This document shows, in pieces, positions 1-59,076 of a stretch of 59,076 nucleotides of DNA (the first letter of the stretch is position 1; every line of letters begins with the position of its first letter). The stretch spans positions 240,380 to 299,455 of the forward strand of contig MVBO01000009.1 of NCBI GenBank assembly GCA_002261195.1, given 5' to 3'. The position numbers and the translations under genes are program-made. The stretch is from Bifiguratus adelaidae (lineage: Eukaryota > Mucoromycota > Endogonomycetes > Endogonales). The notes below the pieces were generated by a model. The model did not search any database. It had not been told where the DNA came from and worked only from the letters and a program-made list of their open reading frames with translations.

Positions 1-299
1 GATCTTATCCTAAAGGTAAGGCACGACACAATCTGAATTTTGCTCAAATTCATCGCCCTTCGCCTTTCCCAGCCAATCACAGCCGTATCCACCCTACAGA
101 ACTTAACTATCCGTGGCGATCCGTCGGGTCTAAGTGGAGGTGAGCTTATCCGAGCAGAAACATGTCTTTAACTTTTTAGATTACTGGAACGCAGGAGGCA
201 ATAGTGCATCGAATACAGCGCCATATCAGACAATGTTTGATCGAGACGATGAAGACACTGCCTAGATGGATATACACAGCGATGAACAACTTAGACCTC
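1..299. other. Intergenic flank, no gene seen
   Basis: I see no convincing coding region here. The short open frames overlap each other and have no recognisable protein features. The stretch probably holds the 3' flank of the minus-strand gene that ends at 300. Confidence 0.4.
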
Positions 300-740
300 T
301 TACAATTGGTTCTGCTGTACAAAAGAATACAATGCCTTGAGCTCCTTCCACTGCTCAGCCTCCAACTCTGCTTCATTGGACCCTCCTTCTACCCTATCCA
401 CGAATTGCTCGGCACCCGCCCTCGATCCCCAGACCTCCTTGAGGACTGGATGTGATCTGACGCGAGCCCACCAATACTTGCTGTTCCAAAAGTCACCTTC
501 GCGTCTATGTACGATGGCATGTATCATGTTTGCTGTACTCTCGCCTTCCATACTTTGCGCAATCTCGTGGGCTGCCATAATGTCATCGTTCAAAAGATGC
601 AAGATCGCTTTGGTTAATGGCGGTAGTGAAGAGCTTGTAATCTGAGAAATGAGCGCCGAGTCATAAGCTGCTTTTGGGTGCAGCGGTGGTAACTTTGTAC
701 GCTTCAACAACTGTTCGGACAAGGTCTCTGCAACAGGCAT
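300..740 (-). CDS. Small conserved fungal protein of unknown function
   Basis: This is an uninterrupted 146-residue frame starting at ATG 740 and ending in TAA at 300. The sequence looks like a real soluble, mostly helical protein. The centre holds a motif read as HAIVHRREGDFWNSKYWW, followed by a VRSHPVLKEVW stretch and an acidic C-terminal helix (residues about 115-146) ending FVQQNQL. The WNSKYWW segment resembles small uncharacterised proteins I have seen in fungi, but I cannot name a family. There is no signal peptide or membrane segment. It lies just downstream of, and on the same strand as, the splicing-factor gene ending at 851, with about 110 bp between them. Function is unknown; coding status is likely from length, composition and lack of better frames. 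Confidence 0.6.
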   Translation of the reverse strand: MPVAETLSEQLLKRTKLPPLHPKAAYDSALISQITSSSLPPLTKAILHLLNDDIMAAHEIAQSMEGESTANMIHAIVHRREGDFWNSKYWWARVRSHPVLKEVWGSRAGAEQFVDRVEGGSNEAELEAEQWKELKALYSFVQQNQL

Positions 741-850
741 GACGAAAGAAAGGAATGCAGACTCGGCCGGCCGTTGAGCTTATCACATTTTGGCCGTCAC
801 GGACATGGAAGAGACAATAGTGTGTTGTGCGCTTTTTATCTTACACAATG

Positions 851-3303
851 TTACAGTCGACGGCCCTTGGCTTCCGTTTCAAATATGAGCATGCGCCACA
901 ACTTCATGACAAAGATCGGAGCCTCCTCATCCAGAGCCTATGATTGAAACAGTAAGCACAGACTTTGCGACAAAGATAAGCAAGCACTTACTTCGTTGAG
1001 CTCATCAACAAGCGCCTCTGGAGGTCTCTTGTTCCGCATGTGGTCAAGGACAAAGTTGGTGAGATCCTCTTCCTGTACACCAAGCAGATCTACTATTTTC
1101 TTTGTGATAAACGGCCGCAACTTGTTGGAGATGATATCGTCATCCAATGCGTCCCAGCGCACCCGCCAAGCCCATAGACCACGTTTATCCGCAGGAATCT
1201 CGTCGATGAGAGCTTTTAGACGGCGTTTCCTGTCATCGGCATTACTGTGACCATTGATACCTTCCACCGCATTGTTCTGATTCGTCACCAGGTCGTCATC
1301 GTACTCCAAAGGCACCAGAATCCTGCGCTTGCGTCGCTCTGCATCCTCCTCTTCTTCTTCATCGACCTCATTACCAACAATGCGCCTTTTGACGGCCGCC
1401 ATGTTGAAATTGAGTTTCCTGGGTGCGTCAACGTTCTTCGCGGCTGTTTCATTCTGCTTTTGTAGAATTTCATCCTCCAACTTGATTCCGCGACGTTGCT
1501 CATCCTCTTCTCGCTGCCTGTCCAAATCATCCATTTCTTCTTCCTTACGCCTGATGGCCTCTCTTCGAGCCGCCCATCGTCCTCTGTATCGCAGATTAGA
1601 TGATGAGTTATTACGACTCAGGCACCATTATGATTGTCCACTTACCGATCCCGATAAAACTCTTCCTTCCCTCGCTCATACTCTTCATCATCATTCCATT
1701 CCGCGAGCAATTTCGTAATCCGTTCCCGCTCTTCTGGATATCTAGCCGCCTCTTCCTCTTCACGCTTGCGGTCGCGTTCACGAGCATGCCTGCGGTTTTC
1801 TTCTCGGGTTTCCCAGCGTCTCTCACGCTAAAATCACATGAGAGTGAAAACGGTGATACGCATGGTGGGATAAGCCGGATGAATGCACACATACCTCTCG
1901 AAATGCAATCTCGGCATCTCGTTCTTTTTGTTCGTGTCGTTGCTTTTCTTCCTCGATATCGTCGATTTCTGGAGAATGGCGCCGCGTTTCACGGACAAAG
2001 GCTTGTGACGGAGCATTGTACCGACCGGGAGAGCGTACATCTCCATTCATAGCATGATCGTAGCTGTTGCCTCGCATAGCGGCAGGACCGATCGGCAAGC
2101 TTTGATCCTTGGCCATCTCATAGCGCTCACGCTCAAGCTGTTCTTGTCTTTGCCTCTCTCGCTCCGCTGCTTCCTCTCGTGCCCTGACCCTGGCTTCTTC
2201 CTCTTTCCGCTTTTCCTCTTCTCTAAAGGCTGTTCGATCTCTGAAGAATGCGATTTCTCGCATAATCAACTCTCGTTGTTCCGGAGGCATATCAGCAGGA
2301 AGATCTTCATCATCTTGCATTTTATCATCCTCATCGGATGGCGGCATTTTGTCCAGGATATCTGGTTCAGATCGTTCGGGGGTCGGTGAAGGTTTATCGG
2401 TCATGTCTTTAATGATTTGCTGTAACTGGTCATAGGCGGATCTGTCTTCTTCGGGTTCATTCTGCTCGCGGTGCTTAGTACCCAAGGTCGCGCTCTCTCA
2501 ATGCTACTTACCGGTATAGGCTGTCTCACTCGTACGTGATGACTTAGCATTTGCTTGGTATTTTCGTCTGCTCTCAGCAAAATGATTCTCACCACCTGTC
2601 CTTCCCCAAGAGCCGGTAGTGATATGCGTTCAAAAATGTTGCCTTCTCCTCCCAACACTCGCATAGCACGTATAATTGAATCCGGATGATCGTACTCGAC
2701 AAAGCCGTAATGTCGTCCTACACGTTTCAGATCACGCATTCTTTTCCAGCTCCGTATTCGGCCACAAGTCTATGCAACTGGCATGAGAACAAATTGGAGC
2801 TTAATGACAGGTTTCTACCTTGAGAACTTGCTCCATCCAACCGTCAGATACCCCATCAGAGATACCGCCCACAAATAGCGTCAGCATCTTGTCTCCAGCG
2901 GTAGGCACTGGAAGTGGCGGGGGAGGTCGTGCAACAGCTGGCGCTCCAGGGGCTGGCGCAGGTCCTCCAGGTCCCGGCGGGCCAAACGGCGGAGGTCGAT
3001 TCAAGGGTGGTGCGCCAAGATCTGGTGGAGGGGGTCCGCCCATGGGTCCCAGTGGTGGGTAACCAGGTGGTTGTGAGAAGTTGCCTACGTTGATAGCATT
3101 GGAGTGAGCATGATAACGCATAATTAGCACGCGAACGCGTGTCAAGTTGGTGTCTCCTTGCGCCGATTTGTGAAGTAAATCTTCACTACAACTCAAGCAG
3201 ATGGGCAATGTCAGCCGCATCGCAAACGGATCGGCCAGCATGTTCTCGTCTCCATCAAATACTCACCATAGTGCCCTTGCGGGGGCGGTCCATATGCACT
3301 CAT
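851..3303 (-). CDS. RBM25: RBM25-like splicing factor (RRM, RE-rich region, PWI domain)
   Basis: A multi-exon nuclear pre-mRNA splicing factor. It starts at ATG 3303 (MSAYGPPPQGHY), and a longer intron of about 180 nt leads into a Pro/Gly-rich region around 3080-2900. An RRM follows, split by an intron: LTLFVGGISDG then HYGFVEYDHPDS near 2700. The next exons (about 2470-1600) are dense in Arg-Glu. The C-terminus holds a PWI domain at about 1130-995 (LRPFITKKIVDLLGV, with FVLDHMRNKRPPEALVDEL), a fold that binds nucleic acid. The final exon, 851-937, follows an intron at 938-991 and ends after a KLWRMLIFE stretch. The order RRM, RE-rich, PWI is that of human RBM25 and yeast Snu71-type U1 snRNP partners. 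Exon phases I checked join cleanly. Confidence in the family is high; exact inner exon borders are less certain. Confidence 0.88.
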
Positions 3304-3464
3304 ATCCTGTCTTTTCTGACAACCCTCGCGAATTTCACCAATAATGTGACGTCACAGTGAAAGCCATTGTCTGTGGTATACACTGGTTGCTCTTATTAAA
3401 GTAAAGTACATACAAAAAGTAGATACAGGTATTCGATTACATCTCGATTATCACACATAAAACA

Positions 3465-5276
3465 TCAAGCGGGCGTTACTGGGGTTGCATCTCTCATCCA
3501 GTCCGAATCCAAGATGTCTTGAATTGTCCAACGTTTGGTGGGATCGACCTGGAAACAACCTTGCAGTACATCCATGGCTTCTTTTGAATTGTTGACTGGA
3601 GGATCGTATGAAGCATTGAGAATTTTCTGTTGCATTCTTGGTTCAAAATCATCCATGAATGGCAACGTTCCGACCAGCAGCGCGTACAAGATTACACCCA
3701 AAGACCAAATGTCGGCGCTTGCATCTCGAATAGTATGTGAGGCGCGCAATTGCTCTGGAGGTGCGTATGCTAAAGAGCCGCCTGCGACTGGGTCGTTGAG
3801 GAAGAGGAGTGGAGCCTCAGGGGAGTCTATGGCATGCAACTGAGGTGACATGGCTTTGATAAAGCGAGCTGCCTTCTCCAAGTCTTGGAATTCAGCCATA
3901 CCGAAATCACACAGCTTCACCTGGCAATCATCACGCCGCACAAGAAGGACATTTTCCAGCTTCAAGTCCTTGTGACTGATGTGTAATTCAGTGTGAAGAT
4001 ATCGAACGGCTTTGCATATTTGAAGGAATATACGGCGTGCCAAGGCTTTGTCGAGACCAGGATTTCCCTTCTCCGTGACATAGTCGAGCAAGGAGCCACC
4101 GTCGCAATATTCACAAATGACAAAAGTCGCATAATCCGTCTCCAACACTTCCTCCAGCTTGACAATATATGGATGATCCACCAGACTCCAGAGGTTGATT
4201 TCATGTTCTAATCGCGAGAGTACGACTTTGGTATTGTGCATGCCAACATCGCGTTTGACCACTTTGACAGCATATTTCGTTGGCAATGACGCATCGGTTC
4301 CTTTCTTGTAGGCTTCACGCACAGTCGAAAAGCCCCCGTACCCAATGACTTTGCCTAGCGTGTAGTCACCATACACATCGCCCTCCTCGTCATGTGTCGG
4401 TGATGTAGATGCTCCAAATGACGAAAGGAAGGAAGCTGCAGGCGACTGTGGAACTTCTCCCCAAGAGGACGGTGTTACCATCGGAGGCGACCAGGAAGAG
4501 TTCTTTCGCTGGTGCGTCTTTTTCGAAGGTAGTGTGCGCGAACGACGGATGGGTAGAGGGGCAAATTCGGAAGTCGCTTGAAGCGTGGTTTCAATTTGAG
4601 GCGGCGGCGGATAATCTACCCCATTGGCGGGAATAAATTGCGAGGTGCGGCGACCACGTCGTGAGGGTGGTGGAGGACGTTTGTGGGTACATTGCGCCGC
4701 TGTAGTCATAGCAGAGTGCTCATCAATGGATGACATGGGGGATTTGGCATCATTTACTGAGGTTAGCGAAGAGGAAGTTGAGGATGGCGAAAGGGGAGGT
4801 GGCGGCTGTTCATCGTCGTTATTATTTATCGGTTGCGGCTGCTTGGTTGAGGGCTGTGCATATCGTGAAAAGTCCGCTGGACCATGATCTGGCTCAGAAA
4901 CTGCCCGCTGACGACCGCTCTTTTTCACGTGAGGAAAGCCGAGGCTCCTGTAGAATCTCGTCAACCTATCTTCCTGTTCCTCCTGCCCTATCTGGGAGTC
5001 TTTGCCTGCTTGAATGCGAAACTTGTCCGCATTTTCGTCGATTGTGGGCCATATCGCCTGTGCAATGTCGTGCGATGTCTCCTCCGCTCGGCCAACTTCC
5101 GTATCGATCAGAAGGCCAGCTTCTCGTAACCGCCGTTTATTGTTCAAGTCTTGAGATAATTTGCTCCCTACACTCGACGTTCGATCGTTCAGGCTGTCGG
5201 TATGAACAAAGGTAACTTCGGAGTTGACGACGTTCAGGTCGCGAGAATGAGGGTTGTACGGCTGATATGGGTTCAT
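3465..5276 (-). CDS. Ser/Thr protein kinase with long N-terminal extension, HKD catalytic loop
   Basis: A single-exon gene of 603 residues. The first ~300 residues are low-complexity, rich in Ser, Pro and basic patches, and probably regulatory. The kinase domain covers about residues 305-595. The Gly loop reads GYGGFSTV, the lysine is in YAVKVVK, the catalytic loop is SHKDLKLEN, the metal-binding motif is CDFGMAE, and the activation segment ends AYAPPEQL. The helix-F motif is DIWSLGVILYALLVGTLPF. The overall pattern is CAMK/SNF1-like. The catalytic loop has HKD instead of the usual HRD; Asp and Lys are kept, so activity is likely, but the HRD arginine that normally contacts an activation-loop phosphate is replaced by lysine. 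The substrate and pathway cannot be read from the sequence. The start at 5276 gives MNPYQPYNPHS. Confidence 0.88.
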   Translation of the reverse strand: MNPYQPYNPHSRDLNVVNSEVTFVHTDSLNDRTSSVGSKLSQDLNNKRRLREAGLLIDTEVGRAEETSHDIAQAIWPTIDENADKFRIQAGKDSQIGQEEQEDRLTRFYRSLGFPHVKKSGRQRAVSEPDHGPADFSRYAQPSTKQPQPINNNDDEQPPPPLSPSSTSSSLTSVNDAKSPMSSIDEHSAMTTAAQCTHKRPPPPSRRGRRTSQFIPANGVDYPPPPQIETTLQATSEFAPLPIRRSRTLPSKKTHQRKNSSWSPPMVTPSSWGEVPQSPAASFLSSFGASTSPTHDEEGDVYGDYTLGKVIGYGGFSTVREAYKKGTDASLPTKYAVKVVKRDVGMHNTKVVLSRLEHEINLWSLVDHPYIVKLEEVLETDYATFVICEYCDGGSLLDYVTEKGNPGLDKALARRIFLQICKAVRYLHTELHISHKDLKLENVLLVRRDDCQVKLCDFGMAEFQDLEKAARFIKAMSPQLHAIDSPEAPLLFLNDPVAGGSLAYAPPEQLRASHTIRDASADIWSLGVILYALLVGTLPFMDDFEPRMQQKILNASYDPPVNNSKEAMDVLQGCFQVDPTKRWTIQDILDSDWMRDATPVTPA

Positions 5277-6616
5277 GGCGCAGCCGCTTGTGACCAGTAA
5301 TAGCCTTCCGGGTACACAGCACTATCGGTGATGGTATAGCGCTGCAAGACAGGACAAGTGCAGCGATGCACCCCAGACAGCGATTGAGAGCAGCAACTCC
5401 TAGTGGCCCCTAGTGTTCCCTTGGCGAATATCAAATGGCTTGGATCCAAATTTCCTATCGCTTTGTCCCGGTGCCCGGAACTTTCTGATGAAAGGATAGG
5501 AACCTCTCTGGAGTGTTGTAGAGCAGCAGCAGACAGGAGTGAAAGTCAAGAGGTGCCTTTTCCCACAGAAGCAAAGCAATGTTTCATCTTATCAATGACG
5601 TCACCCTAATCGCACGTGTAACGCTGTTATCTATGCTAAGATCTTTTCATGAGTCAGCTGAACAATGGTTGGCATGGATGAACGGGCCAATAATGCAGGC
5701 ATCTCCACACTGTGGACAGAAGAGGCGGACATAGATCCATATCCCTGCATTAATCTGCCCTGATTAACAAAGGTATATAAATTGGCCACCATGAGGCTGG
5801 TAAATAGGGCCTCCTGCCGGTGGATATAAGTGATCGGCGCATATGAAATGGATCTGCGGGACGGCGGCATCGTGTATGTGGCCGCTCATGAGAGAATCAA
5901 GTGCATCTAGATTGCTGGTCTGTCCTTGCATACCTGCCATGTGGTTCCGAAATTGCGGTCCCTCTACTGCCGTAATAATTTGAAACCAGCCCGAACACAA
6001 GTGTACTGAGATTAAATATATTGCAGGGACTGAGGTACAACGAAAGGACAATTAGCGGACAACTGTGCTCTTTGATGGACTCTGCATCGGGCAACGATGC
6101 GTCTCCGTCTACGTACAGTGCTCTTTATATCGTGCAATCAAGAAGATGGGCAGACGAGAGAATATGACACCCGCAAGAGGTTCCCTGCAATACGTTTCCA
6201 AAAGATAGAAATCTGTTCTCAATGCATTGTGGCCTGCGTCAAAGGCCGTTATATTCCAGCGTTAATCATTCGGTGGCCGCGCCGAATTTTTTTGAGGCGC
6301 AGATGGCAATCCGGATGCGACAATCGTTTAAGGTTGGCGTGGAGCCGTGTGTAATTAATCTCATCCCAGAATCCGCCGGCCTAGGAGAGTGTACAATTTG
6401 ATCAAATGAGCGATATGACAGTCTTAGACCCGCATCACGGTATTGTTGAAGGATGCTGATACGTTCTCTTGGTGCCACAGAATATACCGAAGACTGAATA
6501 CGATTGCACGGTTGGTACTCTCGTGTAACCATACAAATTGGGAGTGAAATGTCCAATTAAGGGTGACAGCCGAGAATCGGCTGTCTGGCGCGTCTCATGA
6601 CATCCACGAAACGTGC
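5277..6616. other. Intergenic region between kinase and ABC transporter
   Basis: About 1.3 kb without a gene I can support. It contains several TATA-like sequences on the plus strand (near 5773 and 6119) and short overlapping frames. The minus-strand frames between 5631 and 6094 have low-complexity starts and stop in each frame; I could not join them into a recognisable protein. Confidence 0.4.
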
Positions 6617-6626
6617 CTATATAAAG
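6617..6626 (+). promoter_or_regulatory. TATA box upstream of ABC transporter
   Basis: A strong CTATATAAAG lies about 135 bp before the ATG at 6752 and fits a core promoter with a leader of about 100 nt. Confidence 0.55.
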
Positions 6627-6751
6627 GGCATCCGGATCCGCTTGTCCGTATCATCTTTAAGTATTGATTATCATTGGTCTGAAAGCTTCACTCAGAAAGG
6701 AAGTATCCATAGTTTCTCCGTTACAAACCACCTTAATATAGAGCGCGTGCA

Positions 6752-9700
6752 ATGTTTGGAGTGCTGAGATATGATTTCGGCTCTGAGCAGAACAATGCAA
6801 CAGCAGATCATGGAGATGGTTTCGGACCTGTGTCACAATCTAGAGAAGTAGATTTCACCATCGAGTTTGAGAGCACGTGAGTATGAATCATTGGTCAAAG
6901 GGTCACTTATCCAAACCAACCATTCAGTGTTTCCTACTACTTCCAAACATAGTCCTGCTCATTTTCACGACATGGAGTCTGTGTGAAAAAGGTTTTTGGA
7001 AGAAAACCTATCCGCCCGTCAATGACACCGACGTATCGACTGTGATGAGCAAGATCGTAGACCCCTCCGCGACTATATCAACATCGCCGTTGACGCATCT
7101 CAACCACTATAGTGATCAGGTCGCAGACCCTGATTTTCATCTCTACTTACCTTCGGAAATCGGGCTCCTCCGGTATCGTTTCTTGCTATGGACTAAGCTA
7201 TTTGGCGGTCTACCCTGCGCCGCCATCTTTACAACAGGAGCTGGCTTGTCGTCTTTCAGCAATGCCGGAGGATCCAATATATTTGGCTGTCTTGTGTGCG
7301 CGATCGGCGCACTCCTCGGTGCTTTCAGCTCGTTCAGGCAGCATCAATCAACCTGGCGAGCGTCTGTCATATTGCAGTGCTATCTCGTACTCATGCTCAC
7401 TGTCCTCGTTATACGAGTTCGAACAGAATGGTTACGGACAGACAAGTGTAACCTAGCATTGGCTATCACTCTCTCACTAGGTCTTGGTCACATCCTGCTT
7501 TGGCTATTCTTGGAAAGTATACCGCGCATACGGTCCTCGGAAACACAACAAATGAATCTCCCTCCGGATATGACATCCAACATATTCAGTGTCATGATAT
7601 TTCAGTACGCTCAACCGTTGCTCGCCACAGGTTACAGACTTCACCGGCAAGGTCAGGATATGGACACCGAATGCCTCTACCCTCTCCGCCCAGCTCACCT
7701 GTCTCGACGTCTGGGTGACGCCTTCGTGGACAACTGGAAGAAGCAAGCACGCAAACATGGCCAAGGCAGGATAAGCATGTCTCTCCTAGCCATGTGCGCT
7801 CAAGGCGTCATTGTTCCGTTCGCTCTCTATTACATCTACGTAGCCTCTCAATTCGCGAATCCGATGCTTCTCAACGGCTTTCTGAATTGGCTATCGTCCT
7901 TCGATTCACCCTTCCCTCAGCCAGTTCAACTGGGTATCGAACTTGCGTTCGGTATGTGCTCCATGACAGCTATCGTATCCATGCTGTTTCAAGGGGCTCT
8001 CATGAGTACCAATCAGACATTAATGGCTTTCCGTGGAGCGCTGCTATCGGCGATCTACCGAAAGGCTTTGCGGCTAAGTCCAGAAGAGCTTCATAGCCGA
8101 AGTGTGGGGGACATTTCCAATCACATCAGCGTGGATGCTGAATCACTCTTTGATGGCGATTTGGCATTTCTCGCCCTAATCGGCGTGCCATTCACAATGA
8201 TTCTGGCGGTATATTTCCTCTACCTTCAACTTTCTTGGGCCGTGTTTCCTGGGCTTGCTTGGTATCTGTTTATCATGTTTGGCGTGCAAGGTCGCTTTGG
8301 GAAGTTCTACGGTCGCACCATGAAGTACCGATTGAAGCATATGGATAAACGCGTCGGTCTCGTGAACGAAAGCGTCAGCGGCATCAAATTCGTCAAACTC
8401 AACGCTTGGGAGACACCCTTTACGGCAAAGATTATGGAAACGCGGGAAGAGGAACTTAATGGGCTAAAAAGGCGGGCGAGAGTGTTTGCTGGCATGTCCT
8501 TCAGCACTCAAATGAATCGCAATTACACTCCCATGATCATGTTTTGGGTGTACGAAATGGTGATAGCCAAGACCGGAGACGGATTGGACGCCAACAAAAT
8601 CTTTGTCAGTCTGATTATTGCGAACATTGTCACTGCTTCGCTTCAGTACCTTAGCAATTCACTATCCTGGTTTTATACGGCGGTTGCGAGCATGAAACGA
8701 GTCCAAACATTCTTGAACGCCGACGAAGTAGTCATTGAAGAAGATGACAATTTTACTGATACGGAGACGATTATTCACGTACATTCAACCAAAAATGAGC
8801 CCAAGAAGCCTATGATGGGATTTCGCGATGCAGTGTTCACATGGGTGAAAAAAATGGAGGAAGCCAAGTTCAAGCTCCAAATCCCAGAGATCACCATCTA
8901 CGACAGAGATTTCATTGCTGTGGTAGGACGAGTTGGTGCTGGCAAGTCATCTTTCCTATCGGCCATTCTCACAGCCATGTACAGACAAGAGGGACGTATC
9001 TATGTAGATAAGGCTCCAATTGCATACTGCGCGCAGAGCGCCTTCATCATGAATGCTTCATTGCAAAGCAATATCACATTCGGCCAACCTTTCGACAAAG
9101 TGATATTGGACGAAGTGGTAGAAGCATGTGCGTTGGATGTGGATATCAACATGCTTCCTGCAGGCATAGAAACAGAAATCGGAGAGCGCGGTATTGGCTT
9201 AAGTGGAGGGCAAAAAGCTCGCGTTGCTCTTGCTCGCGCTTGTTACGCAGTTCTCACCGGCTACACCTCTCTGGTGATGTTGGATGATGTCCTTAGTGCT
9301 GTCGACGTCCATACTAAAAGGCATCTCTTTCAGCGTGTTCTCAGTACTGACACTGGTATTCTTCGCAATACAACTCGAATTCTTGTGACGCATGCCGTTC
9401 ACTATGGCGACAAGTTTGACCGAATCATGTATTTTGCCAACGGATGTGTTGCTCAAATCGGTACTCACACGGAACTCATGTCCTCGGAAGGATCATACAA
9501 ATCTTTGATGGGCGAGTACGCTCACTTGGCACACCCCGATCAAATTGATTCCGCAGCTCAAGCGGAACAAGCAGTGCCAGAGACTCAAGAAACAAAAGAA
9601 GCATCGACCGCTGACAAGACTAGAGGAGTGCTCACTGACAAGGAGGAAATGGAGATTGGCCGTGTCTCGTGGAAGGTTTACACGCGCTTCATTGTTGCTG

Positions 9701-11615
9701 GAGGCATTGTGAACTTTTGTCTCATGGAGGCCGTCCTGGCTTTGCACCGCGTTGTGTGGTTTGTCGGTTATTACTGGCTCAGCGACTGGCTTGCCCTACC
9801 AAGTCCTCCTCATCGGTCCGCCTTCTACCTCGGCATTTATACCCTATTTCAACTTTTGGCTGCCATTACTCTCCCCATTGGTTACTACATGGGTCAATCG
9901 CGATTTGGGGTCCGCGCATCCAAGTTCCTTTTCGTTCAAGTGCTTATCAAGGTCTTTCGCGCGCCCATGAGCTTCTTCGATGCTACGCCTGCTGGACGTA
10001 TCCTCAATCGCTTAACGACCGACATGAATCAAGTAGACGTTGGGTTGACGGACAAGCTTATCGATACGCTGTCTCAGCTCAATCAAGTGCTTGCTTCACT
10101 GATAGCAGCTGGTGTCGCTACGCCATACCTTTTCGTCATGCTTCCACCTGTGACAGTCTTGTACTACTGGATCATGGTTTACTACCAAGCTAGCGTGCGC
10201 AGTTTACGCCGCTTAGATGCTGGTGGACCTCGATCTCCCCTTTTCCAGCATGTCTCACACACCATCGAAGGCGTGCAGACACTCAAGGCATACCAGCTGA
10301 CGGACAAATGGCTCACCGAATTTCACAAGCGCGTCGACCTAAATCAGCGTTCGAAACGAATGGAGATTATCCTGAACGGCTGGATGATGATGCGAATGGA
10401 CTTTCTTGGTGCTACTCTTATTCTGGGCTGCTCAATCTTTGCCATAACCGCTCGAAGCTCCATTTCCAATTCTGTCGTCGGTTTGGCCTTGAGCGCGCTG
10501 ATGACAATGGTCCAATTCTTCTTTGTCTTGGTAGACAGTATCAGTGGTTTAGAAGTCGCCGCGGTTCATGCGGAGAGGGTTTTACACTACACAGAACTGC
10601 CGTCTGAGGCTCCATTGGAACTTGCATGCGATGAAGTACGCAAGACATGGCCTGAGAAAGGTACAATCACATTCAAGAACTTCTCGACACGATATCGCAG
10701 TGAGCTTCCGTTGACCATCAAGAATCTCAGCGTGCAGTTTGAAGGTGGTAGCAAGATCGCAATCGTTGGCAGGACAGGTTCCGGCAAATCAACATTGTCA
10801 TTGGCCTTGTTTCGAATGATTGAAGACCATTCCCTCAAATCTGCTGAGTTGGACTCGGATGCTGATTCCAACAGATCTTGGAAGGGGATTGAAGAAGGCG
10901 AACTTGCGACCGGAGATGTCGAAGGAGCAATCTCTATTGACGGAGTCAATATTGCGGAACTCGGTTTGGCAAAACTTCGCGGTGCGATTGCAATTATTCC
11001 CCAAGATGCGACCATGTTTGGTGGTACATTGCGAACCAACCTGTCACCTTTTGATGATCACACGGATGAAGAGTTATGGCATGTGCTAGGGGCTGCCGGA
11101 CTCAAAGAACACGTCAAGGAAAACATGACTGGAGGCCTCGATGCCGAAATTCAATCAGGTGGTGTTAATCTGTCGAAAGGCCAACTGCAACAAGTCGGCT
11201 TAGCACGAGCAATGTTGCGAAAAGCCGCATTTTGGTGTTGGACGAAGTAACGAGCTCCATGGATCTGGAGACAGACGTCTTTGTACAACGAGCGATTCGA
11301 GAGCATTTGGCCCCCTGCACAGTTATTACGAATGCGCATCGTATCGCTACAATTCTAGACAGTGACTCTGTTCTAGTGATGGACAGTGGTAGAATGGTGG
11401 AATTTGGAGAGCCTAATCAACTGTTGGCTGATCCCACAAGTCGGTTCGCCAAGCTGGCTACTGATATTTGGGAAAGGAAGGCTTACTTGTATTCGCAGGG
11501 TGTCTTAGTGCATTGTCTTTTTGATAGAGCTTATGTAACTATGTCACAAGCAACATGCCAAAGCATCTCCGTCCATTTCGCTAGAGGCCATAGGGAGTAT
11601 AGAATGCTTACATAG
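6752..11615 (+). CDS. ABCC (MRP-type) transporter, reading frame broken at both ends
   Basis: A full-length ABCC-subfamily exporter of about 1,600 residues with TMD-NBD-TMD-NBD order. A first exon at 6752-6876 carries the ABCC N-terminal signature (GFGPVSQSREVDFTIEFE). NBD1 has Walker A GRVGAGKSS, signature LSGGQKAR and Walker B VMLDDVLSAVD; the Asp after the Walker B Asp is typical of ABCC NBD1. NBD2 has Walker A GRTGSGKST, a variant signature LSKGQLQQV, and an acidic insert of about 40 residues before the Q-loop (IIPQDATMFGG). Two defects are visible. The good-looking intron 6877-6927 does not join in frame. A one-base loss in the A run at 11220-11223 ends the frame at 11250, just before the NBD2 Walker B, which continues in the next frame from 11232 (VLDEVTSSMD). 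Likely role: efflux of conjugates or drugs. It is either a recent pseudogene or carries base-calling errors. The unusual C-terminal tail after about 11490 may be non-coding. Confidence 0.85.
6877..6927 (+). other. Putative first intron of ABC transporter, frame mismatch
   Basis: The donor GTGAGT at 6877 and acceptor ATTCAG at 6922-6927 are near consensus. The upstream exon ends in phase 2 while the next exon (FLLLPNIVLL) needs a different phase. One extra T in the T run at 6930-6932 would align them. An alternative donor at 6848 (GTAGAT) joins in frame but deletes the conserved DFTIEFE part. Confidence 0.45.
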
Positions 11616-13141
11616 ACGTAGAAACCCGTTTTCTCTGCTATGTCCTACCACTACCTTACCTCTAAATATCAAACTCTTGCTGTCGCGTTTAATTCGTGAT
11701 TCACCGCAATATGCTCAGATCTATATTGGAAAGAGCTGAGCTAGGAGCCATTCACTAGTCCAAGAGGTAATGTACCTTCCACTCACCACGACACATGACA
11801 AGTTTACAAGTTCTACTGATGGCTCGTTCCACTGCAGCATTACATACTTTTTGTTGCTGGCCCGTTCCTTCTCCGTTTTAGGACACCGCGCCGCGGGGGG
11901 GGGTGCGTGCAAGAGCAGGTGGGAGGCGGACGCATGAGTAGGGAAGAACGGCGAAAGGATTGCTTTTGTCATAGTTGCCTGCACTTGAAGTGATGGAAGC
12001 TGCCCACGACACCCCTTCATGAAAATCTTAAGTATAGCGAATTGGGCTCGCGTCTTGAGCTGTTTTGGGAGCATCATTCGCATCCTGCAACCGGTTATGT
12101 AAGGATCAATAAGTTTGACGGGGATGCCTACGAAATCGTCCTCCCCTCGTCGTAGACGTAAAACGAAACTTGGAGGGATGGCTGTACCTTCGCGACGTAA
12201 AGTAGAGACATGGAGATGTTTCAGTGATTGTAAATGGGCATTGACCAGTAGGTTTCTCGATGTATAAGAACAACGATTTACGATAGTGGTGTTCCACCAA
12301 CCATTGACGAATTTTCTGATTCATGCTCCACTGGACGAAAGACCGTGTCATAGAGGTTGCCCAGATGTTGCGTGAAGCAAATGCTTCCACAAAGACCTAC
12401 TAAAGAATTTACTCGCTGGTCTGACAGCAATTGCCTGGAGATTCGGATCGAAAAATGCGGAGTGATGAGGAGTTGTTTATGTTATTGAATCTTTTAGTCT
12501 CCCAGGTAAGAAGATCCTTTGCCAACTGGCTCGTATGGCGGCGGACTAACAGCTCTTCTAGCACATAAGCTCGAAAAGCAATCCAGCGAAATTGGTTCCA
12601 TAGTAGCTGGTCTCCCTCTTCCTCAGACTACTTATACATGTAAGCGGTGATCGATAATGGGGTTCTTGCAATACGTGCTGCATAGTCGTCGAACTCCTTG
12701 ACTGAACGGCGTCCGAGTAGCTGCGACAAGTGCGACCCATATGAGATAGGTGATCAGGTGTGGTAGCCAGATTATCGACTTGCGAAATACAAGCAATAGG
12801 CCAGGTATTGAACGATGGCATGCGAGAGGTTTGAAGTGATGATAACCATCATCCTACTGCGGCGAGCAAACGATTTGTATAAGGCAGGTCAGCGGTCCGT
12901 GGAACGCGTTCTCGAGATGCCTTGAGAAGCCAAAAAAGGAAAGTGTTCATTATAAGCAAAGTAGGGGGGAAGGCGACGACGACTCGCAAAGCAACCATAG
13001 GATTGCGCGTGTTGCGTATAGAGACTACCACGCAAGCCGAGACCAGTTGTGAATACATGTAAGAGGAATGTAGATATCAAACTTTTCAATCAATGAACTG
13101 TACAATCAGACTGAATGAACGGCGGGGTACGAAGATGATCT
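11616..13141. other. Intergenic region, no gene seen
   Basis: About 1.5 kb between the ABC transporter and the PH-LRR gene. Frames up to 120 residues exist on the minus strand but show no domain, no biased composition and no splice-supported extension. A run of nine or ten G lies near 11895. I see no tRNA or repeat. Confidence 0.4.
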
Positions 13142-16100
13142 TTACATAAAATTGGCGTTGCCGACGGTAGTGGGCACAGAAATCATGGGTGAGGTAGATA
13201 AACTAGGATCGTTCAGCGATGCCCCTTCTAGTTGTAGGGTAATCGATTGCGCTCTGGACTTGATCTCGTCTTGAATAGACCTGTTTCTAACTGTGATTCG
13301 CATCAAGTCGTCCACGACGCCACCAATGCGTTGACGACTCCATTCGGCAGCCTTACGACCTTGAGCCTGTATCTCCATCGTTTCCTTTGCTCTTCGAGCT
13401 GCTTCTCCTGTTGTGTGAGCTACCATGAACTTGAGCTCGTTCTCGGACTGATAAGTACTCCTGATCTCGGTGGTGAGACGCACCATTTGGAATGTCAAGT
13501 CGTGTTGAGGTCTCGGCATCTCGATCAAGGCAGTATTGTTCTCCAGCGAAACCAACAAGGCTTTGAAACCCTCGATCGAGAATTTGTTTTCGTCCAAGTC
13601 AATGTATTTGATAGACTTGTTGGCCGCGAGAACTGCACCAATCTTTTCAGCGCCAAAATTGCCCAGATTATTGCCACGAAGAATAAGTCGTTGAATGGTC
13701 GAATTGGCACTCAGCCCGTCGAGACTTCCAAGGAGGAGCTTCCCGATACTATCCCTGTTGTCGGTAGGAGGCGACTGGCTGGCCGCGCCACCGGCCAAGT
13801 TTAGCGTTTCAATGGTCTTGTTGCGCTCAAACAGCACCTTCATCGCCTTACTGGTCTCCAATGAGATGTCTCCCAACAATCGGATCCCTGAGAGATCGAG
13901 ATCACGAATGACTGCGTTGGATTGCAAAGAGATCAAGACTTCTCTGAATGCTTGATCATCCCACTCTGTTTGCGCCAAGGACAATGATGACGGGCCTTGG
14001 CTATGCATCAGACCATACACAAATCGGGGCAAGAGACCAAGTTCTTTAGCGATGGGATTGCTTGCAAGGCTCACATGGACACCCTGGTGCTGTGACTCGG
14101 TGACACTGGCAAATAGCTCCTGGATATGGTACCCATTGAGGTGGCAACCTTCGAGAATGAGCTCTTGCATGTAAGTGAACGCCGGTGACTTAATGTATTG
14201 GCATAGTGTGGTGACTTGAAGCGATGAGAGAGGTCTTTGACTGATGTCCAGAATCCGCAAGCGCGTCCTTGCTAAGATGGCGGGATCCAGCCCGACCTCA
14301 ATCAAGCGAATCTTTAGGACCTTGAGATGTGTAGCGCGTCGTAAAAGATGATCTAGTTTCGAAGACGGGATATTGTGAGTATTATCGGAGATATCGAGGA
14401 TATTGAGATGTTCTGGCGACCGGCTTGCAAGAGTATCCAGTACCGCATCGAGCTGACTTGACCGCAGACCACATTGTCCAAGACCAAGCGCCTTGATGGC
14501 TTTTCGATTGACGCAAATGCCTTGCAAAAGGACCTGCACATCCGATGCAGTCAACCTGTTTCCGCTCAATACGATTGAGTTGATCCCCACTTGTTCGGTC
14601 AACATGGCCTTGCCTATCGAGCAAAGAGCACTGCTGGCGGAACTGGTGCGGCCGATATTGCAATGCCCCAAGTCCAAATGTCGAAGCTTCTTGTTGCCTG
14701 TAATAAGTGTATAGAGCTCATAGGCCAGCACATTCGGACCGCCAATCTCCCGTTCGATTGCCCATGAATCGGTCTTGGACGGGATCCATCGTTCCATTTC
14801 TGAAAGGTCTACATTGGCTACCATGATATCGCGGAACATTGTCTAGGTTCTCATCAGTATCGTACTAGCGTCTTGCTTTGCAAACCTACGTTGTTGTGCA
14901 AGGCACGAAAGAAGGCCAAGAGCTCATACTTGTTATACTCCTCTCCTCTCAAATCTTCACCTTGCCGGACTTGACCCAAAGTAACCCTAAGTAGATCAAG
15001 GGCATCTGGACTCTTCTCTACTGTCAGATTGTAACGTCGCTTGTCCACATTGAGCGCAGCGCAATAGGCTTCTAGCAACTGGTCAAAGCCACGATCTTCT
15101 AGGCGTAGATACGAGGTCTGAGGCGTGATGGGGCGTTGCAATACATAAGCTGGGCAGTTGAGAGAATAGGGAGGTTCCGTATGTAAAGGCAGGAGGGAGG
15201 CAATGCATTGACGGATATTGTGGACAATCTGCTCGCTAAAGGAGGTTGCAAACCTCAACTGCCTTGCTTCTCCCGTGCGTTGTCGAATCATGAATTTGAG
15301 AGTGTCATCCCGCGCTTCCGCCGTCATGTTTTGTATCGCCAAAAGACCGAAACGATCACGGTCGACCACCTTCTTGTAGTCTGCAAGATGAGAAGCAACC
15401 GGAAGAATGTAAAAATTGGACTTGCCGAGTACAAACAGGACGGTGGGACACACTTCTCGGAAGACAATGTCTGTAGCGGCAATCTTGGTCTCGTGCTTGA
15501 CACTTTCGTTGAACTTGACCTTGTAAACCAACATTTGATCGTTTAGCCCTTCAGGCACATCGTTCTGTCGCTTGAGACGGTCAAGACCCATCTGTATCTC
15601 TGTGTCATGGAGAATCGCTTCGCGTGACACATGCGGCAGAACGGCTTTGCGCAGACCTTGCAACCATTGATTCTGACGCGTTGAGGAGTCGGTCGTGATG
15701 GTGAGGGGGATCGATGCTTTGGTGACAGGGTGAACATGTTCGATACGGATAGCAAAAGGCACCGCAATCGGCTCGTGGACAGCAAACACACTATCCAGGT
15801 TGACCATGACGTTATCTTGACTCACTTTGATAGAGCTCGCCGGTTTGCGCAGGCCACTTCCGGGCACGAGCATCTTTTCATTAAACACCTGTGCAGCTCG
15901 ACCTTGACTTTTAAAGCGAAGCAGTTGATGCGTCGTCAATACGCAGTACTCAAATTTGGTCTTCTTGAACACTGTTGAGCCGTGAGAATGTCCGATATCT
16001 CCAGCACACACGACTTCTACCGTGTCGTTATCGAGCATCATCTCGGAGACCCGCGACAAGGATCCTCGACTCGACACATCAGGCGCAGAACTTGTACTAC

Positions 16101-16218
16101 TCGCCGTCGATGTAGAAATGATCGTATTCGACCTCACTGACCTCGGCAATACAGGATCATGCGACGAGAGTGGAGTGAGTGGCGGTGAATGCGGTTTGTG
16201 TAGAGCCATCTGCTCCAT
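13142..16218 (-). CDS. Leucine-rich repeat protein with N-terminal PH-like region
   Basis: Two exons joined by a 47-nt intron at 14843-14889 (acceptor CTAG; phase 0) give about 1,009 residues. I chose ATG 16218 (MEQMALHKPHSPP); the frame stays open upstream to 16371, but that part looks like leader. Residues about 1-80 are Ser/Thr/Pro-rich. Residues about 90-350 look like one or two PH-type beta folds (YCVLTTHQLLRFKSQGR; SLIQ-type strands around FYILPVASHL). Exon 2 carries RNI-type leucine-rich repeats (HLDLGHCNIG, LNILDISDN, LILRGNNLGNFGA, YIDLDENKFS), then a coiled, basic C-terminus. PH followed by LRR is the arrangement of CARMIL-type actin regulators and of uncharacterised fungal RNI-like proteins. 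The function here is not settled; a membrane-associated scaffold is the inference. Confidence 0.75.
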
Positions 16219-16467
16219 AGCGTATATCTGCCCTTCCAAGGAGTTCCTTGTCCATCGACCATGGGAACAAGCCCGGTCTGCAGAGACAGGGCTTATGCCA
16301 CGTGCTTGAGCGCCATGAGCCAATCCACAGTCTCGGTGTCGAATCAAGATGCAATGAGCCACGTGCACCAACGGAGCAATGTGATTGGCTGACAGAATTT
16401 TGCACTATACCTTTACTGTGACTGTGTCGCAGGCACAGAAAGTAAGGTGTGTTCCAGAACGTTTGCT

Positions 16468-19400
16468 CTATTCATTGTTTGATCTGCGCTTGGCTTTAAA
16501 CTCTTCGACAATGGACGAACTGGCTGTACTATGTAGACTAGATCCAGAGAGACTACCGCCTAAACCACTATCGGCTGCTGTACTCCTGTGCGCGTCATAA
16601 CTGTCTTCCATACTGTCCGGTCGACTTTCACTTCCACTGCCGCTCCGATCACCGACCGAAAGGGAGTCACGGCTCTGCCGCAGTGTGGAACCTGAGAATG
16701 AGCCACTGCCCGTGCTGGAGGTAACACGTGGGGAGGAGCTGAGACTGACATCCCTCTTGTGTTTCGGAGGTTCGCGCAGAAGAGAGAGCTCATCCACAAT
16801 CTTTTCATTGACCCATGTCCGGGTGAGCAGATAATGTGTAATGAGTTGTTGTTGCTCCTCCACATTCACTTCTTCCACCGTTTCCGCCGGACCATTGTTT
16901 GAAGATGACGAAAAGTATCCAAACCCGCTGCTGAATCCTCTGGATCCACTACGATGAAGCGCACCCGTAATACTCGGTGGTCGAAAGTAGTGTTGCTTTT
17001 GAGCGCCCTTGAGGTAATTTGCGGGCGGTATGGGTGAATACTTGGGGCCACTTTGATAGTAAGCCATGGTTGCCAGCAATTCAGTAATCCTTGGATCTTG
17101 ATCACCCATGGCGTAGGGATAAGATATTCGATTCGCTGGCTGAGACATGGCTTGCAAATGGGAATTGGACTGTGTTCTCGTAAGGGGATGATTGGAACTT
17201 TTGACGGCGGCAACGAGATAGGTGATATCATGGATAAATGTACCGAGGAAAGGCACAATCGGTTTCTTGAGACTCTCTCGTCTGATGGGCACGGGACTGG
17301 GTGATGTCGGGCTAGTCGTGACAGTGTTCACAATACCAATCTCTTCTCTATATTTTCCGTAATTCCGTGCTTCGCTCATCAACTCCGTCAATTGACTGAG
17401 CTTTGCCATCGATTTTTTGGGTATGCACTCCCAAGTCCGCTTCAAGCGTTGTACTGGTGGAGTACCAACGGCACTGACGATAGCTTTGAGCGTTTGATAA
17501 TTTTGCAGTTCGTGACATTTGCCCGCTACTTTCACCCAGTGATGGAGATGTTGCGCTCTGGTTGAGGCTTCTTGAGGTAGTAGAATCGAATGCTCAATCA
17601 TTCTCGTTAAATAGTTGAAGAAATCGGTGGACGCAACGATGCGTGGATGAGGGTTTTTGGCGGAATGGTCCAATAACGCGGTAGGCGGTATTTCCACGAA
17701 AATAGCGGATTCAATGAGGGTGAGTTGGTAGGCGATGAGATGGGTTTCGAACTGAAGGATGGACGGTGTAGTAGCTGCAGTCATATACAAGGTTCGCACC
17801 TTATTGAGCGTTGCTTTGGTATCGGCGGCTGTTGTAGCATATTCATGTACAACCTCATCGGAAAGCTCTTCCTCGTCTGAGTCAACAGAGGTGATCTCTC
17901 CAAGATCTCTCCGCCGCTGCCGGTCTCGATGCTCGCTGAGTTTGCTCTCAAGAGTATCGAGTTTGTTTTGCAGTGCGCGGTGAGTAGTGAGAAGTGGCGG
18001 TACCGGAATGCTCGGGACATAGTCGGTGAAAGCACCAGGTGACGATGGTGGCGCCAGGCCAACAGCGCTGCTTGTCTGGGCAGGAACGAGCGTATCCGCA
18101 TCGATGCTCCCTTCTGGTATCACATTGATCAAATTCTTCTGCGACAAGAACTGGAAGTTACCGGATGGTGTCGATAATGGACGCGCCTGATCAAAGTTTG
18201 CCCTCAACTGTGCGCTGATGTTCTCTGATGCGAAGATTGCAGACAGTGCGCTCATATTTGGCACCGTCACAGGTCGAGCCAGCGTCTCGTTGCTGGAAAC
18301 ACCTGGTGGTGGTGATGGTTTGCGACGATCAACAAGGACGATAGGTTCTGTAAATGCAGAGTCAGTATCACGTAGAAAAGGCAAAACAACACCCACCATC
18401 ATCTTCATCTTCTTCCTCATTTCCATGGTTAGCGCTCGTCTGAGAATGATCAGATTCGTCGTCCGTAATGACCTTCTCATCGTGAACAATCTTGTCAGCA
18501 AAGGAGACACTGGCTGCCCTATCTCGGCCCACCCGACGATTGGAGCCGTTGGAAGCCATCGCACTAGGTGGTAGAACTGGGGATGAGGTTGTCGATTGGG
18601 GGACATCTTTGGTATCGATGGATGGCGGTACGCTATGTGTGGCAGTGGTGGGTATTTTCGGTAGCGGTCTAGGTGCTGGAGAAACAACTGGCGGAGAGTT
18701 GGTCGAGTCCTTGGTGGACGCTAACGACGGAGTGGCGTTGATTGTAGGAATTTGTCGACTTGGCTTTGGTGGTATAGGGGGTTTCGTGGTCATGCGCTTA
18801 GGTTTTGGCGGCACAGGCGGAGGTGATTTGTTACCGATCGAATTCCCACTTGCAACCGAGTTGAGGGAATGATCCGAATGAATACTTTCTCTACCTGAGA
18901 CGGGATCATCTATCTCGGACGGCGTCGGTGGGTGAACACTGAACTGTATCGGTGAATTCAGAAGACGTTTGGAGACAGGCGGTGACGATTTCGCATGAGG
19001 TGCATTCAAGTTAGCGCTGGCCTGTCCCCGATCAACATTACTCGCTGCACCGGTTCGCTGTTTTGCAATGATATCGTTGGCATTGCTCAGGCATTTTGTA
19101 AGTGTTTCAAACACTTGTTCGTGCTTTGCCGGAGTAGATACAATGGCTGGTAACACAATTTCGTCATAAGAACAGGCACGAGACGGGCGGCGTCGGAGGT
19201 GCGGATAGAAGGAGTACTTACTGTGATGTACAAATCTGACACTGTGAAGCTCCTTCAAGGCTGCTTCTGCGGCCTGCAAGTAGGCAAAGTAGGCGTCCTG
19301 TCACAGAGAAGGGAAATGGCCGAAAGAAGTTCACCGAGTCAGTAATCACTAGATGTAAAAACACTTGGCCTGCCAAGCATCAAACCCACCTTGACGTTGC

Positions 19401-19581
19401 CTTCCTCGAGGTCTATGTCGCCTTTGGAGGCGAGCGTCTGTATTTCTTCCAAGGTCATGTGCAGTGCCAAGGTTATCGGGCAATCTCTATAAATGTACAA
19501 GTAACCCACAAACCGCACAGGTCACTGCGCTCAGCTATGCGGCGCTTAGAGAGTCGGTTGATAGAGTCATCAGAGAAGGTC
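16468..19581 (-). CDS. Ras-family guanine nucleotide exchange factor with N-terminal MIT-like domain, 5' end unresolved
   Basis: The C-terminal half (about 17900-17050) is a CDC25-type RasGEF domain: QLTLIESAIFVEIPP, HWVKVAGKCHELQNY, LKRTWECIPKKS, and FLGTFIHDITYL match the family order. It would load GTP on a Ras/Rap-type GTPase at membranes. Upstream lie poly-Pro and Ser-rich segments, likely SH3 ligands. The 5' exons encode helical MIT-like sequence (LSKRRIAERSDL; LEEIQTLASKGDIDLEEGN; AYFAYLQAAEAALKEL). Introns include 18348-18396 (phase 1) and probably about 19133-19207. The first visible exon begins after an acceptor at 19582, but there is no in-frame ATG between it and the end of VAC14 at 19661. 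Either the first exon lies inside the VAC14 3' end or translation starts at the internal ATG near 19453. The tail after the GEF domain is Ser-rich. Confidence 0.82.
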
Positions 19582-19660
19582 CTGTAGAGAAGCAAAAGTA
19601 TCGTGGGTATTGGTGAGCGTCCAAAGGCAAACACTAAATGAATTAAGTAAATGAATGAAT

Positions 19661-22600
19661 TTATTTGCGTCGAGGCACTCGTCTGGCATTGACCGGTGAT
19701 GGTACGTTATTCCTCATACCGCCCATCACATTGCCTACTCCTCCTGGTAAAGCTATTCCCATACCCATGCCTAATCCTCCCATGGAATTGTTTGGTGACA
19801 TTGCGTTACTGCTTTGGTTTGACCAGGAACTTGCACCTCCACTCCCTTGTCGATCCATGGCATTACCGGTAGATGGTTTACTTGAAGGCGTAGAATTGAC
19901 TGGTGTGGAGGATTGCTTGCTACGACGTCGTGTGGTGGTTGATCGTGTCAAATCTTGTAATGCTGAGAAGAGATCAGTGATCTATATTGGCTTCGACATG
20001 TTGGCTTACCTTGCTTTCGTGATTTTTCGTGCTTGCTCTGCACCTGCCTAAAGTGATTCAAAAGACTGTCCCAACGGACTCCAGGGTCATCAACTTTGAT
20101 GGTGCCAGTCTTTCGTTTGGTTGGATCCAACTGTGCAGTGCTATAGTCGTGTCAGAAAGGCATGTGAGAAGAATAGGATTGATCACATACGTTCTTGGCA
20201 TCACATGAAAGAAACCTAGGGAGGAAACGCTGTTGAGCCGGTTTCGCAAGGTTGCAAATGCACTGGATTGCGGTAAGAGCATCAAAAGACCATACAAGCA
20301 CTTGTACAAGTAAGGGTATTTATCTGGCTCCAGTAGCTGCAATCGCAAGTCTGCACAGTGCATTAATGGACCAATGATTTGGAGCAATACCACGGGCCAA
20401 ACTTACATGTAAATACTGGAGACTCCAGGAGCTGTACAAGCTTATCGATTTGAATCAAAAAGTTGACCGTAATTTCTAATTCGGCGCTGAGGCATGTATG
20501 TTGAGTAAGCCATTCCGCATTGTATGTCGTCCACTTACAACGTCTGCAGTAAGCTTGCGGCATGCTCATAAGCTTGTGCTAAAAGACAAAGTGCGAAGGT
20601 CGCAACGGCGTTGTGACACCACGACTTGTACAATGCAGTGAAAAGGATCTGCCCATCCTGTAAAGGCGAAGATAGAGCGTGAGCACGCACCAAATGCATA
20701 TTTTGATGACGTACCTTCGATTCCAAATTCTTTAAGCGCTTTCGCAACTCCGCGAGTTCTGGCGATGTAACCAAGATGATGTTAAGATTTTGTACCATAA
20801 TGCTCGCAAATTCTAAATCCTGCATGGCCGTCATCAATGGGTGTCACCAGAAGGGATTGGAAAGCGTACCTCATCCTTTTCCAAAATTTCCGCCAGGCTT
20901 CGGTATATTCGCTCAGATTGCAAGCTAGAGCATAACTGTCGTATGATCAGGCTACCGCGTGTCTCCAGAAGGCGACGATCGGTGCTGAACAATGAAAGTA
21001 GATTTATCATGAAACGCGAGAAGTATTCGTCGTCAGAGTACGACGAAATCTGAGCCAGCAGTTGAAGATCACGTTTGACTACCTGAAAAGCGGAAGTTAG
21101 TGCGTTGCGAGACTGGACACTAGAATGGACTTGCCTCTTCTGAAGGATCGGAAAGGGTCTTGAGAAGCACCGGGAAAGTGCCGTCATCTGATGCCAAGAT
21201 CTAAGCGTAATGTGAGCCATATTCCTCGACCGGGTCCCCGTGATTTCCCTACCTTGTAAGGCGCTTTCTTGTGAAGCATCAATAGCCAATCTAAACTAGC
21301 GGTCCGTGTTTCTTCATGTTCGTTCAGGAATTGCAGGGTCAAGGCCGCCACGGTCGCATTGTAGTCAAAGGGATCTTCCTTCGCAGACGTCAATTCAGTG
21401 TCTTGTTGTGCGCTTGAGCGACCGGTAGATACATCAGCTTTCGTGGCAAATGCTGACGTGCCTGCATCCGCCGGTAGCGCATAAGAACGTGTAGTATCAT
21501 CTGATAATGGCGTATTGTAGACAAGCTTTTGAAGATTTGAGTTTGCTTCTATGGCGATGATGCGGATTGTGTTTGTTTCGTGAGCAAGAGAAGGTAATAT
21601 GGCACTTATGAGTTGCGGAGTGAAGTGAAGCATGATGTCTTTGGCAATCGAGATGAAGTGATTGATCCATCGAAGAGCGGTATTTTGTGTTTCCTGGTCT
21701 TAAAAGTCTGAGTAATTGTCGCCTGGAGCTTATTGCTTACCTGTCGATGAGAGATGAGGCATGAGAATGGACACAATGTCATCGTACTTGACAATGACAC
21801 CTTGACCCGGTAGCCAATCGCCTTTCCCGGTACTAACATCCTGTTCATCAATTGTAGATGTGGTGTCCTGCGCCTGGGCAACCTCCGCATCCTCGCCATT
21901 TTCCGCACGTGATTCAACCGCGTTAGAGGGGCGTTTCATGTCATGCGCATCGGGTCGATGCTGTCTGATTTTCGCAGCCTGACGAATCTCTCGTAGAAAG
22001 TCCGCCAAAACTACTCCTGTAGCTACTCGGACTTCTTCGTTAGGATCGCTCAAGAACTTGATGAGTCCATCGAGGAATTCCGGTAAGAACGATACGAGCT
22101 CGAGATCGGGTATCGAATCCAGGACCTGGATCCATGAGACTAGGAATTGTCGTGTAAAGGCATTCTGCGTATAAATCCGCTCAGCCAACAAGGGAATGAA
22201 CCTTGAAAGCGAAAAGGCGGTGTTTCGTGGTAGAGAAGGAGGAATGTCGTCTGGATCAGGCTTCTCTGCTGGGTTCAGTGGTAGCATGTTGGGCGATATG
22301 TACGTGGTCGAATACTCTGACACGATATCCTTGAGCAAACGGTCCAACAACTCCGCACCGTTCTTTACTGTGAGTTCAGAGTCTGCTGCAAGCTATAACG
22401 CGATATAAGTCTACAGCAACATTAGCTGGCATGAGACGCACCTTGCACATGGCATCAAAGACGTCATTAAAGAATCGCAATATTTCGCCTTTTGCGACTT
22501 TGCAGATATTGTACATACTTTCGCAGGCATAATACCTTACTCGAGAGTCCTATGCAAACATTAAACTATTGTCTACCCTCCACAAGCTTACCTGATCCCC

Positions 22601-22973
22601 AAAGCAGTAAAGCACTGGTGGAACCACGTCTGGCAAATATGGAGTGATATTCTAGTTCGATAAGTCTTACGTTCCGGTGACTAGTGTTCACCTTACCTGT
22701 CCTAGCGCAATGGTGGCAGCTGCCAGTCCGATAAGACCGCCATTTTTAGCATTTGGCTGAACAGAGTACACAAAGTCGTGGATAAGGGCATCAATAAGCG
22801 GTTTGACCTTGTCGGGAGTAGCAGCAGCGTCACGAACGAGTCTAGTCCTTGAGCTAATGGTCAATGAGATGCAAAACTTACTTTTCAATCTCTAAGGCAG
22901 CGGCTTTGCGTCGCTCATACAGCTTGTCACTCAGACCGCGCTGTAGTTGCGGCGACAATGCACTCTCTGCCAT
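19661..22973 (-). CDS. VAC14: Vac14, scaffold of the Fab1/PIKfyve PI(3,5)P2 kinase complex
   Basis: A multi-exon gene starting at ATG 22973 ([20 protein letters not shown]), whose N-terminus is diagnostic for Vac14 ([15 protein letters not shown] then LVRDAA...[13 protein letters not shown]). HEAT-type helical repeats follow, including [15 protein letters not shown], and the exon at 21740-22350 contains [30 protein letters not shown] cut here into known motifs: [12 protein letters not shown] and [15 protein letters not shown]. About a dozen short introns split the gene. The C-terminus is Ser/Gly/Asn-rich and ends VPRRK at 19661. The protein holds Fab1 and Fig4 on vacuole or endosome membranes. 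The gene lies directly upstream of the RasGEF with under 80 bp between the VAC14 stop and the first visible RasGEF exon. Confidence 0.9.
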
Positions 22974-24480
22974 GCAGGAAAGGTGAAAGTGGCTCCAATT
23001 ATGGAAATGCTCTGCGCGGTTGCAAGTCTGGGAACGCGAGATTGGAACTTGCTACTGCTGAAGACAGGAGATTGAAGCGAGTCTATGGCAGAGTGGCAAA
23101 AGTGTCGTTGAGTAGGGAGTGACATGGATACGATTTATTCCTGCAATGACAATGTCGCGTGTGCAAAGGAAGGCAATAGGTCATCTCGTTCTATAGTATG
23201 GTATGTCCATCTGGGTAACTGAGTGGTCGGATCGTCAAACAGTGGGCTACAATACAAACCGCATAAATGGAGGTAGGTTGAATTGTGCACGTCTGGCTCC
23301 TTCACAATGACTGCAACATGTGCTTGCTCTTTTGGCTGTTAATTCCATCGCCTTGGACTGGGATCCGTTAAATCAATTGTTAATACGCCTTATCATTGAC
23401 ATTTGACTCCTTTGTTTTGTTTTGCTTTCTTCTTCTGCTCTGTCTTGCTCTTTAGAGTCTGTTGGACTTGGTAGACCATGCATTCTTCATGCGATGAACG
23501 TAGATGATGCTTTATGCCCAGACTTCAAGCTGGATGCCTCGCGAGCGAAGGTTTACCTAAAAGTCTCGCGAGACAGCCTGTGTGGCTACCTGGAGCAGGG
23601 AGCGAAGCCGCAGGGATAGGATTCGGAGGAGACTATATGGTGGGAACGTGTCTTGCATTCTCTCTGGACATGGTTCAACCTCATTGTGCAAACCATGTCT
23701 CTCTCGAAAAGTAGACTTTTGATTGTTTTGTCAAATCAACGGATTGGCCTGTTTCATCTACCTCCTCTGGAAAGGTGCGGGAGGTGAGAATCAGGAGGAC
23801 CAGAATGCCACGGAATACCAATAAGCTGGATCGAGCATCAGGAAGAAGCGAAAGAAGTCTGAACGGATCACTTGGCATTTAAGCGACTTTCGTCGGATAT
23901 TGGGCAACAACCTGGAAGAAACAACAGTATGCGCAGTCTGATCATATGAACCGCTTCAAAGCTGAACTTACGCTTCTTACACAAAAGACAAGAAAAGGAC
24001 AATCAATATCGGCGCGGCCGAGATAGCGAAAGAAGATTGAACGACGACAAAATCGTTTGTGATCAGGGAACAATGTCAAGGAAGGACTACATCAGATGAA
24101 GAATAGGAGGACGGCAATTCCGAGGCATACAATCTGAAGAGTACCTCCGAGCTTACAGCCTGCGCTTGGGGTCTGGATGGTTCGATAGAACATTCAATAT
24201 ACCCTAATGTGTAGTTTGTCAAAAGCAATCATTGTTTCTCTCAAAGTCAAGATATACATGTCGAGCATTTGCCCTAAGATACATTCATACTTTCTTAATA
24301 TATCAGATTGACGGATACTCTTCAGTTACGTGCTAAGCAATCATTGCAACTGCCATAAATTCTATAACTTGTAACCTCTCTACACCCAAGTCCATGCCTC
24401 TGAGACGCTTCTCCCTGCTTTAAACGTCCCCCAAATTTGCTAGTACGATTTTCGTGTCCAGTCAAGCCACTTTCTTGTTC
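22974..24480. other. Intergenic region between VAC14 and RPB8
   Basis: About 1.5 kb shared by divergent genes. A pyrimidine-rich stretch lies at about 23400-23455. No frame has recognisable protein features, and I could not find a tRNA with both internal boxes. It presumably contains both promoters. Confidence 0.4.
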
Positions 24481-25054
24481 ATGGGCGACACGATCCTCTT
24501 TTCAGACATTTTCGACATCAAGGACATTGATCCGGATGGCAAGAAGTTTGATAGCGGTAAGTCAAGGTACTCAACCAAACCCGCTATCTAAATCTCGTTA
24601 GTCTCTCGATGCAGAGCGCGATCAGAAAACTACGAAATGGATCTCACCCTCGACTACAATAACGAACTCTACCCTCTAGAAATCGGCGAAAAGTTTTCCT
24701 TGGTACTCGCATCGACACTGTCTTTGAGTGGGGAAGTGGACCCCGGTACGGTTGAAAAGAAGGATAGTTGGCGGGATAGACCTTTGGGTGAACGCGATTT
24801 GAGCGATGATTACGAGTACGTCATGTATGGCAAGGTATATCGTTTCGAAGAGGCCAGAGGATCCGCAGTGGGTCAACGGATGTAAGTCTTACAGGGCATG
24901 GCAATGCATTATGGAATAGCCGACTCATGTGACACGTATTTGTAGATCTGTCTTTATATCCTTTGGGGGTCTCTTGATGTGCTTGGAAGGAAGCCTACGG
25001 CACATTCAAAACTTGACGGTTGGCGAGAATGTATATCTGTTAATTCGGAAGTAG
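24481..25054 (+). CDS. RPB8: RNA polymerase subunit RPB8 (RPABC3)
   Basis: Three exons (24481-24556, 24602-24881, 24946-25054) join in frame to 154 residues, close to the usual ~146. The protein starts MGDTILFSDIFDIKDIDPDG. It keeps the family landmarks VSRCRARSENYEMDLTLDYN, LGERDLSDDYEYVMYGKVYRF, and a C-terminus with SFGGLLMCLEGS and ending VYLLIRK. RPB8 is a shared subunit of RNA polymerases I, II and III, with an OB-type fold. Introns have GTAAGT donors. Essential housekeeping gene; the intact joins show that this part of the assembly is sound. Confidence 0.96.
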
Positions 25055-25358
25055 AGAAAATGTACATGATAGAGCGGTTTAATACCATGCGCGCCGTTGT
25101 GCGATATATTGGATGGTGGAATGGTTCACAGCAGAAGCCGACACGTCATAGTGTCAAGGAGCGATGGGGTCGACAAGAGAACTTTGTCAATAAGTGACAT
25201 GAGCCGCTGTTGATAGAGCAAAGGCCATGCTTCTATGCCTTCAATGATCCCTACTCTTTCCCGCACGACATTTCCTCTTTTGGCTCCGAATCTTCCCCAC
25301 AAGGAACCTTGTTCGCGCTCGGACCTTACCGCTCGCCTTTACTTCCCACTTTTCATCC

Positions 25359-26500
25359 ATGGCCTACAAAGTGCTAGCTACTCGCATACTCCCACCACAA
25401 GCCCAGCAGTACCTCACCTCCCTGGACATTGACCTGGACCAATGGGACCAAGACTGCACCATGCCTCGGGACGAGCTCTTGAAGCGGTGTCGAGGCGTGC
25501 ACGGTATCCTGTGTCTCTTGACCGACAAGATGGATCAAGCCGTTCTAGATGCAGCAGGTACGCCAAACCGTCACTCGGTACTGTACGATAAGCTCACCCA
25601 CTTCTCAGGTCCAGAGTGTCGAGTGATTTCGACCATGAGCGTTGGGTACGACCACATTGACGTCTCTAGCGTTCAAAAAGCGGGTATTGCCCTAGGATAC
25701 ACGCCCAATGTGTTGACGGATGCCACGGCGGATACGACCATCCTGTTGGCCCTCTGCGCGGCTCGACGCATCAAAGAGGTAACATCTCGCGCGCCATTTA
25801 TCATATACTCATGGTGGTCTAGTGCTTAAGGGCCGTGGAAGGCGAATGGCGTGAATGGCGACCGACATGGCTGTGTGGGACCCAATTCACGGGCAAAACA
25901 CTGGGTATCGTTGGATTAGGTCGAATAGGTGAAGCGGTCGTCCAGAGAATGCGAGCGTTTGGCATCCGTCGGGTCGTCTATGCCTCTCGATCAGCTAAGC
26001 CTGAACGTGATCAGCTACTAAGGGTAGAACGTGTCGAATTAGATGAATTATTGCGTGTGAGCGATGTCGTGGTGTGTACGGCTGCCTTGACGGAGGAGAC
26101 CAAAGACATGTTTGATCTGAACGCTTTCAAGCGCATGAAGCCATCCGCGGTAAGTCAAAGTTTTGCAACGTGCCAAAAGCCATGACTGACGAAGTGCATG
26201 CGCGCACACATACAGATCTTTGTCAATTCGTCGCGGGGTGGATTGGTCCAGCAGGATGATCTCGTTACGGCGCTCTCATCATCACCGCCCTTGATTGGGG
26301 CAGCCGGATTGGACGTCACCACACCCGAACCTCTACCTCCAACCCATCCTCTCTTGGCGCTCGATAATTGTGTGATCGTGCCTCACATTGGCTCTGCCAC
26401 TTATGAGACACGAGAGGAAATGGGCCGATTGGCGGTGGAAAATCTCTCACGAGGACTACAGGGACAAGCTCTTGTGCATTCAGTGTATGTCATGCCATGA
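25359..26500 (+). CDS. GRHPR: Glyoxylate/hydroxypyruvate reductase (D-2-hydroxyacid dehydrogenase)
   Basis: Four exons (25359-25557, 25609-25778, 25823-26149, 26216-26500) give 326 residues. It uses NAD(P)H to reduce glyoxylate or hydroxypyruvate. The sequence shows the substrate-domain part [12 protein letters not shown], the nucleotide-binding [12 protein letters not shown], the catalytic Arg region VNSSRGGLV, the Glu in [13 protein letters not shown] and the catalytic His in [15 protein letters not shown]. That set is the GRHPR-type branch of D-isomer 2-hydroxyacid dehydrogenases. No targeting peptide is obvious. It runs convergent with the EXORDIUM-like gene, the stops being about 20 bp apart. 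Confidence 0.93.
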
Positions 26501-26522
26501 ATCAAATATACAGTAGACACAT

Positions 26523-27503
26523 CTAAGCATGCATCTCGCATGTCTTGGTCATTGGGTTATAAACGGCTTGCAACAAGTAATTCTTGCCGGCCAAGCCAAA
26601 GTTGTAAGCTGCACCTTGTTCATCGCGGTGCACAAATTGGAACCAGTCGGCTGAGGAGACGTGCGGTGGGGCACACATGTCGCCAGCCTCTTCACCCTGG
26701 GCGCTTGTGGCATTGTTGGATTGTATGCGATAGGCATCACCCCAAGGATCCGTCAACAATTCTTGCAATTCATGAGCCATCATGTTGACGATGCTGTCGA
26801 GGGCGGGGTCGTTGTTGGGCGATTTGTCTCTGATAAGAGATGGAATACATTGCTGAGGGCATCGGTTGGGGTTGCCAATGAAGGCATACAATAGCTCCTC
26901 TGACCAGCTGTTGTAAGAGCACCAGGAAGTACAAAACCCAGATTGGTCTTCAACATCATCGGATGCAATGATGAAGTACAATCCATTCTTGTCAACATTG
27001 CCTTGTGAGATTTGACCGTGATTAATAGCTTGTTCGATTATGGCGATATGGGAGCTGTTGCCTTGTAGTGACTTTCCAGCCGAGAAATTGTCAATGACAG
27101 AAGGTTGCAAGTACAAGGGACCTGTCACGCTGTTTCCAGAGTTGGAACGGTATAGTTTTACTAGTGCGCAGAGTGAGTCATGTTGTAAAGGCAACCCATC
27201 CACTTACGGGTATCAAACCAGTTGGAGGAACCGATATTGTTGAAAAATGTCATGTAATCTTGAACATGATGCGTCTCGTTGGCAAGATCCCATGATCCAT
27301 AAAAGATGAGATAGACTAACAGGATCAAGAATCAGCAAGCAAGTCGTCGCTAAGCACAACCATGACCACTCACCATTAACAGGTCCTGTCACCACCTCTC
27401 CACCGAGGTAATCCAGCTGTGCATTTGAAGAAATAGCTCTCTTGGTCGGAGAAGCTAAAACAGACGTAATGTATGTTAGCAAGAAACCCGTCCACCAACG
27501 CAT
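26523..27503 (-). CDS. EXORDIUM-like (phosphate-induced protein 1) secreted protein
   Basis: Three exons starting at ATG 27503. The N-terminus MRWWTGFLLTYITSVLAS is a clear signal peptide. After intron 1 comes VYLIFYGSWDL, and after intron 2 KLYRSNSGNSVTGPLYL. The last exon has SSHIAIIEQAINHGQI, NGLYFIIASDDVEDQ, GFCTSW, AFIGNPNRCPQQC, MMAHELQELLTDPWG and ends near YLLQAVYNPMTKTCEMHA. This order matches the plant EXO/PHI-1 family: IWYG-type strand, GxY(L/F)x(L)xSxDV, GFCxxxC-like, VGNPxxQCPxQC, a HEL segment that replaces the plant TNP motif, and the C-terminal NYLLxxxYDP. In plants the family acts in the wall in growth and sugar signalling; the role in fungi is not known to me. It diverges from the GDP-mannose pyrophosphorylase gene. 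Confidence 0.85.
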
Positions 27504-28148
27504 AATGTGTTGAATGAGAGCAAGAAGAGCAAGAGAGAGCAAAGCAAGCCAACCCCTCTAATAATAGTGGGTTACACCAACAGCCCGCAAATGGACAAAG
27601 CCTCATCAATTTACAATGCCTGTACTGTAAGGGTGGCTATGCGATGGACAAGTGAATGCGGGCTATGGAGGATGTAGTCCAGTGTAGGAGAGGTTGGCAA
27701 GAAAAGTCAATTGATGGATGGCAAGGGACGATGGATCACAATGTGATGGTGGTCATTACTCGTCAACTCCTCCACTTATGCCTTGCACTAACTAATGGCG
27801 GATTGTCATCCACCTCTCTTGTCCTTTCCTCCATTTACGCCAAACGTATCAAACTGCATGTCCAACCAATCCCTCCGCCATTGCCTTGTTCCTCGTTCAT
27901 TGAATCATTGAATAAACCATAACCATAAAAGGTCATCTCACTTTATTGCAATGCCAAGAATGCCGACGCAGGCGAAACGCTGGGGGCCATTTGATTGGCT
28001 GGAACGACTTGGCTATTTTAGGCGTGTCGTCATTCATCTTAAACTTCTACCTGGGTTCCTCTCTGCTCCCTCTCTCTCTATCTCTCTTCCACTCTCTCCT
28101 CTCTTCTCTCTTCCTTCCTCCTACGGACGCATATACTCTCCTGTCATC
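27504..28148. promoter_or_regulatory. Divergent promoter region, EXORDIUM-like / GDP-mannose pyrophosphorylase
   Basis: This 645-bp region separates two divergent start codons. A CT-rich tract at about 28056-28122 immediately precedes the plus-strand ATG, typical of highly expressed fungal genes. No frame in it looks coding. Confidence 0.5.
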
Positions 28149-29430
28149 ATGAAGGCCTTAATTCTTGTTGGTGGTAAGTGTTTGGAACGGTGATGTCGAT
28201 CATGAGCAACGCACCGGTCACCATCTTAAGTATCATCAGTAGGCTGACATGGAACTAGGATTCGGTACACGCTTGAGACCTCTCACTTTGACGTTGCCTA
28301 AACCGCTGGTCGAATTTTGCAACAAGCCAATGATTTTGCATCAAATTGAAGCCTTGGCTCAGGTACGTCGGCATGGATGTTCGGGCGAGAATAAGCGCTC
28401 AGATTGCGTATAGGCTGGTGTCAAAGATATTGTTCTTGCTGTCAACTATCGCCCGGAAGTCATGGTTTCCATACTCCAGAAGTACGAGGCTCAATACGGT
28501 GTAAAGATTACTTTTTCGGTCGAGACGGAGCCTTTGGGCACGGCCGGACCTTTGGCCCTTGCGCGAGAGATTCTTGGAAAGGACGAGTCGCCCTTCTTTG
28601 TTCTCAATTCTGATGTTATTTGCGATTATCCTTTTGCCGAACTACGTGATTTCCATGCTGCTCATGGTGGTGAGGGCACTATTGTAGTCACCAAGGTGGA
28701 CGATCCTTCCAAGTACGGTGTGGTTGTCAATTACCCCAACCAGAGCGTAATTGAGCGCTTTGTCGAGAAGCCTGTCGAATTCATCTCCAACAAGATTAAC
28801 GCCGGTCTGTACATTTTCAGCCCTGGTATCCTGGACCGCATTGAGCTCAAACCCACGTCCATCGAAAAGGAAATATTCCCCGACATGGCCGCCGATAAGC
28901 AACTTCACACCTTTGATCTCGAAAACTTCTGGATGGACGTCGGTCAACCCAAAGACTACCTCACCGGTACCTGCCTCTACCTCTCTCACCTCACAAAACG
29001 TCAATCACCTATCTTGACAAGCCCCTCTATCGACTATGTTCACAAGGGCAATGTCATGATTGACCCCAGTGCCAAGATTGGCAAAGACTGTAAAATTGGA
29101 CCCAACGTCGTCGTTGGTCCCGGTGCCGTCATCGGCGACGGCGTGCGGCTGCAACGCTGTGTGATTATGGAGGGTGCCAAGGTTAAGGACTTTGCCTGGG
29201 TACAAAGCAGCATTGTCGGCTGGCACTCCACCGTAGGCAAATGGGTAAGTGAAACGAGACAAGAGATTGCGCAATGGATATTGACCTACGCCTCGTAGTC
29301 CCGCTTGGAAGGTGTGTCTGTGCTTGGTGATGACGTGACCATCAACGATGAAATCTATGTGAATGGAGGCAGCATTCTCCCTCACAAATCCATCTCTGCC
29401 AACATTACTGAACCTCAAATCATCATGTAA
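28149..29430 (+). CDS. MPG1: Mannose-1-phosphate guanylyltransferase (GDP-mannose pyrophosphorylase)
   Basis: Four exons (28149-28173, 28259-28362, about 28414-29244, 29299-29430) give 363 residues, the usual fungal length. It makes GDP-mannose from GTP and mannose-1-phosphate for glycosylation, GPI anchors and wall mannan. Visible landmarks are the nucleotide-binding loop ([14 protein letters not shown] then PKPLVEF), the NYRPEVM segment, [11 protein letters not shown], the sugar-binding VEKPVEF, and a C-terminal left-handed beta-helix of hexapeptide repeats from about residue 245 ([20 protein letters not shown]). It ends with EPQIIM. The first exon is only 25 nt. Confidence 0.96.
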
Positions 29431-29629
29431 TATGTGCTATTATTCCCCCATCATCATGTGCTATTTCAATATAACGTGTCATCTCCTTTGGTTAATCGAT
29501 GCATTCATGGACGTGCCTCACTATGCGTTGTCAGGAATAGAACGCCTTTTTGTCCTTTTGTTCCAAAGTACGAAATTTCTCTCGCCTGACATTCGTGCGC
29601 ATACACTCGACGTTGTCAACAGCAACAGC

Positions 29630-30718
29630 ATGACCATGCGTATCCAGGCTTCTCGACCGGGAGTCCGCACATTGACACGTGCTACCAAGACAAGAGCACT
29701 TGTTGGCCGACCGATCCGTTCCTTGCCCTTCCTTGCTCGATCTATTCACCGTTGCCGTCCACCTCGCTTCATTCCTGCACTTTATGCCTCACGCTTCCTC
29801 TCTCACCACCACTATTCCTCTGCACAAGCCTTCAATACTGTCAACTCGGACGAAATAGCCAAATTCTCTGCCAAGGCGGATGAATGGTGGGATCCCCATG
29901 GCGAGTTTGGCATGTTGCATCTCATGAATCCAGCGCGTATCGGGTATCTACGGCAACAGCTCGCTCCAACTCAAGACGATGATGCGTTTCCATTTCGTGG
30001 AATGCGTATATTGGATATCGGATGTGGAGGAGGCTTGTTGAGCGAGGTAAGTGACGATGAATGAGGGGTAGGCATCGATCGAGGGACTCATGACTGGTCT
30101 AGTCGTTGACGCGATTGGGTGCGGATGTCGTGGGTGCGGATGCATCCTACGATAACATTCAAATGGCCCGATGGCATGCTTCTCAAGATCCGTCCTTAGC
30201 CAATGGACCCGGAAGTCTCGATTATCGACACATGACGGCCGGTAAGTCTTGTACACTGCAAAAACCTAAGGCATTAAGCTCAAGTGACATTTATAGAGGA
30301 TCTCGTCAAGAATGGGGATACCTTTGACGCAGTATGTGCCCTCGAAATTCTTGAACACGTCTCTCATCCACGCGACTTTCTCCAACTCTGTACCCAACTC
30401 GTCTCTTCCACCTCGCCTGTCGGCAAACTTGTCCTCTCCACCATATCCCGAACATCCTTGTCTTATTTCCTCACTGTCTTTATGGCCGAACGAGTCTTAC
30501 GGATGGTCCATCAAGGCACGCACGATTGGTCCAAATATGTGACGAGTGACGAGTTGGCCGAAGGATTGACTTGGTTTGGGTGGCGTGTGGATGATACGCG
30601 CGCTTGCATGTATGATCCCCTGCGAGGACGGTGGCATGTGCCGACCTGGAGAGGTGCGGCGCCCAATGGCGTTCGTGGACTCGAAGTCAATTACTTCCTG
30701 ACGGCCAGTCGAGCCTAA
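29630..30718 (+). CDS. COQ3: Ubiquinone biosynthesis O-methyltransferase COQ3, mitochondrial
   Basis: Three exons (29630-30046, 30103-30241, 30297-30718) give 325 residues. The first ~60 residues are rich in Arg and Ser with few acids, a typical mitochondrial presequence. The body shows KFSAKADEWWDPHGEF, LHLMNPARIGYLR, SAM motif I LDIGCGGGLLSE, GADVVGADAS, and the COQ3 motif VCALEILEHVSHP, with VKYTSDEL-like text read here as KYVTSDELAEG. COQ3 methylates hydroxyl groups of the ring twice in ubiquinone synthesis on the inner-membrane matrix face. It is convergent with APC2; the stops are about 43 bp apart. Confidence 0.94.
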
Positions 30719-30760
30719 AGCGCGCGTGGGATGGGACGTAAAACATTGTACAGATAGACT

Positions 30761-33700
30761 CTATTTGCGGATATTGTACATGCCGTTCGACACCTCTAAA
30801 TGATCTTCTCGTACCATCATGTTTAAGAAGGCTTCCAATTGCTTCGGCGTGCGATTGTAATCCGGCGTGAAATCCGTCAGCATCTGATGCACGCCAGTCA
30901 AGGTTTGGGCTCCGAAGTTGGACAAGAAATTGCGAATAAAGGCCCAATAGATGCGCAATTCTTCAGCTTCCTGTTCGGCTGCCGACTGTAACGCAGATGA
31001 TGGTTCGGCCGTATCCTCGAGCATGGCATTCCCTGTTGAGCGATTGAAAGGCTGATTTAAAGCGCCTAATCTCTACCTACCTTTAGTCGCTGCGTCCTCG
31101 GCGCATTCGAGAAGGACAAAGGTGCCTGGCGAGGCCTGCTTGATGACCCCTTTGGAGATCCAGAGTGTGATGGCTCTGCGCACCGCGTCGGCGGATATAT
31201 CAAGCGATTCGGCTAGCTCAGCATCTTGCCACGTATCTGCAGGCGTGGTTGGTTCAAGAATACGTTGACGTCTATCCTACACTTGCCTTTCTCTTCAAAG
31301 AGCGTCACGATGGATGCCTGTACGGGTGATACACTCGCTTGCACGGTGCGGTCCTCTAATTCAATTGACACATTAACTGTACCGAGATGAGACTGCCATT
31401 CAAGGCGCCGGGCAGCCTTGAGGGTCTCGTACGATTTCTGATATTCTTTTTGCCATCTAGATATCGTTGTGTTAGCAAATATCATCAGTGCCGCCAACAC
31501 ACTTACTCGACAACCTTGTCGGGCAGACGCAATTGATCTTTACGGAAACTGGGCCAAAACAAGCGAGACAACACCAACGAATGCAAAGGCGCATCCGTCG
31601 GATAGTCCGTATCCGCATGAACGTAATTGTTGATGCGTTTCGAGTCAGCAATATCCTTGATCATGACTTCACAAGTATGAAAACTGTTTTCGCCAAATCG
31701 TAGTTTGAGCAGTTCGAGATTACGCACTTCATTGTCAGTATCGTAATTGGTAACGTGCAATAGGCGATCGGCCAATAAGAGCTGAAATTCCTTGATAAAG
31801 ACATCCTTGGTTTCATAAATGTTGACCAGCATGCTGATGATGTCTGCCGACCGCTTGCTGTTCATGCGGTAGTCTAAGTGAAAGGCGTTCAATACCATGG
31901 TTTGCGACGTGAAAGAGGGTCACTTACTGGGCCCGGCATCTACGGGTTCAGGCATCCAATTTTCGTCATCAAAGTCATCCAAATCATCCTCATCCAATAC
32001 GATCGGTTCTCCCGCCAAATCTTCAAGAAGGTCGTTGTTTTGATCATCTACCAGACTCGTCACAATGCATCGAATAGTGTCTTCCCGAGTTTTCAGATAG
32101 GCGCGAACGGGCTGTGTGACATGATCTAGCAAGACGCCCGTCGGTTCGAGTATGCGGAGAGCCTTGATGCAGGAAATGTATTGGGTGAGAATGTCTGATG
32201 TATTGGCACCCGGATGAAGAAGGCGTCGCTGAAGTCTGGATCGCGGTTGAGAGGTACGCACATCGGTGGGGGGGGGGGGGCTATACTCACGCGCTTCGCA
32301 GCGATTCTAAGAGTTGCTGCTTCTGATCGGTCATGAGAAGACATTGCTAACAAGCGTCAAAATCATTGCAACTGGCGGATAAGGAAAGCCTACCTTCAAA
32401 TCCTCGACTGCATTACTAGAATCTGGATACTCCACAATGATATCAAACAATTCCGCGATCCTAATCGACAGCGTTATAGTCGACATCAACACGAAAGTGC
32501 AAGCCATCATTACCTTAGATCCCCAAAGGTCTTATACAGGTGGTACTCTAATCGAACTTTCCATTGCTGATAGTTGGACAATTTTTGGACATCGGCTGCC
32601 AGTCAAAACGTCAATACTGCCACATCATTTTGAGGCACAACACCTACTGCCACCGTCTCGTTGCAATATCACAAGACTTAGCCAAGACAGCACCACGCAT
32701 TTGACCCACTTGAGTCCGGTCGCGAGTAATCGCTCGTCATACCTGTTTTCGCAAAACGCCCTTGTCCGCTCACTGATTTTCTGATATAGAATCTCGGTGA
32801 AAAAGTTTTCTGTACGGGCAATCAAGCCGAGATTTTTCATCTTGGAGCAAACGTCCACAAATGTACCGAGCTCGTTCTCTAGCTCCTCAGCCGATCCTTG
32901 TGTTTCTGTACCGTCATTGCCGAAATCAAGAATATCTTGAACATCCCACATGTCCAATTCATCTGTTGGTTCTGCTTGGCTAATGATTGAATTGTCCACA
33001 CATGTCGGTATCGTTGAGCTGTCCGAGGGTATGAAGATATCCATCATAACTTCGTCGTCGCTGCTGGTGGGCAATGGATACGGTACACGCACAACGTCCA
33101 TAAAAGGATTTGGAAGGGATGGCGAACAAAGTGCCAAAGGCGATTTACCGGCATGAATGTAGGTGCGGAATAGGATTTCGAATTGCGAAAAGTTGTGGGA
33201 AAAGTATTCGGTAGTGCAAGAATAGAATGCTGGAGAGAGCGAAGCATAGAGATGTGCACGGTACTGTCGTATATGTGGATCCATCTCTTGCTCACTGGTC
33301 GGTACGAAGTTAAATGTGTTCGAGGGTGAAAATATCGGTGACATACCTGACTTTGACAAGTTCGAAGATGTTGAGCAAGGCGGTAAAATCCCCGTGTAGT
33401 AGGCTGATCACTTGCTCATAGTTGGAAGCCCGGTTAACGGTACTCTGTCAGGGTTTTGCGTCGTTTTAGGAGGGGTCTAGGTTAAGATCATAATGAACCT
33501 TGCCTGTTGTGAATCCAAAAGAGGGTCAATTTGCTCGGCAAACAATCGTTTGAGCCGACCTATGGCCTGATCTTGATAAAAGATCTCGGCGTCAGTGGAT
33601 TGAGACGCATCAAAGCATTTGTGACCTACTTGTGATCAATTCTAGTGCATGCTTTGGAATACCAGCTTGCTTGAGGACAGAGTAGTCACTAGCGAGCTTC

Positions 33701-33923
33701 TTATGCCGACCTAGACGACAGGAATGAGAATATGTGCGCAGTTTCTCCGCTCTGAGCCTACTTTTTGCCCCATGACCGGTCTCTCCATTGTCTTTCAGCT
33801 CCAACTCGACGAGTTGCGTAAACGCGTTCCAAGTCTGCGTTCATGCAGTCAGCATACACAGTTCTCGGTAGTCTTCAAATGCCCCACCTGTACGTGTTGT
33901 TGAGCTACCGAAACACTTGTCAT
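30761..33923 (-). CDS. APC2: Anaphase-promoting complex subunit 2 (cullin-like)
   Basis: A multi-exon gene starting at ATG 33923 (MTSVSVAQQHVQ) and ending at 30761. The cullin-homology part near 31510-31900 reads MLVNIYETKDVFIKEFQLLLADRLL, given here as the motifs YETKDVFIKEFQ and LADRLL, then LKLRFGENSFHTCEVMIKDI and SRLFWPSFRKD. The C-terminal winged-helix domain covers about 31200-30761 (LTGVHQMLTDF, LEAFLNMMVREDHLEVSNGMYNIRK). These are features of Apc2, the catalytic-core cullin that binds Apc11 and drives ubiquitylation of cyclin B and securin. At least nine short introns are present; one contains a 13-G run (plus strand 32268-32280) just after its GTGAGT donor. Confidence 0.92.
32268..32280. 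repeat. G13 homopolymer inside an APC2 intron
   Basis: Thirteen consecutive G on the plus strand. It lies inside an APC2 intron, close to its GTGAGT donor, and so does not touch the reading frame. Its length is likely unstable in sequencing. Confidence 0.8.
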
Positions 33924-34179
33924 GTCTCACTTTATCTGGTGCATTTCCAATGACAAACCGCAGAGGGGCGATCCACGACGCGTTCACTGCTCAATTAATT
34001 TCCTGCCATTGTTCTCTAGCATCCTTGATATCTAAAGCTACAATCTCTCGTAATGGCCAACGATCGCGCGTGAGCACTCATTGCAAGCTTTCTTTTATGC
34101 TGAAAAGACCACCTTACTTTTTGCTACCTAGAGCCGCAGAGGCATACAACGCGCAATGTATTAGAGTACAAGGGGGACT

Positions 34180-34896
34180 CTACATCGAGTACTCAGTGAT
34201 CACAGTTTCCCCGCCACGATTGCGGTATCCCCGTGAGATTGCCAACAACTTCCCATCCAACCCAGCACAAAGAGCTGCAATCAGGACATTGTCTACACCT
34301 TCGGCGATGTCTAGGTAATAAGGGTTGTTGCCCGGAACCAGCGAGTGGCCGGGTCTCTGACGCGCAATTGGGATGGCTTGAGGGTAGCCTGGGCCGATCC
34401 TTTCTCGTTGGATTTTGTTGGGAATATGCGAAATTATAGCCTGCCGATCACGGTAATTGCCCTCAATGAGTATTTCGTAATCTTCGCCGTCTACGGTCGT
34501 TGCCTTGACCTTCGCGGACAATTGATCAAACCGGACGCTTTCAAGCTCGGCCTCACACAGCACACGCGATTTCCGATTGTCACCATAAAAGATCTTATAC
34601 TGTTTGCTCTTTCCATCTTGCGGTTCAATAAATGCTACACCCTTTCCAGTGACATCAAAAAGATAGCGGAGACAGTTGAGTGTTGCGTAGCGCGTTTTCA
34701 TGGTAAAGTAGACACCTCCTGAGTTGGCATCTTTGATTTCCAGTTCCTCACTGAACCCATCTGGCATACGCAATGTGAGGGGTCGCGGCAACGCATACCT
34801 TGGCTCCGTGACCACAAATTGTACTCCTTGAGGAATATCGAACGAGTACGGCTTGGTGGCAGGTTTATTGAGCGCCTTATTGAACGTCTTGAGCAT
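34180..34896 (-). CDS. LURP-one/tubby-C-terminal-like domain protein
   Basis: A single-exon gene of 238 residues starting at ATG 34896 (MLKTFNKALNKPATKPYSF). The frame is open upstream to 35007 but has no ATG there, and a TATA box lies in that stretch. The body is a run of beta strands around a central hydrophobic helix, as in LOR/scramblase-like tubby folds: LTLRMPDGFSEELEIKDANS, LRYLFDVTGKGVAFIEP, KQYKIFYGDN, VDGEDYEILIEGNYRDRQA and a final hydrophobic helix VDNVLIAALCAGLDG. Members bind membrane phospholipid or have unknown roles. No membrane segment is seen. The gene precedes APC2 on the same strand, about 260 bp away. Confidence 0.75.
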   Translation of the reverse strand: MLKTFNKALNKPATKPYSFDIPQGVQFVVTEPRYALPRPLTLRMPDGFSEELEIKDANSGGVYFTMKTRYATLNCLRYLFDVTGKGVAFIEPQDGKSKQYKIFYGDNRKSRVLCEAELESVRFDQLSAKVKATTVDGEDYEILIEGNYRDRQAIISHIPNKIQRERIGPGYPQAIPIARQRPGHSLVPGNNPYYLDIAEGVDNVLIAALCAGLDGKLLAISRGYRNRGGETVITEYSM

Positions 34897-34938
34897 CTTT
34901 TGTGTCCCAAATGAATCGTTATTTGACCTCGTCGTCCT

Positions 34939-34946
34939 CTTTATAT
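34939..34946 (-). promoter_or_regulatory. TATA box of the LURP-one-like gene
   Basis: ATATAAAG on the minus strand about 45 nt before ATG 34896. Its position excludes a start upstream in the same open frame. Confidence 0.5.
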
Positions 34947-34949
34947 CGT

Positions 34950-37136
34950 GTGGACACCCTCGCACAAGGAGGCTTAGCACCCAAAGGAGGACAAAGGGAA
35001 CCAGCAAGCGTCATCCTGGTGTGCATGATCGAAAACGGACAGTCATGGTTACACGGTAGGAAGCCAAGCCGGTAGTTTGAGCGATCCTGGGCGAGGCTGA
35101 ATCTGGTCATGGAATGCGTGGCTTCGGCGTTTAACGGAGCAATTCCCTGCCAAGCCAATGGAGCCTTGTTCCTGAAAATGAGCTCACGGGTTGACCTTGG
35201 TAACTGTATTTGACCGGAGGCAATGCGTACCTCGGGTGTCATCTTGTATCTTTACACAATGTATGTAATCAAGCTGCTCTTGGCAACCTAAGCTTGTAGT
35301 ATGTCACTGTTGTCAAGAAACCACCCTGAACTGAGACTGGCTTCAGAAGACGCACCCGAGCTTGTTGCTTAATTGGTATACATAGGCGAGTCCAAGCTCG
35401 TGACCTTTGCCTGCTGCTTTGCCAAAGCTCTCGGAGCTTGAGTAAGGAAGTAGACATTCAGTTAGCGTAAATGACAGCTGTATCTTCTCCATAACGAGAA
35501 GGCAAACCATCGAATGAATAATGATAAAGGTTCCAAACATTCAAGGGAAATGGGAGCGGATTGTTTGGAACTACAACAATTCTTCTTTTTCCCCCCCCCC
35601 TCCTTTCGTTGACCAGGAGAGCGTCCTCTAAATTGCCCACACCTACAATCACATCCATCCCTCCCTTCATCCAATCGGTCTCATCGGCTTGTTCTTTGTT
35701 CCCATGACATGTCAACACGTCAGCGAAGCTAAAGAGTGTGCCTCATACAAACACCTGGCGGCTGACGTGGAGAAGGCGGAAGACACCAAGGGTATCATAC
35801 GTTCGCCAAGAAGAAGGTGCCTTCACCAGTGAGTTCAGAAGCTATGACTCCTGCTAAAAACGCCGACGCAAAATGAAGACGTTGAAAGGGTAGATGGAAA
35901 GAATCCTTATGGCAGAAGAAGCAACTGCAGACAAGAGAAGCCCAGGGGACAACCGATTCTGCAAGGCCCAATCGCATAACGAAGGAAGTTCGTGCGCTGA
36001 CATTTCGGTTATCCATATGGAAATAGACTTGGAGTTTGTTCTCTCCCACTGGTTTTCAATCACGGATGATCTCTACAATGACCGCATCGATCTTCATCTT
36101 CTTTACGCTCAGCAAGGTAACCACAATCCTCAATGGAATATCTCCGCCCCAACGTCCTATTGACGGATTCCAAAAAAACAGACGACGCAAAAGTAAGGAT
36201 TGTGGCAGTTAGGGTGGATATGCTCTTCTAGGGACCCCAGCAATGTGGGCTGCTGAGATGGCGATATGCTGCGCACATATTGTATGAGTTCTGCGAAGAG
36301 ACGTCAGCTTCACGTGGTACCGAGCAGGAATCTTTCCATGCCCGACGTTGACCTAAGGATGAGATACACACGCGTCCCTCAAATACTGAAGAACATACCT
36401 TGGATAACTGTCCGAGCAACTTGCATTCGGTGATGACAACAAGGCATTCTGGCACAACAAAGAGTTAACAATGCCTACAAGGAGCCATGTCGTTGATGGA
36501 GGAAGTTCTCGGGATAGCGGGAAGACGAAATATCGGTTCAGAAAGGCGGCACTGCCTCGGTATCCCTTCGGACCTCCTTCCATATCTCCGCCGCAGATCA
36601 TCTTCTAACAAATGCGGACCTTGGAATCCGTCCAGGCGTAAGGACCGCTCAGATGATTCGAAAGCGTCGCGCAGAGTTGCAATCTACCGCATACTCCGGG
36701 AGATGATAGTACCCAGCCCTAAGAAGAGGTGCAGTCCACGAGCTTCACATTACCAACGACGACCCGAAAACAACCGCAGAGATTTGGTCATCTTTAGTTC
36801 TGGCAACGTCCAAGGCGAGAGCTACGGGCCAAACACATCCTTATCACCACTGAGGAGGACAGTCAAACCAATGTCTTTCTTGCGGACATATACAAAGCAC
36901 TGAAGTGTTCGCTGCAGGTCATGTCAAGCCAGTTTTGCTGGAAAGGGATGAACAATACTTCCTAGCCAGCCCATGGCCGCATAGGATACTCGAGTTCACC
37001 TTGTGCACCTTGTAGTAATGCCTGCGAAATAAATGGGTGAACGTTGATCCGAAATGTACGCTGGAACAAGGATTACCCGAAGGGTAAGCGTTTTTGCTTC
37101 AAGTGTGCGAAAACGATCAAGGATGCTTTCTTTGTC
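34950..37136. other. Gene-poor region, possibly holding a decayed gene
   Basis: About 2.2 kb without a gene I can support. It contains a C tract near 35590. From about 36080 to 37030 all six frames carry medium-length open stretches with protein-like composition but no recognisable motif, and no set of GT-AG introns joined them convincingly. It may be a decayed gene or merely spacer plus promoter of the transporter at 37137. Confidence 0.35.
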
Positions 37137-39015
37137 ATGTCTCTACAGCGCACCTTCTCGAACGTATCAACGCTTGCAAACGAGATTGGGAATGACCTAG
37201 TGAGACAAGTGAGTCAACACGGTGTAGTTTCCACTGGTCTCGGGGCAGTGGTGGTGAACGAGGATAGCCACGGTCAGGATAGTTTAGACGAAGTCCAGAC
37301 GCCTACCGAGGTAGAGGAAGACAACAATGACAAGCGGCCAGTCGGCCTAGAAAGCATCGAGGAGAAGGAAAAAAAGAAGCATCGTCAGTTTCGGTTACGG
37401 CGAAAGGACAGCCATATCCTGGACGACCCAAAGCAGTTTCCAGCTCGAAAGAAGCAGCTGATTGTAGCTATTATTGGCCTGGCGGCACTGATAGGTCCCA
37501 TATCAACGACCATCTACGTGAGTACCTGTGAGCTGTAGGTGGCGATCTGCGCTGACATGTTGCTCTTAGTTTCCAGCTCTGATCAGTGTCCAAGACTCAT
37601 TTCAAACCACAGAAACGTTGGTTAACGCATCTCGTAAGTCTATATCGTTGCATTAGATCTTGACGTAGACTGACCTTGGCTGGCAACGACATAGTCTCCA
37701 TGTTTGTCTTCTTCCTCGCATTCTTTGTAAGTGCTGTTTGCCGGCCCCGGATTGGATGTCCGAATGATCATTGACCATCTTGTTGTTTCTAGCCTCTCGT
37801 ATGGGCTTCCTTCTCAGACACCTACGGTCGACGACGCCTCTACCTCATATCATTCGCCATCTACCTTGTAGCTTCTCTATGTTGCGGCTTCTCGGTGAAT
37901 ATTGTCATGCTGATCTGCTTCCGGGCTTTGGCCGCGGTCGGAAGTTCGGCGGTCATGTCACTCGGCGCTGGAACCATCTCAGACATTTACGTACCGGAAC
38001 AACGTGGCCAGGCTATTGGCACGTACACCTTGGGACCTCTCATTGGACCTGCGGTCGGTCCGATTATTGGCGGTTATCTTACGCAAGGGTTCGGATGGCG
38101 AAGTATCTTTTGGTTTCTCACGGTGCTAACAGCCATCCTGTGGGTCCTACTGTTCTTTTGGTTGCCCGAGACATGGAGAGCGCCTGTCAAAGAGGAGCTT
38201 CCCACCAACGATGCCGACAAGCAAGCAACACCTCGCAAGAAGAGGGTGAATCCCATTCAATCCTTGGCGTTACTACGATTTCCCAACATGGCCGTCATTG
38301 TCACCTATGTAGCCTTCATGTAGGTGATGCTTTAACGCTCTCGTCTAGGATGACACTTACCGGGTCGTTAGTTTCATCTTCATGTACATGATCAACACCA
38401 CCTTCACACGTACCTTATCCCTACAATATCATCTCAGCCCAGGCACAGTCGGTCTATGTTATTTGCCAAACGCCATCGGTTCCATGTTAGGTGGCCTGAT
38501 TGGCGGCCGATACTCGGACAAGGTCTACCGGCGCAAAGTCGCCAAAAATGGCGGTGTAGGTTGGCCCGAACTACGGCTGGGTGGCATCTTGACCTGGGTT
38601 GGCGTGTTTCTCATGTCGGCCGCCTTTGTTACCTATGGGTGGATCATTCAGTACAATGTTCACTTTGCGGGTGCATTAGCCTGCCAATTTGTTCGTAGGT
38701 ATTCCCTCTCACCAATATAATGGATCGCTTATTCCCTTCATAGTTGGGTTTTCCCTTATGTTGCCCAACATCGCCATCAACACCTACATTGTCGACTGCT
38801 TCAAAACCCGCTCAGCTTCCGCAACGGCCTGCAATAATTTCATTCGGTACCTGACGGCGGGTATAGGCGCACTGGTGGCCAGTGATTTTGAAGCCGCAAC
38901 AGGGGACGGCATCATGTATACCATTTGCGGCTGCGTCTTATTAGCGGCATCACCGTTGCTTTTGGTCCTTATCAAGAATGGCAAGAAATGGTCCAAGCTT
39001 AGAGAAGGTCTCTAA
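37137..39015 (+). CDS. MFS transporter, DHA1 (drug:H+ antiporter) type
   Basis: Six exons (37137-37517, 37570-37633, 37695-37726, 37793-38319, 38372-38694, 38744-39015) join in frame to 532 residues. The first ~90 residues are a charged cytosolic tail. Transmembrane helices follow, starting at LIVAIIGLAALIGPIS. The MFS motif A is SDTYGRRRLYLISF and motif C-like Gly/Pro sequence is GTYTLGPLIGPAVGPIIGGYL, which is typical for 12-helix DHA1 antiporters (polyamine and drug exporters of the TPO/QDR kind). The centre loop has a basic KRVNPIQ patch. Substrate is not readable from sequence. It is convergent with the DUF5703 gene; about 70 bp separate the stops. Start chosen at MSLQRTFSNV. Confidence 0.88.
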
Positions 39016-39087
39016 GCGGATACACCAAACAGCACATTTCCAATTGTATATGTATACCCATCGTGCATGCATAACCTAGACAAACTT

Positions 39088-41440
39088 TCATGTTGATGTT
39101 GTTCCATGTTGACCATAGATGACATCCTTTGCTCGACTCCCTGGTTTCACTGTCAATGATGTGACTTTCCCACCTCTTACAGAAGCCTCCACGGTGGTGT
39201 TGTAAGGTGCATTTAATTTAAAATCCACGTCCCAATCGCTCGGCCAAGCGGGCACCAAGCGAATCGTCTTGTTATCCGTCTGCATCAGCATTTCCTGGAG
39301 CCCAATCATACCACTTCCACCCCAGTTATGATCCGGACTCCAATCAAATCCCGGCCCCCAGAAGGACGGAAACCGATTACTTGTCGAATCGGCTAGTTTG
39401 TGAGAGGTGTAATTCTTGGCTTGCGACGTCAAACCCATACGCGCCGTGAAGATGTTGTCTGTACAAATCAGCTGCTGGTCTCTTAAGCAACTGTGCCATT
39501 CTTCCACCTACCTTGCTTCCAGCCTACGTAGCTCTTGAATTCTTGGATTTCCGGATCATGCTCATAAGCATTGATGGCATATGACAAATTGGCTTTGCCT
39601 AGTCCGTAGATACCCCATGGGAACACGGGGTATAATTGGGGCATTTCAACATTTTGAATGTATCCATACGCCTGTGCTGGCGCAATCATGGTGTATCCGT
39701 TAATCACGCGCAACGGAATATCCGGGATGCGACTGAGAAAGCCTTCATAGTAGCTTGCGTTTGCAACCGCGAATTCGTTATTGACCAGCAAACGCGTGGT
39801 CACTGTCTTGAGTGCGCCAATCGTGGATGCTGGATTGTAGGCTGCTTTGTATGTTTCTGCACCTGCACCAGGGTAGATGACCAATTGTTTGCTTTGCGAC
39901 AAGGCATACGTATACCGCTCCGCCTCTTGCTGTTGGTAGAACATGTCGTAAAATCTCAGCGTGTTTTCGATGAATGGCAGATACGGACGAACGTCCATGC
40001 CAAAGAACTGTTTGGCATCAAGCATCTGGAGCGCAAACTCCAATGCCGTATCCCACAAGTAAGCGAGCCAGTCATTCCATTGAACACCCTGAGGGAAGTT
40101 GGCAGGTCGAGTGCGATTAAAAATGTGCTCGTCCGAATTATACTCTGTTGGATTCGGTAACCCGCAGTTGTCGATTTGCTCCGTCAGGTAGGAAGCGTTG
40201 ATTCCCCAATAGGCCATACCACGCACAACGCCTACATGCGCTATGCGCCTGTAAACTCAAACTGGGGATGCAATGCATCCAAGTCACCGGATTTCAGTAA
40301 TGGCCATGACAACAGTCGCTGATTTTGTGACGTAAAGGCGCCACCCGTCCATTTGCGATAATCAGGTGTAAACGGAGTCGTGGGGTCGACATAGACGGGA
40401 TCAAATGTAAACAGGCCTCCATTGAATCGAGTCGGCCAATCTCCCTTGGTATTGCATCCCATCTGGTAGCGGAAGTTCTGATAGTTGCGCCCGATCTGGA
40501 AAGGGATATCGGAAGGTGATGCATTTGGCGCAACATTGATGTATGATCGGTCCCAGAACTCGCTCCACCATGCCTGTGTATCATTGTGATTGCCATTGGT
40601 GGATATCGCATAAAGCTCTTCGAGGAAGCTAGTTGTTTGATTCACGTGCGTAACGAGCTGCAACGTATGGGAGGTAGAGGCAGCGGCAGATTGCAATGTC
40701 CAGCCCTTGTACGGCGAACTGGCGTACACGCCAGAAGTCATGGATCCTGGCTTCATGTTCGATCCAGTCATGTAACCTCCAAAAACACGGCTTTTGTTCG
40801 GATTGTACAATTGCGACTTCCACTTCTCAAGACCTTGAAGCTTGACCGAGTAATCGAATACTGTCTCTGGACGGTTGGAATGATAAAGCAAGACACGGTC
40901 ATTGTCGTATGCAATGGTATCTTTGTACGTAGTAACATTGACACCTTTAATTGTTTCCCAATCTCCCGAATCTCGCTCGGCAATCACTTCTGGATGATCT
41001 TCGAATCTCCATGATTCATAGGCAGCCGTGATGGATGTTTTCTTGTTCGACGAAACCTCGATATTGATCACCGGATTGTGGACGTCTACCCATACATTAA
41101 TCGTGGTGCCAGATACCGAGACTTGCGCGTATCCTTGCTGAAGCATCAGTTCCTGCTTAAAGTCTTTAGCTCCAATAAAGGGATTTGGATCCAAAGTAAG
41201 CCGAACCCGTCCAAGCTTCAACATGGCATTGTTCTCGTCAAATGTTCCGCTTTTGCCGATATAGAATAGGATGGTGTTGTTCTCCACCCACAAGTTCAGT
41301 CCCATATCGTATCCTCCCACGGGCATGGAGGCAGAAGAGTTGGTACTTGGCGTGGTCCATACCACATTGTAGCTCGTGGGTACTTTCGCGGCGAAAGCCG
41401 AACCAATCAATACAAGGGCACACCCCCACAAGATCAGCAT
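39088..41440 (-). CDS. Secreted DUF5703-type glycosidase-like protein, frameshifted
   Basis: A secreted protein of about 780 residues starting at ATG 41440 (MLILWGCALVLIGSAFA, a signal peptide). The N-terminal region VWTTPSTNSSASMPVGGYDMGLNLWVE matches, in parts, the DUF5703 N-terminal beta-sandwich (MPVGGYDMGLNLWVE, FYIGKSGTFDEN). The rest resembles a six-hairpin (alpha/alpha)6 glycosidase barrel: GGLFTFDP, RLLSWPLLKSGDLDALHPQFEF, AYWGINASYLTEQIDN, WNDWLAYLWDTALEFALQML. Near the end comes PSFWGPGFDWSPDHNWGG. An intron at 39475-39527 joins in phase 0. The frame breaks at about 40254-40256: FEF runs into a stop while the next frame continues at once with RRIAHVGVVRGMAYWG, with no splice sites. 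One missing T would explain it. Substrate unknown; plant or microbial polysaccharide is likely for this fold. Confidence 0.82.
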
Positions 41441-41471
41441 TGGTAGCAATCATAATGGCTCTCATGGCGCG

Positions 41472-41480
41472 CTTTATATA
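41472..41480 (-). promoter_or_regulatory. TATA box of the DUF5703 gene
   Basis: TATATAAAG on the minus strand about 35 nt upstream of ATG 41440, implying a very short leader. It sits in the ~530-bp gap up to the amidohydrolase stop; nothing else was seen there. Confidence 0.5.
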
Positions 41481-41968
41481 TGTTCGTAATGCTCACACTC
41501 ACTAGACCTTCAATAGGCAACGGCCCTTCTCACGGCTTTGCGCGCTCGCGAGCGTATCCAGTCGGGTGATTTTACCCGGAAATGGAAAGTGCTCACCTCT
41601 CGTCGCATTCCGTGCGTGCGCTCGAGTCATTGACACCGGCTTTAGTAAGGGCTGGCAAACGTCATCGGCAACTGATTCGGACTTAACGGGTACCGTTTCC
41701 CAGAGGATGGCTTCTTTCGGACTTTCCCGCTCTCTCGTAGATGAACTGCTTTGCACCATCGATGATCCCGAACGCAGCTATGCCTAAAACATCCAGTGAT
41801 CATTGAAGATCAAAGGCTTGGCAGTTTATGCAGGAAACGCGATCCGGCACTCCAGATGGCAAAAGGTAAGTTGCCTCATCCGTCGATGGAATGGACATGA
41901 CGTATGGTTACTCTGTTCAAGCTAAAATATGTACACGGCTCGATGTAGCTACCGCTCCATTTTTGCCA

Positions 41969-42976
41969 TCAAGCAAGACGCGCTTTCGCAGTCGGAAATA
42001 GATCCAAAGCACGTTTGCCGATGGCTTCAATCTGTGAACTGTCTAGACCATCAAAAGCCAACAATGACTTAATATTGTTGTTCAAGGTCGTTTCGGTGGA
42101 GCAAGGTACTCCGCAGTCGGATCCATACACTATGTGATCGCACGTGGTCATGGTAAGGGCTGGAGCCAAATGTGAAGCACTTCCAGTAGCCGCTGTATCG
42201 ACATAGAGACGCGCCAGAGTCTTCCTCATTTCCTCCGCAGTGAGATGGTTTGGATTAGGAACCCATTCTTCTGTGCCTAAAGCGATAAGCCTTCCTGAAA
42301 GCGCGGGTACAGCGGCACCACAATGAGCCACAATAAAGGTCACCTTGGGGTATCTTCTAAATACTCCAGCGTACAGCATGTCGACCACGCATCGAGTCGT
42401 TTCAAAGGCAACTTCCAATATTGGGCTTGGACGACCGAGTGAGGCAGGTGCATAGGCATCCGGGTGCATGAATACAACGGCCTGCCTTTTATCCAGCTCC
42501 GCCCATACCGGATCCAAGCTCGGATCGCTCAGGTAAACCCCATTGTAACGGCAAGTAACGGCAAAACCGTCCGCATTGAGCTCTGTTGACACTCTTTCTA
42601 TCTCCAAAAGCGCTGCATCTGCGTTGTCTGTCGGCAAGGCCGCCAATAACCCAAATCTCGTCGGATACTTGTTCACCAAGGACGCCCCATAGTCATTTGA
42701 AGCCTTCAGTTGGTCTAGCTGCTTGGGAATATTGCTGAGGAGTTGCATAGCTATGCCAGCGCGGTCCATATAATCCAAAGTGGCTTCTAGATCCCATACA
42801 AATGGCTTAGGCACCATGAACTTTGCCTCACGCATGGCATGCCACCTTACTTCTCGCTCCTCGTCTGAGATGGGCGGCGTGAAATGACAGTGAACATCCA
42901 CCCATCCGTTGACCTTGACAGATGTCGTGTCGTTCGTTAGTGCACTGTGTCCCTGCTTGCTTGTTTGCGACACCAT
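41969..42976 (-). CDS. Amidohydrolase-2 (ACMSD-like) metal-dependent hydrolase/decarboxylase
   Basis: An uninterrupted frame of 335 residues from ATG 42976 (MVSQTSKQGHSAL); an in-frame ATG at 43108 would add 44 Arg-rich residues, which look like leader or a weak presequence. The metal site is visible: HxH in WVDVHCHFTPP, His in VVFMHPDAYAP, His in FIVAHCGAAVPAL and the Asp in IVYGSDCGVP. This is the amidohydrolase-2 pattern of 2-amino-3-carboxymuconate-6-semialdehyde decarboxylase and related aromatic-acid decarboxylases. Reaction: non-oxidative decarboxylation or C-N/C-C hydrolysis; the exact substrate is not readable. Single-exon, unlike most neighbours. Confidence 0.85.
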   Translation of the reverse strand: MVSQTSKQGHSALTNDTTSVKVNGWVDVHCHFTPPISDEEREVRWHAMREAKFMVPKPFVWDLEATLDYMDRAGIAMQLLSNIPKQLDQLKASNDYGASLVNKYPTRFGLLAALPTDNADAALLEIERVSTELNADGFAVTCRYNGVYLSDPSLDPVWAELDKRQAVVFMHPDAYAPASLGRPSPILEVAFETTRCVVDMLYAGVFRRYPKVTFIVAHCGAAVPALSGRLIALGTEEWVPNPNHLTAEEMRKTLARLYVDTAATGSASHLAPALTMTTCDHIVYGSDCGVPCSTETTLNNNIKSLLAFDGLDSSQIEAIGKRALDLFPTAKARLA

Positions 42977-43542
42977 ATTCAATGAGCAGTTCAATCGAAG
43001 CGTGAAACGAACTCGACGATGAGGCCGAAAGGTGGACCTAAAATGGAAATGGCATTGTTCTCTCCAGCGCAAAGTGAAGAAGTTGGATCCTCGAAGATAG
43101 CGAGGCATTGGCTGCGATTGAGAGCGTATTAACTGATGTATAATGTGCGAAAGGCTGCTTGTTGATGGGAAAGATCAAGTGGAACATGACAGATCTTACT
43201 CATGTTCATCATCGATTGCATGGGGTTGTGCAGGGGCGGAATGTTGATGCACAGCCCTAGCCGTGCAACGCGTCAATCAACATTATTGCAGCTGCAGACA
43301 ACTTTCATCCTCTTTCGTCGATGGATACAAAACCCGTCACTTTCGGGTGCGCTGCGGTTGACCGGTATTGCCACAGTCGTGCCAGGTCATTCTATAGCCT
43401 AACTTTTGTCTCATATCAAAGACACTTTTTTTGCAAAGGTTTGGCTTCGACCTTTTCACCTCTTTGTCTGTCTCTTTTCGTCTTTGCACAGCGGTTTACA
43501 CCGGTTGAGTCGCTCCTTCGTCTCATATTTATTCGGTAACTC

Positions 43543-44520
43543 ATGCCGCAAGCATGTCTATATTCTCTTCCTCTGGAGCTCAAGACCTGGATATTTATCT
43601 ATAGTCAAACACCAGCTGTATCGTTGGTCTCGAGAAGCTTCCACCAAATATCGCAGCTCACCATTGTACGCGCTCATTATCTTGTCTACGAGTATGGCAA
43701 ACTGGAAGCCTTGTCAATGCTGGCCTCTCGCCGAACCCGCATCTTCACTGACAAGGTTGTAGAGTACCTTGTTGCTTTTGGCTGTGATGTGAGCGTTGAT
43801 TCCTGCTGGATCATTGCTCGATATGCGCATCGTCCTGCCTTACTGACCAAGCTCATCAAGAGCCTCTATTATGGCGGTAAGGCAAAAATCCTGGAGCTCC
43901 TTGGCATTGTCGACGCAACTGGAAGCACCCATTTGTTGCATATGCTAGCTCATACGTATGCCGTCAACGTCAATGTGGCCGATGAGGTGCTTCTGCGGGC
44001 CGCGTGCAAGTCCAATCGTGCCTCCGTCGTTCATTATTTGGTGAACAACACGCCATGCAACATTCACGTCTTTCATGATTTGCCTCTCTGTCTTGCCGCC
44101 CTAAACGGACATGTAGAGATTGTACAAGTACTACTCGATCATGGTGCCCACGTTCAGGCTGAGGGAAACGCGGCATTAACACTTGCAGTGATCAAGAATC
44201 ATGTCCACGTTGTGCGCCTATTGTTAACTTCTGGTGCGGATGTTCACGTGGACGCCGATAGTCCTCTTCGGCACGCCTCTGAATTCGGATACACCGAGAT
44301 TGTCCAATTGCTCCTATCCTTTGGTGCTCAACCTTCTTCTCTCAATCACGATGCACTACGTCAAGCTCTCATGAACGGGCATACGGAGGTGGTGGGAGTG
44401 TTGTTGAAGCACGGAGCGGATCCTAGAGTGTGTGTAGGCCGGTGCGCCAGAATTGCCTTGTGTAAAGGGCACGAAGAAACGTTGCAGCTGGTTCGAAAAG
44501 CCGTTCATCTTCAATCTTAG
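43543..44520 (+). CDS. Ankyrin-repeat protein with F-box-like N-terminus (paralogue 1)
   Basis: Single exon, 325 residues. The N-terminus MPQACLYSLPLELKTWIFIY with TPAVSLVSRSFHQIS has the LPxEL...xxxS(R/K) pattern of a short F-box. From about residue 115 come ankyrin repeats: LLHMLAHTYAVNVN, DLPLCLAALNGHVEIVQVLLDHGA, given in parts as LAALNGHVEIVQVLLDHGAH, SGADVHVDADSPLRHASEFG, TEIVQLLLSFGAQPS, NGHTEVVGVLLKHGADP. This combination suits a substrate adaptor of an SCF-type ubiquitin ligase, but that is inference. A paralogue of the same design lies at 47644-48834 on the opposite strand. Confidence 0.85.
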   Translation: MPQACLYSLPLELKTWIFIYSQTPAVSLVSRSFHQISQLTIVRAHYLVYEYGKLEALSMLASRRTRIFTDKVVEYLVAFGCDVSVDSCWIIARYAHRPALLTKLIKSLYYGGKAKILELLGIVDATGSTHLLHMLAHTYAVNVNVADEVLLRAACKSNRASVVHYLVNNTPCNIHVFHDLPLCLAALNGHVEIVQVLLDHGAHVQAEGNAALTLAVIKNHVHVVRLLLTSGADVHVDADSPLRHASEFGYTEIVQLLLSFGAQPSSLNHDALRQALMNGHTEVVGVLLKHGADPRVCVGRCARIALCKGHEETLQLVRKAVHLQS

Positions 44521-44598
44521 ACTATTGTAATGAAACATGTAGCACCACCTATAGCATACAATCTATCTCTATCTCTTACTCTAACTCTACGTAAAGTC

Positions 44599-46035
44599 TC
44601 ATGCTAGAGTTTGCAGAGCTGAGTTCGATTTTACCGACCCCCTCATGGTATATCCGAAGCCAACCAAATCTTCACCGACCCATCCCAGTTCCCGCTCAAT
44701 GCCAATTGTGCTCCATGTTCGGGAGTAGTAATGACCCGGCAGTACCACCACACGATCGTCAAGGCTACCTAGTTTGTTGCGAAGTGTAACATGCAATTGC
44801 GAGCGAGATCCTCCAGGGAGGTCGGTTCGTCCACATTTATTCGGAAAGAGGGTATCTCCAGAGAGTAGACGAGTGTTGTTGATGAGAATGCATTGAGAAC
44901 CGGCAGTATGACCAGGTGTGTGGATGAACTGTAAAGCGGTATTGCCAATCTGTAGTACGTAATCAGGGTCGACGGTGTGTAATTGCCCTATCGGAATCTT
45001 TGGGTTTAACGACCGCAATGCAGGTATATCTGCAGAATGTATATAAACAGGGAGTTGAGGTAAGGATTTCAAAAGGGTTGCGATGCCCGATACTTGTACA
45101 GGTATGGAATTGTACGGAGGAGGGGGATGTCCTATAAAGCGCGATATCAGTCATTGCATCTGTATATAGTGGTCAGAGTACATACCGCCCACATGATCGA
45201 AATGTGCGTGGGTAATGATTGCGTCTTTCAAGATATAGCCTCGTGTTTCAATTAACCGCTGTGTGGCCTCGATATCCCAACACTAGAATGGCCAGCAGGG
45301 TGATTAATATTACTGACCGTAGGCTGGAAGCATCAGAGACATACTCACAGCGTCAACCACCACGCACTGCCTCGATTGTACATCTGCAACCACATAAACG
45401 ATATTCTTCATCTCAATGGCGATGTCTCGAATCTTGCGTTGAATAAGATTGACGGACGACTTTTCCAGGCACATGTCCCGACCAGGCACGAGTTTATGTA
45501 TTGCCAGACCCATAAGGGCGTTGTCTCGATGGATAAGTGCTTCCGCAAGCATATCCATCATAATGTGGTCTTTGGGTCGCTGCGTCAGCCAAAAGGTTTA
45601 GACTGGGCTACAGCTGTGCAAAGATGGACCTACCAGAGCGTTTGCTTGTGCAAGACAAGTACATGCCTCTGTCCACTGCTCTAACCGCAACAAGGCTTCT
45701 CCGAGCCGAAAGTGAGCCTGTTGTTTCAGCACACGGGTGAGATGAGCATCATGTGACTTGGCAGTGGGTCTCACCTTGGCAGACGTGGGCATCAATTGGA
45801 CAGCTGCTCGTGCATCTGCTTCCGCTTCCTTCCATTGCTGCTGCCCACCATGCGCAACACTTTTGTTCAGGAGCATTAATGCCAAAAAGTCATCACACTC
45901 GGCCATGTGAGCTTCCGTAACCGCTTTGCTATACTCGAGCTCTGCCTCTCTGTAGGCCTGTGCCTCCAGTAGCTCCCCCGCTCTACATGCGGATCGATAG
46001 GCGCGTTCATTAGGTGCTCTCGGCCTATCCACCAT
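44599..46035 (-). CDS. TPR-metallo-beta-lactamase fusion protein (glyoxalase II-like)
   Basis: Four exons (45634-46035, 45349-45579, 45186-45282, 44599-45131) join with consistent phases to 420 residues. Residues 1-134 are TPR-like helices (ACRAGELLEAQAYREAELEY, LMLLNKSVAHGGQQQWKEAEA, FRLGEALLRLEQWTEA). An intron of 54 nt links this in phase 0 to a segment with IHRDNALMGLAIHKLVPGRD, and then to an MBL-fold domain: metal motif THAHFDHVGGH, HTPGHTAGSQC, LSGDTLF and VLPGHYY. The motif set is that of glyoxalase II/ETHE1-like thioester hydrolases. The two halves could be mistaken for separate genes, but the total length is divisible by three and each junction fits. Substrate unknown. Confidence 0.78.
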
Positions 46036-46130
46036 ATCCCGCTCAAATCCTCTATCCCTCGGATCTCGGACCCCTTAAAATGTGGGGAAACCTATGACGT
46101 CGATCTCCGCGGCCGAGATGTCCGTGAGCG

Positions 46131-46138
46131 TATATAAT
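46131..46138 (+). promoter_or_regulatory. TATA box of GH43 gene
   Basis: TATATAAT lies 23 nt before ATG 46154 and 32 nt before ATG 46163, implying a near-leaderless message or use of the second ATG. Confidence 0.45.
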
Positions 46139-46153
46139 GAGAGGTATATTCAA

Positions 46154-47463
46154 ATGACCCCCATGGTTCCACTCTCTCTTTTGCTACTTGCTTGTGCTGC
46201 AGGCACGGCTTTTGCTCGACCTGGCCATCGAAAGTTGGACACGTTTACTAATCCGATCGATCATACCTTTGGCAAGGCAGATCCATGGATCACTCAGCAT
46301 AACGGTGAATACCTTTGGATTGGTGAGTGGGCTTGATTGGTAAATAACCGAAAAGAAAGTTAAACAGGGGGTATAGAGTCGGCCAATGGCGGGATTGTTC
46401 TTCATCGATCCAAGCGACTGACTAGCTGGGATACCAGCTACAATCAGACCATCTTTACACCTCCGCCGAACAAGACTTATTCGACCGATATTTGGGGTAG
46501 GTAGTTCTGGTCAGGAACTTTAGAGACGCTCCGCAATGATGCATCAAGACTGACGTGCCAACAGCTCCTGAATTGCATTACATGAATTCACGCTTCTACG
46601 TCATCTTCACGGCGGATCCTCACGGCGACAACCCGCCACCATCATTGAACGCTCAATGCAAGTACGCGTGCCCGGCTGTGAATCACCGCATGTATGTCTT
46701 GGAATCCAAAAGTGAGGATCCTTTTGGCGAGTATGAGTTGAAAGGCATGATCAAGACTCCTGACGTGAACGGACACGAGAGTTTTGCTATCGACGGCACC
46801 TACTTTAAGCACAAGGGCAAGGTAAATTTGGAAACGTAATTGGGTTCTCTGCGTGTTCTTATTAGGATACTCTAGCTCTATCATGTGTACTCTTGCTGGA
46901 GGCACTGGAATGACGGTTGGCCGGCCGATCTCTGCATCCAAAAGATGTCGAATCCATGGACGTCTACAAGCCTTCCGACGGTCATCTCCGTACCCACTGA
47001 ACCCTGGGAACAATTCCCTCCTGGCAACGGTACCTACTTGGCCACCAATGAAGGCCCTGAACAATTGACTGGCCCAACTGGCAAGGAATTCATCATCTAT
47101 TCGGCCTCGCGATCGGATACGGGCAATTACTGTCTAGGACAACTCGAACTGGTCGGCTCCAACCCCATGAGCCCCAGTAGCTGGAAGAAACACACCCAGG
47201 GTTGCGTCTTTGAAAAGAGCAACATCACTGGTGTCTATTCCACCGGCCATGCTTCCTATGTGAAATCGCCTGACGGTACTGAAGATTGGATGGTTTATCA
47301 TGCCATGGATAAGGACTACCAAGCATCATCGCAAGCGGAAGAGAATCAAGCATGGGCAGACCGACGCATTCGCACGCAAAAGTTTACTTGGCATCCTGAC
47401 GGTACGCCCAATTTCGGCATTCCTACCAATGGACCCATGCCGGTGCCTTCAGGTCAAAAGTAG
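46154..47463 (+). CDS. Secreted glycoside hydrolase family 43
   Basis: Four exons (46154-46322, 46377-46496, 46565-46821, 46876-47463) give 377 residues. The N-terminus MTPMVPLSLLLLACAAG with TAFA is a signal peptide; MVPLS at 46163 is an alternative start. The five-bladed propeller of GH43 shows the catalytic base Asp in FGKADPWIT, WAPELHY-type blade text (DIW then APELHYM across an intron), the pKa-tuning Asp in FAIDGTYFKHKGK, and the catalytic acid Glu in ATNEGPEQL. The C-terminal part has TGHASYVKSPDG and WMVYHAMD. The enzyme is likely to be an arabinofuranosidase, xylosidase or arabinanase acting outside the cell. Confidence 0.88.
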
Positions 47464-47643
47464 TGATAGTTTGATCTATGACCGCCTTTGGTGTTTTAGA
47501 TATACATGAATGTTTCGTACAGTATATGAAGCAAACAAGGTCAATAAATACATAATGCGCGCCATTGAGGAAGACACACACATTCTGAGCATGTCCAAAC
47601 ATCTACAAGAACTTTTGCACACCGAGCGACCCTTTTTCGGTCT

Positions 47644-48834
47644 CTATTCTTCACATAGATTGATATCGTCTGATTCGTGGTGTTCTGAAGCATGTTCAAG
47701 CAGGAGCCGTCGCATCGCGTCGCTTCCCCGATAATTCGTCACCTGCATGATTTCATCGACCGAAAGACTGGCTCCAGCATCCAACAGAATCTTCACCACT
47801 TGTACATTTTTGGACCGTACGGCAACTTTGAGCGGTCCATTGCCTCCCTTGCAAGGATCAGCACCATGGTCAAGAAGTTTGAGCACCAGCGCTTCGTTCC
47901 CAGATTCAGCCGCGCACGCTAGAGGCAAACCTCCACCGGCGTTCGGATCCGCCTGATGACAGAGCAACAAATCAACCACATCTATATGCCCGTTCCGACA
48001 CGCGTCTCGAAGCGCCTTATAATTTTCAGCGGAGGGATCGGCTCCTCGTTCGAGCAAAAGGGCGACAATCCGTGTGTATCCATGCGAAGATGCTTGACGA
48101 AGGGGAAGATGATGACTAACGGATAGATCGGCTGAGTAATTGAGGAGCATAACGGTAATTTCATAGTAGCCCTTGTATGTACTGTTGAGCAATGCTTTTT
48201 CGTGATAGGCATGCACGTCTGCGCCCTTCTCCAGTAAGAGACGTACAAGCTCCGTATAGCCGGCTTGCGATGCCATCCGCAAAGGAAAGTCATTATCCAC
48301 ATGAATATCGCATCCATATTGAGAGGTCAGATACGACACAATCTCCACTCTGTCGTAAAGACATGCATCCCTGAGCATGCGCTCATTCTCTGCGTGCGGG
48401 TCAGCGTGATATATGTGAATCAATTTCTCCAAGAGACCCAGAGAGTCGCGTAGATTGGCAACTTCAGATAGCTCTTGTAAGTCCATACATCCAATGGCCT
48501 GCAAATGCTGTAACATGTCATCCAAGAGAGTATCATCCCTGATGTCCAATGCGTATGATATAGGATAGTGTCGGTCTACAGTCAAGTCGCAACCGAGATT
48601 CATGAGCAGTCGAATGACGTCGGGTGTCCGAATCTTGCGCAAGGTCACTTCAGCTCCCAGAGCGCGCTCCGGCCCGTAGGTCGCGTAAAGAAAGTGCGCT
48701 CGCAAGAGGTCGTGTCGAGACAAGACATAGAGTTGCCGACACGCGTAAGCTAACCCCGGAGTCTGAGCTTCGACAAAGATTCGCGTCAGCAGTTCAGTTG
48801 GTAATGAGAGGAATGTATTGCTGGACCGCTGCAT
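47644..48834 (-). CDS. Ankyrin-repeat protein with F-box-like N-terminus (paralogue 2)
   Basis: Single exon, 396 residues from ATG 48834 (MQRSSNTFLSLPTELLTRIF); the frame is open further upstream but without an ATG. The N-terminus LPTELLTRIFVEAQ with ACRQLYVLSRHDLLRAHF is F-box-like. At least seven ankyrin repeats follow, for example DNDFPLRMASQAGYTELVRL, LLEKGADVHAYHE, LLLERGADPSAENYKALRDA, NGHIDVVDLLLCHQADPNA and GNEALVLKLLDHGADP. Design and several motifs match the gene at 43543-44520 (FPLRxASxxGYTE, GADVHxxxExAL). The C-terminus is acidic (ESDDINLCEE region). Role in protein turnover is inferred only. Confidence 0.85.
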   Translation of the reverse strand: MQRSSNTFLSLPTELLTRIFVEAQTPGLAYACRQLYVLSRHDLLRAHFLYATYGPERALGAEVTLRKIRTPDVIRLLMNLGCDLTVDRHYPISYALDIRDDTLLDDMLQHLQAIGCMDLQELSEVANLRDSLGLLEKLIHIYHADPHAENERMLRDACLYDRVEIVSYLTSQYGCDIHVDNDFPLRMASQAGYTELVRLLLEKGADVHAYHEKALLNSTYKGYYEITVMLLNYSADLSVSHHLPLRQASSHGYTRIVALLLERGADPSAENYKALRDACRNGHIDVVDLLLCHQADPNAGGGLPLACAAESGNEALVLKLLDHGADPCKGGNGPLKVAVRSKNVQVVKILLDAGASLSVDEIMQVTNYRGSDAMRRLLLEHASEHHESDDINLCEE

Positions 48835-49472
48835 GTTGAGCTGGTTGTTAGTCGGCGAGGCACTCCGCGCCTTGTTTGCTATCAACAGACATGCATATAG
48901 AGAGGACTCGACCTTCCCGCCCAAAAGTGCACAGACCTTTCCTCAAAATGGTATTGGCGAGAAATGGAGAGAGCGAGAGAGAGAAGAAACAAAGAGCGAA
49001 AGCAAGGATTGACAATGAGACAATGTGCGTGAATGTGAAAAAGGCCGTAGAGCGCCTTGTCAATCTCCGATACCCTGTTTGACAGGAAGTAACGCCTGCT
49101 CGTATGCACGTAATGTTACGTAGAGACGCACGAATGCCAAATTGGGTCAGAAAAGCATGCCGCAACGGTCGATCACGCGTCATCGTCCGATCACGCCATA
49201 CACTTATAAGCGAAGAGTCCCTGCAGTCATCTGAGGTTAGATGATGACTTACAGTGAGACAGGGATCATTTGGCGGAGAGAACGCACGTCCGATGTTTCG
49301 GCCACACCTGTATATCGGGCCCGCAGAGTTGCAAGTAAAAGAATGCGTTTCGGAGGTGAATCTCTCTATATTATGTAATACTTTACAGGATGCAAATTTC
49401 TATTGGATTTGCGAGTGACTATAGACATTGAAATGCAAATGTAGGTATCATCCAATGGATGAAACTCGACAT
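48835..49472. other. Intergenic region
   Basis: About 640 bp between the ankyrin start and the 3' end of small-protein copy 1. A GA-rich stretch lies at 48965-49000 (plus strand). No coding feature is supported. Confidence 0.4.
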
Positions 49473-49670
49473 TTAGAGAAGATTGTGCATGATGTGGGCC
49501 AAGGGTGCCTTTTTGTCTCCAGACTTCTTGGAAGATTTGAAGGAGACCGTAGGCTGGCTCGAGCCATTGATCACTGACGAAGAAGATGAGGAAACCTCTG
49601 ATGTTGGGAGATGCTTGTTGCAACCTGGGGCAGTGAAGGGGGCAATTGGCATTCGAGTGATTTGCACCAT
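49473..49670 (-). CDS. Small Ser-rich protein, family copy 1 (65 aa)
   Basis: A single-exon frame of 65 residues. N-terminus MVQITRMPIAPFTAPG, a Ser-rich middle with SSSSSS, then a Lys-rich KKSGDKKAPLAHIMHNLL end. It is the most diverged of the intact copies: the PGK turn is PGC here, and the C-terminus has AHI instead of THF/TQF. The two conserved ends and the shared promoter (49772-49832) tie it to the other four copies. No signal peptide, membrane segment, Cys pairs or CaaX end are seen. I do not recognise the family. Confidence 0.7.
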   Translation of the reverse strand: MVQITRMPIAPFTAPGCNKHLPTSEVSSSSSSVINGSSQPTVSFKSSKKSGDKKAPLAHIMHNLL

Positions 49671-49771
49671 TGTGAGTGACTTTGGAGTAAGTAAGCTTGA
49701 GTTGCTTGAGTGTTTGTGAGTGAGAAGATGTTTTTGATTTTCAATGCTCTACATCGTCCGAAGGTCGCACT

Positions 49772-49832
49772 CTTTTATAGACAATGCTGACAATATCCAA
49801 GCCGATGCCAAGGCGCGCAAAATTTTGATTGG
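49772..49832 (-). promoter_or_regulatory. Family promoter of copy 1
   Basis: Read on the minus strand: CCAAT at 49828-49832, then an element at about 49787-49818 containing GCCTTGGCATCGGCTTGG and TCAGCA, then TATAAAAG at 49772-49779, about 105 nt before the ATG. It is the weakest match of the five but keeps order and spacing. Confidence 0.65.
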
Positions 49833-50597
49833 TTCGTGGAATTGTCCAAATCGGAGGCTGCGGACGTAAACACATGCACACCGGAAATTTCGGCATCCCA
49901 TAAGAGACATTGGTTGTGGCTGATGATGCTGCGCGGTTTTTGCTCTTCCGGAGGTTTGCACCTCGTGCGGAGGTGTGTCTGTTGTCATAGGGCATTGAGA
50001 TTTCGTGTTGACTCGTAGATCAAACTCGGCAGATTTCGACATGTTTCGATGAACGAGTGATTCAAGATCTCTATGCGAGGCCCTGTGAGATGCATCGGTG
50101 CCTTCGGATGACGCAGCACGGACATTACTCAGCGTCGTGGCGGCCAATGGCCCTCCCAAAAATCCTTGTACGCCCATACCAGCAATTTCAAGCAGGACCT
50201 AGAAAATTCCTCGCCAGCTTACGATCATTAAGCACAGGCCACGTCAAATCCCAAAATAACCTTTGCCACTGACAATGCCGTTTACTCGGTGATTAACCTG
50301 TCATAGCAGCTAATTGGTCATTGACCGGGATCGTTGGCAGCAGGTCATTTTCCGTGCCTGCGGGGATAGGCTGTACCGATGTGGCAAACACAGTTGTTTT
50401 GGTAAGAATTTTTGCGGACGGTCGGTGGCTCAGAAGCAGATCAATAGTTAGAGTAGTATGGGTGAGGATCAAATGGTGCCATGTATGATATGAAGATTGA
50501 ATGATTGTCATATATACAATAATGCTCACAGTACATCGAACAAGACTAAAAAATAGAGACGGGAATGGGAATTGCGAGAGGTTGATTGATGTCTTCT
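49833..50597. other. Spacer between copy 1 promoter and copy 2
   Basis: About 760 bp. A minus-strand frame reaching 50177 overlaps the copy 1 promoter and has no family features; I regard it as chance. No other feature is seen. Confidence 0.35.
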
Positions 50598-50801
50598 TCA
50601 GAGAAGATTGTGCATGAAATGAGTGACAGGCGACTTCTTACTCGATGCCTTGCTGGAGAGGGATTGGATCGACATGGACGATCGGTTTGAAGCACTGGTA
50701 ATAGAAGGCGCAGTTGAAGAGGGAGTGCTTGTACTGGCGCGTTTGGAAGCCTTGCCAGGGACAGAGTAAGGAGCCATTGGGATACGTATGATTTGGACCA
50801 T
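50598..50801 (-). CDS. Small Ser-rich protein, family copy 2 (67 aa)
   Basis: A single-exon 67-residue protein. N-terminus MVQIIRIPMAPYSVPGKASK, a Ser/Thr-rich middle, then SSKASSKKSPVTHFMHNLL. It is the closest relative of copy 3. Over the last 20 codons, copies 2 and 3 differ at four silent third positions and two amino-acid changes (Leu/Val, His/Gln), which points to selection on the protein. Basic and Ser-rich composition suggests an intrinsically disordered, possibly phosphorylated or nucleic-acid-associated protein, but function is unknown. Transcribed divergently from copy 3. Confidence 0.78.
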   Translation of the reverse strand: MVQIIRIPMAPYSVPGKASKRASTSTPSSTAPSITSASNRSSMSIQSLSSKASSKKSPVTHFMHNLL

Positions 50802-50936
50802 TGTTAGAGGAGAATCAAGAAGTTTGCTTGCAGACTTGTGATTGGGTATAGCTTTTGCTTGTAAGATCGCTGATCTGAGTATTGCTTGCTTTGAAAGCTT
50901 GCTTGTCGATGCAGATTAGCGTCGAGACTTCGGTCC

Positions 50937-51016
50937 CTTTTATACATTAAGTCGTGCCATGTTGCCAAAAATTACCAAGCAACGCCAAGATGCCTAGCAC
51001 GAATCTGATTGGCCAA
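50937..51016 (-). promoter_or_regulatory. Family promoter of copy 2
   Basis: Read on the minus strand: CCAAT at about 51008-51012, GCTAGGCATCTTGGCGTTG followed by CTTGGTAATTTTTGGCAAC within 50961-50998, then TATAAAAG at 50937-50944. A leader motif (AAGCAAGCTTTCAAAGCAA) lies at 50885-50905. Confidence 0.78.
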
Positions 51017-51060
51017 TTTAAGTGGCTGGACTGACTGGAGTCGCACAGCGGAAAATGCTG

Positions 51061-51330
51061 TGGAGGACAGGTACTTCCTCACTCTGGGCATCAGTTAGCC
51101 GCTGCAGTCGGGCAGAGGCGCAGTCAATTTGTTCCATTTGCGCACATACGCAACAACATCCGCCGCGGTTCCACTTTTGCGCATTCTGGTAGAGGATGTA
51201 AAGGAACGCACCTCCCCTCTTACCTGATCCTCTGACTGGAGCCATAGTCCTTCACATCACAAAATTCAGCATGTTCTCCGCAAATCATGACGTAAAGTAT
51301 GCGAAGGATTTGGGAGATCGCCGCAGTTAC
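51061..51330. repeat. Duplicated intergenic block A (between copies 2 and 3)
   Basis: Blocks shared in order with 54190-54456: CTCTGGGCAT plus a GCAGT...GGGCAGAG segment at about 51080-51118, TGACGTA at 51288-51294 and GATCGCCGCAGTT at 51316-51328. The first block lies 78 bp from the copy 2 element; the equivalent distance at copy 4 is 76 bp. Confidence 0.7.
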
Positions 51331-51367
51331 CGTCGATCCCGGGCTTCGGATTGAGGAATAATTACAG

Positions 51368-51446
51368 CCAATAAATAAGATTAGCTGGGCATCTTGGCGT
51401 TGGCTTGGAATTATTCAGCAATATTGGCGCGACGCAAGGTATATTA
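51368..51446 (+). promoter_or_regulatory. Family promoter of copy 3
   Basis: CCAAT at 51368-51372, then at 51384-51422 GCTGGGCATCTTGGCGTTG and GCTTGGAATTATTCAGCAA, then TATATTA at 51440-51446, about 140 nt before the ATG at 51584. The leader carries two copies of a CTCxCAAAGCAA-like motif (about 51484 and 51547). Confidence 0.78.
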
Positions 51447-51583
51447 GGAAGCGTCCATTTGACTTGGATCTACATCAAACAATCAAGCTCGCAAAGCAAG
51501 CAAGCAAATACTCCTATCTCACAAGCACGCACCCTACACTGCACCTAGCTCTCAAAGCAAATTCTCCTTGCGCAAATTATAAG

Positions 51584-51787
51584 ATGGTTCAAATTATCCG
51601 CGTCCCATTGGTTCCTTACGCCGTCCCTGGCAAGACTTCCAAGCGCACAAGCACAAGCACCGCTTCCTCAGCTGCCACTTCCGTGACCATGGGCTCAAAC
51701 CGATCGTCCAAGTCGATCCAATCCGTGTCCAGCAAGGCATCGAGCAAGAAATCGCCGGTCACTCAGTTCATGCACAATCTCCTCTGA
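51584..51787 (+). CDS. Small Ser-rich protein, family copy 3 (67 aa)
   Basis: A single-exon 67-residue protein. N-terminus MVQIIRVPLVPYAVPGKTSK, Ser/Thr-rich middle, C-terminus SSKASSKKSPVTQFMHNLL. The frame is open upstream of the ATG, but that part lacks ATG and lies in the leader. It is divergent from copy 2 with 782 bp between the start codons. No known domain. Compared with copy 2, the first 21 codons carry five silent and five conservative changes. Confidence 0.78.
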   Translation: MVQIIRVPLVPYAVPGKTSKRTSTSTASSAATSVTMGSNRSSKSIQSVSSKASSKKSPVTQFMHNLL

Positions 51788-51947
51788 CGCTCGGAAGTTA
51801 GCCTGTATATAACCACACTATCTTTCGATAGACGTGCATCAATGTATTTAAAGTGACATTCAGTGAGCCTACATAGTATTTCCCATGCGTTTGACATGCT
51901 CTTTCACACTCTCCCTAGTACGACTAACACTTGCATCAGACATTTAC

Positions 51948-52030
51948 GTAACACTAGCAACACTGCCTTTGGAGACTGCACGGTATGCTTCGGCAATGTC
52001 TTCTGTGTGGTCTCTCAAGGGAGAAATCAT
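51948..52030 (-). pseudogene. Orphan first exon of a short-chain dehydrogenase
   Basis: Read on the minus strand, ATG at 52030 opens MISPLRDHTEDIAEAYRAVS and continues KGSVASVT up to a GTAAAT donor-like site. It aligns residue by residue with the first exon of the nearby dehydrogenase pseudogene (LETTAEDVAKAYGVDLKGK then VATVT, also ending at a GTA donor). No second exon follows downstream before copy 3. It is a relic of a second dehydrogenase copy. Confidence 0.65.
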
Positions 52031-52316
52031 TCAATGGTAATGCTGAATGAGAAAGCTAATGTAATGCGTAAAAGTCAAATATTTGAAAACGAAGTGCTTG
52101 TAAGCCTGAATTGATTTAGTGTCATGCTTTCCTAGAATTGCCTTGCTTCTGATATTTCATGATTAAATCGAGAGACTTTCGCCCTCCAGGGCACAACGGG
52201 CACATGTTACTGGGAAGAGATTAAGCGTTTGGAACCATGTCCTTACCAAATTGTACTTTTCTCGTTATTCCTTCTTATTCAAAAAAGGTACATCGTGGTG
52301 CTCAATTGTCACTATC

Positions 52317-53335
52317 TCAAGCCAAGCCAACCATCTGCTCAGACACTTGCCACAACTTCTTGGCTACTTGCTGGTCGTTTGTGAGTTCATGAACGATTTG
52401 TAACGTTCGGTACATTATTGCAATAAAATTGACATTTGACAACATCCGGTGACTGTGCGTAGTATATACTGGTAGATGCACCTTGTGGGACAGTCTTGAT
52501 GTGCGCGATGTCTCAAAGTGGCCTCCCCAGAATCTCTTGTCGCACAAATCATGTCCATCACACCCTTGATGCCCATGTTTTGTTGCAAATTAGTCTGAAT
52601 GACACCTGGATGAGGACTCATCACCTTCACATCGGCGCCTTCAGCGACAAAGCGACGTTGCAATTCTTTGGCGTGCAAATATTGGCAAGCTCCGATTGAC
52701 CATAGTTTCTGAAGGATTGGTAACTCTTGTCGACCTGTAAGTCGTCAAAGTCGTTGCCGGTAGGAGGACGCAAAAACTTTGCAGCGCTGACAGTGACGAC
52801 ACGGGAAGGTGCGCACTCGGATTCAATTGATCCGTTAGGAGGCTCACGAGAAGAAAATGACCGAGGTGGTTGACGCCAAACTGAGTTTCGGAACCGTCTT
52901 TGGTGTGCGATCGTGTACAGGCCATGTTACCGTCATATATTGATCAGAATATGGAGAGGTAGATTAAGGTCAAGGAACGCTTTTGCGAATGCTCGCACTG
53001 AAGACAGGCCGCTCAGATCCAATTGCATCGGGATCAAATCGGCTCCAGGCACAGTCTTCTTGATCTCTTCAATAGCATCTTCTGCCTTTGCTATAATGCG
53101 ACAAGAAAGGATAACCTTGGCATGGCTCAAGGCCAGTACTCCAGACGTTTCCTAGTCGATAACAGGGTTGGAGCCGCTAATATAAACGGCCAAGAAGAAG
53201 TACCGCTAGCTTGGGAGAAGACACCTACGTGACAGTGGCAACTTTGCCTTTCAAGTCTACTCCGTATGCTTTGGCAACATCTTCTGCTGTGGTTTCCAAG
53301 TGTATGCCATTGGAGATGACCTGATGGGAGAAGCT
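52317..53335 (-). pseudogene. Decayed short-chain dehydrogenase/reductase (retinol dehydrogenase-like)
   Basis: Pieces of one SDR gene occur in order but in different frames. They are an N-terminal AEDVAKAYGVDLKGKVATVT, SGVLALSHAKVILSCRIIAK, LIPMQLDLSGLSSVRAFAKA, TQFGVNHLGHFLLVSLLTDQ, APSRVVTV, SYQSFRNYGQSELANI, LQRRFVAEGADVKVMSPHPG, a KTVPQGASTSIYYAQSPDVV piece and the terminal NDQQVAKKLWQVSEQMVGLA. The Rossmann glycine motif is ruined: it reads GSNPVID, then a stop, then ETSG. At least five frame changes and two in-frame stops are needed to follow the alignment. Family members oxidise or reduce retinol-like or steroid-like alcohols with NAD(P)H. This copy cannot make an active enzyme. A TATA-like box remains near 53350. 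Confidence 0.85.
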
Positions 53336-53770
53336 AGAATCGTCGCTTTATATGTTCGTGATTCGACCGCTCTAGCCGACAATTTTCGCTGTTTTCGTCC
53401 GCTCACCGCGTCTCTTGTCGCCGGCGGAACGACGGCGGATCAGAGCGTCGGCGGGCTTGGGGCTGACAAATGAGTGGGGGTCCCTCTTGTAACGATTGCT
53501 GCTTTCGCATAATCAACCTAAGTTACATGATCGAACGACTCGTTACCGCCGCCAGCAACCCTGCAGCATATTTTGGGTTATGCGTCTCTATCGGACACCG
53601 ACCATAGATCCTATGCTTAAACAGTAACAGAGAGGATTCGCACAGAAAGAAACTCGATATCGCTTTGTATTAAGACGAATGAATATCATTTATGTACATT
53701 GATATGAGAATCTATCAGATGGTAGGGTGTACATGAGCAAACTGCAAAGGAGATATTGCGGATCCGACTT
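53336..53770. other. Spacer upstream of the dehydrogenase pseudogene
   Basis: A GC-rich stretch of CG-repeats and short inverted words at about 53395-53465 probably was the promoter of the dehydrogenase. No coding feature is supported. Confidence 0.35.
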
Positions 53771-53974
53771 TCAGAGAAGGTTATGCATGAACTGAGTAAC
53801 TGGTGCTTTCTGACAAGATGCCTTGCTCGAGGAGGACTTGCCCGAGATGGAGGAGTGGCTTGATACACCGGTAACAGAGGAGGCTGTAGAAGAGGAAGTG
53901 CTTGCACTTGCGCGCCTGTGAGCTTTGCCAGGGACGGAGTATGATACAATTTGCACGCGTGTGATTTGAACCAT
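53771..53974 (-). CDS. Small Ser-rich protein, family copy 4 (67 aa)
   Basis: A single-exon 67-residue protein. N-terminus MVQITRVQIVSYSVPGKAHR, a Ser-rich middle, C-terminus SSKASCQKAPVTQFMHNLL. It keeps both conserved ends and the exact length of copies 2 and 3. It has one Cys near the C-terminus where the others have Ser. Transcribed divergently from copy 5. Confidence 0.77.
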   Translation of the reverse strand: MVQITRVQIVSYSVPGKAHRRASASTSSSTASSVTGVSSHSSISGKSSSSKASCQKAPVTQFMHNLL

Positions 53975-54072
53975 TGTAACAGGTGAAGAGTATCGATTAG
54001 ATTTAGACAATTGTATGAAGCGTTCGTTTGAAAGCTTGCTGATGATGTGAATGTAAACCGAAACGTCGCGAG

Positions 54073-54150
54073 CCTTTATACATTGTGCTGCGCTAATGGT
54101 GCCGAAAATTTCCAAGCAACGCCAAGATGCCTAGCTAATTTTTAGTTGGC
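54073..54150 (-). promoter_or_regulatory. Family promoter of copy 4
   Basis: Read on the minus strand: GCCAACTAAAA (a degenerate CCAAT position) near 54145, GCTAGGCATCTTGGCGTTG then CTTGGAAATTTTCGGCAC within 54101-54135, then TATAAAGG at 54073-54080. The leader motif (CAGCAAGCTTTCAAACGAA) is at 54021-54041. Confidence 0.75.
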
Positions 54151-54189
54151 TGAGGGGGTGAGGGTCGGAAACGGCGCGGGCAGAAAGAT

Positions 54190-54456
54190 GTCGGCGGGTA
54201 AGCACCCTTTGCTCTGGGCATACGTGAGTTGCAGTTCGGCAGAGCTTTAATACAGCTTGTCCTGGTCTAACGATGGCATCTGATGAGTCTGGTGAGCCAG
54301 TAAGTGTCAAGATTTGCCCGAATGCAATTAACTGTTGCGCTCTTTACACCTAAATTGCTAAGGTCGTACTGATCCATCGGCTTGCAGCTATTAGCTCGAT
54401 ATTACATGACGTACATATGGCAAGAGAAACCGAGCGTACAACAGATCGCCGCAGTT
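54190..54456. repeat. Duplicated intergenic block B (between copies 4 and 5)
   Basis: Colinear counterpart of block A at 51061-51330: CTCTGGGCAT with a GCAGTTCGGCAGAG segment at about 54211-54245, TGACGTA at 54407-54413 and GATCGCCGCAGTT at 54444-54456. Confidence 0.7.
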
Positions 54457-54491
54457 GCCGTGAAATCCCAGGCTGGGATTCATAATTTCAG

Positions 54492-54569
54492 CCAATCAAA
54501 TTTAAGCTAGGCGTCTTGGCTTTGGCTTGGAATAATTCGGCAACGTTAGCACAATAGAATGTATGTAAG
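54492..54569 (+). promoter_or_regulatory. Family promoter of copy 5
   Basis: CCAATCAAA at 54492-54500, GCTAGGCGTCTTGGC and GGCTTGGAATAATTCGGCAA within 54506-54543, and a weak TATA position reading GTATGTAAG at 54561-54569. The leader motif (AAGCGAGCTCTCAAAGCAA) is at 54592-54610. Confidence 0.75.
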
Positions 54570-54695
54570 AAAGCAAAGTATCCACATTAACAAGCGAGCT
54601 CTCAAAGCAAATAGTACTCTAATCTCAACGGGCCCAAGCGTAAGCTTCCTACAATCCCAAGCTCTCTGGCGTTTCAAAATCTCAACCAGCTTACG

Positions 54696-54878
54696 ATGGT
54701 TCACATTACCCGCATCCAGGTTGTTCCCTACTCTGGTCCTGGCAAGATCCATAAACGCGTCAGCACAAGCACTACCTTTTCAGCCAGACCTTCCAATACA
54801 AGTGGATCAGGCCGTTCCTCTATCTGGAGCAAGTCATCGGTCAAGGGGACATTGCCGGTCATTCATAGCATGCACTAA
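54696..54878 (+). CDS. Small Ser-rich protein, family copy 5 (60 aa, shortened C-terminus)
   Basis: A 60-residue frame. N-terminus MVHITRIQVVPYSGPGKIHK, a shorter Ser-rich middle with GSGRSSIWSKSS, and an end LPVIHSMH. The stop comes straight after MH, so the NLL of the other copies is absent. The promoter is intact except for a weaker TATA box. It may be a diverged functional copy or an early pseudogene. Confidence 0.6.
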   Translation: MVHITRIQVVPYSGPGKIHKRVSTSTTFSARPSNTSGSGRSSIWSKSSVKGTLPVIHSMH

Positions 54879-55309
54879 CGCGAATGAGCGCACCAGCCGA
54901 TCTTTTTTCGCTTTTTCTACTTACGCTGTACACTATTTCATTCATTTTAAATACCACGTGATAGGAACCAATGGCTCGATTGAGCATCTTGTCACACCCA
55001 CAGCAAAGCCCTAATGTTCTTCAAAGCCCTGCACGTGGACAACCTGCGAACTCTGATTGGTTAGAATAAGCCCTGAATATCCGTATATGAAGATTACCGA
55101 CGATCCTGCAAAAGAACACCATTCTGCGCAGAATCTTGTCTCACTCTCTTTTACTTTTGGCGCTTACTCCTTTATCCCTCCCCTTTCCGCTCTCTTTAAA
55201 TATCTAGCAGTTCTCATTTCTCGAGAACTGCAATATATCATACAATCTGGACAAGGCACATTTGTTACGACCGATATCGCCTGTTTCACCTCGGGTTTTC
55301 ACACCCAAC

Positions 55310-57066
55310 ATGTCGTACGATGATGCTCGGTATGATGTCTACGACTTGAGCGTCAGAGGTCTATCATCCATGGGTAATTATGATACACCTGGATTGTCCG
55401 GCATGTCAAGTCTACGGAATAAGCGAACCGAGAATTATGATATGGATGGCCTCAAGGATGATTTCGGATTCGATTTGGATGCAAAGCGCAAGGCTGCTTT
55501 GGAGAATGTAAGAGAAGGTCGCACGCGATGATTTGACACTTTTGACTGACTGACGTTTAGATCGATAATGCACGATTCGGCTGGTTTCATATCCGAGCTT
55601 GTCTCGTGTCCGGTATGGGTTTCTTTACCGATCAATATGATATTTTCGCCATCAACCTCGTCTCTGTCATGCTCGGCTATATTTACTTTCAAGATAATAA
55701 CGGCAAGCTGCCCACATGGGTCGATAACTCGGTCAAAGTAGCTGCATCTGTCGGTACGGTTTTTGGTCAATTCATCTTCGGATATCTTGCCGATCGCTTT
55801 GGACGCAAGAAGATGTACGGTGTCGAGTTGATCATCATTATTGTCGGAACCATCGGACAAGCTCTCAGCGGCGATTCGCCCTATATGCCTGTTTGGGTTG
55901 GCATCACTGTCTGGCGTATCATTATGGGTGTAGGTATTGGTGGCGACTACCCCCTCTCTGCCGTCATCACATCCGAGTTCGCCGCCACATCGCATCGTGG
56001 AGCCATGATGGCGGCTGTATTTGCCATGCAAGGCTTCGGTATTCTTGCATCAGCGCTGGTTTCGTTGATCGTATTGGCCGGTTACAAGAACATCATCGAA
56101 TCTGGCAACTTCCGTGTTCTCGATCAAGCTTGGCGAATCATCATTGGTATCGGTGCTCTTCCTGCTCTTGGCGCTCTCTACTACCGTCTCACTATTCCCG
56201 AAACCCCAAGATACACCATGGACGTTGAGCGTAGAATTGAGAAGGGTATCCAAGATGCAAATGCCTATTTGCAACATGGTACGGCCGCTGGTGATTACTC
56301 TGAACAAGAAGCCTATTTCCGATACGATTTGCCGCGTGCTTCATGGAAGGACTTCAAGGCTTATTTCGGACAATGGAAGAATGCAAAGATTCTGTTGGGT
56401 ACCGCCTATTCTTGGTTTGCCTTGGATGTTGCCTGGTATGGCATCGGTCTCAACAACTCCGTCATTCTCCAAAACATTGGCTTTGCAGGTGGTAGTGATA
56501 CCTACCAAGTCATTTTCCGCACTATCGTCGGCAACATTATTCTGAATGCTCTTGGTCAGATTCCCGGCTACTGGATTACTGTCTTTACCGTCGAACGATT
56601 GGGTCGCAAAACCATTCAGCTCATGGGTTTCATCGTTCTCACCGTTCTCTTTGCCGTCCTTGGTTTCGCCTATCACCAGATCCTTGCCACTTCTGAGGTG
56701 CTCTTTATCGTTCTCTTCACCATCGCTCAACTCTTCTTCAACTTTGGCCCCAACGCTACCACATTTATTGTTCCCGGAGAAGTCTTTCCCACTCGGTACA
56801 GATCTACCGGTCACGGTATCTCGGCTGCCTCTGGCAAACTAGGTGCCGTCATTGCCCAAATTGGTTTCGGCATGCTCAAGGACATTGGAGGCCCATCAGG
56901 AAGTGGTGCCTTTGTGGATAAGCTCTTGTGCATCTTTGCCGCCTTCATGTTGTCGGGATGCTTCAGTACGCTGCTAATCCCCGAAACCAAGGGTAGATCT
57001 TTGGAGGAGAATAGTGGAGAGGACCAAGATCACTTTGTACGGGATGATATGATACGTGTGCGATAA
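55310..57066 (+). CDS. PHO84: High-affinity inorganic phosphate transporter, PHO84 type
   Basis: Two exons (55310-55507 and 55561-57066; intron of 53 nt, phase 0) give 567 residues. The first ~75 residues are a polar cytosolic tail (MSYDDARYDVYDLSVRG). Twelve transmembrane helices follow, starting HIRACLVSGMGFFTDQYDIF, which is the PHO84/Pht1 N-terminal signature with the substrate-binding Asp. MFS motif A is GYLADRFGRKKMYG. The phosphate:H+ symporter signature GVGIGGDYPLSAVITSEF is complete. LIPETKGRSLEE closes the core. It imports phosphate with protons at the plasma membrane. Genes of this type are usually induced by phosphate starvation; no PHO-box was looked for beyond reading the upstream 400 bp, where a CACGTG lies near 54955. 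Confidence 0.94.
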
Positions 57067-57096
57067 TTTCTGTCCCCCGTTGTGTATACATTTGTG

Positions 57097-58469
57097 TCAT
57101 AAACCATCTAGACACTGTAATGCTTTGACAAGATATTCCCGAGCTGTCTTCACATCCTCGAAATTTAAGGATGAAATAGCCCACTTGGCGTGCTTTTGAG
57201 CTTGCGCAACGATGGTCGGATCCACCTCTGCCTTGGCTGGACGATCAGTTGCGGATGAGAGTGCAGGATTCTGGGTGGAGGTGCCGTAGCTTGGCTGATA
57301 TGACTTGGGACTAGGCATCACGTTTCCAGGGTGGGGGTCACGGCGGGGAGCCTGAGGAAATCCGGGCGCGGATGGATTGCCTGGACTGTATTGATCGGAT
57401 GAAGGCACATGGGCTGGCAGTTGAGGAGGCAGAAAGGTGGGAACGGATGGCAAGTTGTCGTGCTGGGATATCGAAGGCTGATAAACTTGGTTGCTGGAAG
57501 AGTGTTGCTCGAGAGAAGGTGCATGCCCAGCAGCGTCTTGCGTAGGGAAATCGGAGGGCGCGATGGGAAAAGCGGGCCACTGTTCGCCCTTTGATCCTGA
57601 TGCGGCTGTTGGAACGGAAGGGAAGTCGGGGAATATATTTTGTACGGGTTGCGAAATCTCAGGCACGCTTGGCGGCGGTGCCATGGGCTCATCACCAAAG
57701 GTCTGTGGAGGAACGGCTGCCGCGTCAGCATCTGGGCCTGACATGACTTGATCTCCTTGGGCTTCCTCGGGTGGTCCAGCTTCCGGTTTGCGACCTTCTT
57801 TGATGGCCTTCATGATCTCTGCGGCCTTCCATTTAGAATATTTAATCTTGTCTTCAATCTAGGGTGACCCCCGTGAATATACTACATTCAGATGCAATGT
57901 TCGCCAAACATACCTCTGGCTCTACATCGCCAAATATCCGAAGAAGTTCCAAGAATGTGGATGCGGCCAGAAAGGTCTTGGCGGTTTTCCTACACAGCGG
58001 ATGTATTAGTCCGATGTCAGGCGACATCCATTTTTTGCACCTACTTGGTCGCTTGCCCTGCTCTATCTTCGTTATCGGCATTCAAAAAGATCTTGAGCGC
58101 AAAGTTCTCGATATGCGCAGCAGCCACTACGTCATTGGTCATGGTTTCGTTATCCCTGAGCCCTTCCTTTTGCTACCAAGCCAAGTCATGAGTAAGGTTT
58201 TCCATCCCACGGCGTCAGTGAGTCCCCTACCTCTTCCAAAGAGTCCATGAGTGCACCAAGGTAAGCGTTCGTACTAGGATTCTTTGGTCCTTTGGTGATA
58301 CCTTGCTGTACTGCATAGTATGTACCTAAAGAAACACGTTAACCGCTCTTCGCGTCGAATGTCACAGTAACGTACAGTAATACGACATGACGGGATCTCT
58401 TGACTTTAGCTCCTGAGCACGCATCAAGAACGGCCCCATATACTTGAGTTCTGTCGGCAGGCCCTCCAT
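57097..58469 (-). CDS. VTA1: Vta1/LIP5, activator of the ESCRT ATPase Vps4
   Basis: A multi-exon gene from ATG 58469 (MEGLPTELKYMGPFLMRAQE). The N-terminal MIT-like helices read ELKSRDPVMSYYC, an intron, then YYAVQQGITKGPKN, and NPSTNAYLGALMDSLEE. A later exon has KKTAKTFLAASTFLELLRIF, then GDVEPE. The centre (57800-57330) is a long Pro/Ser/Gln linker. The C-terminal VSL dimer domain reads AQKHAKWAISSLNFEDVKTA then YLVKALQCL. This is the Vta1 architecture; the protein dimerises at endosomes and stimulates Vps4. It is convergent with the phosphate transporter; stops are about 30 bp apart. An upstream ATG at 58544 is less like family starts. Confidence 0.9.
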
Positions 58470-58574
58470 GCTGTCCAAGGAGTGGTTAGAGGGAGAAGAA
58501 GGAAGGATCGCGCGAGCCCTTCGACCCATTACAGCGCTAATCAACCCTAACCCTTTATTTAGCAGCTTAGCAGC

Positions 58575-59076
58575 TTAGTCGCTCTTGACGGCGAGACTTT
58601 TGGCGTATCGAAGACCACAAGCATTACACAGCTCTTTGGGACCACCGGGTCCACGTCGCCATTCTGATGAGTCACGTCGTTTGCACCGCTTACATATCCG
58701 CCCTAGTGATGCATCGGAGCTAGCACTTCCAGACTGCGTACTCTCTAATTCGGTTCCGAACATTTTGCTTTGCAAGCTTTCCACTTCCTCTCTGAGTTTC
58801 TTGTTTGTGAGTCGCATTTGATGAAGTTCGTATTGCCAGGACGTCGATCGAATGGTTTCCAGTTCTGCGAATAGGTTGTGATCTGCAGAAGCTGGTGGAC
58901 CTAGCGAGCCAACGCGGGGTCTTGGTGAGTTGTCGTCAGTGGAGGATGAGGGTGGCAGGATGGGGGAGACACGTGATCGTTCTGGTGATTTTGAGGATTT
59001 TGGACTTGTTGGCAAATTTGGATCATCCAGGCGGGTTTGAACAATGACGAAGCTAGGTCGTCCAACGCCGTGGCTT
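58575..59076 (-). CDS. GATA zinc-finger factor, WC-2-like, 5' part outside window
   Basis: Only the C-terminal ~165 residues lie in the window; the frame is open to the edge. The segment [15 protein letters not shown] at the edge could be the end of a PAS domain. A Ser/Pro-rich linker and a short coiled coil ([20 protein letters not shown]) follow, then the GATA finger [19 protein letters not shown] with [13 protein letters not shown], ending at VKSD. CxxC-x18-CxxC spacing and the (S/P)[19 protein letters not shown] wording are those of White Collar 2-type factors, partners of blue-light receptor WC-1. Assignment to WC-2 rather than another GATA factor is inference, since the PAS domain is cut off. 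Confidence 0.8.

Follow-up and report, generated by a model that had tools for sequence, protein, structure and literature searches.

Comparison of five short open reading frames at 49473..54878 in the genome of Bifiguratus adelaidae (Mucoromycota) shows that they are coding genes under purifying selection and confirms them as a genuine family of small-protein genes. The initial annotation of the window, which is the whole 59,076-nucleotide stretch of DNA analysed here, had proposed five related ORFs in this region; all were found in place, with lengths of 60–67 codons (Table 1). To that observation we add a common promoter element, an arrangement in head-to-head pairs and a duplication of the pair. 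The genes appear to be an unannotated orphan family whose coding status can be demonstrated from a single genome, because the paralogues act as the comparison set.

Table 1. Features of the five-gene cluster (window coordinates; element sequences in gene orientation)
Feature	Position	Strand	Remarks
Copy 1	49473..49670	-	65 aa; most diverged copy
Copy 2	50598..50801	-	67 aa; head-to-head with copy 3
Copy 3	51584..51787	+	67 aa; 78% amino-acid identity to copy 2
Copy 4	53771..53974	-	67 aa; head-to-head with copy 5
Copy 5	54696..54878	+	60 aa; shortened C-terminus, last residues MH
Pair block A	50597..51775	+	Copies 2 and 3, head-to-head; collinear with and 61% identical to block B
Pair block B	53770..54875	+	Copies 4 and 5, head-to-head
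Tandem element, copy 1	49797..49812	-	CTTGGCATCGGCTTGG; -142
Tandem element, copy 2	50975..50989	-	CTTGGCGTTGCTTGG; -188
Tandem element, copy 3	51393..51408	+	CTTGGCGTTGGCTTGG; -191
Tandem element, copy 4	54112..54126	-	CTTGGCGTTGCTTGG; -152
Tandem element, copy 5	54515..54530	+	CTTGGCTTTGGCTTGG; -181
CCAAT box, copy 1	49828..49832	-	15 bp upstream of tandem element
CCAAT box, copy 2	51008..51012	-	18 bp upstream of tandem element
CCAAT box, copy 3	51368..51372	+	20 bp upstream of tandem element
CCAAT position, copy 4	54145..54149	-	Altered: CCAAC
CCAAT box, copy 5	54492..54496	+	18 bp upstream of tandem element
TATA box, copy 1	49774..49779	-	TATAAA
TATA box, copy 2	50939..50944	-	TATAAA
TATA box, copy 3	51440..51445	+	TATATT
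TATA box, copy 4	54075..54080	-	TATAAA
TATA position, copy 5	54562..54567	+	Altered: TATGTA

Coding status and family membership

The ratio dN/dS is 0.21–0.43 in eight of the ten copy pairs, which are all those for which it can be computed; dS is saturated in the remaining two. In a substitution-placement test all ten pairs, which are not independent of one another, displayed fewer amino-acid changes than random placement (P <= 0.0056), and the same changes placed at random produced a stop codon in 46–85% of trials. The constraint is specific to one frame. For pairs 2–3, 2–4 and 3–4, frame +1 gave P <= 0.0024, with values of 0.86–0.9997 for the two other forward frames. Gaps among the copies are in-frame only, and the homology of copies 2 and 3 begins precisely at the stop codons and extends into the promoters. 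The proposal of real proteins under purifying selection is therefore upheld, and in none of the eight computable pairs is the whole-frame dN/dS near 1, one of the signs named beforehand as speaking against it. That these are fortuitous ORFs within a repeated non-coding promoter segment is very improbable and we reject the idea: although protein searches gave no homologue and none of the five is among the B. adelaidae proteins of the database searched, the dN/dS values, the placement and frame tests, the in-frame gaps and the end of homology at the stop codon all count against it.

Alignment of the five copies leaves 16 of 67 columns invariant, with a conserved N-terminal block, MVQI-R-P-PY-VPGK, and a C-terminal block that ends in MHNLL in four of the copies and is cut short by a stop after MH in copy 5, as had been described. 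The silent and replacement changes previously counted between copies 2 and 3 (4/2 at the C-terminus and 5/5 at the N-terminus) were about right; a Nei–Gojobori recount gives 5.0/2.0 for columns 48–67 and 7/6 for columns 1–22. A segment-wise placement test, run on four of the ten pairs, was significant for the C-terminal block in all four (P = 0.0002–0.024) and for the N-terminal block (P = 0.028) and the middle segment (P = 0.0026) in one pair each. The C-terminal block of copy 5 compared with that of copy 3 gives a dN/dS of 1.29, which counts against constraint in copy 5. The earlier picture of fixed ends and a free middle holds only in part: the middle is Ser/Thr-rich and more relaxed, but it is not free, with dN/dS below 1 in all eight computable pairs.

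A search of the genome with copy 3, the only one of the five used as a genome query, returned precisely the five cluster positions at E <= 10. No second locus was found by this search, and a dispersed repeat or mobile element was rejected on that ground. Nor did tblastn of all five proteins against the window disclose a sixth copy; the five true places aside, the best matches were Ser-rich stretches with E >= 0.005. The annotation had called the family unknown and suggested a search with all five sequences, and the protein searches made gave no homologue; the fungal DNA covered was that of the B. adelaidae genome. All five proteins were scanned against both Pfam and NCBIfam and none has a match above the curated cut-off, in keeping with the stated lack of a known domain; NCBIfam gave nothing at E <= 1. 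Two matches to solved structures, the better being intimin on a Ser-rich stretch (E = 1.9), were taken as chance. A viral or a prokaryotic origin was considered and rejected, since no relative was confirmed among 16 pattern-matched stretches of viral contigs or 18 of prokaryote genome contigs. The window contains no tRNA and no RNA family at gathering score; a 5S rRNA search, intended as a landmark only, gave no match. Judged by title, none of the literature on B. adelaidae, nor any of the Mucoromycota PacC papers among the matches listed, concerns such genes; none of the matches listed for orphan genes and PacC names Bifiguratus, and no literature joining PacC, GCCAAG and Mucor was found. On our best reading, the family is probably specific to the Bifiguratus lineage.

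Duplication history and promoter architecture

The cluster is like other lineage-specific orphan families of multi-copy small genes in that the genes are short, lack detected homologues, occupy one locus and are under purifying selection. It differs from them in two respects. Firstly, the genes form head-to-head pairs in collinear blocks. The best reading of this arrangement is that the family spread at one locus, where an inverted duplication would have created a head-to-head pair that was then copied. The promoter identities around the shared element do not favour this block history, since the closest promoters are those of copies 3 and 4 (0.79, compared with 0.72 for 2–4 and 0.75 for 3–5). 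Secondly, each gene keeps one tandem element, the strict form of which is unique in the genome to the cluster.

This element, CTTGGC-N(3-4)-GCTTGG, lies upstream of all five copies in the same orientation relative to the gene and is framed by a CCAAT box upstream in four of the five and a TATA box downstream in four of the five. The strict pattern CCAAGCN{2,5}GCCAAGNNGCC, which was composed from these promoters, has four matches in the 18.6 Mb genome, all of them in the cluster (copies 2–5), and its reversed control has none; both motif patterns were chosen after viewing the sequences. The looser pattern CCAAGCN{3,4}GCCAAG has 23 matches, of which five are in the cluster, one per promoter. The other 18, compared with three for the reversed control, show that the tandem by itself also occurs away from the five genes, but none of them has a CCAAT within 45 bp upstream or a TATA within 70 bp downstream. 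Since the promoters are paralogous, common descent accounts for part of the conservation of the element.

The annotation had spoken of multiple strong promoters. Dedicated promoters with a clear common architecture are present; that they are strong is supported only in part, and the codon adaptation of the genes shows no more than a mild elevation (P = 0.007–0.038 for copies 1–3 and 0.11 for copies 4 and 5). Of ten loci with frames examined for this comparison, six formed the codon reference (two H3, two H2A, one H2B and one EF-1alpha-like) and three (two EF-G-like and one judged by eye to be eRF3-like) joined nine window genes in the background; one partial H3 was left out, as were the remaining histone and GTP_EFTU matches.

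Candidate regulator and nature of the proteins

Our proposal, which we put forward tentatively, is of a lineage-specific, co-regulated family of small, cationic, Ser/Thr-rich, disordered and probably intracellular proteins, perhaps binders switched by PacC and pH. A PacC/Rim101 factor would bind the tandem element, and ambient pH, or some stress connected with it, would then control all the copies in concert. The reverse strand of the element contains GCCAAG in all five promoters, and its CCAAG repeats are 10–11 bp apart, one helical turn. In two reports, GCCAAG is given as a potential Rim101 site (PMC2824755, PMC8304098). The hexamer is common by itself (67 in the window compared with 31 expected), so that a lone match is weak. 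A PacC probe gave 46 matches in the genome, mostly to other C2H2 proteins. The best (G000:C119), split by a probable intron near a contig end, carries what we take to be the PacC-type finger signature, a stretch of 20 residues followed by KRPQDLKKH; by this sequence comparison the genome encodes a candidate PacC-type zinc-finger protein. A search for the PalH/Rim21 sensor gave no match, and its positive controls were likewise silent.

It is equally likely that the genes are real and co-regulated by a different factor, such as some other zinc-finger protein or an NF-1-like one that recognises TTGGC, with a trigger other than pH, for example spore formation, a nutrient or contact with a root. 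The conserved promoter block exceeds two GCCAAG hexamers in length, and the frequency of the single hexamer and the many C2H2 proteins in the genome would suit such a factor; against it are the PacC-type candidate and the helical-turn spacing, which suits two PacC-type molecules. The upstream GCCAAG and the encoded PacC-type factor liken the cluster to PacC/Rim101 target promoters of fungi, from which it differs in having two CCAAG in a fixed tandem, mostly framed by CCAAT and TATA. Were the PacC link true, a defined output of ambient-pH signalling would be available for a fungus of the Endogonales, as would a way into the roles of orphan microproteins in early-diverging fungi. Orphan genes are here tied to a specific regulatory code that is open to testing.

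The five proteins have predicted masses of 6.5–7.1 kDa and a pI of 10–12; copy 1 holds the only two acidic residues of the family, so that Asp and Glu are absent from four of the five. They are predicted to be mostly disordered: AF2 models built from five sequences, on which this call rests, have a mean pLDDT of 59.8 and a pTM of 0.16 for copy 1 and 59.9 and 0.15 for copy 3, and DSSP assigned nothing in either. A [KR][KR]x[ST] kinase-site motif, picked after viewing the sequences, occurs in copies 2–5 and is missing from copy 1; a fraction of 0.014 of shuffles reaches four of five copies. The Ser/Thr content, high pI and lack of a predicted fold place the family in the physical class of small disordered cationic Ser-rich proteins, although its conserved ends match no family searched. 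The regulatory or nucleic-acid/membrane-binding role suggested in the annotation is compatible with the pI and the predicted disorder, but neither demonstrates it.

A part in binding nucleic acid or condensing chromatin, for example in conidia, is unlikely. The pI, the near absence of acidic residues and the richness of the C-terminal half in Lys and Ser (copies 2 and 3 have SKKSP there) would fit, but only 7–9 of the 60–67 residues are Lys or Arg, well under protamines, and the best-conserved ends (MVQI-R and MHNLL) differ from the basic parts.

Slightly less probable still are extracellular cationic peptides, antimicrobial or signalling, freed by unconventional release or cell lysis. The proteins are indeed basic, small and multi-copy, but we see by eye no hydrophobic core like that of a signal peptide. 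The predicted absence of Cys pairs and of a CaaX box is borne out, with 0–1 Cys per protein and ends that read MHNLL or MH; the conserved Cys framework of hydrophobins and Cys-rich secreted proteins is thus absent. The M-factor precursors of S. pombe come from small multi-copy genes, and the best Pfam match is to this family (PF03855). It is weak (14.7 bits compared with a cut-off of 25, E = 0.034, one of five members) and sits in the Ser-rich middle outside the conserved ends, and M-factor is a farnesylated pheromone, whereas our proteins have no CaaX end.

Within the PacC/pH proposal, the proteins might act as dosage-dependent cationic binders, with the two conserved ends serving as short docking motifs and the Ser-rich middle as a spacer open to phosphorylation. 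The [KR]RxS site, present in four of five copies, could adjust their charge or how they bind an anionic partner. More speculatively, and we consider this improbable, they may represent a novel class of multi-copy microproteins, switched by pH and acting as a 'charge buffer' or in docking, that is confined to an early-diverging fungal lineage. A single tandem PacC-type promoter code, rare in the genome, would govern the copies, and with phospho-tuning at [KR]RxS it would convert an alkaline signal directly into a pulse of disordered cationic protein.

A Pi:H+ symporter gene adjoins the cluster. Control of the copies by phosphate through this neighbour was considered and rejected, CACGTG being found in none of their five 450-bp upstream stretches. 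The hexamer does occur upstream of the symporter at 54955 and 55032, and its 15 occurrences in the window, compared with 15.5 expected, correspond to chance frequency.

Coding status and selection

The initial annotation grouped five short open reading frames, here copies 1–5 (see table), into one family of small proteins, an observation that is right and stronger than a first reading could show. Across the five frames 16 of 67 alignment columns are invariant. Whole-frame dN/dS (Nei–Gojobori) is 0.21–0.43 in eight of the ten copy pairs, with dS saturated in pairs 1–4 and 1–5. When the observed substitutions were randomly assigned to sites sharing the same starting base, all ten pairs, which are not independent of each other, were found to carry fewer amino-acid changes than expected (P 0.0000–0.0056), and the random placement introduced a stop codon in 46–85% of trials. 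In a frame test on pairs 2–3, 2–4 and 3–4 the proposed frame gave P ≤ 0.0024, the two other forward frames were without signal (P 0.86–0.9997) and one antisense frame gave a weak echo (P 0.018–0.079). The local alignment of copies 2 and 3 (50598–51010 against 51787–51374, 73% identity) starts exactly at the stop codons, spans the coding region and continues into the promoters; in other copy pairs the matches extend 1 to 8 bases beyond the stop.

Purifying selection had been proposed for both ends of the protein, with a free middle. Placement by segment, carried out on four of the ten pairs, is significant for the C-terminal block in all four; at this end copy 5 is the exception in dN/dS (1.29 against copy 3). 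The N-terminal block is significant in one of the four, so that constraint on this block alone is suggestive but short of proof. The Ser/Thr-rich middle is also significant in one of four, and 'free' should be softened.

Features of the cluster and its surroundings (window coordinates)
Feature	Position	Strand	Remark
Ankyrin-repeat gene	43543–44520	+	left of cluster
Ankyrin-repeat gene	47644–48834	−	left of cluster
Copy 1	49473–49670	−	65 aa
Copy 2	50598–50801	−	67 aa
Copy 3	51584–51787	+	67 aa
Pieces resembling a broken short-chain dehydrogenase-like gene	52415–53347	−	several frames; also 51917–52019; between copies 3 and 4
Copy 4	53771–53974	−	67 aa
Copy 5	54696–54878	+	60 aa
CACGTG box	54955–54960
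CACGTG box	55032–55037

Properties and relatives of the proteins

B. adelaidae is placed in the Mucoromycota, Endogonales incertae sedis, and the window spans bases 240380–299455 of contig C273 in its 18.6 Mb assembly. A protein search of this assembly (E up to 10), with copy 3 as the only one of the five used as query, returned exactly five places, copies 1–5. The five-copy alignment gave 224 candidates among about 5.8 billion proteins, with no relatives at E ≤ 1, and a second query, the frame of copy 3 extended upstream, yielded 18 candidates, none of them at E ≤ 10. No Pfam or NCBIfam family reached its cut-off, in agreement with the earlier statement that no known domain is present. Because the protein database includes B. 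adelaidae proteins yet gave no match, the copies seem to lack annotation in it as proteins of roughly their own size; copy 3 alone was used to look for longer gene models (about 78–247 aa). Such searches find only annotated proteins that have short words in common with the query, and 'orphan' means orphan within the proteins searched. Within these searches the family is a new one, but lineage-specific families of small multi-copy genes, as a kind, have precedents.

The proteins are of 6.5–7.1 kDa, with pI 10–12, net charge +5 to +9, 17–24 Ser and Thr residues and at most one Cys; Asp and Glu are absent from copies 2–5. AlphaFold2 models built from the five sequences have mean pLDDT 59.8 (copy 1) and 59.9 (copy 3), with pTM 0.16 and 0.15, respectively. 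DSSP assigned nothing in these two models, in which the ten N-terminal residues are the stretch modelled most confidently (76 and 69, respectively). A [KR][KR]x[ST] site, a protein-kinase-A-like consensus, is kept at residues 20–23 in copies 2–5; the motif was picked after the sequences had been seen, and the fraction of shuffles with it anywhere in at least four of the five copies was 0.014. A dedicated small-protein system, as first suggested, is a reasonable interpretation. The make-up of the proteins hints weakly at a dosage-sensitive cationic binder, in which two conserved end motifs would flank a phosphorylatable spacer.

A shared promoter element and its possible regulator

Each copy has one tandem element, CTTGGC-N(3–4)-GCTTGG, in constant orientation relative to the start. 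The order is CCAAT, 15–20 bp, the element, 17–31 bp and TATA; the ATG lies 106–144 bp downstream, counted from where the TATA box begins. CCAAT and TATA are each present in four of five promoters, copy 4 reading CCAAC and copy 5 TATGTA. The strict form of the element, a pattern written from these same promoters, has four matches in the genome, all in the promoters of copies 2–5 (reversed control, none). A looser form has 23, of which five lie in the cluster, one per gene; the 18 outside exceed the three of the control, and none carries a CCAAT box or a TATA box in the intervals scanned. Since the copies share and retain a compound element with a strict form private to them, the paralogues are very probably expressed together, and regulation is the best-supported part of the mechanism that we propose.

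The initial annotation spoke of multiple strong promoters, and 'strong' should be toned down. With histones and an EF-1alpha-like gene as reference, copies 1–3 show codon adaptation mildly above background and copies 4 and 5 not clearly so, which would be consistent with moderate expression and with copies 4 and 5 weakening. By eye, the elongation-factor gene (L048) resembles the EF-1alpha-like (EFL) type and not canonical EF-1alpha.

On its other strand the element reads CCAAGC-N(3–4)-GCCAAG, with CCAAG repeats 10 or 11 bp apart. Passages in two sources name GCCAAG as a potential Rim101 site (PMC2824755, where orthologues from S. cerevisiae, C. albicans and A. nidulans are cited; PMC8304098). 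The B. adelaidae genome has a PacC/Rim101-type zinc-finger gene (L056) near the end of contig C119, split by a probable intron; we take the sequence there to be the PacC finger signature, continued past the intron by ICNKSFKRPQDLKKHEKTH. The probe had 45 further, weaker and more general matches in the genome. Single GCCAAG sites are frequent in the window (positions 1–59,076; 67 against 31 expected from dinucleotide shuffles, about twice the frequency), which calls for caution against over-reading PacC sites. The excess of GCCAAG and of the looser tandem may reflect Ala-Lys codon use. PacC is a plausible, if somewhat doubtful, candidate for the factor that would read the tandem element.

Arrangement and neighbourhood of the cluster

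Copies 2 and 3, and likewise 4 and 5, are head-to-head pairs in collinear blocks (50597–51775 and 53770–54875; 61% over 1219 columns); copy 1 is single and more distant. Block duplication would predict 2/4 and 3/5 as sisters; the closest coding sequences are instead those of copies 2 and 3 (82% of nucleotides). The element spacer, of three bases in copies 2 and 4 and four in copies 1, 3 and 5, agrees with a block history, whereas promoter identity runs contrary to it (closest pair 3–4, 0.79). Gene conversion between inverted arms is a possible reading of these conflicting identities.

The pieces between copies 3 and 4 look like parts of a broken short-chain dehydrogenase-like gene; the one piece scanned (ORF 52641–52925) had no Pfam match. 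Part of the 5' region of this gene is duplicated beside copy 3 as a 73% direct copy. The N-termini of both ankyrin-repeat genes look F-box-like by eye, with no Pfam match. Adjoining the cluster is a phosphate-symporter gene, of which a 483-residue open frame is 100% identical to part of BZG36_00955 (567 aa, B. adelaidae). Upstream of this phosphate:H+ symporter gene lie the two CACGTG boxes, 77 bp apart, an arrangement as for Pho4-type control; CACGTG occurs at chance frequency in the window.
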